Source: Ulva prolifera
Lineage: Eukaryota; Chlorophyta; Ulvophyceae; Ulvales; Ulvaceae
DNA length: 64,000 nt
Direction of reading: 5' to 3'
Assembly: GCA_023078555.1 (NCBI GenBank)
Contig: CM041196.1
Coordinates: 4,402,001-4,466,000, forward strand
The position numbers and the translations under genes are program-made. This document shows, piece by piece, positions 1-64,000 of this stretch. Below the pieces are notes generated by a model. That model worked only from the letters and a program-made list of their open reading frames with translations. It made no database searches and was not told the DNA's origin. How positions within the stretch are numbered: the stretch's first letter is position 1; every line of letters starts with the position of its first letter.

Positions 1-439
1 CTGTGGCAATATATATGAGCTTTGTTAGCTGCTATGATCACCAGTCACACAGTACAGACTCCTGCACCACGTAGTACGCTCAGCACACTGCAGTCATGAT
101 TTCTGCTATATATAGTCAGTAGACAGACACACACAAACATCAAAGCATCCTCACCTGTCAATTGCCAGTCGAAGATGACCTGGACTTGACAACCACGTCC
201 TATATTCTGTGCACTGGACAGCCGACCTACGGTCCGCCCGCAGACTCACAGCCAAATGCATGTGATCTGCTGCACTCGCGCGTTATCGATATCACAGCTA
301 CGACACGCTTGCACCAGGGAAGCTCTGCTTCCCACATCTGGGCTTAAAGTTCTCAAGTTCAACAGTGAACTGAAACCGATATTACCCATGCTTCGGGATA
401 CAATTTGAAGCAATCCTTGCACATCAACACAGCAACCAC
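1..439. other. gene-free left edge
   Basis: No frame here has splice signals, a recognisable domain or a sensible start. The stretch ends with the CAC target-site duplication of the CACTA element that begins at 440. A gene lying outside the window could have an intron here. Confidence 0.4.
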
Positions 440-3400
440 CACTACAAGAACGACTTGACCCGAGACTCACACCCGAGGCGCGATTTGAGGGGGTGTATCT
501 CGGGTGCGCGCAGCCGAATGAGTGTCACGCGGACAGAGTCTGTGGAAAGCTTTTTGCTTCGGAGATCGCGATGGAGTCTTCCAATATGTTCTGGAAAACG
601 GTTTGCGTGCGCTGGTCTGTTCCTGGAGATGCATGTCGGGCTCTCTGGTCGGTTGTTTGTGCGTGCATGAGCTACAGGCAGACGGCTGGTTAGCGTATTT
701 CACTGCTGTTGTCGTGTCAGATGACACCGAAGCGATACATTGGAACAATCGGTCGCGTAGGGGTAATTACGAGGCCATTCGACGTCCGCCTGTGTTGTAC
801 TCCACGCTGCCGCATGCCAGATGTGCTAGGTCTGCATCTCGTATTGCTACGATCGGACGGGTACAGGCGGTCAAATATCAAGTAGAACGTATGTCAAATC
901 GCTGGAGCGTGTCTTCGTCGCGATTGGTCCCGGTATCCGTGCCTGGCGTGCAGTGAGGACTTGCGATGCTGAGGTGCGAGCATTGTCCCCGGGTGTCTGC
1001 AGACCCGGTGCTGGGTAAGGTGAGTTACCAAAAGTATAACATATGCATTCGAGTGCTGCTCGCTGTGGTCGGTTGGCCTGTCTTCGTCGCCTGTTGTGAT
1101 ACCGTCGTCGGTTGACTTGGAGAGTAGGTGCGTATGCCAGGCTGTTCGAGCGCGCATACCGCATCTTGAACACGCTTCTTGAAGCTGTAGCTACATACTG
1201 CAATGCTGCATTCCTATGTGTGCAGTATCGCCCAGTCGACGGCGGTCTGGTCTTCTTCGTGCCGTACACTCTGCGTCGCTGTTCTCGCTGTGAGAGACCG
1301 CTTGGTCGCTGCCGACGCCTCCCCATGCCCGACTTGTCACGCCAATGTCAACATTGTATTGTCAGGGAACTTCGCTGACTCAATCGACTACTTTAGCGCT
1401 TGCGTTGCCCCGATCCCGTGTACCCGCGACTCGCTGTCTCGGCCGCGTCAAAGAGAAGTCCGGATGTAGTTGGGGTGTAGCGTGTACCGGGTGACATTCG
1501 GCAAGCCGCATGCAGCGCGAATACGCTTGTATATTGCATATCATGACACATACTTTACATTACAATGCTTTCACATGCTCCGATATCGCTAAGCTCGCGA
1601 TAATATGCTGCTGCGGCTGCGCGGGATGGGTGCCAGTCACCCATCACGCGCCCCGTCACTGCTTCCGAATCAGGCAGCTAATCACACTCATGTAGCAAAT
1701 CGGCTGTTTGGTACTCGGCTTCTTCCCCTACTGGACATCTGAGGTGGGTTGCTTGGTGGGAGCGACTGCTGGTGGACTTGAAGCCTGTTCGCGACCTGGT
1801 TGAAATTCTCGTCGTCGCTGAGATCGTCTACTACTTTTTTTATCCTCTTCGTTGGCTTGTTCCCTTTCGCTGGAGTCTGCAAGCGGATTATCACTGTTTC
1901 CTGTCGGGCTGTGGCCACAGCCATGGGTGCGTTGTCGTGCTTTATGCACACATGGCCTCGCCCCACATGTAAACGCGTTTCTAATCCATACGGCATTCTA
2001 GGTAGAGATGTAGAGTTCCTGGGCTCACCTTGCGCTTCTTGCTTGCAGGTTTCTTGGTTCTGGGCTTGCTGCCTGCATCCACTGTCTTGCTCTTCCTGGG
2101 GTAGGCAAGAGGAGCTTTAAGTTGAGACAGAGTTGCCCACCGCCCTGCATCCATCGGGATGACAGCTGCAGGACTTGGGGCTTGAATCTGTACTCCAGAT
2201 CGACCGTTTGTGTCACTTGACCGTCACCAGGTAGTGCCTGGTGTGCCGACGGACTCGTACCTGTGGGGCCACCTCACATGTAGCTGGAGGTGCGGTCATC
2301 ATAGCCGCTACAGTCGGCTGTGTGTGTGGAGCGTCAGCTGGGTCTTCTTCTGGGGTGCACTGTGGCAGTGGAGGCTGAACAGCTGTACCTGGAGCGTAAC
2401 CGGAGCCATTTCTGACTGTATCACTGTCGAGGTAAGTCTGCATGTTGGGGTCCCAGATGGCAAGCTCACCTTCCGCTGTGTCATCAGGTGCCACGTCATG
2501 TTGACCGCTAGGGTCAGCTGTCAACATGTCCGGACCTGACAAGTAGGGCATGGGCCTGTCGGGGAGGGCTTGGAACGTGTCATCTGGGTCTGCACTGCTG
2601 CCTTGGCCTGGGTGCGTGGTGTGAACTGCTGTGCTGGTCGGGTCCAGCAGGTCGGTCACTGTAGTGGCTGCGCTCTGGTGACTCTGATTACTATGTAATG
2701 CCTACATGCAGCGGGGCTCTGTGATAGCGTGACGTTTCCACCACTGATTGCTACAGGTGCCCGAGCAGCGGCGCCAGAAGCAAGGGACACACCATGAATC
2801 TCCTCATCATTTCCTCAACTGTGGCTTCGAACAGGCTGGTCACTTCTGTGTCCTTCACATGTGTCAGGAACCGTCGATGGGCCGTGTCAGCGTCATTATC
2901 TGCCTGTACCTGAAACCGTACATCATGCTTCTCTGCCAAAGCTAGCATGCCGTTGATCATGTTGGCCTGCCCCAGGAACAAGTCCTCTAGCGAGGTGGCA
3001 ATGGTCAACTTGATCTTCTCAGAGCGGCGTTTGCCTGTTGCAATCGCTGCTGCCAGATATGTCTCGCGGGCATCGCCTCGGAATTTATCCAAAGCAGCCT
3101 TGTACAAGTTGTCAAGATGATCTAACCAATGTATTACAAATGCAGTGTGTTCCTGCACATACTGGTGACGTCAGTGACAATGCGTCGGCAGGATCTGTCT
3201 TAAAACAGACAGACTTGTTGAAACAATTGTAATGCGAACCGGGTTTCTTGGTCTCTCTTTGAATAACTCTTTCAGTTCTTTCTTGACAGCCATCATCTTA
3301 CGAGCAGTGCTATGTGAGGCACACATCATGATATGGCAATGCTGGATGCCCCAAGGCACGCCTCCTTGTGGTCGCTCAGTCCGTCTGCCCAACTCTTGCT

Positions 3401-5018
3401 CAATGAAGCTCTCACAGCAGCCTCAAACTCTGGCTTGTTCTTCCCGGCGCATGCCAGTTGTCCCCACTTGTCCACGACCATCGCCTTGAAGAACTTCGTC
3501 TGTTCCCATGCTATATCAGCATACGTGATTGCAAGTGTAGTCCAGAATCTGCTTTGGTAATCCTATTAAGGCATTGTCTGGGATACTTCTGAGGAATTTG
3601 CGAGAGCTGTTGCTGGTGGGGGACTGCATACCTGTGATGAAGTGCCAGCAATATTGCGGTGTGTCTTGAAATGGAAGGTACATCTTCAGGCTTTACCGTC
3701 CTGCGCGCTGAGTACGTTGATAGACATAGTGAGATCGCTCCGCGTGCTTTGTCGGGGCGTATGAGAGCTCTCCGCTGCGAGATGGCTTGTTGAACGAGAC
3801 CAGCGCAATGCAAACAACTGGGCAACCACTCATCCCCCAGATACACATGTTATGAAGACAACATGTAGCAATTCGATGTTGAATTCCACAATTCAACGTA
3901 TTCGGGAATGTTCGCACCATCATACGACGAATTGTCAAGCTTCAGCTGAAGGCAAGGTCGCTTCGCTGACACATTGATCGCTGCGGTACCACTATCACTG
4001 TGCGACAATAATGTAACGTATTAGGTAAATGGTCTGCAGTGAACTATCGTTTTTGGCATAGATCGACATGGTGGTGGCCAGACGCTTGGCGGGACGAGAA
4101 GTTGCAGTACCGATTGCATGGCGGGAGAAAGAGTACATCTGCCCGAAGTCAATGCGCATTCCCTGTCTCAGTCATATCATAGCATTGAACATGTCGAAAT
4201 GTATTCAATTCTCCCGATGTGCAGCATCTGGCGCAGACGATGTCGACATGCTTGCTCATGCTTGCTCATGCATGTGTCAAGGCCCCGCGGGTCGGATGGC
4301 CGTGGCTCTGATATGCCACGAGACATGCCGTCAATGCGCACTGCAGATCAACGACCTTGATGTGTATGAGTCACTGCGGAATACTGTGCAATTCAATCCA
4401 ATGCAGGGGCGCCTGCACTGTTACAAAATGCTGGAACACTCGTGACGTCGACACTTCACGCACTGCTGTCATTTGGAGAAGATGTGCGAGTGTGCCCACA
4501 CTGCTGTTGAAACAATTTGGACGTCAGGCTGGCGTCAACGGGTATAACTCGTTCTTGAAGTTGTTGAAATGTGCATTACGGGCCCAGGCGCGAGCTCCAG
4601 CCCACTCTCCACTGCACCTTACATGAATACCCGGGCTACATGCGCCGAAGGCAAGTCACGACCTCATATTGAATGACAGTGTGGCTCAACTACGAGTGAC
4701 AGCAACGCATAATACGAATTCCCGCGCGCAATTCAATATTAGCCGGTATCAATCAGACGCCGGGCTGTTTCAAAGTGCCACGCACCCCAACGTATAATAT
4801 AATCAACTAATTCCCCAGGAGCAGTCGGAGTTTGATGTATCGGGCAGGTGTGGACTCCTCTCCCACGACAGGGCACCCGCTGCACTCATATCAAACTGTC
4901 ACGGGCAATCTCTGGGGAAGCCACGAGTCGATGGACCCGAATCAGCACACCCGCGACTGTATCACGGGTGCAGCCGTCCACCCGAGACAAGTCACGGGTG
5001 CCGGTCGTTCTTGTCGTG
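440..5018 (-). mobile_element. CACTA (En/Spm-type) DNA transposon, complete
   Basis: The left end reads CACTACAAGAACGAC and the right end, on the reverse strand, reads CACGACAAGAACGAC: 14 of 15 bases match and the CACTACAAGAA hallmark of the superfamily is present. The element is flanked by the perfect 3-bp direct repeat CAC at 437-439 and 5019-5021, the duplication length known for CACTA elements. Subterminal copies of an ACCCG(A/C)GAC / GTCACGGGTG-like motif crowd both ends (about 455-500 and 4900-5005), as is typical for transposase-binding regions. Inside is one intact spliced minus-strand gene (1688-3683). No TNP2-type DDE transposase was recognised, so the element may be non-autonomous, or its transposase may be too divergent to see. 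About 1.2 kb at each side of the gene has no convincing coding sequence. Confidence 0.85.
1688..3683 (-). CDS. CACTA-encoded protein of unknown function, 475 aa, seven exons
   Basis: Seven exons on the minus strand join in frame: 3683-3632, 3510-3360, 3309-3240, 3152-2793, 2683-2261, 2187-2029, 1900-1688. Donors are GTATGC, GTGCCT, GTTCGC, GTGTGT, GTACGA and GTGAGC; the summed length (1428 nt) gives 475 codons plus stop. The ATG at 3683 is the first after an in-frame stop. Residues 1-91 are helical and rich in Trp, Lys and Glu (WHFITAWEQTKFF), residues 92-211 are a long predicted helical domain, 212-352 are acidic, Pro/Thr-rich and low in order, and 353-405 end in a strongly basic stretch (TKKPASKKRK) that looks like a nuclear localisation signal. 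The C-terminal 70 residues carry a second basic-acidic patch (RIKKVVDDLSDDE). No known domain was recognised. By position it could be an accessory DNA-binding protein comparable in role to plant TnpA (inference); capture of a host gene is the alternative. Confidence 0.6.
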
Positions 5019-5856
5019 CACTGAAGCCAGTCACAATCGATATCGTGCACGGTGAGACCTGATCTGCAACTGGCTGACGCAGCGCAAGCACTGCTGCTTT
5101 AAAGTAACAATTTGAAGCCCCTACCTGTAAATCTTGTGGCCGTATGGCCCGCTGTAAGTTGCCCGCTATAGGTGTACAGATCTATGTAAGCATATGCGTC
5201 CCTGCGCGCCGGGCCCGGGGGTACTTAAGCTTGCAAGCCAAGTTCACGTGTGCTAACGGTCGACCCCATCGCTCGAGCTCGTCCCCATCGCGCACGCATG
5301 TCAACACAATTAGGACATCCGATCGTCCGAACGGTCGGCCTCAAGGCTAAGTTACACAGCGCGCTGCAGCGTCGAGCTCGAGCTGCGACATTTCAGCAAC
5401 GGATCCAACTTGAAGTTGCCAGACGGGTTCCCGCAGCATCATCATGAATGGGGGTGCACCAGTGCGTTAACGTTACGCTGTACCACTTGTGCTGCAGGAG
5501 CTAGGGCTGCCAGCTTGAAGTCAATGCGCAGCTCTTGCGCTGTCCACATGAATGTACGTGTGGGCCCTGCGTCCGTTCCGACACACGTCGTTCCGACACA
5601 CGCTCGGATCGGTGGCGAATGCACGTGTGTGGAGGCGAATGCACGTGTGTGGAACCTGCAGTCCGAATGCACGTGTGTGGAACCTGCAGTCCGAGCACCG
5701 CCGTGTCAGCCTCCGTACACGCATGAGCACACATTGGGCAGCTTTCTGGGGGACCATGCGGCAGCACCGGATCCCCATGCACACGTACAGGACAAAGGCA
5801 AACCCGATTGCGCAGTGATGCTTTCCCATGCATACGGCGATGTGGTAGGTGTGTGC
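5019..5856. repeat. gene-free stretch with short tandem repeats
   Basis: No supported gene. From about 5574 to 5600 a 14-nt unit (CGTTCCGACACACG) occurs twice, one base apart. Between about 5624 and 5700 a unit beginning GAATGCACGTGTGTGGA occurs three times, the last two copies followed by the same ten or so bases, giving a period of about 28 nt. The long frames overlapping this stretch on both strands come from these repeats and are not coding. Confidence 0.6.
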
Positions 5857-6127
5857 TACAAGGACAAAGCAAGCGAGGCAGGTAGCACCGCAAGCAAGAA
5901 CCAGGGGAACCGCACACCACGCAACAAGCCACGCGCGCACACACCGAAACACCCACGCAACGGCAGCACCCACGCCGGCCACAGCCACACAGCCACACAG
6001 CCACACAGCCACACACACACGCCCACCCCCACCTGAACCCCGCCCACCAGCCAGGCGCACGAGACCCGGAAGCACAAGCAGCCAAGGCCGCCGAGCAAAC
6101 AAACAGTGAGACCGCAACAACAACCCC
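5857..6127 (-). mobile_element. retroposon copy A, 271 bp with 19-bp TSD
   Basis: The insert is flanked by a perfect 19-bp direct repeat, CGATGTGGTAGGTGTGTGC, at 5838-5856 and 6128-6146. It is closely similar to the first two thirds of the insert at 59835-60250. Both start with TACAAGGACAAAGCAAGCG, while the other end differs in extent, as expected for 5' truncation of a reverse-transcribed RNA whose 3' end is the reverse complement of TACAAGG. The interior is a Cys/Gly-codon-rich, CA-rich low-complexity sequence with no domain. Long variable-length duplications and truncation point to LINE-type mobilisation, but no reverse transcriptase lies in the window. Confidence 0.8.
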
Positions 6128-6476
6128 CGATGTGGTAGGTGTGTGCGCAATCGCCTGTGCGCCAAAGCCTCCGGCGACCCGGCGATTCCCCCCCGGCCGC
6201 TGTTGCAGCAACATGCAGGTTCCAATGTGTGGATAACATAATCATGACACCCCGTGAGTGCAGACTACAGCACTGGCACGCCGCTGCCACGCGCCACTGC
6301 ATGCGGCAGTGGGCTGCCGCAGCCGCCCACGCCCCAATGTCCCCTGTCCCTCTGAAAAGAGCAAGCCCCGCTATCCTGAGTCCGTCCACATGTGATCGCG
6401 GTCTTTACCACCCCATGGCGAGCAGCTGCTCGTCAAGTATTACCAGAAGAAACGTTCCGGTTGTCCCGTCCTGCAG

Positions 6477-6781
6477 GTGATTACCGGTACTGTGGGGAGC
6501 CCGTCTTTGTTCCAAAAGCCATCGGCGACGGCGGCGCCGCGGGAGCAGACGGTCAGGGGTATGTGCTTACGCTCGTCATGGACCTGCGGCCCGGCTGCAA
6601 GCACACGATGTGGCTGGAGGTGCTGGACGCCGCCGACGTCTCTGCGGGGCCGCTGGTCGCGATCGACATCGGCGACGCGCTGGCGCTGGGGCTGCATGGC
6701 TCCTGGACCGACCGCGTGATGCCTGCTGTGGAAGGCGAGGAGGTGCCCTGGCAGAGCGACATCCGTACGGGCTTCGCTTGA
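6477..6781 (+). pseudogene. isolated last exon of a carotenoid oxygenase paralogue
   Basis: This exon follows a CTGCAG acceptor and encodes DYRYCGEPVFVPK to the stop at 6779-6781, 101 codons including stop. It is strongly similar to exon 7 of the complete gene at 9418-12684 and uses the same acceptor phase (GT before the Asp codon). It keeps the GLHGSW segment whose His is the fourth iron ligand of the family. No other exon of this paralogue was found between the CACTA element and here, so it is either a 3'-exon fragment left by partial duplication or the end of a gene whose other exons lie left of the window, with the CACTA element and retroposon A sitting in a large intron. The open frame argues that the duplication is not old. 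TGTAA follows about 95 nt downstream. Confidence 0.7.
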
Positions 6782-6874
6782 GCAGATCTGGCAAGCCTCT
6801 GCAGCCCGCCGTCGTCATGTTGCGTGTATTTGTAGCAAGAAACATTCGGCCCGGTCACACACCTGTAGGTGCTG

Positions 6875-6879
6875 TGTAA
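6875..6879 (+). promoter_or_regulatory. candidate TGTAA poly(A) signal of the lone oxygenase exon
   Basis: TGTAA occurs 94 nt after the stop codon at 6781 and is followed at once by a run of A. In green algae TGTAA replaces AATAAA as the main poly(A) signal. If used, this would suggest that the lone exon still ends a transcript. Confidence 0.35.
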
Positions 6880-7342
6880 CAAAAAAAGCATAGAAATGGT
6901 ACGGCCAGGCTGGCTCCCTTGCAGGAGGGGTGTATCCGCTGGCATGGAACTGTGGGCTGACGCCCACACTGCCGTGACTAGCAGGCGAGATGCACTTGTC
7001 TTGTGGGCTGTCGTCAGTGTATTGTGCCGTGATGAGCCCGTGCGTTGGGGGATGAATTAAACAGCTGAGAGGTGAACCGCTGAGACGGCTGGGGCACGAT
7101 GCACAGCGCCCTGTGCGGGGGATTGCACTGTGATGACATGCAGATGTTGTTTGCATGGTCACGTTGTCTGCCGGATGCTTATACTGTCAGCAGTTGGCTT
7201 GCTCATTTGGTCATGTGAGACTGGCTGTGGTGCCCCGCAGGGCGTAGAGCAGCCTCGCTGAGATTAGTTGGTGCCCAATGGTTAGTGTTCTTTTGTATTG
7301 TATCTGCCTGACAGCTGCAGTAAAGTGAGGAGATGTCCGCAG

Positions 7343-7937
7343 GCGGTGTCGTCGGAGGGCTTAGTTCTGGCACTGATCAATGGATCGAGGGACGGTCCTA
7401 CGGCCTGGACCTCGCAGCATGTGGATATATCGAACGTTTTTAAGCCAAGTCTGCGCTATGTGTGTTCACGTTCACGGGCAACATGCAGCAACAGGTAGCA
7501 CACTAGGCACTGGCAGAAGCCTCCATCCTTGACCCACGTCACCAGCATGAACACGTCACCGTAGACGCCATTACAATCTAACAGCCCTGTTTATCAGGCA
7601 GCTCCTGTTTCGATGAGCAGACTGCATCCCCGGCTGTCGATGGCGCTCCACGGCGAGCTATGGGTGAGGCGTGCACGTAAGAGAAACCTGCCTTTGCTGT
7701 TGTCGGCAGCGACGGCCAGCCACCCTTGCGAGCTGTGGACGAGGCTAGTGCGTGCCATAATAATCAAGGGTACACACTGGAACGACGTCGCGGGGCTAAT
7801 GCATGTATGGCTGGCCAGGAGCTGTCGTTGTGGCTGTGGTGGATACCACGCCTGAGGAGATCCGTGGGGCTGCAATTCTCGTGACGAATGCCGCAGATGT
7901 ATTCGGAGTCATCAAAATTTTGTCAGACTGTGCCTGA
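7343..7937 (+). CDS. possible 3' end of an unrecognised plus-strand gene
   Basis: Two stretches read like exons. From 7343, after a TGTCCGCAG acceptor, the frame encodes AVSSEGLVLALINGSRDG and could end at a GTGGAT donor. From 7819, after a GGCCAG acceptor, the frame encodes GAVVVAVVDTTPEEIRGAA and ends ILSDCA with a TGA at 7935-7937. The second part has the hydrophobic strand/helix alternation of a folded domain. The joining exon or exons between them were not resolved, and the family was not recognised. It may be the 3' end of a gene starting near 7.2 kb or earlier. Confidence 0.3.
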
Positions 7938-8273
7938 AGGTTTGAATTGATGCATGTTAGAGGTGTGCGAGCGCTCTCAGGACCTTAAGCTTGTCTACAT
8001 AGCTGAAGTGCTGCTGATCTTAAGAAAAAGGACTAAGGGCACTTGGCCGCGCTTGTGTTGGAATCACCTGCACAGTGTCTACAATTCTGCCAAAGTATTT
8101 CTCAACGTGACACTTGGTGATCTCCCATCTGGTGCCAAGTGCGTGACCCCGAATGCTGCTGCTGCCTGAGTGGCGCCACACATCGATGCAAGCCACTCCA
8201 ACGCTCAGACATTCCTCTGCTAGCTGGCGTGCCGTCACAAGCAATCGCAGGCTTCATTGCAGGAGTTTGAGAG

Positions 8274-8846
8274 ATGAAATGTGCTATTCAATGTGGTCAA
8301 ACGGCGAGCTCGTCAATGAAGAAGTCAAATTACCTAGGTGATGTCGGAGCCCCCGATGGAGCCAGAGACGCTGCCACCCGGGCATCGGCGGTCACTCGCA
8401 AGCCCTGCCGCACGAGAGTTCATGCCCAAGCCTTGGTTGAGGCACCTGTGCGACATGTGGTCGACGGCGTGACAGCTGACAAGGTCGGAGTCGCGTGGGA
8501 CGACGCTGAGGCCACGGCATTCTTCCAACTGCACCAATCCCAGCCCATCGAGCGCACCACGCACATTCCTGCTTCTGCCATCAAGGTGCGACTGCTCGCA
8601 CTCTTTGAGAATGTTATTTATCATAAGCTCTGCGCTTTGAATGAGTACAGTCCTGGAGCCCCCACAGACGGGGGCAGAGACTGGCCCGTTGACGATCAAC
8701 AATTGCAAGCTTGCTGTGCTGGCTCGACATTCGATTGGGATGTGAAGGTAAAGAACAGAAAACCTGGGTGTCCCATTTGCGAGCATTTGAAGAAGCCAGG
8801 GCACAGCAGCAATGCTAAATTCCTCGCATATCACATTCGAAAGTAG
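8274..8846 (+). CDS. hypothetical open frame with a CxxC...H motif
   Basis: An uninterrupted frame of 190 codons. The middle part (TADKVGVAWDDAEATAFF) and the end (PGCPICEHLKKPGHSS) look protein-like, the latter with a possible zinc-binding Cys-x2-Cys followed by His. A GTGCGA donor-like site lies at about 8586, so only part may be coding. The opposite strand is also open over 174 codons, which lowers confidence. It lies about 600 bp upstream of the carotenoid oxygenase but does not resemble its N-terminus. It could be the remains of a mobile-element gene. Confidence 0.25.
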   Translation: MKCAIQCGQTASSSMKKSNYLGDVGAPDGARDAATRASAVTRKPCRTRVHAQALVEAPVRHVVDGVTADKVGVAWDDAEATAFFQLHQSQPIERTTHIPASAIKVRLLALFENVIYHKLCALNEYSPGAPTDGGRDWPVDDQQLQACCAGSTFDWDVKVKNRKPGCPICEHLKKPGHSSNAKFLAYHIRK

Positions 8847-9167
8847 ATGGACCAACAAGGCTTTTCGTCAGGTGCATGAATGCCTGTGTGAAACAGCAAC
8901 GGACAAGCCCAAGCGGTCAGCCTTGATGCACTGCCAGCTCCATCACGCACGCCGGTTCTATGTATGTAGACCGTATAGCACAACACCCGTGGCGGAGACA
9001 GCATGCCACCGAACAAAACATGCGGCACCGGCCATGCCCAAAACGGGCTCGGTGACTGGATTCTTGAAAGTATGTCTTCACTCATTGACAGGTGTACAGA
9101 ACCCACCCTTCTCTCTGCTGTGGAAGCGAGAAGCGGTGTCTCGCTTGTACACCAGAGAGCAGTGGCA

Positions 9168-9197
9168 GCTCCCACTGCTTGCGCTCCCACTGCTTGC
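9168..9197. repeat. perfect 15-bp tandem duplication
   Basis: GCTCCCACTGCTTGC occurs twice with no spacer (9168-9182 and 9183-9197). It belongs to a set of four exact two-copy duplications of 15-17 bp in the window. Confidence 0.8.
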
Positions 9198-9417
9198 GCC
9201 GGTTGCCGGTGCCGTGGACGCACGGGCAGGCCCGCTGCCACAGGCGCACTTGGAGGGACGTCCCAAGCAGCTCGCATGCAATCTCGACGCGTTGCACTGG
9301 ACGTGTATGCAGCCCGCGCCCCTCGGCCGGGCCGTTCCTTCCCCCCCAGCGTCTCAGCTAGACTGCCGAGGACGCCCTCGGCCATGCATGCGTGTGACGG
9401 TGAACGTCGGCACATGC

Positions 9418-12400
9418 ATGCAGGGCACCGTCCCGGCCGACCTGCGGGGCACGCTGCTGCGCAACGGACCCGGCAACTTTGAGTTCGGCGAGCAGCGCAT
9501 CTCGCACCCCTTCGACGGCGACGGCTTGATCTCTGCCTTCTCCTTCGACAGCGGCAGTGTCCTCATGCGCCGCAAGTTCGTGCGCACCAAGGCCATGAAG
9601 GACGAAATGGCCGCCCGTGCGCCCCTCCACCACTCTGTGACGACCACTGCCGCCGCAGCCTGCCGCACCCCAACTTCCGTCCACTCTGCACAGAGGCTCT
9701 GACCGCGACGCGTTTCGCGGTCCATGACTTGTGGCATATGCTGTGCTGAGATGTGTGCTGTGCGCTGTGTGCTGTGTGCTGTGAGCGAGTGTGTCGACCG
9801 TCGCGGACGCCGTGCAGAGCGGCTGCTGTACAAGGGCGCGTTCACCGTCGGGGACCCCTCGGGCAGCATCCTCGGACCGCTCGACCTGTCGGTGCGGCAG
9901 CCGGCGAATACAGGCGTGCTCGACTGGGCGGGGCGCGTGCTGGCGCTGTACGAGCGTGACCAGCCGCACGTGCTCGCAGACGACCTCGCCACCGCCGGCC
10001 GCTCCAACGTCGGCGTCTGGCAGGGTGCGCCGCCTCTGTGTTACAATTTCAATTGAATATGCCAAGCGCTGCCGCTCCCGTGCCATTTTCACACCTGGGC
10101 CCCCGTCTCCTTGTGTCTTGCGCGAGTCTACTCGACCACGACCCAGAACAGCACATCCTGGGAACCCTGAGATACTGGGACATGTGTACCACCCGAGGAA
10201 CGTGCGCACAGCTGACGGCACTTCAAGACAACCGCAATGCCACTCGCAGACATGGAAAGACGTCAAGGTCACACACGGACCCGTTGTACTCTGTGCTGGT
10301 GTGCAACGACGCTCACCTGTGCGGAACTCCTAAGTCTTGGAGGCGCACATCCAGCGCGAGACTTGCATGAAGATCGGGGTGTGCTACAGTAGGGGGGTTC
10401 GTGGTGCAGGGGGCGACAACATGGCGGCGCACTACCGCATCGCCCTCGAGGCCGACGGCAGCAAGCGCCTCGTCACCTTCAACTCCATCGAGCGCGGCGC
10501 CGACGCCGCCGTGAAGATCCTGGAGGTCGACGAGGACGGCCGCAAGGTGCGCCGCGCCGCGCTCCGGCCGCCGTGGCTACAAGTGCACAGATACATTCAC
10601 ACCTGACCCGATCCTGCGCAACGCTTGCACTGCCACTCCCGCCTTATGCGGTGCGCGCGGGATGCAGCGAGCCGGCAGCTTGCATGACTGAGATGGGGCC
10701 GCATTTTGTGTCTATAGGTGCACGAGACAGAGGTGACGTTGCCGGGGGCGGCGTTTGGCTTCTTCCATGACATCCTCGTCACCGACAACTACTACGTCCT
10801 CCCGGAGAACCCCATGAGCCTCGACCTCGTCAAGATGGTCACAAAGTACATGTTCGGCCGCGCCTGCATCGCCGAGTGCCTCTACCTCGACTCTGCCAAG
10901 CCGATGAAGGTGCCGCCCTCACGTTCCGCATGCTATGCGTGCTGCCCACGATGTGCGCAATGTGCATGCTGTGCGCGCTGCTTGTGGTCAGTATGCTGTG
11001 CGCGCTGTGCATGCTGTGCATGCTTTGCGCGCTGTGCATGGATTTCTCGATGTTTGTTTGCTGCACATGCTGTGCGTGCCATGCTGTGCGCACGCGAGCA
11101 GTTGGAGCAACTCAGCTGGGGCGGCTGGTGTGGTCGCTCTCAATGCGGGCCCCTGGTGGCTGCCTGCACGGCAGCAGCATGTTCCTGTAGCAGTGTTGCT
11201 GTGGTGGTTTGGGCGCCAAGCGCTGCTGCAGCATTATTACTCTCAAAGCCGCGTGTACTCCATCGCCCCCGCACTTTCCCCCGTCCCCCCCCCATAACCT
11301 CCATCCTGAGGCGCTCCCCCTGTTGACAGCTGGAAGGATACATGCGTACACGATTCGTCGCAGGGCTATTGCGGCATGCCTCTCAACAGCGGCGCCAAGT
11401 GCACTACGTCTCAGACCCCTTACAACCCTGTCCATGCACGCAGATCCACTGCATCCCGCGGCCCGGCAAGCGTGGCCGGCGGCGCGTCGTCTACGAGGCG
11501 GCCAACAAGTTCGCCTTCCACCACATCAACGCGTGGGAGGCTGAGGGCGACGCCATCGTCTTAGACACATGCGCCTCCGACTCCATCGACTTCTCGAAAA
11601 CCCTGGACTCAAACCCACTGCCAATGCTGCGCGACCGCTCCGCCAAGACGACACCGCGGCGGCTCGTGATGCGGGGGGGCAACCGCCGCGTGCAGGAGTA
11701 CGACATGGGGGTGAAGGCGTACACCGAGCTGCCGGCGCCGCTGCAGCCGGAGGTCACCGGGCGCCCCTACAGCCACTTCTTTGCTATGGTGCGTGCCTGC
11801 TATGGGAGAGCGGACTCCGGAGTTGTATGCCAGCAGACACACGCGACCACATACGTGGAGCATACAATTCAACGATCATGCATGCACTTGTTTGCGCGCA
11901 CGGACCTCTGCTCTCTGGCTTGCTGTTGCGTGTTTCTTGCCCTGTCAGAGTTCGCAGAGCAGAGGTTTTGAAGGCTGCCGCCTGAGGAGTTCGCGTGCTG
12001 CAGACCGGAAGGAGCGTGCCGAACCCTGACTCCCTACACAGCTTCGCGCAGAGCGTGTCCCGGATCGAGCTGCCGCCCTCCCTCGGCGTCGCCGAGCCCT
12101 TTGATTCCGCGGAAGTCAAGGTCACCGAGTACTACCCAGGTGCGCGCTGTGCGCTACGTGCTGTGTGCTACAACCAGCAGCAAGCAGAATCAGGCTGCGA
12201 CCTACATCGTGTTCAGACGCATCGCGCCTCTTGCATGCCAGGCCAGTCTGGCATGCATCAGCGTCACTCCCGAAACATGTGTCAATGTCATGATATAAGC
12301 AGCAGTGATCTTTGCGAGCAGCCTACCGTGCAGAAATATGCATGAGCGCGTTACCTGCAGAACTAGGTAGCGCTGCCTGCAGGTGACTATCGGTACTGCG

Positions 12401-12684
12401 GCGAGCCAATCTTTGTACCCAAGGCCAGCAGCTCCGGCGATGAAGCCGCGGACGGTGAGGGCTATGTGCTGACGCTTGTGTCTGACATACGGCCGGGCTG
12501 TGAGCGCACAACGTGGCTAGAGGTGCTGGACGCCGCCGACATCTCGGCGGGGCCGCTGGCCGCGATCGATATTGGCGACGCGCTCCCCCCCGGCCTCCAC
12601 GGCTCCTGGACAGACCGCGTGCTGCGTGCTGAGGAAGGTGAGGCGGTGCCCTGGCAGAACGATATTCGCGCCAACTTTCCCTGA
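9418..12684 (+). CDS. carotenoid cleavage oxygenase (RPE65/NCED family), seven exons, 505 aa
   Basis: Predicted non-haem iron enzyme that oxidatively cleaves a carotenoid or apocarotenoid. Exons 9418-9616, 9818-10024, 10410-10546, 10718-10909, 11444-11788, 12004-12139 and 12383-12684 total 1518 nt in frame. Donors are GTGCGC (four), GTGCCG and GTGCGT. Family landmarks in order: LRGTLLRNGPG near the N-terminus, FDGDG, then four His iron ligands at 143 (AAHYRI), 198 (FFHDILVT), 271 (FHHINAWE) and 478 (GLHGSW). All four ligands are present, so an active enzyme is likely; the substrate cannot be read. The start is uncertain: ATG at 9418 directly abuts the conserved region, yet GCATGCAG just before GGC is also a good acceptor, so an upstream exon carrying a transit peptide may exist. 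The intron before exon 5 is filled by a GTGCTGTGCG-like low-complexity run. A paralogous last exon lies at 6477. Confidence 0.88.
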
Positions 12685-14047
12685 TTGCTCTGCGCAAAAC
12701 CAACAGAGAGAAAGCAGTTTCCTGATTTGGAAAGATTCTCGGCAGGTGTGTCCTGCAGCGATTGGCCTGATGAACTGAGGTTCACCATGAAGTGGCTGGC
12801 GGAGGCCTCAGCACCGACAACACCCATGCACTGTGGGCCAAGCCCCGCACTACCATTTTTTCTGGCTGTGCAGCATTGCATTGGGTGAGGCAACCGGCAG
12901 CCCGAGGGTGGGCCACTTTCATGATTGAATTTGCTTTGCATGTCAATTACGTGATACCGTCTATGGATGTGTGTTCGTGCTTTCCTTTGCAGCGTTTTCC
13001 ATGAGCTCTGATGAGCGATTTTCTGCGCCTAACAGCATCTCTGTGTGAAAGTAAACGTCAACAGTGACACAGCTAGGGCTGGTGGCTCCATGTATCAGTC
13101 GAGAGTTTGCGGGTGTGTGCACATTCATAGTCATGGCTGGAGGCCCCTGTGTGGGAGGGAATGTTGGCAGTTGACACTGGCCCCAGTGCACCTTGACAGT
13201 GTAGAGTGTAACAGTAAAGCAGTCCACTCACATTGGTCTGTCTGAATGATGTCTGATGCAAGCACCTCTGCCGTGATGCCTCCCATTCACACAGACAGCT
13301 CAGCGCAGGTTTGAGCACAGGTTCATGTTGTTGCCCGTCTGACTTGAAGCCTCGGCACCGTGGGGATGGCTGCATGCTGCACAACAAACAAGGAGAGGCC
13401 GTGGGTACTGCCGGTCTCAAACAACCTGTATACCACACATAAAACACCGGGTCTCAGTATCAGCAGACTTCACATAATGCCGCGTTGTGTTCAGGCAACG
13501 CAGCAGCCTCCTACACTTGCTTCTGCTAAATCAAGTTGCCCATGAAGCCGACCATCACGTGGTGTCATACACCACACCGTTCACATCAATGTTGAGCTCA
13601 TACTCTGATTCTTACTTCACGCTGTCATGGACACACCAGTCATGTGCAGCATTATTCGGGGCGCGACCATACCCCGGGAGTCACCACATTCAAACACTTA
13701 TGCCGGTCGCTGCTGCTACCATCTCAAAAACTCATGCTTCTGCAGGCAGTCATGTGCCGGCCGAACATACTTCACTCAGGATTGATGGGAGACTGGCCCA
13801 ACTACGCACGGGCCACTCGACTGCATGCTTATCACAGCACACAGCCTTCCCTGCTGTGCCATCAGCAGCCATCGGCACCAGCAGCCCATGCATACGAAGA
13901 ACGGCCTACCCCATGAACACGTCATCACCGCTAATTCTCCGCTCGCCAAAAACATACAAACAGATTGGCGTACCAATATTCAGGCGGGCCCATCTGCCCC
14001 ACCAAAAAACATGCTTGCTTCAGCAACTCACTCGTCGCTCATCTTGC
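12685..14047. other. 3' flank between the oxygenase and PIG-A genes (convergent)
   Basis: No coding sequence supported. The neighbouring genes converge here, so this should hold both 3' UTRs. TGTAA occurs at about 13207, over 500 nt after the oxygenase stop, so its use as poly(A) signal is doubtful. Confidence 0.4.
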
Positions 14048-17000
14048 TCACGTTTCGACTGTCGCTCTCGGCCGCCGCAGCTGCGGGGCGCGCTCGATAC
14101 CGTCCTCCGGGTCAAGCAGCCGCACAACCCACAGCCACAGCATGTCGAGGACGGAGAAGGCCGTGGTGAGGAGGCCAAAGACGCGGCCGCACGCGAGCAG
14201 CCGCGGCAGGCGCGGCCGAAGCGCTCCGCTGTGGGGCTGCTGCACGGCGTCCGCGTACACGACCTCCGTGCGGCGCGCAACGTCTTGCCAGCTGTACATC
14301 CCGGACACCTACGCCCAGCACGCGAGCATCAGCAGGGTGCGTGGAGGAGCCGCTGTAGCAGTCCAGTATTGCGGCCGGTGTACCGCTGTATCACCGCTCA
14401 TTACCACTGGGTCACAACGTGCATGGACCGAGTGGAATCGCGGCAATGCCACAGCCGCGCGGGTGCTGCGGCACTTGCGCAGCGCTCTGCGGTGACGATG
14501 ACAGCAGCAGCCATGTCTGTGTGATGTCAACGGCAGGACCGGGGATGTGCAGAGGGGGTGGTGGGGGGTGCGCACGCGCTCATGCTGCGCCTGGCGGTCG
14601 ATGGGGGAGCGGCGGACGCGGCGGACCGCGGCGGCGACGGCGTCGATGATGGCCTGGGGCTCGGGCTCGGCGAGGATGCAGAGGTCCCGCGGCAGCACCT
14701 CCGGCACGCCACCGACGTTGGTGCTCGTCACAAGCAGCCCGGCCGCCGCCGCCTCGAGGATCGCCATGCAGAAGGCTTCCGTCAGGCTGGTGTTGAGGAA
14801 GATGTCCCCTGCAGACCGCACACGGGCTGGGAACGCCGCACAAGAACGCAGACACAAGAAGCTGTCACACCACCGGAGTTGTCAATGTCCGAATGGACAT
14901 GGCTATATATTCATGCATACACACATGCTACAATGCTATTGTGCTCCGTGCGGGGCTTCAATCTTTGGCTGGCATCACCGGCAGAGCTGTGGTACGTGCC
15001 CGTGCCCGGCCTAGTGCCATGAACGAGTGAGTGGATTTGCGAATGGATTCCTGGCAACGGCCCGATGCCAGGCCTTTGTCGTTTGTAACTACAAACATGC
15101 AAGAAGGCATGATCTAGACATTTGAAGACCTGGAGCGCTGTGACGATGGCGTGTCACTTGGCAGACATGAACAGCGGGATGGCGCGCAGGCATGCGCACC
15201 GTGCGTGGGGCCGGCAGCCGGTGCGGCAGTCATGTGCGGCAGCTGGGGCAGCGGCGGGGGGGGGGGGGGGGGGGGCGTACCCTGGACGAGGAGGTCGCGG
15301 ACGGCGGCGGCGCGGACACTGCCGACGAGGCGCACGCGGCCGCCGAGGCCGCACCTGCGCACCATGTCTTCGAGGTCACCGCGCTTCGGGCCGTCGCCGC
15401 CGATGAGGAAGCGCAGGCACGGGTGCCGCCGGCACAGCTCCGGGATCGCGGCAACTTGTAGGTCGACGCCCTTGCGGTACACGAGCCGGCTGAGCAGCAC
15501 CACCCTGTATGATGTGCAGCTGTACGCATGGGGGGCAGAGGGCGAGCGCGGGCACCGGTGATGCCGTGTGGTGCGTGTGCCAGGCGGCGTGCATGGATGG
15601 GTCACAGAGGCACAGGGCCGGCGGTGGCATTGTTGCCTGCGCTAGGACCGGCTTGGAGCGCAGGCGACACAGTGCCGCGAGCGGCGGCCGTCGTGGCCTC
15701 CCCCTCTGCACCGAGTCCTGCCACACACCACATCCAATTTTGGTTTCATTCGGCTGCTCTTACTAGCACCAGCCTGTGGGCCGATATGCCGTGAAACAGG
15801 GGCCTGCGCAGCCATCACATCAAAATGCCGCACGGTGAGCAAGCATCAGCCCCATGCTGCAGAAGCGGTGGGTGGGTGGCTCACCGCCGCGTCTCGTGAC
15901 CGCGGTGCCAGGCACAAACACAAAGGAGCGGCGCGGCGCGGCGCGCACGTGATGGTGTCTTCAGGCGCAGCCGGCCGCGGGAACGGCCGGAAGCGCATCA
16001 TGTCAATCGCGTTGGGCACGACAAACACGCGCGCCGGCGGCACCCCAGCACGCAGCACGGTGTTCTCCTTGCTGGTGTGCGACACGCAGACGACGGCCTG
16101 GACGTCGCACAGCGTCCACTTGAGGAGCTTGTTGGTGCAGATGCTGGCGGCGTCGGCGAAGCCGAAGAGGGAGTGGTCGGTGAAGACGACGGGCAGGCCG
16201 AGGGTGCGGGCGTGCAGCGCCGCCTCGTTGCCGAGCACCGAGAATGCCTGGTGGGCATGCACCTGCACGCGTGCCGCAAGGGGTGGCGCATCTGCCACCA
16301 CCATGCAGCGCATTCGTAGAGGACCTGGTGGCAACATGTGTATCATGATGTGTACACGGCGTGAGCGCCGATGTGCAGGGAATGCGGAGACGCGAGAGAA
16401 TGAAGCGAATGTAGACTCGGACGCTGTAGGCTCATACACTTTCAGCTGTGCTCTCTGCCCCGACTCTGCCATGGCGGCGACAGGGCCAGGCGGGCTGGGC
16501 TACATCATTGGCACACGCCTCTGTGCTGTCGGACTGATGAGGCTTGCATGTTCGCAAGAGCTGGGTACATCTTTCAGGCCCGCATTCGCACAGGCTTGCT
16601 GGGTGGGTGCCTTGCACAGCCACAGCCACTACTGCCCTGGCCATGTTCACATGCGCACATGTAGCCACGCGCACACTGAAAGCAGTATGAATGTCAAGCA
16701 AACTTGCATTTACTCAGCCATGGCACCATTAGACCTTGCTTCCGGATGGACGGGACCACATGCCGTGCGTGAGGTTTGCCATCGCCTGATGCCTCATCTG
16801 TGGGGGAGTGGGTGGTGGCTCCTGGGCTGCCCGCTGAAGCTGTTTGTGCTTGCTCGGCAAGCACACGCAGTAGCGCCGTGATGCCTGTGCACGGGATATG
16901 CAGAGTGCGCTGTGAGGAATAGTGGTATGCAAGAGCACAGCGGCGAGGCGCCGCCCTGCCGCCCTGCCACCCTGCCGCCCTGCCGCCCTGCGCCTGCGTT

Positions 17001-18161
17001 CAAAGTGACGCTGAGGCGCGGACACGCTCACAGCTGCAGAGCGGCGGATGGCCGGCACCGTGATGGAGCTGCGGGCGTGGCAGAGACTGGCCATGGGAGG
17101 CCAAGATGTGTGCGGCGCATGGTCGCTGGAACATGGGGGTGGGGACGAGGAATCGTGGCGCCCCGGGGGGCGCAGGTGGTCGATGCTGTTGGCCGCAGTC
17201 GGTGCACTGGGCGAGCAGGGCAGTGGCGCAGGACAAGATAGTTGTTTCACTGGTAGCACGACTGTGTCGTGCCGCAAGCGCTTCACGCAGCTACGCGCAC
17301 CTGGTGGCTGAGGGCGCTGGGGCAGTGTTGATATGCTCGAGACGCTTGTAGCGTGTTGTTGCATTGCATGTGAGTAGACGGTGCAAGAGGTCAGCACTGA
17401 GCTGGTCGAACGGGAAGCAGCTAGCTTCTGCCGGACACAGAGATGTCGAAGATGTGCACGAAGAGATGCTGGCAGGATTGTGGACAGGTAACCGTGTTGC
17501 AATGCTCACCACAATGCTCACCACGTCACTCATGAGGCTGACCATGTGAGGCAGGGTGGTCTGCATGGACTCCCTGGAATGGCAGCAAGAAGCTCAGCGA
17601 GTAACCGGGACAGGGCTGCTTAAAGTGTTGCAGATATTTTCAGCAAGGTATGGAGCACACCAGCTGTATATCCTCTCGGATGATGATGCATCGAAGCAGG
17701 CGGAATGCTCCAAAGAGGGTGGGCGCTGTGGCACTAGCGTAAATGTCACGTCGCGGGATATAGTATACCTGTGGCAGTATCAGGGCTCAGGCACACCATG
17801 CCACGATGCTGGTGGTCGCCGTGTGGGAGCAGAAATAGCGATGCACTGGCCGTAGTGCAAGAAGGCCTTGTACGTTTCAAAGCCCAAACATGTTCTGTTT
17901 GGGGTAGGCAGGACATCAGTAGCTGCTACGTCGCATGCTTACCTTCAGACCATTGGTCAGGTAACGAACACCAGTCCTGTTGCCATAAGCATGTGTCATG
18001 ACAACAACATGGTGCCCGGTGTCGAGCAGGCACTGAGACAGGTTATAGACATGGCTCTCGACACCCCCCACATTAGGGAAGAAGAAGTCGGTGACAATGA
18101 GGATTCGTCTTGCAGTTCTTTTGGCATGTGTCTCAGTCTCTTCATTGATTGTTTCGATCAT
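14048..18161 (-). CDS. PIGA: PIG-A, catalytic subunit of GPI-GlcNAc transferase
   Basis: Family 4 glycosyltransferase (GT-B fold) that transfers GlcNAc from UDP-GlcNAc to phosphatidylinositol on the cytosolic face of the ER, the first step of GPI-anchor synthesis. Six exons: 18161-17943, 17768-17661, 16262-15949, 15504-15281, 14808-14576, 14308-14048, together 452 codons plus stop (human is 484). Visible landmarks: [15 protein letters not shown] and [13 protein letters not shown] in exon 1; HAHQAFS and [10 protein letters not shown] in exon 3; [19 protein letters not shown] and IGGDGPKR in exon 4; [20 protein letters not shown] (the EX7E-type donor-binding region) and VGGVPEVLP in exon 5; [13 protein letters not shown] and a C-terminal hydrophobic segment ([20 protein letters not shown]) matching the family's single membrane anchor in exon 6. 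Donors are GTAAGC, GTGTGC, GTGCGC, GTACGC and GTGCGC. The only Met before the conserved region gives the start. It is divergent from the B55 gene. Confidence 0.95.
15256..15275. repeat. run of 20 G (C20 on the PIG-A coding strand)
   Basis: Twenty consecutive G on the plus strand. On the minus strand this is a C run starting within a few bases of the GTACGC donor of the fourth PIG-A intron. Confidence 0.85.
16946..16992. repeat. 8-nt tandem repeat in a PIG-A intron
   Basis: About five tandem copies of an 8-nt GCCGCCCT-like unit within the second PIG-A intron. Simple-sequence repeat; it explains the spurious open frames at this position. Confidence 0.6.
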
Positions 18162-18865
18162 GTGGCAGACGCGCTCTGCGTCCGTAATGTCTAAAGACCG
18201 CCGGCAAGCGATCTACACAATCTTTGGCGACACATACATTAGCATCCCTAACACTATCTTTCTGCATCAGCAGTCAGCTCACTCCCGGCGGAATGCTGCG
18301 ACAATCGCCTCCGATTCAACTCGTACGCATCACACATGGTCTTGCCCGCGATTCCTGTCGCAAGTGTCGAGGCAGGCCTGCGTACGCAGCCATCTTTGAC
18401 TGTAAAGCTTGACAAGAACCATTCCGATCCAGGCCGCGCGCAGGGGGTGAAGGTGCTGGAAATAACACCGCCATGTGGCTACCGGAGACTACGTTGACAC
18501 ATCATGGCGCAAAATACGGGCACACCAGCGACGTTGAGTATTCAAAAAATTGATCAAGCGGAATTTTCCACGGTGTTCAATCTGTCCTGTATACATCGGG
18601 ACAGAAGATGTTTACTTCGTATCACAATTGTATGCGTCCCGGCATTGCAGTCTGATGTGATACGAGGTGATCTGTAAGCTGAAGTGTTTTTGCCTGTTTA
18701 TGGTGAGGGGGCTTGTGGCTAAGCTGCCCGGATGCGTGGTCTGGATAAAGCAGTTTTAGCGCACGTCGAGCGGCCATCGCCACGACAGCAATGGCTAGGA
18801 TAACAGATGAAGTTCAGTCGAACGAGGGCATTGCGCTTGGAAATGTTACACAGGTCGCATTGCCA
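18162..18865. promoter_or_regulatory. divergent intergenic region between PIG-A and PP2A-B55
   Basis: About 700 bp separate the start codons of two genes transcribed away from each other, so both promoters must lie here or in unseen 5' exons. No TATA box or other motif could be assigned. The last 75 bp are open in the B55 frame and may be coding if B55 starts at the ATG at 18791. Confidence 0.4.
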
Positions 18866-21800
18866 ATGGAATGGCACTTCTTGCAGTGCTTTGGCCAGCC
18901 CAATGCCGCGGAGATGGCTCCCAACGGTGCGTTTACATGCCACAACTGCGCCTCTAGCCATTCGAAGGCACAGATACTCGACTGCAGTATCGAACTAGTG
19001 TCTGTCATACGTGAGGGCGTGCTGCATGCACAGCCCACGCTGTTGATGAATCGATTTTGTCATTTGACATGGCGTCCAAGCACTGTGGTGCATATTCCGG
19101 CACACCCACGACTTTGCATGCTTATAACTGCGTAACATTATCATAGCATTGGACGTGTCCAATCGCATGCTCGGCATGTATCTGCGCGCCAACTGACGTT
19201 CACGCAGCACAGCGGTCAACTGCAGACATGGCGTGGATCGCTACGGGGGGTGCCTGCATACTCAATATCTGAATGTATCACGGTTAACATGCAGCTGACT
19301 TGCTATCGGCACTGAAGTTCAACCACAGTGGAGAGTACCTGGCTACTGGAGACAAGGGCGGACGTATTGTCCTTCTACAGCAAACAGAAGGTTCTAATGT
19401 GCGGAGAATTTTGATTGCGGTTAAATATGATGAATAACAATAGTTGAGGCTATCGTCATCGAGCGGTTTTGTGAATCTCATTGTGCAAACATCACAGTGC
19501 ATGCTGCCACCGGCCAAGGCTTGCTGTTGCAGCACCACTTCATCGATTGTCATGACAGGAGCAGCAATGATGCGAAATGATATGTTACACTTCTAGGTTT
19601 GCTTACCTGCATTCAGTGAGTGGAGACTGGACAGTTCTGTACAGGCACAGCAGCCGCGACCAGAAACTCCAGAAGATGGCAGATGGATGCTGCCCATGGA
19701 GTTCCATTACCTGACTGAGTTCCAAGCACACCAGCCAGACTTTGACTACCTCAAGTCCATTGAGATCCCCGAGCGAATCAATTCCATATCATGGCTTCAG
19801 AACTGTGGCAGCACGCACATGCTGTTCTCTGCGAATGATAAGCAGGTCAAGCTATGGAAGGTATGCCCCTGTGTGATGTGCCCCTAGAATATTTAGCAAG
19901 GCATCGCGTGCCCCTGCAATGTCTCTGACATGTTCACCGTTGCTGCGAGCTCCTGTTGTCATCGGAACACATGCTGTCTGACGCGCACACATTTTCTCTG
20001 TGACCTCTGCTGGCATGTATTATTGTTGCCTCACATGTTTAGACAGTCACCGGACAGGGTTGTGCCCAGTCATATGAGCATGCTCTGGCCACGCATGAGC
20101 AGCGTGGCATGTGAGTGTGCATGGTAGAATCAATCTGAACGTCCGCATCCTGCGCATTTGCGAATTCTCTGGTATCCCACTCTCAGCTGATTTTGAGGAC
20201 GCGGATGACAGACTGAAGTCGCTGTGTTATCGCCTTGACTTGAGAGTGGTTTTCGGCTGTAGATATACGAGCGCAGTGTGGCCAATGTTGCCAATTACAA
20301 CCACGGCAACATGCCCTCATCCAACAGCACGATGGATGCGCCTCTGCGGGTGCCACAGCTGCGGGTGCCGCGGGTTGTCCACTCCACCCGGTCGCTCGAG
20401 GCGCGCTGCAAGCGCTCCTATGACGCCAACGCCCACCTGTACTTCATCAACAGCGTCTCTGCCAGTCCCGATCAAGGCACCTTCATCAGCGCAGACGACC
20501 TGTGCATCCACCTGTGGAACCTGGAGCATGATGACGGCAACCAGATCATACTAGACATGCGCCCAGTTGACCAGGACTACTCTGCTGTGTGCTCCTGTCG
20601 ACAGTGCTTTGTTGCCTGCATGACATGTCATTCTGGCATGGCGCTTTCGTGGCCTGTGATGTAGTCTGCATGCCCAGTCGTGGCATCAGTTCCTTAGGCG
20701 ATGTGCATTTGTTTTCATGTTGGTGTGTCTGACTTTACAGCTCGATGCACGTGCAGCCGGTCCACGTCATAACATCTGCGGCGTTTCACCCCTCCCACGG
20801 TGACCTCCTGGCCTATTCAACCTCCAAAACTGTGCTCTCTGTCATGGACTTGCGGCAAAAAGACATATGTGGAGACCAGGCGATCACCTTCCAACAACCC
20901 GTACAGGTCTGTGCTTTCCACGCCCGATCCTTCCACAAACAGCAGTATTGATGCTGTCGCCTGCTTGACATCCAAGAACTACCAGCGTCCATGTACTGGC
21001 ATCCGCGTACCAGCATCCATGTACCAGCGTATGTGTACAGAGACACAGTCTGCGCTCAAATGTGACTCTGGTTCTGCGTGATCCTGCCACCGGTACGTCG
21101 CTGCAGAGTCCAGCTGCAGGCATGCTTATGCAGTACAGGTAGCTTCACAAGAGCATCATAGTGTGCTTGCAGAATGGGCCCAATGCGTCGTTCGCGGAGC
21201 TCGTCGCCGCGCCGAGCAGCTTCGAGCTCGCCCGCGACGGTGTCCATGCTGTGACCCGAGACTACATGCATGCGTGCCTCTGGGACGTGCGCTCCCACAA
21301 GAAGCCCGTGACCGTCTTCCCCGTGCACGACCACCTGCGGGACCGCTTGATGGATGTCTACGACAATGAGGCCATCTTTGACCGCCTCGGCTGCTCGATC
21401 AGCCCCGACGGCCAGAACGTCGTGGCGGGCACGTACGGCGAGGTCGCGGTGTTCAGCGCCGCGGCGCCAGAGTCGTCCACGCTGCGCACGTGCGTCAGCC
21501 CGACAGCGATCAATGTGCGCCCTTGCCTGCCCTCGCCCCCACCGCTGCCTGCCGCCCGCTCTCGCTCTGCCCTGGCCGCGCCAGAAGCGTGGCAGCTACC
21601 GTCAACCTGCAGCTGTGTGTTGACGTTTGCTCAGTGGTCTGTACACAGTCTCACTGAATCAAGTTACTGGAAGATTTGATGCCGGGCTCTGTTCGACCGA
21701 TGAGTCGTCAATGTCCGCAATCCCCCCCTGAGGTGCCAACTCGGGCTCCAGTGCTGCCTTTCTGGGACTCCTGTGGAGGCTGACTGACATACGACATTGG

Positions 21801-22014
21801 TGGGACATGACCGTGGCGCACATTGGAGAACAGAGACCTTAAATGTGAAGTTGCCGTGGCTGTGCAGGGGCTGTCAGCGCGGCCCGACGAGTACCCGGGG
21901 TCGTTCAAGTGGAAGGTCGAGAACGTTGCGTGGCACCCAACGCGGCCCCTCGTCGTCGCGACGGCCCTCAACTCCCTCTTCACCTTCTGTGCGCGCCCCG
22001 CTGCGCCAGCGTGA
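18866..22014 (+). CDS. PP2A regulatory subunit B (B55/PR55), WD40 protein, seven exons
   Basis: Seven-bladed WD-repeat subunit that directs the PP2A catalytic/scaffold dimer to substrates. Exons 18866-18926, 19295-19398, 19645-19860, 20263-20588, 20741-20906, 21173-21489 and 21834-22014 join in frame to 456 codons plus stop (family 440-510). Conserved segments appear in the known order: WHFLQCFG; LKFNHSGEYLATGDKGGRIV; FDYLKSIEIPERINSISWL with SANDKQVKLWK; YDANAHLYFINSVSAS and ISADDLCIHLWNL; VITSAAFHP; VHAVTRDYMHACLWDV with VHDHLRDRLMDVYDNEAIFD; and the last blade VENVAWHPTRP. Donors are GTGCGT, GTGCGG, GTATGC, GTGCTC, GTCTGT and GTGCGT. The start could instead be the in-frame ATG at 18791. 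The last residues are less sure: the frame reads through a GTGCGC site to a stop, whereas homologues end soon after the last strand, so a final small exon is possible. Compared with animal proteins the loop before the last blade is short and the segment after KLWK differs. Confidence 0.92.
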
Positions 22015-23024
22015 CTGCGTACAATGCCCGCGGCGAGCGCTGCGGAGGCCGTGCGCCGCTGCCCGCGCTGCGAATGATGCGCTGTGCTCGGTGCGCATGC
22101 TGAGCTGCTGCAGCCTGGTTGGGAGCACTGCGCGGGGTTGGTCAAGAATCATCGTACGGTGATGGACAATGGCTGCCGCAGGGGGAGGGGGCCCTGACCT
22201 CAGTAGCCCGTGTGGTAGCTGGCGGCCGCCTGTCGGGCACGGCTGTGGCAGCCCGGGGCGCCTGCAGCGTGGGCCCGTGCGTCATAAGGGCATGTCCCGA
22301 CGATTTCGCGTTTTCCAAACCCCCTCCGATAAGTTTTTTCAGTCAGTGAGTGTCATTGACTTATTTAACAAGGCTAAGGGTGAAGAGGTTTTAGGCACTA
22401 GGCAGGTCTGCGAGGGGTGAATACTCCACTCAGTCGTCCAAGCGCATGCAAACAATGATGAAACCTCGTCATATGAGTGTGTTCAGAGCAGATGTAGCGA
22501 TTCCTGTGTATTGTTGTACAGGGTTTGTGTGTGAGTGTGTGCGTTGCGAGCTGGCGGACGAGGAGGCATTTCCAGCATGCACACATTCGTGCAGGGGGGA
22601 AGCATGGGTGCATACAGTGTAATTTTTTTGTGTAACACCGGCAGTCCCCTCATCAACGAGACCTGATGGTGTCTCTAGCCCGGTACATACCAGTTGACAA
22701 AGATGGCTCTAAGACTGGCCTTTTTTAGCGCTGTTGCTTCCTGTTTCATCAGCTCTGATGTATCCAAGCTACTCCTTTGGGCTTGTGGACAGTAATTTTC
22801 AGAAGCAGCGTGTTTTGCAAATAGGTGGTCAGTACATGAACCGCTGTGAGGCAGGCGGGTGTACGTGAATGTATGTTCGCGGCAAATACAACCGGCTAAG
22901 ACGGTGCTGATTGCAAGCCGTAGCATTGTGACATACCCCAATCAAAGTAGCGATTGCGCTGGACATGTGATAGCGAACTCAGGCAAGGTAAAGTAACGCA
23001 GAGTAAATCTGAGTTCACTGAGAT

Positions 23025-23073
23025 GTATCCTATTGGACATTGACAACTCCGAGTTAACAGGACCACATATGCC
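23025..23073. repeat. dispersed 49-bp repeat, copy 1
   Basis: Begins GTATCCTATTGGACATTGAC and runs to CACATATGCC; nearly identical to 37662-37710. Similarity extends weakly about 35 bp further upstream (AGTAAATCT...CACTGAG). Probably a fragment of an unclassified mobile element. Confidence 0.7.
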
Positions 23074-23138
23074 AAAGGTGATTCTCTATGGCATTTACCT
23101 GGTGTCAATGAGTCTAAAAGCCTGTTTAATCACCACCA

Positions 23139-23172
23139 TGCAGTACTTACGTGACTGCAGTACTTACGTGAC
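23139..23172. repeat. perfect 17-bp tandem duplication
   Basis: TGCAGTACTTACGTGAC occurs twice without spacer (23139-23155, 23156-23172). Confidence 0.8.
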
Positions 23173-24051
23173 GAAGACAAGTGCTGTCAGACGCGCTTCA
23201 CTCGTTTGCACAGGAAGTATGGAAGTGGTCGGTACCTGTTATGTTATTCCGTCCTTGACTCAGTGAGATTAGGGCTTATTGAGGTATGAAAGGATACAGG
23301 AGTTGTGGTGACCGGTATATTTTTGTATTGAACATAGGCCTCACTCTGGAGTCTATAAATACTCATGTACTGTCCAACAGCTTCGGACTTTACTTGTAAA
23401 TCTCTTCTCTTTCTTTTCCACTGCCACTGAACCGTGTCCCTCTGAGCCTAACTGCTCCAGTTTTACATATCAGTACCCTAGAAGTTAGCTGTGATTGGGC
23501 ATTCAGCGGTCAGCCCGGGTGCAGAACAAGACACAGTCGTAGTGCCCAACATGGCTTGACAATCATGGTTGCACAAGTACGCATTCGCATGAACGGAGTC
23601 TGCTGCAAAGAAACGGGTTTTACATTTGCGTTGGCTTCATGCGTGCAGTGCACAGCTACACCCACCGCAATGTTGACAGCTGCAGCATCATGTACTGTGC
23701 ATCGTGGGCAATGCATGAGCTGCAGCTTCTGCCGTGCTTCACAAGGCAAAGACCTGTGCTCGAAAACAAAAGGTATTCGACCCTGTAAATTCATAGTGCA
23801 CATCCTGGAGAAAAGGCGATGGTACGGACGTGGGCAGCATCCATGCGCTGTACATGTTGACCAGATGCAAGCTATTTGCTATTAATGCACAGTTTCATTA
23901 CGCTACCGGCCACAGCAATGTGCAGGCCTTGAATCACCTTTTGTGTGTCATCCGCCGTCCACATGTACGAAAAGCTGGCAGACTAAACAGATGCAGGTGC
24001 CAGAGGCGCTGACAGCACTTCTTGGCTCGAAATAGAAAGATGGCAGGCTGA

Positions 24052-24056
24052 TTACA
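24052..24056 (-). promoter_or_regulatory. candidate TGTAA poly(A) signal of RPS10
   Basis: TGTAA on the minus strand about 140 nt downstream of the RPS10 stop codon, a distance usual for green-algal 3' UTRs. Confidence 0.4.
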
Positions 24057-24197
24057 TTATCATACTGCCAGACAGCCGCCATGGCTTGACGCCCACCAAC
24101 GGTTGCATCTGCCAGAAGCAAATATTTCGGAGATGTTCCCGATCACACTGTACCTGCAGAGGTCCTAGCAATGCACGCCGTGGTTCCCATGAGATGC

Positions 24198-24972
24198 CTA
24201 TGAGAACTGCGGGGTGTAGCCAGCAGGGGCATCGGCCTTCTCGGCGCCACCGCCCTCACCGCCGCCAGTGCCACCACGGCCGAAGCCGCCGCCACCGCCA
24301 CCACCGCGGTAGTCGTCACGGCCCTCGCTGCGCCAGTTGCCACCGCCGCCTCCGCGGCCCATGCCATCGCCACGTGGAGGACGGCCCTCGCGGCCCATGC
24401 CCCGCTCCACCGGCCTGCGAGCATCAACATGCACTGTGAATGCCGCCCCAGGACGGACTGATAAGATGACAATTGGCAAGCAGCCAGCAAGCGCTGCTGG
24501 TTGAGATGCGGTTGTGGCTGGTGCTGACATGTGGAAAGCACATACCTGGTCGACTTCATGAGGGTGGCTGGGACAACCTCAGTTGGGATGTTCAGGTATC
24601 CTCGGAGGTACTCGATCCCCTCGTCAGTCAGGAACCAATAAAGGTTGCGCCATGCGTATCGGACGGTCACATACTCCTTGCTCTCGAAGGACTGCATGGC
24701 CTTGATAACATACAGGTTCCTGACTGAGGGCAGGTTGGGATGCTCCTCAAGCGAGTAGTCCTTAGGAGCCCACAGGACGCCCTCTGCAAGAAATGCAATT
24801 GTTGTAATCACATTGTCTCGTCAGTGCACAGGCAGTGACGGTACGCCGAGGACTGTTGCTTGATGTGATCGCGCAGCCTGTCTGCCACGCTGCATGTTCG
24901 GCACCACAAGCAGGACTGACCTTTGAAGAGGAACTTGTAGATCTCCTTGCGATCCTTCTTTGGAATAAGCAT
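24198..24972 (-). CDS. RPS10: 40S ribosomal protein eS10
   Basis: Component of the small ribosomal subunit head near the mRNA entry/beak region. Three exons, 24972-24921, 24783-24546 and 24414-24198, give 168 codons plus stop (human 165). Exon 1 is [17 protein letters not shown], the typical N-terminus. Exon 2 carries [29 protein letters not shown] and [18 protein letters not shown], the winged-helix core of the S10/plectin domain. Exon 3 is a Gly/Arg-rich tail with RGG-like repeats, as in plant and algal eS10. Donors are GTCAGT and GTATGT, closer to the canonical form than those of its neighbours. The reading is unambiguous. Confidence 0.97.
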
Positions 24973-25179
24973 GGTGTCAGCTGTCTTAAACGCGTCACCT
25001 CAAGGGTAACTCGACTCCCGGGCGATTTCTCAAGCCTGCACCGAACCACTGTTTCACAGCCAGTCTCCGTATCTTACACCATCTACTTCAAGAGTCACAT
25101 CATGATCACAGCAATTGTAGCGCGGCAGCTCCTGCGGCGTTATACGCGCGTCAAAGTGGCAAAATCGGAGGCACGTACC

Positions 25180-25660
25180 TAAGAGTAAATACAAGAAAGG
25201 AAAGAACGCAATCGCTCACCGCGATTTGTTGCGCCCGGCTCTGCAATGCGCTTGATCGAGGCGACACAAGATGGTGCACCGCGTCCTGCCAGCATGACGT
25301 CATTTGCGTTATCGGGGTAAAACTCAGGCAGTTCTGCCTCGACATGTACCAGCGCACCGTGCAGCGTTGTGCGTCTGTGTTCAAACTTGAACCACCACCA
25401 TGTATGCATCATGAGCAGGTACACATGGCGTCCCGGCTTGTTCGCGGGATGCGCTATTTAATCGTGGATGCTCCGTCCTTCACGTGGCATCCTGTGGTGC
25501 TTTTCCCATGCTACACACAAGATGGTCACCAGCTCGAGCGTATTTCACGTGGAACTAATACCGTAAGGCTATACCCCAAATGTTGAAGACTACGTCCACC
25601 CGCATACCATTGGACAGCAACACCGTGGTTGGTGTTATCTGCACAAGGACTACGAGAAAA
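25180..25660 (-). CDS. possible exons of an unrecognised gene upstream of RPS10
   Basis: Two minus-strand pieces look coding. One, after a CTTGTGCAG acceptor near 25640, reads ITPTTVLLSNGMRVDVVFNI up to a GTATAG donor near 25568. The other, about 25424-25218, reads WFKFEHRRTTLHGALVHVEA and continues LPEFYPDNANDVMLAG to a GTGAGC donor. The second continues in frame for over 60 codons with a mixed hydrophobic/acidic composition. The junctions between and around them were not resolved and the family was not recognised. RPS10 lies downstream on the same strand, so this would be a separate gene ending before it. Confidence 0.3.
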
Positions 25661-26417
25661 AGTGACAAGGCGACATCCCGCTTTATCGACTTTGTTCCGA
25701 TATCCTGGTGTCTCCCAAGCGACAGTGAAGCCGAATTGTGTGCATTGCTCATGTTGTTGCTGACACTTGCAGTCTGGCAACTTCACCGCTGGAGATGCTA
25801 TTGTTCACTCATCCCGCTGATAGTCTATCTCTGATAGATACCCCACATGTCTGACTCCAAGCGCTTCGGCTTTCCATGTACTGTGCACATCAGTGGACTC
25901 GTCAGCAGGAATGATGTGCGCCTATCGGGCACGGACAGCACCACCACAGTAGCTGTCCACGATTGAACCATAGCACGGCTACATTTTTGCATTAGCATAG
26001 CTCACAACGGTCATGCCCCCCGCGATAATCCTACGAAATACCTTCACCTGGAAACAATTTCCTCATCGTAAAACAGCGTGCAACCTGCACTCGACCATGA
26101 TGCTCAGCCAATGGAACTCTAATAGCAACGCTACACTGCCACTGTCGGCACATGTAAGGTGTCGCACCGTAAATGCTCTCGTCACACACAGGGACGCAGT
26201 GGGTTTGTCCCACCCCGCCTCTGCCTGGTTTGCACACGGCGCAATCGCATCCTAACAACAGGTCAGACGCCCTCTTGGCGGCCCCCCCAAACTCTCATGC
26301 AACTGGCCACATAGCATACGGCGGCTCCGACAGCCATGCCCCCCCGACACCCCCCCCCCCGGCACCACACACATCGCGACCCGCCCCAGACCACGACCCC
26401 GAGCGCAGAGTGGCCGA

Positions 26418-29357
26418 TCACGCCTCTGTAAGGTACAGCCGCTGCCGCCGCACGACGGGCTTGCGGCAGAACGGGCAGTGCTCTAGCCGCCGCGCGCAGT
26501 GCCGGCACAGGTTGCTGTGGCCGCACGGCACAAGCGCGACCTGTACCGGGCGGTCAAAGCAGATGCTGCACTTCACGCGCGCCAGCGGCGACGTCTTCTC
26601 GTCAAACTTGCGAGTGACCTCTGCAGCCCACGCGTCATCCCCCTCCTCGTCCGTCCCCCCCGCCGCCAGCTCCGCCTTCTCGGCATCAATGTCCCTCTCC
26701 GCCGCCGCGACCCCGGCCCCGGCTGCGGCGCCCCCCGCCGGTGCTGCCGCGTCCACAGCGGCCCCCCGGTGGTCCCCTTCGGTGTCACTGTCAGACTCGC
26801 TGTTGGCGTCCGCGGCGGCCTCAGGCGCCAGGAGCGGCATCTGCACGCTGTCATGCACGAGCGCGGCCGAGCGCGGCGGGCGGTCGTCGTCGTCGATGTC
26901 CTCGTCCGTCGTGTCCTCGTCGCCGATCTCGCCCTCAGCCACCAGCAGGGGGTCCTGCATGCCAGCCCCCATCCATTTCCAGTGGCTAATGCTGATGCGT
27001 CTCGTAGAAGCGAATCGAGATCAAGTCCCGCAGCGCAAAGAACAGCCCAGATTCCGCCCGTTTTATTCAGGCTAGAGGTGCAGTCAGGCGCTGAATCTGC
27101 AGGTCTCACTGCTGCAGGAGATTGAGCATTCCGTAGTTTTCTCCACAAGCACCACTTACCGTGTGCAGTGAGACGGAGGTGCACTGAATGGCTTCGAACT
27201 GATGGTCCATGGACCGCACAGGCCTCTCAAAGTGCACTAGCGTGCCCTGACAAAGGTGGAGAGCGAAGGGGTGGGGGCACACCAGCATGGCCTGGTTCTC
27301 CTCTGTCGCGATGCGGCGGCGCTCCACGTACTCTGAGAGTACGTGACGCGAAGCAAAGAGCAGCACGAGGCTCGTGATGATGGTGCCGAGCATCATGCTG
27401 TACAGCAGCCACTTCGGCGGCCAGCTGCTGCGCTTCAGCTCCTGTGAGCAGTCTGACCCGCCCCAGCCATCATCGCAGCTGCACGCCCCAAGCACCTGCA
27501 CCAGCTGAGGCGCTACGCTCGCGCTCGTTTCGGCACTCGTGCGAGCACATGTACATGCATGAGGGTGCGGGGGACTGAGGGTGGCAGGGGCTGGTGTCCG
27601 TGATGGGGCATGCTCAGACGTTGTGGAGGCGGGGCGACAGCCGGAGTGGGAGACTGCAATGGCCGTGGTGGTCCTAGTGGGTGGGGCATGAGCGTGGACG
27701 TGCCTGTGCAGCACGTGGATCAGACAGGGCTGGCACTGATGGGCGAGGGGGACCTGTGATAAGACAGAAGCGCATGCTCCCAGATTGGAGCCCTGGTCGT
27801 TCTTGGCACTGCTGCGCTGGGCATCTGCAAGTGCGAGGCAGCAGAACAGTGATTGCATCAAACCGTCACTGCAATTCAAGGCTGGGGCTGAATTTTAATT
27901 CAGGGCAGAAGCCTCGATGATGCTGAGCTGTTCAGCATGGTACGTACTAATCTGCTGCAATGACTCTGGCTTGCCTCATCACAGAACCACCAATCATGAC
28001 GGACAATCCCACGCAAATCAGGAGAACCGTCAATATCAGGCAATGGTGCAGGGTGGATTTGAGGGACGTAGGCATTGGGCAGGGAAGTGATGGGGATGGC
28101 TGACCGAACAGCCGTGCGCTGCAGCATGCGGTCACAGTTGGGCATGGGTTGGGGGGACGTACGCAGATGCCTCTTCGAGAGCACCGATTGAGGGAGCGGC
28201 ACTCGTCCATCCTGTGGATTTTGGAGCCAAGGCACGCCTGGCAGCACTGGGCTGGTGCGATCGGGACGTGGGCCCCACTGCCACCATTCCGATACACTGC
28301 AAAGCCCCATAGCAAGAAGTCGTCCCCCATGTCGCTGCAGCCTGTCGTGCTGGACCATTCACAAGCGCAGCGCTCAATCTCCCATGCATCACCTGTTCAC
28401 AAAGGTCTCCTGATGAGGGCCTTTGTCATGTGGAGGAGTGTGAGCTCTGCCCCGATGGCAGGTCCCATTCCAGGTGTCACTTGGCAACAGATCAAAGTAG
28501 ACGTTAACAATGGGCTACGCGCAGGGATAGAAGCTAGACACGTGTGCAAGAGCTGCTTACCCGTTGAGAGCATTAGAGCTGGTGAGCAACATGTCATTGG
28601 CCCTTCCGGATAATATGTGGCTGCAGCCAAGCTGGGCACCAGGACATCGCGTTGGAAGCCAGTGGCAAACGTTGATGTGGGAGAGTCTTCACAGGAAACC
28701 TTTGTTTTTGCAGTGCTAGCATGGCAGCCGACACTGATGACGCCTGCATCAGAGACGCAACCTCCGTGTTTGCGTAGGACACTTCAACGTGGACACTCAG
28801 CTCCAAACATGGTAAGGTACACACCCCAAGGCTCTGCATCCGCCGGAAGAGCTGCTTTGGCTTTGGGCGAAAGAGGGTCTGTAATGCATAATCGGCAGCA
28901 TTTCGCACGGCTCAAAGGAACACGTCCCCCGCCATTTATCTACACACGCGCGGCATCTGATCAGTATAAAGGGACGGCGACGGTTCAACCAGACCTCGAA
29001 TATCGACATCCAATATATCGAGGTCTCGCTTCGATGCCATATGCTGGACTGAGCGTGGCGACTTACCCAGTGCCCCACAGACTCGAAGCTTGCGATGAAG
29101 TAGCCTTCCTTGTCGCACAGCAGACCGCCATGATTTGAAATTGGAGCCATTTCGCAGTCACATACTTTCAGGTTATCACCTTGATCTGTACCAGAAATCC
29201 GATGGCCGGGCCAAGGCACGAGTTGATGCTGATCTTTGCTGTAGCCGATGTTCTCGACAGGAGACGAGCCGTGCTTAGTGAGCCTAGATCCTACTGCAAC
29301 AGCGACAGCAAAGCAGACGATGAGCGTCGCTTGTAGAATGGCCTGAGCACGAAACAT
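26418..29357 (-). CDS. predicted membrane E3 ligase: signal peptide, Cys-rich/EGF-like, TM, RING
   Basis: Exons read with confidence: 29357-29067, 28392-28163, 27495-27160 and 26954-26418. The first starts [20 protein letters not shown], a clear signal peptide. The second and third join to an EGF-like module: CSRRGIC then [17 protein letters not shown]. The third then has [19 protein letters not shown], a single membrane span. The last exon is acidic and ends in a C3HC4 [23 protein letters not shown] and CPFC, with spacing C-x2-C-x11-C-x-H-x3-C-x2-C-x6-C-x2-C. This predicts a type I protein with lumenal or extracellular EGF-like head and cytosolic ubiquitin-ligase tail. Between 29067 and 28392 there are one or more further exons (candidates near 28833-28690 and 28650-28560 and around 28500) whose joints I could not fix. 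Donors are GTAAGT, GTACGT and GTAAGT. A fusion of two genes is the alternative, but splice phases agree across the TM-RING junction. Confidence 0.72.
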
Positions 29358-30579
29358 CCCTGCAATACCCGGCATATCACTACATGTCTGCGTACGGTTT
29401 AATGTGCACATGAGCCCCGCCCTTGTTGGTTAATTCCATTCTAGCGCTGATGTGATGTGCTTGGGCCTCCTATGGCTGTGCCAATTCACCGGGATTGTGC
29501 ATTGTGTACACGTGCTGACGCGGTCGGTTCCGTCGAGAGCAAAATGCACGCCCCAATGGTCGCCTTCACATGGGAGGTCTCGACACACACATAATTCAAA
29601 GCGGCATTATGATGTGATGAATGTAACGAAATACACTAGACATCGTCAGAGCTCCTCGAACGTAGAACCCACTGACAAGGATTTCCTGCACACGGGCAGC
29701 ACCTGCACCCATGGGCAGGTTGGCCTGGACGAGACAGACCATTGATGAACATTTCTCAACGGATAACAGTGAATCGTTTGTCCACATTTCCAGCGATGTT
29801 GAGTTCGGCATTGCCGTTGTCCATTCCGGCACCGATTGCTGACTCGGCCTCGACTGCGCAAACTGCACCTCCGTCACAAGCGGACATTCGAATGTCATCT
29901 GACGTGAGACCGATGCTCATCGGTGTGGCTGCAGATAGATGCGTTGGTGCAGGGACCGAAGTAGCCAGCATGTGTAGCCTCGAGGAGAGTGAACTTCAGC
30001 CGATCGAGCAAGAGTTGAAAACTCCACACATACACTGCACCGGGTCCAACATCGAAGCCTTGCACGTGATTATACACAATTTGAACATGGAAAATACGTA
30101 CTCGTATCAGTCATAGGTGCCGTCGATGCTACAGTGCCCTGCCGCGATTCTGTCGGTGGACTCCCGAGGCACGAGATTGCTTCGCAGGCTGCCACAAACA
30201 CTGCAGCCTCAGACGGAGACAAACAGTCCCAGTGCCAGAGGTGCACTACGCGTCCGTGGCTGTTCTCAGCAAGCCAGCTGTGGTGAGATGCTCATGTGTC
30301 TGGTTTACATGCCAAGCACGTGCAGTGCCCGGAATGCGTGGGAATTGGAACTGTGGCTTCCAGGAGGCAGAACGTGATTGACCTGGCGTTCAGCAACTGG
30401 TCAATGCCTCTTGCCCTTGCAACTCACATGAGAGACAATGCCAGGCTTTCTCAGGCAGCATGAACCCATCTACCACTGTTCATGTTAACACTCTTGCTGC
30501 ACAGCTTCCATTTGCAGCTACACCGAACCCCACGGAAGGTCACCTCACACAACACACGTCGCTGTGAATGCAATTCATG
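29358..30579. other. region between the RING and first bZIP genes
   Basis: No gene assigned. Minus-strand frames around 29970-29760 and 29760-29600 have protein-like composition and might be upstream exons of the RING gene or of another gene, but no consistent model was found. TGTAA on the minus strand at about 30305 could be the poly(A) signal of the first bZIP gene. Confidence 0.3.
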
Positions 30580-33500
30580 CTACCGCCCACTGAGCACCTC
30601 CCACCGCAGCTCCGAAGCCGCGACCTGGAACATCCACAGCAGGTCGATCGAGGAGACGCCGAGCTCCAGGTGCGCTGCGATCATCTTCGCCTGCTGCACC
30701 TCCGTAAGCACCCACGCCGGCAGCGTCGTCAGCGACACAAACTCGTGATGCATGTGGTTGTCCATCTCATGCACATGCGCCACCTGCTCCACCGCGTCCT
30801 CCACCTCCTCCAGCGCCCCCCCCGCGGCCCCGAGCAGCCTCACCGCGGCCTCCCCCCCATCCACCCCCCCCGCACCCGCGGCACCGCCGCCGCGGCTGCT
30901 CTTCCGCGGCGGCTGCGGCGCCAGGCCAAACACATGCACATCCACCGCGGCCCCTGCGCCGTCTTCGTACAGCGTCGGGACGGGGACCGGGTGCGAGATC
31001 ACGGACGAGATCGCGAGGCCGCTGCGCACACAGCAGCTGTTGCCGCTGCTGCAGGTCTCCTGCGCCTCTGCCTTGCCCCGGCCGCCGCCGCTCATGGCGC
31101 GCCCCCGCGCTTCGTGTACCCCACCAGTGTCTGTGCTGCGGCTGGCATCGGGTGCTGTGTTTGAGGGCTCGCACACACCGGCGAGCGGGCTCGGAGCGGG
31201 CTGTGTTTGCGGCACAGAGGTCGATCCGGTGGATCCCACCGCCGACGTGGCGGCCACGGTGGCAGGCGTGCATCTCCCCACACCGCCAGAGCCACTGCAG
31301 CTGCTGCCGTAGCCGTTGTGGCCATCGCAGATGGAGGAGACGGCGCGGAGGAGCGGCAACGGGATGTCGTCCGCAGAGGGGAGGGCGGCATGGAGGCGCG
31401 AGAGGGCGGCGCCGAAGTCGCGGTCGAGCGAGAAGCGGCGGCGGAACCAGCAGCGCCAGCGCGCCGCGAACTCGGCCTTCTGCGCGGCAGTCAGCTGGAG
31501 GTACCGGAAGACCTTGTTCTGGAGGCGCTGCATCTGCAGCACGCACGGCGGCGAGTCAGCGCATCTGAGGCGGCTGTGGTGTGGGGAAGCGGGGTATACC
31601 ATGAGCTGCTGCGGCCATGGCTGCGCTGGCTGTGTCATGCGAGGATGCGCTGTGCAAGTTGTTCTGTGAATCAGCGCCTTTGATCAACTTGGGGGGCAGC
31701 AGCAGTAGCGGTCGAGACGTGGTGCAGCAACATCAGCCGCACGTCGCCGCGCAGTGTCAGCGTTCTGTCCAGGCACCGACACACAGGCAGCAGCATTGGC
31801 TCTTTGCAGAACCAGGGATGTCCGAATACCCTTGGCTTCGGCGATTTGGTCCTCAGGATGAATTGGAGCATTGATGATTGCGCAAGCTAGCTTTCTGCCA
31901 TCGATTCCGTCTCAATCGACCGTTCTCTCAATACCCAAGCCGTATCAGCATGCAAGAGGAGGTCAGTACAAAGACGCGTCACCGCATCACGCAGTGTGGT
32001 TGGGGCATGCTAAGTGGAAGGCCTGGCATGGTGGAGTAAAGCACATCTACATGGACATAATCTGGCATACTTCATTATGATCCGGCAGCTTGTGCTCTGG
32101 TCAAGACATTACGATCCGGCAGCTTGTGCTCTGGTCAAGACATTATGATCCGGCAGCTTGTGCTCTGGTCAAGACATTATGATCCGGCAGCTTGTGCTCT
32201 GGTCAAGACATTATGATCCGGCAGCTTGTGCTCTGGTCAAGACATTATGATCCGGCAGCTTGTGCTCTGGTCAAGACATTATGATCCGGCAGCTTGTGCT
32301 CTGGTCAAGACATTATGATCCGGCAGCTTGTGCTCTGGTCAAGACTGCGCACATGCACGACTGAGCACACAGCGTGCGACCAGGTCTGCTTCACCGACGC
32401 GAGTTGCGAATGTCCCCATAGACACCACTACGCATTCCATGTGTGCATGCAGCAATGCATGGTCCCTCCGCAACGCATACAGCAGCCAGCGGCATGCACG
32501 AAGCACTGGCACATGCCACCGCCGGGCGTCCATAGTCGAGCCCGTGTGCACAACACAGCATGTGCACAGCACCTTGCGGCCAACAACACCAATGAGGCGC
32601 CAGCACGTGAGGCCAGCGGCGAGGTGGGAGGCGCCAGCAGGCTCGCACCTGCACAGGAGAGGTCGAGACGTCCCGCTCGCTCATGAACATCCGGCGTATG
32701 GCCACCGGTGCAAACTGGAACAGCAGGCGGCAGGAGATGCTGGGGGTGATCATGAGATCGAAGATGCGCTGCTTCGTCTCGGCGAGCGTGCGCGCCGCCC
32801 TCGCCTCCTGCATGCCACCCCGCACCCCTCCGCCACACACGTGCCCTCGCTCTCCCTGGTTCACCAATGCATGCCAGGTGTGCCGAGTTCACACAGGCGA
32901 ACTTCATCGTGCTCATTCAATGTGGCAGTTGCATGCATGCGCGGCATGGCCCGCCGTGCGCTGGCGCCTCTGTGTGGACCACGTTGGGGTGTGCAGTCAT
33001 GCGGCCGCCAGGGTGCCCATGCGACAGAGCGTAGCCCGGCAGACTTGGGGGCATCACACAGACCTTGACGCCGCCGCCAGGCTGCAGCAGTGCGAGCGCC
33101 TGAAGAGCGCACAGGCACCCCTCGGACGAACGAAAGACAAGCTTCAGCACCGCGCACATGCATGCAGCCAAGGCGTCCCTGTAGCCACAGCAGGATGGCG
33201 GCGGAGCATGCGAGAAGCCCGTGCCGTACCTGTGGCGGGGGCTCGTGGAGTGCGGCGGTGAAGAAGTGCAGCAGAACTTCCATTGCGACCTTCATCGCCA
33301 CGTCCAGCTGAACCCAGCACATCTCTTCGCCCTCACCCTGACCCTCCGTGTCTTGTGCGTGCAGCTCCTCCATAGGCGGCTCTGCTGCGGCTTGCTCTGA
33401 GGAGCTGCTGCTGGTTTTGTTCCCTGTCCCAGCCTCCTTCCCTGTGGGCCCCCCCGCGGCAGCCGTGGCCTTGGCGGTGATGTCATCGAGCGTGCCCTGA

Positions 33501-34901
33501 ACCACCCGGATCGCTTGCACGCACACACGGCGCCACACGGCGTGCGGCAGCGACGCGCGGTATCGGCGCAGCAGCGGCGGCAGCAACGCGGCGATCGCGT
33601 CGTGTAACGGGCACGCCTCGGCGATGCCGCAGCGTAGCACGAGGTGCCGGCATGCAGCAGCGTCTGGGAGCGGCGCCACGCGCTGCGGCTCCTCCTCCGC
33701 CACGTGGCCAGAGGGTGCGCACCGGGTCTCCGCCGAGATGCCGGCGGAACCTTCTAGAAGGAGCTCATACTCACGCACAAGGAATGTCGCCTCGATCGAG
33801 ATCGCGAGGTAGGCGACCGTCATCGAGAGGCAGCACGGTGCGGAGGTGATGCCGGCGGAATGGGAGAGCGGGCGAGGGGAGGGGGCGGCGGCGCTGGGCG
33901 CTGCGGCCGGCGGGACGTTGAAAGGCAGTTGTACCAGGAAGCAGATGTCTGAGGGGTGGCACGCGAGGCGGTCGGACGTGGCGCGGAGGAACGACTGCAG
34001 CGCCTCGGTGACGCTGTGGGGGTCGCAGGGGCTTCGCGGGGGCCCAGGGGGCATGTGCATGGCGACATCGGCGTACGAGATGGGGCAGCAGTGCGGGAAC
34101 GCGGCGGGCGGGCGGGGTGGCGTCAGGGCGTCGCCGAAGATGCTGTAGCGGCGAACAGTGCTGCGGACTAGGGGGGCGGCTTTGGGCAGGGGTGGTGGGG
34201 GGATCGGGCGGGGTGTCGGGGCAGGCACAGCAGCGTTGATGCGGCCTAGCAGTGCGCTGCGGGTGTTCCGGAGCCGGCGCGCCTCGGTCAGCATGTGAGA
34301 GAGCCTGCTCTGACGGTCCTGGATGTTGGACTCCAGCTCTTGCCGCTGCTTCTGCATCAGGCGGACAGCGGTCGACCATCAAAATGTGCTCGCATGGCGC
34401 ATGCCGGAAGGTAGCCTCGGCAGTGCATGCAGTTCATGTTGACATGGCAGAAATTGCAGCGGGGCTGCAACTAGCATATGTGATGTACCTGGGAGTGCAT
34501 GTGCAAGGCCAGCAGGACAGGTGAACAGTGGCGTGGCAGTGCATGCATGCTTGGACAGCGATGTTGTGTGGGGCATATGCCTTGCACTTCTCTCGGTACC
34601 GGGCCTGCCCGCGACGGTTCTTGGCGCGCAGCTTCTCCAGCTTGGGGTCTACTGGCGTCTGCAGCCCGTTGAGGATTGCGGCTTGGGGCGAGCGGCCCAG
34701 CTCTGCCGATGCCAGGGCTCCGACGCTGCTGTGCGAAAGGGTGGGGACGAGATCATCGCAACCAAAATCTACACTAGGAGCGGGTAGGATTGTATCTGGT
34801 AAGCTGACGAGCGGATCCTCTACGAAGTCAGCGAGAAACTGTGTAAAGTCGTCCTGTAGCAATTCATCCGGTGGACACTGGTCCAGCAATTGCTCGTTCA
34901 T
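30580..34901 (-). CDS. bZIP transcription factor, tandem copy 1, 851 aa
   Basis: Four exons, 34901-34581, 34351-33230, 32807-32649 and 31533-30580, total 851 codons plus stop. Exon 1 encodes an acidic N-terminus (QDDFTQFLADFVEDP) and the basic region KNRRGQARYREKCK, with Asn and Arg at the N-x7-R positions that read DNA. Exon 2 continues KQRQELESNIQDRQSRL, giving a zipper with L, R, M, L, L at heptad positions 18, 25, 32, 39 and 46 from that Asn. After a Pro-rich linker come conserved unknown segments (RRYSIFGDALTPPRP, HPSDICFLVQLPF), exon 3 (KQRIFDLMITPSISCRLLFQ) and exon 4 (MQRLQNKVFRYLQL to VLSGR). The long C-terminal region is not a known domain to me. The first intron has a GC donor (AAG|GCATAT), conserved in copy 2. 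The third intron holds a 34-bp minisatellite. Nuclear DNA-binding regulator; target unknown. Confidence 0.85.
32073..32344. repeat. minisatellite, eight copies of a 34-bp unit
   Basis: Eight head-to-tail copies of a 34-nt unit beginning CATTATGATCCGGCAGCTTG and ending GGTCAAGA, identical except for one base in the second copy (CATTACG). It lies in the third intron of the first bZIP gene. Copies are contiguous with no spacers, so it is not a CRISPR array. Confidence 0.95.
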
Positions 34902-36033
34902 TGAAGATTTTCCGACTGGACGAAAAACACAAAGGCAGTAGAGATCTCAAGCTGTTAATATGTGGGTTTCGTTTTAGGCGATTAGCAAAGTCGCAGCATG
35001 GGATCGATGACTTGGATGACGAGGAGGGAACTCGACACACAACGGAAACATCACAACTACCAGCGCAACGTGCGAAGCGAAATCATTGTTTCTGCTACAC
35101 TCTATGCGCGTGGGGACGTTGCTGGGTGCAAAATGTGCCCTTTTGCATGTCTTGGAAGCCTGGTACACCTCGCGCTGGTTTATGCTCAATTGTGATCATC
35201 CTGACATAAGGCGGGAAGTGCGATGCAGCCGTGCTGCCGTGCACATGCCCCAGTGCTCACCGGCTGCTCTTTGCAATGACAGCTTCCTGCAGACACTTGA
35301 TTGTCAGCGAGCGGCCGGCATATGCATTGAAGCAAACGGCAAGCACATTGTGACGCTGTGATGTGAGTGATCTGGTCAGCCCGACATAGTGAGAGGCATG
35401 CATGAGACTTGACTGTACACGGGACTCGTGTTTGAGACCGTGTATAAGGACACTACCTGTTATGTCCTCCGGGGGATTATTTCTGTAACTCTGGTCAAGT
35501 CATTTCGCCTCACAACACGCTGGCGAAGCGGGGATGCTTGTTCCGCATCACTGTGTGCATGTGCTCTGTTTGACCGACTGTGTGAACTCAAACAATCAGC
35601 GTAGTGCGAAAGGCACACTCGGTTGATCTACATGGGTGCTGCAGGCTATCTCAACCACTGCCACCTACGATGATCAAACACTCCGTGGCTGTGACTGCTC
35701 TCGGAAGGCCAGATGTGGTGAGGCGCTCAAGTGCCTGGGATCATAGTTGACGCTCATGCAGCCCCTGCGGGAATGCTTTGGGAGTGCGGTTTCTGAGAGG
35801 CACAATCTGATTGACCTGGGCCTCAGCAACGGCCCAGTGGCCCTTGCGCTCAAAACTCGTTGCAGGGCCACTGCCAGGCTTCCTCAGGCAGCATCATTCC
35901 ACCAGGCATCATTCAGGCTTCATTGTTGCCCGCAACACAGCACGGCACACACAGCACACACACAGCACACTTGTGCAGCGTCACCTGCCAGAGTCTCTCT
36001 CACACCACAAGCATCCCCAAGCCGCAGTCCGCA
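34902..36033. other. spacer between the tandem bZIP genes
   Basis: Holds the presumed promoter of copy 1 and the 3' flank of copy 2. No gene supported. Sequence next to the copy 1 start (about 34920-35330) resembles that upstream of copy 2 (about 40210-40620), so the duplication includes at least 400 bp of 5' flank. A fragment like part of the minisatellite unit (CTCTGGTCAAGTCATT) lies near 35490. Confidence 0.5.
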
Positions 36034-39000
36034 CTACCGCCCACTCAGCACCTCCCACCGCAGCTCCGACGCTGCGACCTGGAACATACACAGCAGGTCG
36101 ATCGAGGAGACGCCAAGCTCCAGGTACGCTGCGATCATCTTCGCCTCCTGAATCTCCGTCAGCACCCACGCCGGCATCGTCGTCAGCGACACAAACTCGT
36201 GATGCATGTGGCTGTCCATCTCATGCACATGCGCCACCTGCTCCACCGCGTCCTCCACCTCCTCCAGCACGGCCCCCGCGGCCCCGAGCAGCCTCACCGC
36301 AGCCTCCCCGCCATCCACCCCCCCCGCACCCGCGGCACCGCCGCCGCGGCTGCTCTTCCGCGCTGGCTGCGGCGCCAGGCCACACGCTTGCACATCCGCC
36401 GCGGCCCCTGCGCCGTCATCTTCGTACAGCGTCGGGACCGGGACAGGGTGTGATATCACGGACGAGATCGCGAGGCCGCGGCGCACACAGCAGCTGTTGC
36501 CGCTGCTGCAGGCCTCCTGCACCTCCGCCTCGCCCCGGCCGCCGCCGCTCATGGCGCGCCCCCGCGCCCCGCTCACCTCGCCAGTGTCCGTGCTACAGCT
36601 ACCGCCGACGGAGTGCGGCGGCTTGAACGCGCCGGCGAGCGGCTGGAGAGTTGGCGTGTGGGGCACAGGCGTCGATCCGGTCGACCCCTCGGCGGACGTA
36701 GCCGCGGGGTTGCACCAACCCGCAGAGTCAGAGCCGCTGCAGCTGCTGCCATAGCCGCTGTGGCCGTCGCAGATGGACGAGACGGCGCGGAGGAGCGGCA
36801 GCGGGATGTCGTCCGCGGAGGGGAGGGCGGCGTGGAGGCGTGCGAGGGCGGCGCCAAAGTCGCGGTCGAGCGAGAAGCGGCGGCGGAACCAGCAGCGCCA
36901 GCGCGCCGCGAACTCGGCCTTCTGCGCGGCAGTCAGCTGGAGGTACCGGAAGACCTTGTTCTGGAGGCGCTGCATCTGCAGCAGGCACGGCGGCGAGTTG
37001 GCGCAGCTGTGGTGGCTGTGGTGTACCAGGAGCTGCTGCGGCTGCGGCCGTGGCGGCACTGGCTGTGCAATGTGCGCACACAATGTGAATGCACAGGACA
37101 GCTGGCGTCGTTCTGTGACTGCATTCTCACACTCATACTTGTATGGGGTGCAGATTCTACGGGAAGCCGGCTTCAGGTGGGATGCGCATATGGGAGATCG
37201 GCAACATGCGGACTCGCAGCGTCAGCATGCTGTCCAGCCACAGTCTCATTCCCAAAGGCTACTTGTACATGACCACAGGGGTCTTTCAATGGGCTTGACA
37301 GGAGTGCTTACCACGCCTGTCTCAATCGCCAGGCCCTGTCCAGGATGTGGCCAAAGACGATGAAGAGCGGTACAGGGAGCCAGTACAAAGACACATCAAT
37401 GCATGTCACAGCTTGGTTGAGTGAGGAGGTCTGGAACAGAAACCTACTTGGACACAACCTGGTATTGTGAATTCTGGTCAAGCAACTCGGCAGCTTGTGC
37501 CCTGATGCATGCTCCAGACGACGCACACGGCCAAATGAACACAGCGTGTGGCACGTCCCGAACGCTGTTTCAGTACCACTAGGTGCTGCAATTGTCTACG
37601 TCCCCGTGGATGCGACCACGCAATCGTGAGTTAAGTAAAGTAAATCTAAATTTACTGAGCCGTATCCTATTGGACATTGACAACTCCGAGTTAACGAGAC
37701 CACATATGCCGAGTGAGTGCTTGCAGCCATGCATCACTCCTCCATGTTGCAAGCAGCAGCTAGCAGCATGGGCCAAGCACAAGCACATGCCGCCACGGGG
37801 GGTAGATGGTCAAGGCCATGTGTGGCGGCAAGCAAGGCAAGGCGAGTGCGCGGAGGCGGCGGTGGTACGGGAGGCTCACCTGCACTGGAGACGCAGCAAG
37901 TTCGTGCTCGCTCATGAACATCCGGCGCACGGCCACCGGTGCAAACTGGAAGAGCAGGCGCCAGGAGATGCTGGGGGTAATCAGGAGGTCGAAGATGCGC
38001 TGCCTCGTCTCCCCCGCCGTGTGCCTCGCCGTCGCCTCCTGCACGACGCAACAGCCGTCACTCCAAACAGACACATGCTTCACACACGATCTGCTGCCCC
38101 ATTTGCCGATGCATGCCGGGCGTTCCGCAGCTGAAGAGACTCCCGCTACGTGGATGCAACACCATGCATGCGACGGCTGAGATGGCGGTGGAGGTGCTGG
38201 TTGGCGTGAGCGGGCAGACTGCCCGTCGGGGTGCCCACGCCATCGATCGCGGCCAGGAGGACTCCGAGACACCACACACGTTCAGATACCAGACACCACA
38301 CACGTACAGATCCCTGCGCCGCTGCCGGGCTGCAGCGGTGCGGCCGCCCAAGACGATCTGCAGCACCGCACACATGCATGCAGTAGCACCGTCCCTGTAG
38401 CTACAGCAGGGCGGCGGCGGCGCATGCGAGCTGTGCCGGACCTGTGGCGGGGGCTCATGGAGTGCAGCAGTGAGGAAGTGCAGCAGGACTTCCATTGCGA
38501 CCTTCATCGCCATGTCCAGCTGCGCCCAGCACATCTCCGCGCCCTCTGTCTCTCGTGCGTGCAGCTCCTCCACAGGCGGCTCTGCCGCGGGCGCCAGGGT
38601 TTGTTCCGGGGTGCTACTGCAGCCGCTGGCCCCCGCCTGGGTCTCCTCCCCTGTGGACCCCCCTGCAGCTTTGGCGGTGATGTCATCGAGCGTGTCCTGC
38701 ACCACCCGGATCGCTTGCACGCACACGCGGCGCCACACGGCGTGCGGCAGCGACGCGCGGTATCGGCGCAGCAGCGGCGGCAGCAATGCGGCGATCGCGT
38801 CGTGTAGCGGGCACGTCTCGGCGAGGCCGCAGCGCAGCACGAGGTGCCGGCACGCGGCAGCGTCTGGGAGCGGCATCACGCGCTGCGGCTCCTCTACCGT
38901 TGCGCGTCTGGGGGTTGCGCATCCGGCGCCGGTCTCCGCCGAGACGCCGGCGCCTGCAGAATCTTCTAGAAGGAGCTCATGCTCACGCACGAGGAAAGTC

Positions 39001-40195
39001 GCCTCGACCGAGATCGCGAGGTAGGCGACCGTCATCGAGAGGCAGCACGGGGCGGAGGTGACGCCGGCGGAATGGGAGAGCGGGCGAGGGGCGGGGGCGG
39101 AGGCGGCGGCACTGGGCGCTGCGGCCGGCGAGACGTTGAAAGGCAGTTGTACCAGGAAGCAGATGTCTGAGGGGTGGCACGCGAGGCGGTCGGACGTGGC
39201 GCGGAGGAACGACTGCAGCGCCTCGGTGACGCTGTGGGGGTCGCAGGGGCTTCGCAGGGGCCCAGGGGGCATGTGCATGGCGACATCGGCGTACGAGATG
39301 GGGCAGCAGTGTGGGAACGCGGCGGGCGGGCGGGGTGGCGTCAGGGCGTCGCCGAAGATGCTGTAGCGGCGAACAGTGCTGCGGACTAGGGGGGCGGCTT
39401 TGGGCAGGGGTGGTGGGGGGAGGGGGCGCGGGGGTGGGGCATCCGCGGCGGCGCTGATGCGGCCTAGCAGTGCGCTGCGGGTGTTCCGGAGCCGGCGCGC
39501 CTCGGTCAGCATGTGGGAGAGCCTGCTCTGGCGGTCCTGGATGTTGTGCTCCAGCTCCTGCCGCTGCTTCTGCATGAGGCGGGTGGCTGTGTTAATCGCT
39601 TAAGCGGACCGCCAGGGCGGGACACGACCGCCCGTAAATAATATTGACAGTGCTCGTATTGCACATGCGGAAAGGCTGGCCCGGCAGCGCATGCGGTGCA
39701 CATTGACATGGTGGAGTTTGCAGCGGGGCTGAAGATTTCATATCATGTGAAGCACATGTGATGGACCTGGCAGTGTATGTGCAAGGGCCAGCAGGACAGG
39801 TGAATGGTGGCATGGCAGTCCAAGCATGCTTGCACAGCGATGTAGTTTGGGGCATGTGCCTTACACTTCTCTCGGTACCGGGCCTGCCCGCGACGGTTCT
39901 TGGCGCGCAGCTTCTCAAGCTTGGGGTCTACTGGCGTCTGCAGCCCGTTGAGGACTACGGCGTGGGGCGAGTGGCCGAGGTGCGCTGCAGCTTGGCCCAG
40001 CTCTTGCGCCGGTGCAAGAGCTCCGACACTGCTGTGCGAAAGGGTGGGGACGACAATATCGCAAGCAAAATCTACGCCAGGAGAAGGCATACTTGCATCT
40101 GGTATGCTGGTGAGGGGATCGTCTACGAAGTCAGCGAGAAACTGTGCAAAATCGTCCTGCAGCAGTTCACATTGGTCCAGCAATTGCTCGTTCAT
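36034..40195 (-). CDS. bZIP transcription factor, tandem copy 2, 854 aa
   Basis: Four exons, 40195-39860, 39569-38442, 38038-37880 and 36975-36034, total 854 codons plus stop. Structure and phases match copy 1 exactly; exon 3 is 159 nt in both. The basic region (KNRRGQARYREKCK) and zipper are unchanged. The N-terminus has an insertion (QELGQAAAHLGHSPHAV) and the exon 2 and exon 4 linkers carry small in-frame differences, as expected of two functional copies diverging. The first intron again has a GC donor (AAG|GCACAT); the second has GTCCGG and the third GTGAGC. The reading frame is open upstream to 40474, but copy 1 supports the ATG at 40195 (MNEQLLDQC). Dimerisation between the two products is likely but not shown. 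Confidence 0.85.
37473..37505. repeat. single degenerate minisatellite unit in copy 2
   Basis: TCTGGTCAAGCAACTCGGCA followed by GCTTGTGCCCTG matches one unit of the 34-bp repeat at 32073-32344 with several changes. It sits in the third intron of the second bZIP gene, so the ancestral intron had about one unit. Confidence 0.6.
37662..37710. repeat. dispersed 49-bp repeat, copy 2
   Basis: Same sequence as 23025-23073 (GTATCCTATTGGACATTGAC to CACATATGCC) with an indel-like difference near AGTTAAC. It lies in the third intron of the second bZIP gene and has no counterpart in copy 1 that I could find, so it probably inserted after the duplication. Confidence 0.65.
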
Positions 40196-43100
40196 TGAAG
40201 ATACGCGCTGGTCGAAACTGAAGGCAACAGGAATCTCAAAATTCAACATGTAGGTTTCGTCCTGTGTGATTGGCAACGTCAAAGCATGCCATCGATGACT
40301 TGGTGCCGAGCGATGACGAGGAGGGCGGAACGGGCGCATCACAACTACCAGCGCAGCTAGCGAAGAGATGCTGTTGTTTCTGCTGCTCTCCGACCGCATG
40401 CGGACGTCGCTGCATGCAAGTAGTGCCCTCTTTGCATGCCTTGAATGCCTGGTATAGCGATGGTTTATGCTCAATTGTGATCATCCTGGCATAACGCGGG
40501 AACTGCGATGCACTGGTGCACAACGTGCACCACTGTTCACCAGCTCCTCTGTCACCTTGCTGCTCCTTGACATATATCATCGTTAGCGGCCCACATATGC
40601 ATTGAAGCAGACATCAAGCATACTGCGACGGCGACGATGAGGGAACGCACGTGCTGTATCCCTATCAGCTCAGGCTAAACGCATTCCAATAATGTTGTGT
40701 GCAAATCAGCGCAAGGCGTGTTTGTGGATGTATACGGCCGTTGAAATACACGTTGGCTGGGTTGACATCGCAAACCACTGCCACTTCGTCTGTTCCACTT
40801 CTGCGGGGCTCCGGGTTATTTTTACACGCTGACGGCAGCACGTTATGACTATCATGACCAGTACTGTTCCACTACGGATCTTCAATGCGTCGGGAGATTG
40901 CAGTCTTGTCGCCGTGGCCAGACATTTACGGGTCTTCGGTGGCCCCGATCCCATGACCGGTGCCGCAGTCGTTGCCTATGTCTTGGACTGTTCTCTAGAC
41001 ATTCACGATAACCATGAATCATGTGATGCTGTATATATTGAAGTGACTTCATAACCATCGATTGTCGAGTGGGTGTGTGTGTCCCAGCGAACCTATGTGC
41101 GGGATAGCTATGTTCTGAAGATCCAAAAAGACACTTGTTGCTAAAGCATAAATCAGGAACTTAGTTCGGCGTATGCGGCGTGAGGGTCCAGCAGCCATAT
41201 GTCTTCACTGCATTCCATGCGTTGCCACCGCAGCAGGCTGGGATTTTGCTGGACAATGTGATTGAAACACTTGTCTTGTTCTCTAAATATCCTCTGACTT
41301 GCACTTGCATACCGCGTTCCTGCATCAATGCTGAAAGCGTCAGCTTTGGCTTCCTGCCAGGTCGACCTAATGCTGCCCTCAGCAAAGCTGCGCTGCCAAT
41401 ATCACTGCAAGCACGGCCCACTCGAAGTCAATGTGATCAGTGTCAGTGGTCGAGCTGACCAGCCCAGGATGACTTCGCATATCTACCATATTTTGCTCAC
41501 CATTGATGCCAGATCAGTGCAGAAGGGATCGGATGCATGCAGGTATGGTCAGACTCCCACTGTGGCATTGTCCGTGGCATCTTGAGGGCTGGAACGGCAG
41601 CAACTGACCGGAAACCAGCATTGTCGTCAGTTTCTGTCTGGCGTGTATATGCTGTGGGTGTATAGCGGGCCATGCTGCTGGCACTGTTATTTTACTTTCA
41701 TCTAGAGTAGATCTACTCTATAGATCTATCTATAGATCTCGAGAGTGCCATCGTGGGCGAATTGCATCAATGCAATCAGGCCGAAGGAAGATTTAGATCT
41801 GAAAAACGTAGGGCTCACTCGTATGAGTTGTTGTCTGGCTGATGGTTTAGAAGGACGTTGTCGGAGAGGCAAATAGTGCTACAGGACACACAGAGAAACA
41901 AAGCACGACCAATGCACGTCACAGTTGTCACCCCACACCGAACAAAGCAATGGCATCGAAGGCAACGCCAAGCTGATTCAGAACGAAGCTGTCAAATTAC
42001 TTTCGATCGGATGAGCCATCAGCTATGTTGCAGTTCATGGTTTTTCCCAACGCTGCATGAGCAGATGACATTAGCTGCCATAGAGCAGATGGCATCTTAT
42101 CTGTACCTGACAGATTCGTTGACCAAGTTCGGATCTGTTCAGGCTGATACCAGATCTCCACACAGTTTCTCAAGATCCATGGGCTGCCATGGCATGGTGT
42201 CACAGATTTGGGCTTGTCTGCAGCATGAAACAGATCCCCAGCCAAAGATGACTACCGATCTTGATGTGCTATTTCGTGCATGGTGACTACTGCCTGACCT
42301 CGTGCTGTAAGCTTGGTTTTTGAAGCAGAGGCCACCCACCACAAGTGCTGGGTCTGCACCAGTTCGCCAAATGCATCTAGTAGCTGCACTTCCATTGAGG
42401 AAAAAGCTTCTTGCAGGATGTGGCAACAGCTTCTTACAGGATGTTCAGCACCTGCGTACGTCTCAGTGGCCGACAGGATGTGCAACGCATCTGGGCTTGT
42501 CTGCATCTGGCTGGCATGGCATTCTGTAGACTTGCAATCAGGCAGGAAGAGCCTACTCAGATGGTGCCCCGGCCTGGTTCGGAACTGCTGCATTCGAAGA
42601 CACCTCACACCATGAATGTACCTCACACATCATGTCAATACGTTGTGTCAATATACTGTAAAGTCCAGTCAGGCAACTGTCATGTTGCTCTATTCCCCCA
42701 AAGTCATTCCACATCATTCTGCATCCACTCCCATCCTTGATCAGCAGTGACACCCAGCAGCAAAGCAGGCTCCAGAAGCCGCTGTGATGATTGGTCATCC
42801 TTGCCTTGTGCCCATGACGTGAAGCGGTTTAATAAACTGGAGTCACGTCTCTCAACAAGTTGTAGCTTGCAGGCTGCACAACAAGCTGGCAGGCTGTGGT
42901 CTGCTTATGTCAAATTTGAGACATCTGCTATCCAACCTCTTGTGATTCCACTGAGCTCAGGCCTGTCTGTGTAAAGCAGATTTGACTACAGGTCTGTTGA
43001 CAAGTGTCGCAATAATTGTTGGATGCCCGCAGCCCTGTCCTGGCCACTTGGAATACGCCCACAATCCACAATGAACCGCCCACCCACAATCATCCACCTT

Positions 43101-44029
43101 GACAGTGGCTCCAGGATGAGGTTACATGGGGGAGACAGGTACTGTGCCATAAGTTTCGGAATGATGGAGTGTCTGGAGCAGGCAACCTTGCATGGCACTG
43201 GTGTGCTTCTGATGCAGTGCTGCAGCACTGTCAGCTTGATGCAGCAGACCAAATGTAAGATGAGGTCACATGAGCGAAAATTTAGTCTTCCATGACACAC
43301 TGACCACTGCTGGGATGGACCGATCCCACGACGTCTTTCTCTTTCCTTTTCATGAGATGTCTCAGGCGGGCGACAAACATTGAAATTGGGTGTATACGCA
43401 GCCCAGATTGACTCGACATTCCTCACCTGTACAGTCAAGTAGACCTGGGCCTGCACGCATGGCCCAAGGACAGAGGCAGCGTCATTCTACAATAGTCACC
43501 CAGCAGTACTGACTGCGGAGAGGCCATACTGACCTAGGAGAGGCATCTTCGACGCGACGCAACCCCCCAACCCAACCCTCCCAACATGCCTAGACCCACC
43601 CCCCCCAACCCACCCCCCCAACATGAACACCCTGGACCAAGCTCGAGTTCACTTGACACTGCGATGTGATGCCATTGATCTGATGTCAGCAATCGAGCGT
43701 ACACTCCCAGGCAACGCCTGTAGCCCGGACACAGGCCAGACTCAGGCCAGCACCGAAGACGGCAGCACCTCAGACCTCTCAAGAACGGCACAGCACACAG
43801 CGCAGCACGCCGCCCTCGCACCCTCCGACGTTCAACGTTGCACACGCAAGGGCAGGCCGACCCCGCTTCAGGCAGGTGTGATGCCAGCTTTGGCTTCATT
43901 CAGAGCTTTATGAGAGAAGAATGAATGAATGCACCCATCTGACACCACAGGCGGTGCACAGGAGGCCTCGTAAATGGCGGCGGCACTGGCGCCCGCTGTT
44001 CGAATGCGCACACAAGCTGGGGTCGTGGG
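40196..44029. other. 3.8-kb stretch without an assigned gene
   Basis: Contains overlapping frames on both strands at 42000-43460 with some protein-like runs (minus: SSMEVQLLDAFGELVQTQ; HSIIPKLMAQYLSPPCN), but no consistent exon set or domain. Base composition is lower in GC than in the neighbouring genes. A palindromic patch lies at 41703-41745. A degenerate mobile-element gene is possible. Confidence 0.3.
41703..41745. repeat. palindromic AGATCT-rich patch
   Basis: TAGAGTAGATCTACTCTA at 41703-41720 is a perfect 18-bp palindrome, followed directly by two more AGATCT-centred palindromes (ATAGATCTAT and TATAGATCT). Could form a cruciform; function unknown. Confidence 0.7.
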
Positions 44030-44601
44030 CAGGGCTCTACAGGCCGGTTTTTCCTGATCGGGAAAACCGAAGCCATACCCCTTTTTGGGTCGGGCTGGCC
44101 CCGGCAAGTAGCCTGTTGGATGTCGGGTTGCCTGCCGACCTCCTCAGGTTCTGTCGGGGGTGTCAAAAACAATTTTCGGGTGATTTGCATTAGTATTTAG
44201 TATTAGCTTTCTGCAGCCAATTTCTTCGAACAGCTGGCTTCGTTGCTGCCATGGTCGGCTGATGCAGAAGTTTCGATCCTTGGCGTCAAGGATTCCGAAC
44301 CGGTCGACCAATGAACCCGAACGGATGCAAGGTCATTTTCGCAATGCGCAAGCAGCAAGCAACATTATTGTGACTAAACTGGTGAATACTCTTTCATTGC
44401 AATATGTATCCGGTGCCTTCAGGCCCGACAAGCTGTCGGCGTTTGTCGGGGATCCCGAAAAGCACCATTGGCAGCCGGCGGGCATGCCCGCCGGCACCCC
44501 CCTGGCTTGCCGGGAAAACCGACGGCTCGCTTCGCTCACCGTCGGTTTTTTTGCCCTTTTTCATTTTTTTGTCGGGAAACCGATCGGGATGTAGAGCCCT
44601 G
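44030..44601. mobile_element. hAT-type non-autonomous element 1 (572 bp, 8-bp TSD)
   Basis: Ends are CAGGGCTCTACA and its inverse, and the flanks are a perfect 8-bp repeat, GTCGTGGG, at 44022-44029 and 44602-44609. CAGNG termini with 8-bp duplications are diagnostic of the hAT superfamily. The interior has strong hairpins: CCGGTTTTTCC/GGGAAAACCG near the left end, a perfect 22-bp palindrome at 44474-44495, and CCGACGG/CCGTCGG around 44519-44545. No transposase. The right end is shared with 62155-62186. Confidence 0.85.
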
Positions 44602-45179
44602 GTCGTGGGAGGCTGCAGTCTGCCCGCCCATGGCCAGCACCCTGGAGGTGGAGGAGCAGGTCTGGACATGCAGACCTAACGATCCCCTGCACCGCTGCAC
44701 AAACCCGGCCGTCATCCATGAGCGGCCTCATCCACGAGGCCTTGCTGCAGCTCCCGCTTCTGCGCAGGCCTTTTTGGCAGCATCCTCATGGAAGAGCCTG
44801 CCATGGAGCACTGAAGGAAAACAGTGGGGGGGTGAGGCGAGCATACGCGGTCGCCACACGTAACGGCTTTTGGAGCTCAAGTGGCTACGGGCGGATTTTG
44901 CGGACGGATTGAGAGGGGATTGCGTTTGCATGTGTTGGTGGATGCAGGGCGCGCCTACAGACACATTTAAATTGTGTCATCTGTGTTATCCTCGGGAGCA
45001 TGCACTTGGGCACGCTAGCCAGCCATCACGAGGCGGCAGCGGCTGCGCAGGATGTCCGGTTCCCCGACCGGGGCCTTCTTGTCGGCGCTCCCGGTCGGCC
45101 CTCTGACCAAGGCCGGTGGCATGTACGGCACGTTAACAATTGTGTGGCACCTTATGGGGCTCCAGGTCCCATCGCCCGC

Positions 45180-45225
45180 CACTACAAGAACGAATTGTGG
45201 ACCCGGGTCGGGTCCGGGTAGCTGG
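45180..45225 (+). mobile_element. orphan left end of a second CACTA element
   Basis: CACTACAAGAACGA followed by subterminal GGACCCGGGTCGGGTCCGGG matches the left terminus of the element at 440. No matching right end (CTTGTAGTG) was found downstream in the window, so the element is truncated or its end has decayed. Confidence 0.5.
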
Positions 45226-45795
45226 AGGAGTGCCGGGACATCGCCGTTCGGCCTTTGGGCATGCGCACGCCTGCGGGCTGGACGTCGACGTAGCTAGGGC
45301 ACAGGTGTTGCCGCAGAGCCAGACCGCGCCATATGGTCTGCGGGCGGGGGTCCACTCCGGTGTCAGGCAGAGCCCAGACGTGCCACGGCCTGGCTCGTAC
45401 GTGCCTTGCGCCTGGTGCCAACGGCATCGCCTCCCTGCCGTCTGCCGTGGGGCCGCTCTACCACGCCCTTGCAATTGCAATGACGTGCACACAGGGTTCC
45501 GCGGCAAAGGCGCCGTGGAGAAGATCCTCGAGATGTCCGTTCGAATCGCCACGGGGAGTATGCATGTTCACAAGCTTAAGGCTGCCGGTGTGGTGGTCAC
45601 GCAGGGGCGATGCTGTGAACATCGAGGTCATGATTCCGGCAGCGAGCGACTATAGTGGGCGGATCCGTTCTCGCGAGAACGGGCAGCGGGACCACGCAGA
45701 CGTCCGTTCTGGTGCAACTTGTGCTAGCTAGACTCTTGTGCTACCTAGACTCGACAGCAAATCTGGTGTAACGCGCAGGTGATGGTCACACGTGT

Positions 45796-45826
45796 TACAA
45801 AAGAGTGAACGGGAGAAAACAAACAC
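45796..45826 (-). mobile_element. micro-insertion 1 (31 nt, 16-bp TSD)
   Basis: The 31-nt insert contains TACAAAAGAGTGAACGGGA followed by GAAAACAAACAC and is flanked by the perfect 16-bp direct repeat TGATGGTCACACGTGT at 45780-45795 and 45827-45842. The same sequence recurs at 59057 and 60881 with unrelated flanking duplications. Drawn on the minus strand because the constant end corresponds to an RNA 3' end reading CTCTTTTGTA. Confidence 0.85.
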
Positions 45827-46244
45827 TGATGGTCACACGTGTACTTGTTGACAAGGATCCGGGTCCTGATTCAGTACTCTCTTGTAATACAGGATCCGGA
45901 TGATCGACGTCATGATACCGGCACGCTGGCCAGCACGCTTCACGCGTGCACATATCTCAAGATATAAGTCGCCATATGATATCGACGCAACACCGTGTGG
46001 AGGGGTTGACCTTTTGGTCCCAGATGGTGTCCTGCTGCTGCTGTAGCGTGAGTCGAGCGGGGAGACTCGGCCGCGGAGTCCATCCACGGCATATCTCGAG
46101 ATACATGATGTCCGGAGGCGTGCATTTCGCTCGGTATAATCGCGCCGTCATGCGCGCAGACATATATGGCGTGCACCAAGCGGAGATAATATGTTGTGAT
46201 TACCTATATCATATGTATAGGTGTGGTGTAGGCAAAAAATAATT

Positions 46245-46281
46245 CCGTGGTGGCCAGAATCCGTGATTCGGCAGTTCGTGC
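46245..46281. repeat. 37-bp direct repeat, copy 1
   Basis: Includes AGAATCCGTGATTCGGCAGT; 35 of 37 bases identical to 46569-46605, 324 bp away. Contains the short inverted motif GAATCCGTGATTC. Unclassified. Confidence 0.7.
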
Positions 46282-46568
46282 TGTCTGTGTTTTGCAAAAC
46301 AGCAGTCAGCACGCCGTGTTTCAGTCACACCGAGAACATATCTATACTCTCGCGACATGCGCACAATGTTCGCCCGTCGACGTCTGGTCAACATGTGCAT
46401 GCAGCTGGACGATCGAGTGTGCCGATAAACGAGTATATTGATAACCGGAATTAGACACACACACAACACATGTACATCACATCTCTCCCGAATCAACGCA
46501 CGCACGTCCGGTCAACATGCATCTTGAAACATACGGTTTACCACCGAGGTGATCGCAAGTTGCAATGA

Positions 46569-46605
46569 CCGTGGTGGCGAGAATCCGTGATTCGGCAGTC
46601 CGTGC
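46569..46605. repeat. 37-bp direct repeat, copy 2
   Basis: Second copy of the repeat at 46245-46281. No gene is supported in the surrounding 45843-48266; it holds several overlapping frames of poor quality and many CATATG/GCATGC palindromes. Confidence 0.7.
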
Positions 46606-48274
46606 GACGGCGCCAGCTGGCCGTCCTGCGATCCTCCTGCTAGTCTGCTTCCAACAGGCTGCAGTATCTCCTGGCACAATCCTCTGGCACCGCTGCGATA
46701 TCAGGATCTGCATTGCTCGGCGCCGCGGCGGTCTCTTCCACAGGCACGTTCGCGATGCAACGATGGGCCCCTCGGCGGGCATGCACGGATATCATATGCA
46801 CCCATGCATGAACGAATTGGCGAATCAAGCTTGGAAGGCGCCAGCTGCGCTGCAAGACGCAAGAGCAACATGCAGCTCGACTGACTGGCGCGCCGAGGTT
46901 GGCCGAGGCCTTGCGTGCTGTGAGCTGCCTTGAGGATTACTATTGGAACATTTTAAACCGCAAGAGTCGCGCATGCATTGCGTGCGCCGGCCGGCCCGGG
47001 CATAGCTATGCGGCCGGGCAGCATCGCAACACGGCAGCGCCCACAGCAGTTGCGCATGCGGAACCGGCTGGTGCGCTAAGCAGCCTGCATAATAGGGGGG
47101 GGCCGAGGTGTGAAGATCCAGTGACTGGCCGGTATACCACACCGCACAGTGGCGCTTCGCGACGTGCAACTGTTGCAACGAGCCACTGCCGCACTGCATG
47201 CAGCTGCACCGGTACCGTGGCGCAGCGGTCGTATATACGCTTGGCGGATATATCACTGGAGAGCCCTGCACTGCAGAGCACTGGACTAAAAGGACTGAGA
47301 GATAATGACACTTCACACGTCGTTTCATGCCGTCACGTGCACGATCGAGCACAGAAGTGTGAGGAGGACAACAGGGAAACGGGTAGCACCGCGGCCGCTT
47401 GCCGTCAGTGACCGGCGTGCAGCACAAAAACAGGATCACTGATGTGCACGTGACGCATGCTGGACGCGACCGGCCATGCATATGTGCGCACATATGCGCT
47501 GCAGTTTTCTGCTTGTGCTGACCGTGGCGTGGGTGCGTTGTGCTTGGTTGGTGGACCCTTGCAGTTGACCTGTCGACGTCCATGGCCAGGACATAATTGA
47601 CGGGCTCGCCGAATTCACGCCTTGCCGGCTTTTTGTCCTTGTGCACGCAGCCCGGCCAGGCCACGGTGACCCTATCAGCTGATTAGCTTGCTTATGCAGA
47701 ACATATGTTCGATATCGATCCCACTTCTGCGCACAGCCGTGCGGCGCATCGCATCCACGTGAAGTCGAGAGGTCAACTCTTACATACATCACTCTCATGC
47801 AGCTCTGCATATGCAGACATGCACAACCCCATGCCCACGCACAAACCCTGCCCTCGCCCTCGGCCATCACAACTCATGCATGACAAGGCCAGATGCAGTA
47901 GCATGTCACGAAATGTCAGTGCTTCCAGTCCACCGAACGCCGCAGCTGCCTGCAGCACCAGGGAATTCCCTATTAATGAGTGCATATCCCTCGAAGGCTG
48001 CATGATGGTGGGCCTGGGTATGGACTTAAATGCTGGCAGATTTCAATCACCTCGTGCGGGAACCATCACGATGGCCAGCAGCAGAATCGCAGCAGCTGAA
48101 GCACACAGTCAGGCCCCGGGGTTGCCTGCTTCGGGGAGGTGTGGTTGCGTGGCTGCGGTGCGCCAGGTGTTCTGCGGCAAATAGTGCACACGGTAGGTAT
48201 TGTATGGCAGGGTCGTGCTGTGTCCCTGCGTTCGTGCGATGCCTGCGCGGTGCTACCGCGGTGCTACGTAGGTA

Positions 48275-48385
48275 CCCCCGTGTTATTTTCCCCGACGGTT
48301 ATACACCACGCCACCCTCGCTAGCTTGCAGTCTCAACAAAACTCAAAGCGAAAGCATCAGGGCCACCACAGAGACACACTAAATC
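48275..48385 (+). repeat. left TIR of the MULE
   Basis: 111-bp terminal inverted repeat, paired with 52097-52207 (107 of 111 identical). Confidence 0.92.
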
Positions 48386-48773
48386 GATTGTTGGTTATCA
48401 GTTAGGACATCGTGGCCTTCGCGGCGTGATTGCGACTCGGTGGCTGCGACTCAATGCAGATGTGGCATTGGACGACCGTTTATGGACAGCACTCCTCGAA
48501 ACTCCGTCGTAACTTTGCACAGCTACGTTTTAACACATATCTGAGCTTTTCGTGATGTATCTGGGGCCCACACAACTCGACCTGTTGGGTCGGGTGCCTC
48601 GACCTGCCACAAGTTCACGTCAGATACTCAATTTGTTGAAAGCTTGTCCTGTCAACGCCAATAGACGATAGCACTGGTGCATCAATCGTAGCGGGACAAA
48701 TGGCATTTGTAAGGTGTGCTGAACATTGCTACAGACGATGGCCAGCCCACAGCACTTACACTCTTTAACACTT

Positions 48774-51700
48774 CTAAATACTGGACATAAAATTCTGTAT
48801 CCCATTTGTCAGTAAATACACCATGTCGTCCATCTCGACGCCCTGAGATTCGATTGTATCGGCAGCATCGTCGGCTATGATGGGCTGAAGAGGTGGCCTT
48901 GCACAGCTCAACGGGGCCTCGCGCACTGCAGCTGCGTTCTCCTTCTCCAAAACTTTATCCACCCACTTTGCTGAACGCTCATCGAATGTACTAGCTGTCT
49001 TCTTTGTGTCTGCTTTGATCTTCCTGCTGGTCTTGACAAACTTGGCACCCGAAGTAGGTCGAACACAATGGTTAGCCTCGACTGCATTCGATGATGTTTG
49101 TGGTCTGCTGCGCTTTCCAGCACAGTCATCTCTTCTCTGCAAAGCAGTTTTATGCCTTGTCACCTGTGGAACGTAACTCTGCACACAGTGGCCTTCTCGT
49201 GCAGCAATGTGGCCTGTAGCTACCACACTAGACCTCCGCGAGTGATGAAGGGCTTGCTTGAGCTCGGCCAAAACTGTTGTGAAGCTGCCGTAAATCCTCC
49301 TGCGGAGGTGCGCAGGGAGGTCACGATCACTGAACTGTTCAATAATCTCCTGTGCACCAGCCATCAGCTCTGAACCTCTCCTGTCTTGCTCGATCTTAGA
49401 AGGCGTTCGCTTTTCAGTGATCACTGCAGCGCTACTGACAGCAATGCCTTCAGTGTCGCAAGCAGCAGTTCCTGATCCTGCAGCTGCTTTGCAAGGCGTT
49501 CTTTGGGACGGTGCACACGTAAGCACTTCACAATCTTTTGCCTTTTCACCAGCCTGTGGCGTTTGCATCATACTCAGCGCTCGCACAAGTGGTGCGATTC
49601 CACCCTTGCCAAGGTGACAGTGTCCCATTGCTCCGAAGTTAGAACCAGCATGCTTGACGCACATGTTCAAGAATGCATCTGTGTTCTTCTGAGCGACTTC
49701 TGGAAACATAGTAGCGAGCGCCAACATGTGGTGGACACAGAAGAGCTGCTGGCGGCCTGCATCGCAACTACAGCAGTTGTGGTCCTCATCACAAGCAGTG
49801 AGCATGTACTGCTTGCCCTGCACAGTGACACGAGCACTTGTTGAGTTCGTATGCTCATGAGTCAGCTCCACAAGCGACGTCGTCTGCATGCAATGCAGCT
49901 CCAGAATCTTTTTTACATCTGTAGCTATCTCAAGCAGTGCTTCCTCACGTTTATGATTGCGAACCAAGCCTGCACACACATGGACAGTGACATACTGCAT
50001 TTGCAGCAGGTTGACCTGTTGTGGCACATGGCACTTCATGCGCACCAGCTGCGAGTAGTGCTCTGGAGTTGTAGTAGTTTGGCATGATGGTCGAAAACAG
50101 GTGGAGAATGAGCTGGTCCACTCGGAACAGATGTTTTCGACCGGTGACTCGGTCTAGCACACTCTTGGCGGAAGAGTTGAAGCCTTCACATACTCCAGTG
50201 GTCCTTTGTGCGGCGAAGCAAGTGAATGTGCATACACTCACCACCCACTTTCCTGCATACTCGGGTGCTTTCAGGATGCAGGGCCTTTGGCATGCTACAG
50301 ATGTCAGTGAAGCGGCAAACTTACTGAGTTTTGGCTGCCATTGCTTCTTGACGTACTGCACGGCTCCAGGCTGTGTTTCAGACCACCTGCAAATACCTCT
50401 GAGCTGATCTAGAAGTAGCGCCTCACACAAGTGACACATCTTGAGGATGCGCCTACCTTGTGCACCATTCATCAAGCATCTTTGATGCAAGCGCAAGCGT
50501 CTGCTCTTCAGTGTCGCAGGCTTTCATATACATGATGGCCACAAGTCCTTTCTCCATGGCGTGATAGGCTTCTGCTCTTTCTGCCGGCCTGCCCGATGTT
50601 TTGCCTTGCAATTGCTGCTGCAAAGCTGCTCGGACATGATAGAGACATAAGCCTTGTACAGCATACGGGAAGACAGAGCTGGCAGCTTTCTGATTAGCTG
50701 CTGAATCATCCGTCAGAATGGAGGCAGGCTGCAAATTGCTGCTTCCTTCTCCACCCTCGTTCAATACTTGTTTGAAAACTTGAAGCACCTTCTCGAAACT
50801 TGCTGCGTCCTCATGCATCATAATGGCGAAACAGACAGGCAGCCCTTTGCCCCGCTCATCGACTGCAAGCATCACGAGCAAAGAAAACCCATATCTGTTG
50901 GTTCCAAAAGTGGTGTCCATCACAAGGACTCGACCAGGAACGAATTCCCTTGCCCATTTCATCATCTGATCATTTGCTAGGATAATGAGGCAGTCCTGCT
51001 CATTGTTGATCACCGGCTCTGCAAGAAAAATCCTTGGCTCGGAGCTGCCGTCCTGTCCATACTGCAAGGAGTCAAATTCTCAGTGATGAAAGATTGGAGT
51101 GGGCGAGTGAGTTATTCTTTGGACAGGCTTACCCTGATGGTCACAGAAATGGCATCCTCGGGATTCTTTTTAAACATAGCTGTCGCTATCTGCCTGCGCA
51201 AATTTGCAAGGAACGTGTTGTCGATCGTAGCGTCCTTTACGAAGGGTGTCTGCACAAGTTGTGACATCAACGTGTGAGGCTCTGCAGAAGGTAGTCCGGC
51301 TTCGGTTGCAAGCCGTTGCAGGTTGCCTGCACATGCGGAATCTTTCCAGTCCCATACATCAGACAGCTTAACCACACCATGTGATGTAGATCGCACTCTG
51401 CAGTATCAAAGGATTTGGTACTCCATCTGTGATTCTGGCAGCACAGAATGCTCTTGTTGCATCGCTGACCTTCAAAGGCTGGTGTGCACAGCCCTTTTCA
51501 TTTGGATCACTACTGTGCTTCCCATGATTATGCAAGACGATATACAGATCATTGGGATGATTGCGAAACACCCGACAGTGCATGCTGTACCGGCAAGCAC
51601 AACATGTGGCACCAGTGCCCCTAGCATCTTTCCCTACTCGAGTAGGACATTTTTTGCCAGATGCCTGGCCTGAGTTCGTAGCCAGTTTGGCAGCGTTTGC

Positions 51701-52078
51701 GCCAACCAGCCCCGCACTCTGCTTCAGTTTAGCTGATTTTTTCCCAGCACCCGAGAAATTGCAATTGAACATTTGATTCAATGTAATTTTTTTACTGGCC
51801 TGATCCTTCTCCTTATATAGCTTGCAACCTCCCCGTTTTTCCTCTGAGAGAACAAAATTCGCAGCCGTGTTGTTGACATCGTCACAGCGAAGACAAGCAG
51901 CGACGGCACCCCTGCGCGAATCCAGGGTCCAAACTATTTGATCATAAGTTGCGGACTCATAAGGCTGAGGTTCGAGGCGCAAATCGCGTACATCCCACGA
52001 GATGGACAGGTCCGGCAGTACATTCGAATTTGGAAGCGCCATGGCATCTAAACGCATCTCGACTGAACGCAATGCCAA
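48774..52078 (-). CDS. MULE/FAR1-like transposase with SWIM zinc finger, apparent frameshift
   Basis: Exons on the minus strand: about 52078-51391, about 51396-51133, 51061-50457, 50386-50046, 49969-48774. The first encodes a Cys/His-containing N-terminal DNA-binding region (TCCACRYSMHCRVFRNHPND) typical of WRKY-GCM1/FAR1-like folds. The third and fourth carry the DDE catalytic core: VLVMDTTFGTNRYG, SILTDDSAANQKA and VCEGFNSSAKSVL supply the candidate Asp, Asp and Glu. The last holds the SWIM finger CSCDAGRQQLFCVHH (CxC-x8-CxH) and a basic Ser/Lys-rich tail. Donors are GTAAGC, GTAGGC and GTGCGC, like host genes. Between the first two pieces the frame shifts by one base near 51390, without a usable intron, so this copy may be inactive unless it is a reading error. 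TGTAA lies 14 nt beyond the stop. About 1030 residues in all. Confidence 0.88.
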
Positions 52079-52096
52079 CTGATTTGAAAAATGATG

Positions 52097-52207
52097 GATT
52101 TAGTGTGTTTCTGTGGTGGCCCTGATGCTTTCGCTTTGAGTTTTGTTGAGACTGCAAGCTGGCGAGGGTGGCGTGGTGTACAACCGTCGGGGAAAATAAC
52201 ATGGGGG
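52097..52207 (-). repeat. right TIR of the MULE
   Basis: 111-bp terminal inverted repeat paired with 48275-48385; the transposase start lies about 20-55 bp inside it. Confidence 0.92.
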
Positions 52208-52215
52208 CGTAGGTA

Positions 52216-53253
52216 TACCTGCCTCTCCGACTTGGTCCATGCAAGACAGCACATGCTTGCATGACATACAGCAGCTGTGTCGGTGCGGAAGTCTGCTCTG
52301 TCGCTGACTCTACCGCACCAGCAGACAAGCCGTTGAAGACCTGTGTAGCTGTGGACAGCCCTGATCACGCCTCGCTCTAGCTGTCGGTCAACATGGGGCC
52401 CGCGTCGGGCGGCCGTCATGCTGCGACGCACGCCGTCACTCATGATCATGATGGGTTTGTGTGGCGCTGCAGTGTGCGGGAGACAGACTGTTCTGCAGGG
52501 AAAAGGCGACGAGGCAGAACGCACCGCCTCGGCAGTGTGGCGCTGTGTGCGGGAGACAGGTTTATCGTGCTGTGTTTGTTTAAACCGTCCGCTGTTCCGT
52601 AAGGAAGACCGTCACTCGTGGTGCGTGTTATGAGTGCATCTTTGTTCGGTCGACGGGGTATCTCTGGGGGAATGCTGTGGCAACCGGCCTTGTCCAGCTG
52701 AAAGTTGACGAGAGTGAAGTCCTGGACGTACTTCGTGTAAATTTACTCTGTCATTGAAGACGGCTGTCTTCAGTGGCTGTCACATTCGAGGCGTCTGATG
52801 ACACACTGTGTCGCATGACTCGGACCCGAGACATGTGCGAGAACACGCGATGTAATCGTCCACCTGTTACTTGGCCACATGGTCGAACCGCCGCCTGCGT
52901 TCTGGCTGTTCCCAGCCACCGCATGAAACAGAACTTGCGAACAGTCCACGCGGTCCGGCATTGATGCGGCATCACCGCAAGACATCGACAGCCTTGTTGT
53001 ATGTCCGTCCAGGCGTGGCCAGTAAAAGTCGTTTCTGCTCACAACAGGCGTCGATCCAGACTGCAAGGCGTCACTGTAATTCTTCGACCTGTGTCGAGAG
53101 CTTCAAGTAGCCGGCCATTGAAGCAGCCCTAGGTATTCTGGCGTCGCGATAAAGCTGCAGTACACTTATTAGCTGTAGTGCACGTATTCCGATGGCTCAT
53201 TGATAGTTGCGAAAGGGCAGGACGGTCCTGCTGGAGGTGGGTGGTGAGCACAG
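52216..53253. other. gene-free stretch right of the MULE
   Basis: No supported gene. TGTGCGGGAGACAG occurs twice (about 52476 and 52546). Frames on both strands around 52770-53060 have no splice signals or domain. Confidence 0.4.
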
Positions 53254-56200
53254 ATGGGGAATGCCTGCATCAAGGCGACGGGCACCGTCGACTTCGAAAC
53301 TGAAATATTTGACAAGAGCTGGTTTTCAAAGTGTCTGCAACATGATCTTATTGCAGCGCAGTACACGAATGTGAAATCTGTCAACGTCGTGGATGGGTGC
53401 ACGGTACGATTCTTGCTCTTACACAGCAATTATATTCACGACTGCCATACTGCGTGAAGTAGATGCTAACTAGAGTCTATGCAGTGCGGTTTGCTGTGTC
53501 GTCATAAATGTGATCAAACCGATGTCCAGTTTCCTGGGATCCTTCGTCTCCGCGCTGCTGTCTCCTGTTCGTCTGAACGTAAGCCATTTATATACCTCGT
53601 GTATGTCTGCAACAATCGCATGCGCAGCAGTGCTATGATTGAAGTTGCGCGCCGAACTCAATGTGGACTTCCAGTGACCTCGGCCGACACAGAACTCTGG
53701 AAGCAACACCTGCATTTATCGCTGGCTCTCTGTGGCCCGTGCTTGTGGCAAATCTCTTCTGCGACGAGCTTGCGTGTGGCGGGCAATCCTTCGTGCGCGT
53801 TCGCTCAGTTGTGAATGTACCACACGGATTAATTGTGCTGTGTTTCCGGAGAAAGAACGATTTCCACATACTCCATGCACATTGGGACTGCATTTTTGCG
53901 AATGTGACTGTTGTTAGACTGACGTCTACGCCTGTTTTGCAGACGGCAATAGCTCGGCGAGCTTCAACAGAAGGTCCCTCCCGAAAGGTGTTCATCAAAT
54001 GCCACATCAACCTGGATGCATTATGCTTTGATTCTGTACGCGCAAGGCTGGAGGTGGACCTCCTGAACAAGCTGAGCCGTGATGTAATTCTGTCACCTCA
54101 TCTGCCGCGGCTGGAGCGCACCACCTGGCTCGACTCACATGCTCAGAACTCCCGCAGCATGCCCATGGGTGAGTGTCGCTCGGGTGATCATGGCAAAATC
54201 AGCGCGGGAGGCCAAGCTGTCACGTCTCACATCCTGCTGCTCGAGTTCGAACGCAGTTCAGGAAATCTGCTGTCACAGCAAGTCGACGAAGTGCGATCCC
54301 ACGTTACAGCCATCTGCTGCACTTGATTGTATGTACTTGTAATGTGCGAGCTGCACGGCGTCACTGTGCCAGCGCTGGGCGTGGGCGGTGAAAGTGCCGG
54401 TCGCTCGTAACTCTCTAATGATTCCAGGGCTTACGGCTTTCAGAACGTCAAGCCGCTGAAATGGCGTCTCAGCTCCTTCGAATCATCAGCGCCATGCACG
54501 CGAATCAAGTCTGCCACGGTCACATCGGTGGATCATCACTTGTGCTGACGGATGGCGCTCCCAGCTCTCGACCAGCGCGTCCTCCGTTAAAAGTCATCCC
54601 TAGTGACCCGCTGCCTCCAGCAGCGGCTCCGCCTGGCCATTTCTCAACTCTCAGCCCACCAACCTCTGGCCTCTCTACTACAGAAGAAAGCGATTGCGAA
54701 TCTGCTGATGGCATGTCGTCATGGCTGCTGCCAGGTTACCCACAAGCAGTTGACCACCATGATGTGCGCAAGGCTCAGAATTCAGCGGCGCACCATCACA
54801 CCCCCGGGTCACCCAGCGAAGCGCTACTGCGCGCGTCTACTTCTGACATCCGCACACCTCCGCGCCGCTGTGAAGGCGGCGCTGTGTCCGAGGCGACCCC
54901 GGTGGGCGAGGGCCGCGACAGGCGCCACAGCGCCACTCGCCCATCCCCTGCGAGCAGAAGGAAACGCCAGCCGCCCCCTACCCGCAACACCCTCAGCGTC
55001 AACGAGACCTTTGAGGGCCTCGCCTCTGCCAGCGTCATGAGTGCAATCAGCACACGCATGGTCATCCCGATCCGCTCCATGCGCCACGAGATCGAGCAAC
55101 GGTCGGTCTCCGATAGCGCTGCCTCGCAGTCCATGTCTGTCGACCTTCAACCGCCTGCAGTGCAGCCCTCCACAGGCTCTGCGCCTGCGGAGCCCCGCCC
55201 GCGCAGCACGCTCCTCTCGGTGGCCGGCCCGGTCGCCGAGGGGGCCGACGGGGGTGCTCTCGGCGGTACCAGCTCCATCAGCTGGGATGCACAGGTCTCG
55301 GACATAATCGATCAGCAACTCGACATGTTTGCCCCGGCGTCGGCCGCCCTCGGCCTGATGCCGTCGATCGCGAATGAGCCCGGCATGTACAAGGCAGCGG
55401 CGTCTGCGTTCGAGGACGGCTGCGACAAGCCGGGCACGCAGAATGATGACAGCGACGCCCAGATGAACACCCGCTGGTCGTTCGAGGCGGACGTGGCGGC
55501 GGAGGTGGACGAGGCGGAGATTGCACGGGTGTTCGGTGAAGACACGGTGAAGCCGATGCCGCCGCCGCCGGTGCGGACGACGAGTCGAGCCAGCAGCAGC
55601 AAGCCGCCCCGCAAGGCGCCGACGCGGGCGCACGTGCAGTCGAGCGCCGCACGGCGGCAGCTGTACGACGCGGTGATGGAGGCTGGGGCGGAGAAGTACG
55701 GCGGCGGTCGTGGCACTGCGACCCGTGCGCCCAGCGGCACGTGCAAGCGCTGTGCCGAAATGGGGCAGGCTTGCGCGGACTGCCAGCTTCGTGGCGCAAA
55801 CCAGAGGATATCCCGCGCCCGGGACCGGCGGGTGCAGCCGGAGCCCGCAGCCGCTGGCAAGCGGCGGGCGGGGGAGCCAGGCGGCGGCACCGGGGCCCGG
55901 AAGGCTGCCCCGCGGCCGGTGACTGACGAGTCGGGTGTGCACGTCATGCTGCACCTGCATGGCGCCTCAGAGATGCCGGCGGTGGGGGGCGCGAGGTTGT
56001 TTGCGATCCACAAGGACGTTGCGGCCGCCGGCGCGGCGCTGCTGCTGGCGGTGACGGGCGAAGATATGGACGTGTACCACTTGCAGCGCGCTCTGGAGAC
56101 AAAGCGCCCGCTGAGTCGCAAGCTGGCGTGGACGATGCTCAGCGCTGAGGCACGGGACTTCATGGAGGGCCTTCTCGGGGAGCGCATCGGCCTGGAGGAC

Positions 56201-57379
56201 GCGTACAGGGTACGGCCCCGCCATACCGAGGCTCCCCTGCCATACCGATCCTTGCGATCACCAATCGTACATCATCCCTCCTCACACGTTTTGTCTGCAT
56301 CAGAGGCACATTTCTGTATTGGGCAGGCTTCAGCCATGCGACGCTGTACGATGCACAACAGAAGCCCCTTTATGGTGTTCATGTCCTGCTGCGTTTGGGC
56401 GCTGTGGCATGTGGTTTCCTCAATGCATGTGGTGTGGGGCTCTGGGATGTCATTATCTTGCGACAGTTCTGCGTGCATGCAGCACCCATGGATGCGCCAG
56501 CACTTCCGGCGCGCCCAGGTGAGCCCGGAGCGAGTGAAGCGCGCGCCGCGCAAGCCGGCGCCGAAGCACCCCCAGGCCGTCATAGCACCGGAGCCAACAC
56601 TCAAGAGCGCGCGCCGCAAGTCGCCGCTCTCTGTCGCTTCCTCCGCGCACCCTTCCTCCCCACTCACCATCCAGCCCGTGCGAAAGCCCTCCCCTGGCAT
56701 GAAGGCCCAGCGCTCATCCTCCGGGCCGGCGTCGCCGCGGCTGCCGCGGCGTGAGTCCGGCGCCTCGATCGCGCAGTCGCGGAACCCATCCCACCAGAAC
56801 CTCTCACGGCGCACCTCGCAGAACTCGCTGGTGCGGGAGCCGTCCCAGGGCGCCCCGGCGCGGGACCCAGCCCAGGGTGGCCTGTCGCGCAACCCCTCCC
56901 ACGGCAACCTCGTCCGTGCAGAGTCTTCCGGCGGGTCAGCGCGCTTCCGCCGCTCGGACTCGATGTCGCTCATTGCGCCGCACCGCTCCGCGTCCGGCTC
57001 CGCGCCGACGCCGTCGCGCGTGCCGTCAGACTCTAACATCGCCACTCCCGCACTCGCGCAGCGCATCACGGAGGAGCGTGTGGACGACAGTGGCAAGCGG
57101 CACGTCGTGACGCGGTTCGTGCTGCCGCCGCGCGCGCCGTCCAACGCGGCGCAGCAGCTCAGCGCCGCAGCCTCAGAGGCGAGCGGCACGCCGCCGCCGG
57201 CATCCATGCAGAGCATGGACGCACTGCCGTCCGAGCGCTTCTCCGCGGCGGAACACTCCAGTGAGATGATATCTGGCGCCGGCAGCACCGCCTCCTCCGT
57301 CGGCCTGCTGAGCCAGCCGCTGCTACAGAACGGCGAGCGCTCAGACATGCTGCCCGCGCCGCAGGCGCAGATCCTGTGA
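53254..57379 (+). CDS. CAMK-like pseudokinase with large insertion, predicted N-myristoylated, 1075 aa
   Basis: Six exons, 53254-53396, 53693-53792, 53943-54168, 54211-54290, 54428-56209 and 56483-57379, sum to 1075 codons plus stop. The N-terminus MGNACIKATG fits N-myristoylation at Gly2 and palmitoylation at Cys5. A kinase N-lobe follows: ELACGGQSF (Gly loop), RKVFIKC with Lys100 at the VAIK position and Glu118 in helix C, then HILLLEF and SERQAAEMASQLLRIISAMH. The catalytic loop reads CHGHIGGSSL (212-221) where an active kinase has xHRDLKPEN(I/L): the catalytic Asp, Lys and Asn are replaced by His, Gly and Ser. About 450 disordered Ser/Pro-rich residues replace the activation segment, with a CKRC-x6-CADC zinc-like motif. 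The C-lobe resumes at KDVAAAGAALLLAVTGED and ends LSAEARDFMEGLL...HPWM across the last intron. A basic Ser-rich tail follows. Probably a catalytically dead, membrane-tethered scaffold or regulator. Donors are GTGCAC, GTGCGC, GTGAGT, GTGCGA and GTACGG. Confidence 0.8.
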
Positions 57380-59043
57380 TGCACGATCCGTGCAGCATTC
57401 ATGTTTTCAGGCCTCTGTGGCAGCCGGGGTCCGGGTGGGGCCGTCGGCGCGCGCACTCGGCTGGCAGATTCATGTGTTTCAGTGATGGGAGGTGTGGTTC
57501 CGTGGGCTACGCACCGCTCTGTAGAGTGTATACCAAGGGGCCTGCGGTGCGTGGACGTGCACAGACGGTGCTGGCTGGGCCGGTGACGCGGACCTGGCAT
57601 GGTAGGTGGTCGCGGCGGCCTCGGCCCCATATGCACGGAGTGTTAGTGGGTGCGGGGGACGCGACTCCGTTGTTGATGGTATAATTTGTCGCAATAATCG
57701 GCTTGATGCCAGATCATAGTGAGCTTCGAATGGTGGTGATGGTGTTGATGGTGTCTGCCTGGGCAATGTGGCCCCTGGTGATGAGAATGTCCTGAGCATG
57801 GGGCTAGCTCTGCTTTTGTTGGAGGGGTATGTGAGCGTGCCTGCTACATCTGGTATTCGCGAATGGTAGCTGTCCAGGGGGGTTCTGTTGGACCAGGGTT
57901 CAGTAGGTGGGGTAGGATGTTCCGGGAGTTAGGCTGTGATGTGTGGGTGGAACTCACGAGGAGGAACAGGAAGTAGGCAGTGTGGGTGTCGGGTGACCGC
58001 AGTGCCTCTGGTGATGGGCACAGTTCATCAATACCGCTCAAGCGCTGTGAACTAGAATAATTCTGATAACCAGCGCCTGAAGGGGTGCATTGTCTCTCCA
58101 GATGGCGCAATGACTCTTGGCGTGTGACTGAGTCGTCTCGTTGACTGTAACAGCCACACGGATGAGCAGCCGAAGTGGATCAAGATGCAATGTCGACTTG
58201 CAGCTAGACCTTCGGCAGAGCTGCTGGAGCTTGAGATTCTTTATCGGTGAGGCTGTCCGACAGTTACATGCTCATGTGCGTGCTGAGCGCGCTGCGGTCC
58301 TGCTCCCGAGATAACCGTCTGGAATCCTTGTGCGTCACAACGTCACCCTCGACGTCGTTGAATTCGATGGCATCATCGAACATTCGACCAACCTCTGGAG
58401 TTGAATTGCCTGAGACGGTTGATCAATCGTGACGCGGTGTTACCTTTGCGCGATGTCACACCACATGCGTCTATCGTACGTAGGTGAGAGCTCTAGGGGC
58501 GACACCGGCGGCGTGATGATTGCGTTCGTAGGCCTGGTTGTCTGATTGACAGGTGCCTGACCAGGCATAGCCTATGCCACATAGGTTGCATATGCCGGAG
58601 CATGCATGCGGACGGAGTCGATGCAAACCGCAGCGCGAAGTATACTGTAGCGGCGCGAGACGCTCAAGCATGCAGAGACAGTTGCTGTTGGCCCCGTCGC
58701 GACATCATCATGCTGTCTTGACAACACCATCGTATCCGTAGTTACATGCATGGGTGGTTTCGATGGAGGCATGCATGCTGTGGCCGCGCGCAGCGTGCTG
58801 GCCCGGGTGGGCCGACGCCGAGGACCTCACGTCACCCACATGTGGCCGGAAACCGGAGCCATATGCATGCAGCCGTCGATGTCCGTCAGTCGAGTGCCCG
58901 ACCGATTTGGTCCTGCATGCGATTTCGAATCCTGCATGTGATCTCGGACCAGACCCTTCAGGTCAAAGCCACACACGTCGTTCGCCGGACGGTACTAGTA
59001 GGCCTGTGTATCGATCGAGATCCTCGGCCATGCATGCATGGCC
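57380..59043. other. gene-free stretch after the pseudokinase
   Basis: No supported gene on either strand. TGTAA occurs only at about 58148, far from the pseudokinase stop. Many GCATGC/CATATG palindromes occur from 58.5 kb on. Confidence 0.4.
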
Positions 59044-59056
59044 CAGCGCATATGGT

Positions 59057-59090
59057 TGCAATTACAAAAGAGTGAACGGGAGAAAACAAA
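59057..59090 (-). mobile_element. micro-insertion 2 (34 nt, 13-bp TSD)
   Basis: TGCAATTACAAAAGAGTGAA continuing CGGGAGAAAACAAA, flanked by the perfect 13-bp direct repeat CAGCGCATATGGT at 59044-59056 and 59091-59103. It shares 28 consecutive bases with micro-insertion 1. Confidence 0.85.
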
Positions 59091-59423
59091 CAGCGCATAT
59101 GGTCAGTGACCAGCTATAGCTCCTGACACCATCACTTTCAAAGGATCTCAGAACTCTCCGCAGACACAGCGCTGATCCACGTGGATGTCTGCAATGTTGT
59201 CCGTGTGTCGGGACGAGTGCGCTTCAGGTCGCTGAGCTCCGCGCGACGGGTGCCCGTCTGTGCTGCGACCGGCGCGCGTCTGTGCTGCGTACGCACACGT
59301 GGCCACGTGGCCGTGCACGAGTGGCCAAATTGCGCACGTCCGGCTGGTAACACTCGCACTGTTCGCGCGATATCTCGAGATTGCGTCGTAGTGAAGACGC
59401 CGCAAGGCTCACGTACGTCTGCC

Positions 59424-59453
59424 GGATTCAAACCTTAAGGATTCAAACCTTAA
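59424..59453. repeat. perfect 15-bp tandem duplication
   Basis: GGATTCAAACCTTAA occurs twice without spacer (59424-59438, 59439-59453). Confidence 0.8.
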
Positions 59454-59834
59454 GCTTCGTGAGAAGGGCGCCCTCTCAGATCTGAACAGCACGCGGTGCC
59501 AGGGCCCTGCAGGGTTATCCGAGTTCTTTGTCATCCCAGTGATTACGGTGCCACAGTGCTGCATCAGAGCAAATATTACAGTAGTTATGACATGCACAGC
59601 TACGCCGCGAGGGATACTTAGGTGTACTGCAGTGTATGGCAGAGCCGGGTCGCTCACGACAATGAAATTTTGGTTATATTCTGCTGTGTCTGTGTCGGGA
59701 GCGAGATACGATCATATGGCATGCATGGACGCTCTTCTGCAGAACCTCTTGCGTCGCATGCATGGACACGTACACAGCCAGCGAGGCAGTGAAGTGCAGG
59801 TATGCATAGCTAGTGCAGCTATGCATGGCTGTGT

Positions 59835-60250
59835 TACAAGGACAAAGCAAGCGAGGCAGGTAGCACCGCAAGCAAGAACCAGGGGAACCGCAAACCACGC
59901 AGCAAGCCACACGAAGCGCACACCAAAACACCCATGCAACGGCAGCACCCGCGCCGGACACAGCCACACAGCTGCAGCCACACAGCCACACACACGCCCA
60001 CGCCCACACGCCCACGCCCACACCCACACGCCCACCCCCCCCCCCAACCCCGCCCACCAGCCAGGCGCACGAGCCCCGGAAGCACAAGCAGCCAAGGCCG
60101 CCCAGCAAACAAACAGCGAGACCGCAACAACAACCCCCAGCCCCGGGAGGCCCCCGCCGCCCCCAGCACAACCCCCCAAGCCCAGCCCTCGCACCCCACC
60201 CCGCCCGCCCGCAAACCCACACCCGTAACCCCCAAGTCCAACCCAGCCCC
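59835..60250 (-). mobile_element. retroposon copy B, 416 bp with 20-bp TSD
   Basis: Flanked by the perfect 20-bp direct repeat GCAGCTATGCATGGCTGTGT at 59815-59834 and 60251-60270. Its first part, from TACAAGGACAAAGCAAGCG, is closely similar to copy A at 5857-6127 and it extends about 110 bp further at the other end (after ACAACAACCCCC). It is therefore the longer member of a 5'-truncated series with a fixed 3' end on the minus strand. The middle holds an expanded CACACGCCCACGCC simple repeat not present at that length in copy A. Confidence 0.82.
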
Positions 60251-60880
60251 GCAGCTATGCATGGCTGTGTCTACTACTGCGACACGATGTTGTACAGATC
60301 CGCATAGGTGCCCGGTCCCCGATCAGCAGTTTCGAAAGGCGAGTCTGCGCATGCTTTCGAACGTTCTCCTGATCATGACGAATTGATCAATATGTCAAAG
60401 CAATTGCTTTAAAAAAGGAACCCTTTAGCACCTCTAATAAGAGGTTATAAACAGAATTGACATTATAATAGTGAAGTAATAGATCATTTTCAAGATGATC
60501 AAATTGGAATTTACAGCTCTAATATCGAGGCGGCGCAACGCGATCGAGGCGTCGATCGAACATCATGACGCGCCGACACTGTGCAGCTGCATGCAGATAC
60601 GTATCTCGACATACGTAGCATACGTAAGGCACACCATGGTGCACGGACGAACATGCACAGGCCGCGCGTGCATGCATGCCCGGCCAGTGCTCTACAAACC
60701 GCCGGTTTTCCCGCTGAAATAGACGTTTTTCCTGAAAATGCCGCCAAGGTTTTGAAAAGTCGACGGTTTACGCCGCTGAAAATGGGCTGTTACAGCAAAG
60801 GCCAGCGGGCGCAGCCCGCTGTGTCTCTGGCGTCTGAGCGGTCTTGCCCGCTGAAATGTTGCCCGCGAAGCGCGCGGGAT

Positions 60881-60900
60881 TATTACAAAAGAGTGAACGG
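60881..60900 (-). mobile_element. micro-insertion 3 (20 nt, 14-bp TSD), nested in hAT element 2
   Basis: TATTACAAAAGAGTGAACGG flanked by the perfect 14-bp direct repeat GAAGCGCGCGGGAT at 60867-60880 and 60901-60914. It is the shortest of the three copies, ending where the others continue with GAGAAAACAAA, and it lies inside an older hAT element. Confidence 0.85.
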
Positions 60901-61111
60901 GAAGCGCGCGGGATGTGTTCACATAGATAATGCTGCGAGCACACGAGCGAGCGAAGCGAGCGATCTTGACGCGCAGCTGCACCTAGGTGCACAGTGTAGG
61001 AGAGATAATGCCAACTTCGTCTGCCCAAGTCGAGCGGGGCTTCTCTCTGCTCAAGCTGCTAATTGGTGACCGCCGCATATCGACGCATGTGGCCACCCTT
61101 CTCAAATACGT

Positions 61112-61441
61112 GTGAAACAAGCTATCACATACGAAGACTTGCGCGAGCAGCATTTTGATCCCACCAGGCCCATAGATGATAAGGAGGGTGCACTCACCAT
61201 GATAGACATGTATGAGAAACTGGCGAAAGATTCAAATTGTGACCTCCTCGTCCGTAAGCTTGCTGAGGCAGTAGCCATATGCAGCCTGATGAGGCGTGGG
61301 ACGCAGTTTTGTCTGATGTGCTTCCAGGTGCTGAAGGTGGTGAGGAGGTAGGTTATAGTGACAATTAATGATGATGAGCAGGACATTGAGCGTGATGAGT
61401 TAGAGCGCTTGCTGACCTTTGGTATGCAAGAGGGCGACTGA
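61112..61441 (+). CDS. coding-like fragment inside hAT element 2
   Basis: A frame of 79 codons contains EGALTMIDMYEKLAKDSNCD and LLVRKLAEAVAICSL, typical amphipathic helices. A second short piece, 61359-61441, reads TINDDEQDIERDELERLLTF and stops at 61439-61441. The joint between them was not resolved. No family recognised; it may be host exons captured by the element or part of a hAT-encoded protein. Confidence 0.35.
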
Positions 61442-61965
61442 ATGTGTATGTTGCTGTTGTTGCCCACACAAACAGGCCTTGGAGGTAAATGTATATGATT
61501 GCAAAGGTCATTCCTCACTACCTTCAGCAGACATATATGATTGAGAGCGCAGCGGGCCCGAAATATTTGTGGCATCCCTCCAGAAAAAAACAATTACGGC
61601 GGGACAGCCCTTCGAAATTTCAGCATACCAGCGGTGCTTGCCCTCTGAAAAATGGAAAAACTCAGCGGGAATCCCTCCATAAAATACAGGGGGTTGTAGA
61701 GCACTGTGCCCGGCTGTGCCACGCACCTGCACATGCCACGGCTTTCAACCTACAATTGAGTGTTAAGTAGCGCCGCGTTAACAGTGCCATCACAGAAGAG
61801 TAAAACGGTACAGGCGTCAGAAATACTGGAATATCACAGATGTGTACAGGGCCGGTGTTCATCATCACGTAAGGCGCGTATCGACATTAGGCCGACTGCA
61901 GAGCTAACACGGGAGTGAATTCAGCGAACGGGCGCGCTTCATACGGTGTACATACGGTACCAGAT

Positions 61966-62186
61966 CAGTGCTCTTAGCTACAGCTGGGTTTTTTTCCTGG
62001 CGGGAAAACTGACGGCCCGCTCCGCTCGCCGTCGTCAATTTTCCAAATTTCGGCGGGAATACGATCGGTTTGCACCGCAAGACCCCTCGCGTCGTCGGGA
62101 AAACCGACGGCTCGCTTCGCTGGCCGTCGGTACTTCGCCCCTTTTCTCATAATTTGTCGGGAAACCGATCGGCATGTAGAGCCCTG
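61966..62186. mobile_element. hAT-type element 3, degenerate or partial
   Basis: The right end, GTCGGGAAACCGATCGG...ATGTAGAGCCCTG, matches that of element 1. A candidate left end CAGTGCTCT lies at 61966. The 8-bp flanks do not match, so the left end is uncertain. Hairpin CCGACGG/CCGTCGG at 62104-62130 is shared with element 1. Confidence 0.5.
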
Positions 62187-62352
62187 GTAACCCGATACGA
62201 CACGTGCGTTTACACGCAAGTGGCTTGCCGTAGGCTGACCAAACCAAGCGAGCGGGGCTTCAAACAATGCACACGCATGCATGATCAATACACTACGACC
62301 GTTGTGATGGCCACGATAAAACATTAATTGTTTCAAGCGAGATCCGTGAACA

Positions 62353-62532
62353 ATGAATGACTCTGAAGCGGGTCTCGCAGCGTCTGCAGCCGCTTCAGCG
62401 GACCTGTCCGCAGAGGCTGCTAGCGCCGGTGTAGCAGACGTTAGCAGACGAAGGCTGGGGCTTGAGCAAGCACAGGAAATGATATTTGTGCTGATGGGCA
62501 TGCCACCCGTGATCAGCGAGAAGTGGATGTGA
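62353..62532 (+). CDS. small open frame, 59 aa
   Basis: ATG at 62353 to TGA at 62530-62532. Product begins MNDSEAGLAASAAASADLSA and ends with a mixed helix (RRLGLEQAQEMIFVLMGMPP). Ala-rich start and hydrophobic end are protein-like, but there is no homologue known to me and no splice or promoter evidence. It lies about 170 bp right of hAT element 3 and could be part of a mobile-element gene. Confidence 0.25.
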   Translation: MNDSEAGLAASAAASADLSAEAASAGVADVSRRRLGLEQAQEMIFVLMGMPPVISEKWM

Positions 62533-63417
62533 TTGTGGAGTGAAAGGTAGCAGAATGTGGTATTGTAGCATCTGCAGCACTAGAATGCCTGAAAACATGC
62601 TGCATTATTCTGCTTTTGCCTGCTTGAGCTCTGTAAGGCACAACAGTATGGCCATACGGCTATTCATATGGTTCATACGGCATCAACATCCTCATAAGCA
62701 CACAGCAGTATTGTTTTTTCAATGATCATACACTTTTCGAACTACCTCCTCGTGAGCTACAAGAAGTACAATTAAGAGAATCAGCTCCTGTGCTCATACA
62801 AACCAACACGGATCCCCGTTACACACATTGATTGCAAACGAGAGACGCGCATGGTTGCAGTTTGTGTGCAAGCCGCTTGGAAGGTACCACCACCGCTGAT
62901 GAGTGCTGGTTGGCATGTGCGATCTTGATGTGACGTTCAACATGAAGCTGCTTCGTACATGAATATTGTGCTGTGTTGATTTGAGCTCACTCTTCTGTTG
63001 AATGCCTTCTGTAACGCACCCCGGCCCGACAAGACAGGGACCTCGTGCCCTGCATCAAGCTGCAACCACCGCTCACGCGAGAAGGCCCACCCTGAAACAC
63101 TTCTCAGCTTTACCCCCCCTGCACCTGCACGTGGGCCACGCGTGATCTGGGCCCCGCGTGATACCACCAGCGGCCGCACGCACACGCATGCTCTCCCCGC
63201 AACGGCCTCCGCACCCTACCAGTACACCCCCGGTGCTACCTCAGCACCCTCACACACACACGAGCCTACACCCTCGCGCCAGCACCGCTCAGGTCGCCGC
63301 TTCACACAAACTCACCCCTCGCCACCCCCGCTGCAGCCGCTCTACGTTTTGCACACACACCACCCCGCTGCGGGCATCTGCCACGGCTGCCGCTCGGCGT
63401 GCATGGAGGCCATGCAT

Positions 63418-64000
<583 letters not shown>

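What the first reader, a model, noticed from the sequence alone, without database searches (positions are those of the whole stretch)
45780..45842. Ultra-short insertions (20-34 nt) with long target-site duplications: a new micro-retroposon family
A 31-nt insert is flanked by a perfect 16-bp duplication. The same sequence family sits at two other unrelated places (59057, 60881), each with its own perfect duplication (13 and 14 bp). One side always carries TTACAAAAG or TACAAAAG, while the other side stops at different points, so copies are 5'-truncated with a fixed 3' end reading CTTTTGTA(A) in RNA sense. Insertions this small with duplications this long are not explained by DNA transposons. 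Target-primed reverse transcription of a small RNA, or extreme 5' truncation of a LINE/SINE tail, fits best.
Basis: partly seen in the sequence, partly recalled or inferred. Interest (0 to 1): 0.9.

Follow-up and report, generated by a model that had tools for sequence, protein, structure and literature searches.

The report
Extremely short copies of a LINE
The tiny 20-34 base insertions are real, and they are the last few bases of an ordinary kind of jumping gene (a LINE retrotransposon) whose copying into the genome seems usually to stop almost as soon as it starts.

Summary
They are not a separate micro-element. The motif occurs 921 times in the 88.9-Mb genome (reversed control 0). In sense it is the 3' end of a LINE of about 3.9 kb with one 1199-aa reverse-transcriptase ORF and a 3'UTR of about 106 nt. 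Eleven complete ORFs at 99-100% identity were listed, 10 without internal stops. In a sample from contig C1, 56 of 93 copies carry flanking repeats of at least 8 nt, against 0.7% with flanks swapped. Of these 56 inserts, 52 spread over 20-180 nt and four are 393-860 nt; median 60.5. Site 3 lies in another repeat; the two sister copies read base by base, of 39 matched, are empty sites. So: extreme 5' truncation during target-primed reverse transcription, joined by microhomology. The kind is known. The unusual part is the skew: loss per nucleotide over the first ~280 nt is about 12-18 times the later rate (exact-word counts).

The parts
45780..45795 (.). target-site duplication, copy 1, site 1 (TGATGGTCACACGTGT)
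   Evidence: exact 16-bp repeat
45796..45826 (-). 31-nt LINE 3' end, site 1; sense strand is minus, the LINE's 3' terminus (..CTTTTGTA) lies at 45796; 5'-truncated at 45826
45827..45842 (.). target-site duplication, copy 2, site 1
59044..59056 (.). target-site duplication, copy 1, site 2 (CAGCGCATATGGT)
   Evidence: exact 13-bp repeat
59057..59090 (-). 34-nt insert, site 2: LINE 3' end plus 5 extra nt (TGCAA on the + strand) between the LINE terminus and the duplication
   Evidence: the joined flanks match only this place in the genome
59091..59103 (.). target-site duplication, copy 2, site 2
60867..60880 (.). target-site duplication, copy 1, site 3 (GAAGCGCGCGGGAT)
   Evidence: exact 14-bp repeat
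60881..60900 (-). 20-nt insert, site 3: LINE 3' end plus 2 extra nt
   Evidence: absent from two sister copies of the host repeat read base by base
60901..60914 (.). target-site duplication, copy 2, site 3

Best explanation
The inserts are severely 5'-truncated copies of a LINE (non-LTR retrotransposon) of this genome. The LINE is about 3.9 kb: a 5'UTR of roughly 130-170 nt, one 1199-aa reverse-transcriptase ORF, and a 3'UTR of about 106 nt ending ..GTTTGTTTTCTCCCGTTCACTCTTTTGTAA. Its enzyme nicks one strand of a target with no evident sequence motif and primes reverse transcription at the 3' end of its RNA, often with 1-9 extra nucleotides at the start. In most events it stops after some 10-180 nt. 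The short cDNA end is then joined to the other strand, nicked some 8-22 bp away, often through 1-4 nt of shared sequence. Fill-in of the staggered nicks gives the long duplication. Shown here: parent, common 3' end, duplications above control, empty site, length distribution, microhomology excess. Inferred: target-primed priming, early stopping on full RNA (about 0.6; the second and third rivals below concern this step only), and a restriction-like endonuclease as the nicking domain. The confidence given is for 'insertions that are 5'-truncated copies of this LINE'.
For: Parent: L034 1294-4893(-), 1199-aa ORF, Pfam RVT_1 42.8 bits (cut-off 29.6), ending DAGLEDAILPD* directly before the 3'UTR that carries the motif. 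11 complete ORFs at 99-100% identity among 45 matches, 10 of the 11 without internal stops (39 of 8586 first-look candidates scored, so a lower bound). Same 3' end, and longest flank-to-flank repeats of 10-14 nt, at 4 of 4 complete copies examined (no shuffled control; two of the four share a flank and one match lies in an AT repeat). Repeats of 8 nt or more in 56 of 93 usable copies versus 0.7% with swapped flanks. Inserts: 14 of 56 are 40 nt or less, 28 are 60 or less, 52 are 180 or less, the longest 860. Microhomology at the 5' junction: 30 of 41 copies share at least 1 nt (11.1 expected), mean 1.66 versus 0.36. Empty site for site 3: L117 and L118 have one copy of the target repeat (1 and 2 nt different from the window's) and no insert; the window copy has 34 nt more, which is 20 + 14.
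Against: 37 of 93 sampled copies show no repeat of 8 nt or more within the limits searched; they may be old, nested or joined without one, and this was not resolved. 12 of 53 copies have 2-13 extra nt at the 5' junction instead of microhomology. The endonuclease is supported only by motifs: one CCHC-like stretch at aa 989 and one GD-x13-D stretch at aa 1053 where a PD is usual (the usual motif is recalled). The excess of short copies could partly be survivorship, if long insertions were lost from this genome.
Confidence: 0.94

Rival explanations
1. A separate micro-retroposon: a small RNA of its own (20-35 nt, or SINE-like), sharing the LINE's 3' tail, is mobilised in trans by the LINE enzyme.
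For: SINEs that share the tail of a partner LINE exist (recalled). Copies of 40 nt or less are numerous: 14 of 56 with flanking repeats.
Against: Insert lengths are spread from 20 to 180 nt and beyond without a dominant class. Longer copies continue into the LINE's coding end (for example L003, L008, L015, L016, L023, L024). No other upstream sequence was noticed in the 32 copies printed, but none was sought systematically.
Confidence: 0.04
2. The LINE enzyme copies short 3' fragments of degraded LINE RNA to their very end, rather than stopping early on full RNA.
For: Lengths fall off smoothly, as random RNA breakage would give. 12 of 53 junctions have extra nt at the 5' side, as end-to-end template jumping can leave.
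Against: Microhomology at the 5' junction is in excess (30 of 41 against 11.1 expected), which fits an interrupted cDNA annealing to the target. Not decisive.
Confidence: 0.2
3. Truncation is ordinary, and long copies have been selectively removed, leaving mostly short ones.
For: The host genome is only 88.9 Mb. Approximate divergence from the reference copy does not separate the classes clearly: 0.003 for 19-40 nt (such short matches can show little), 0.044 for 40-80, 0.061 for 80-200, 0.033 for over 200 nt.
Against: The 56 short copies scored keep both repeats at the ends of the insert, so they were short at birth and not made by later deletion. Selection against longer insertions remains possible.
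Confidence: 0.2
4. Chance direct repeats, or DNA-transposon footprints.
For: None found.
Against: Swapped-flank control 0.7%; 921 copies with a fixed end; a reverse transcriptase parent; an empty site.
Confidence: 0.01

Closest known systems
5'-truncated LINE-1 (L1) insertions of human and chimpanzee, with microhomology at the 5' junction (PMC2912911, passages seen; Zingler et al. 2005, Genome Res, not held, seen only as a reference-list entry in PMC2881922)
   Same: fixed 3' end, variable 5' truncation, flanking duplications, microhomology and extra nucleotides at junctions
   Different: L1 ends in poly(A) and has an APE-type endonuclease (recalled). In PMC2912911 full-length copies are 16.2% of L1 insertions with 5-30 bp duplications; here the 5'UTR word is found 18 times against 921 for the 3' word (not the same way of counting). 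That paper reports that truncated L1 copies sometimes have short duplications (9 bp or less); here the scored copies have 8-22 nt, with 8 as the threshold.
R2-type LINEs with restriction-like endonuclease
   Same: one ORF with RT and C-terminal CCHC-like and PD-like motifs. The only reverse transcriptases among the PDB matches are three R2 sequences (E 0.006-0.013, RT part only). R2 is also known for untemplated nt at the 3' junction (recalled).
   Different: no target motif at 53 sites; the P of the PD motif is G; sequence similarity to R2 is very weak
Utopia, U2-snRNA-targeting LINEs (PMC4640811, start of abstract and passages seen)
   Same: LINEs with restriction-like endonuclease and one protein, found widely in eukaryotes
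   Different: the Utopia families described there insert in U2 genes or U2-like sequences; this element's sites are dispersed and show no shared motif
Introners (PMC9860276, search listing only)
   Same: many short insertions in diverse eukaryotes, driven by transposable elements
   Different: the three window inserts lack GT..AG at both ends by inspection and share their 3' end with a LINE; splice sites partly supplied by the duplicated target, and splicing itself, were not examined

Membership tests
LINE / non-LTR retrotransposon | reverse transcriptase in a complete parent copy | tested here: met
   RVT_1 42.8 bits vs cut-off 29.6; 11 complete ORFs at 99-100% identity among 45 matches
LINE / non-LTR retrotransposon | no LTRs: different 5' and 3' ends | tested here: met
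   5' and 3' ends of 4 complete copies printed and compared by eye
LINE / non-LTR retrotransposon | common 3' end with variable 5' truncation | tested here: met
   exact-word genome counts 921, 327, 124, 18 at about 19, 125, 278 and 3800 nt from the 3' end
LINE / non-LTR retrotransposon | target-site duplications of variable length | tested here: met
   8-22 nt in 56 of 93 copies, control 0.7%
LINE with restriction-like endonuclease (R2-like clades) | C-terminal CCHC plus PD-x(12-14)-D/E endonuclease (motif recalled) | tested here: inconclusive
   motif-level only, GD in place of PD; no Pfam match and no relevant PDB match of the C-terminus
LINE with APE endonuclease (L1, RTE, CR1 and others) | exonuclease-endonuclease-phosphatase domain | tested here: not met
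   Pfam scans of the whole ORF and of two parts found RVT_1 only
R2 / Utopia site-specific elements | insertion at one specific target | tested here: not met
   53 insertion sites without shared motif, highest column 0.19 bits
SINE | Pol III-derived head joined to the LINE tail | tested here: inconclusive
   longer copies run into the LINE's coding end and the window has no Rfam match; no promoter or tRNA-head search was made
Introner | insert is spliced as an intron | not tested
   no RNA data; inspection of the ends of three inserts only

The most novel reading that the evidence does not exclude
This LINE has two-phase target-primed reverse transcription: an abortive phase in which the enzyme lets go within about 10-280 nt, and a processive phase that a minority of events reach, much as RNA polymerase makes abortive transcripts before promoter escape. 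The genome would then keep a record of several hundred abortive events, many marked by a duplication, down to inserts of about 13 nt. Many 10-60 nt insertions with flanking duplications in other genomes could be such LINE scars going unrecognised.
Probability: 0.4. Interest if true: 0.6.

Novelty: new member of a known kind. Interest (0 to 1): 0.4.

Why it matters
Insertions of 10-60 nt with long duplications are easily missed by repeat finders and counted as indels of unknown cause. Here the cause can be named because the LINE's 3' end is a distinctive sequence rather than poly(A). That gives an unusually clean count of how far copies extend before they break off, and shows that a LINE can be a source of many small insertions.

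Tried and rejected
A separate micro-element was disfavoured on the spread of insert lengths. A target-site motif was sought and not found. The high-scoring RT loci L051-L070 were looked at as possible parents and rejected: 19 of 20 have an ICLAYLDD-type RT and 18 of 20 (not L058, L063) a TDASD stretch that looks to me like the RNase H of LTR elements (by eye). The LINE itself is not among the 150 matches scored. A coarse search for other families of micro-inserts in the 230 kb held gave 54 direct-repeat pairs with the family motif and 245 without; the recurrent words in the top 25 shown appear to lie inside LINE coding parts, so no second family was noticed. RNA folding of the last 127 nt gave z = -1.84 (8 of 200 shuffles as stable), no strong structure to explain stops. 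A scan of viral contigs with six peptide patterns of the protein found nothing. NCBIfam gave only a group II intron RT match far below its cut-off (24.5 against 300 bits). Site 1's empty site was printed but not searched. The organism was not identified: the 18S search gave no answer twice.

Limits of the counts: the sample is the 97 fetched copies out of the first 100 listed places, all on contig C1 (of 921 in the genome); 4 were set aside because the fetched stretch ended at the copy, leaving 93. Flanking repeats were sought with at most 9 nt between them and the LINE end and within -10 to +14 nt of the end of homology to one reference copy. Three segmental duplicates were removed for the junction analysis (53 of 56); the length figures are for all 56. 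Genome counts use exact words, so diverged copies are lost: word retention in sampled copies that reach the position was 19 of 24 at about 107 nt and 7 of 8 at about 260 nt; it was not measured for the 5'UTR word. Extra nt at the 3' junction (48 of 56 copies) can in part be diverged duplication, as at C1:2553 by eye. Of the 13 held copies (of 110) with the 13-mer but not the 19-mer, several are mutated rather than truncated. I make no claim that hyper-truncated LINE copies are not in print: paper searches returned no paper; others returned 1, 11, 4, 2 and 2 listings, of which passages of three papers were read. The library lacks most subscription journals, and L1 truncation down to little more than the poly(A) is recalled as known.

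Full report
What was reported and what is there. The common 19-mer is far above chance in the window (3 found, 0.02 expected) and is a genome-wide repeat: 921 exact copies, 447 forward and 474 reverse, against 0 for the same letters read backwards.

What it belongs to. Reading other copies in the sense direction shows that the motif is the end of a longer sequence..ctgccggactga gttgtgagtgcggttgtagtgttcgtgtg..gattcggtttcagtgtttgttttctcccgttcactcttttgtaa. At C1:1591000-1597000 (L034) this follows directly on a 1199-aa open frame with a reverse transcriptase domain (Pfam RVT_1, 42.8 bits, cut-off 29.6). The genome search lists 45 matching stretches; 11 cover the whole ORF at 99-100% identity, 10 of these without an internal stop (only 39 of 8586 first-look candidates were scored, so this is a lower bound). 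The 5'UTR word is found 18 times. The complete copies examined at C1, C2, C4 and C6 share the same 3' end, and the longest repeats between their two flanks are 10-14 nt (no shuffled control). C1 and C4 share flanking sequence and the C6 repeat is AT-rich, so C2 (13 nt) is the cleanest. The element is therefore a LINE of about 3.9 kb with one ORF.

Are the short copies insertions? Of 97 copies fetched from C1, 93 were usable; a repeat of at least 8 nt flanks the insert in 56. With left flanks swapped among copies the rate is 0.7%. The other 37 of 93 have no such repeat within the limits searched. The median repeat is 12 nt, range 8-22. For site 3 a stronger test was possible, because it lies inside another repeat: the joined flanks match 39 places besides the window. 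Two of these, fetched and aligned, have a single copy of the target repeat (differing by 1 and 2 nt from the window's) and no insert; the window copy is longer by 34 nt, which is 20 nt of insert plus 14 nt of duplication. Only these two were read base by base. The joined flanks of site 2 match only the window itself, and site 1 was not searched.

Length distribution. Between the two repeat copies, 52 of 56 inserts spread over 20-180 nt and four are 393, 404, 516 and 860 nt (the first two are segmental duplicates of each other). 14 of 56 are 40 nt or less, 28 are 60 or less, 40 are 100 or less. Exact-word counts along the element are 921 at 19 nt from the 3' end, 327 at 125, 124 at 278 and 18 at about 3800. 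Converted to loss per nucleotide these are 0.98%, 0.63% and 0.055%; the late rate projected back would predict 143 copies at 19 nt where 921 are found. These counts are approximate, but word retention of 19 of 24 and 7 of 8 cannot account for a roughly 12- to 18-fold change of rate. Below 19 nt the picture is thinner: 13 of 110 held copies have the 13-mer but not the 19-mer, and several of these are mutated rather than truncated. The clearest ultra-short case is C1:632465-632540, where 13-nt inserts alternate with a 16-nt repeat three times.

Junctions. At the 5' junction, 41 of 53 non-duplicate copies have no more than one extra nucleotide, and 30 of the 41 share at least 1 nt with the target (11.1 expected), 12 share at least 3 (0.81 expected). 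The other 12 have 2-13 extra nt. No base position around either nick carries more than 0.19 bits.

How it most likely works. The LINE enzyme nicks a fairly arbitrary site, primes on the 3' end of its RNA, frequently adds a few nucleotides, and in most events stops early. The unfinished cDNA end is captured at the second nick, some 8-22 bp away, with help from microhomology. Long duplications with tiny inserts follow naturally, because the duplication length is set by the distance between nicks and the insert length by how far the enzyme got. Shown: parent, insertion, lengths, microhomology. Inferred: priming mode, early stopping, endonuclease type.

What it resembles. Microhomology-joined 5' truncation is known for human L1 (PMC2912911, passages seen; the review PMC2881922, passages seen, cites Zingler et al. 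and Symer et al. for microhomology in mammalian elements). The protein has a C-terminal CCHC-like motif at aa 989 and a GD-x13-D stretch at aa 1053, reminiscent of the restriction-like endonuclease of R2-type LINEs (motif recalled). Among four PDB matches, three are R2 proteins (E 0.006-0.013, RT region); the top one, geranylgeranyl diphosphate synthetase (E 0.0016), falls in an Ala/Gly/Pro-rich stretch before the RT. The C-terminus alone finds nothing relevant, so membership in an R2-like clade is open. No APE domain was found.

Verdict. It is an extreme form of a known process by a LINE that I could not assign to a named family. The steep early loss is the part worth a specialist's attention; whether it reflects the enzyme, the host, RNA fragments, or loss of long copies cannot be settled here.

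Noticed in passing
L071 8351-8453 (G000:C1 about 632465-632540): Three 29-bp units: a 16-nt target repeat alternating with a 13-nt LINE end whose first 2-4 nt differ from unit to unit. Either repeated insertion at one site or tandem duplication of one micro-insert.
   Followed up: partly
window about 60790-60990: Site 3 lies inside another dispersed repeat with 39 other matches in the genome, 5 at 99% and 23 at 90-92% identity to the joined flanks.
   Followed up: partly
window 30580-34378 and 36034-39599: Two neighbouring pairs of similar ORFs (367 and 505 aa; 395 and 513 aa) look, by eye, like a tandem duplication of a two-ORF unit about 5.4 kb apart.
   Followed up: no
window 32039-32378: Tandem array of a 34-bp unit: 8 registered copies of the 102-nt reference, six of them 98-100% identical.
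   Followed up: no
G000:C1:774426: A composite insert whose core reads as a partial palindrome of the LINE end (TTACAAAAGACTCTTTTGAAAAGAGTGA), flanked by a GGGACCCCGGTG repeat; may be a fold-back product.
   Followed up: no
G000:C1 pairs 2553/1254793, 4349416/4363386, 4338127/4507889: Pairs of insertions with the same flanking repeat, probably duplicated segments rather than independent insertions.
   Followed up: partly
window 8791-9702 (+): ORF with a match to the RPE65 (carotenoid oxygenase) family, E 1.6e-23.
   Followed up: no
L051-L070: Many intact reverse transcriptase ORFs of another kind, LTR-like by eye, sit in this genome; 150 RVT_1 matches were scored of 452 candidates.
   Followed up: no
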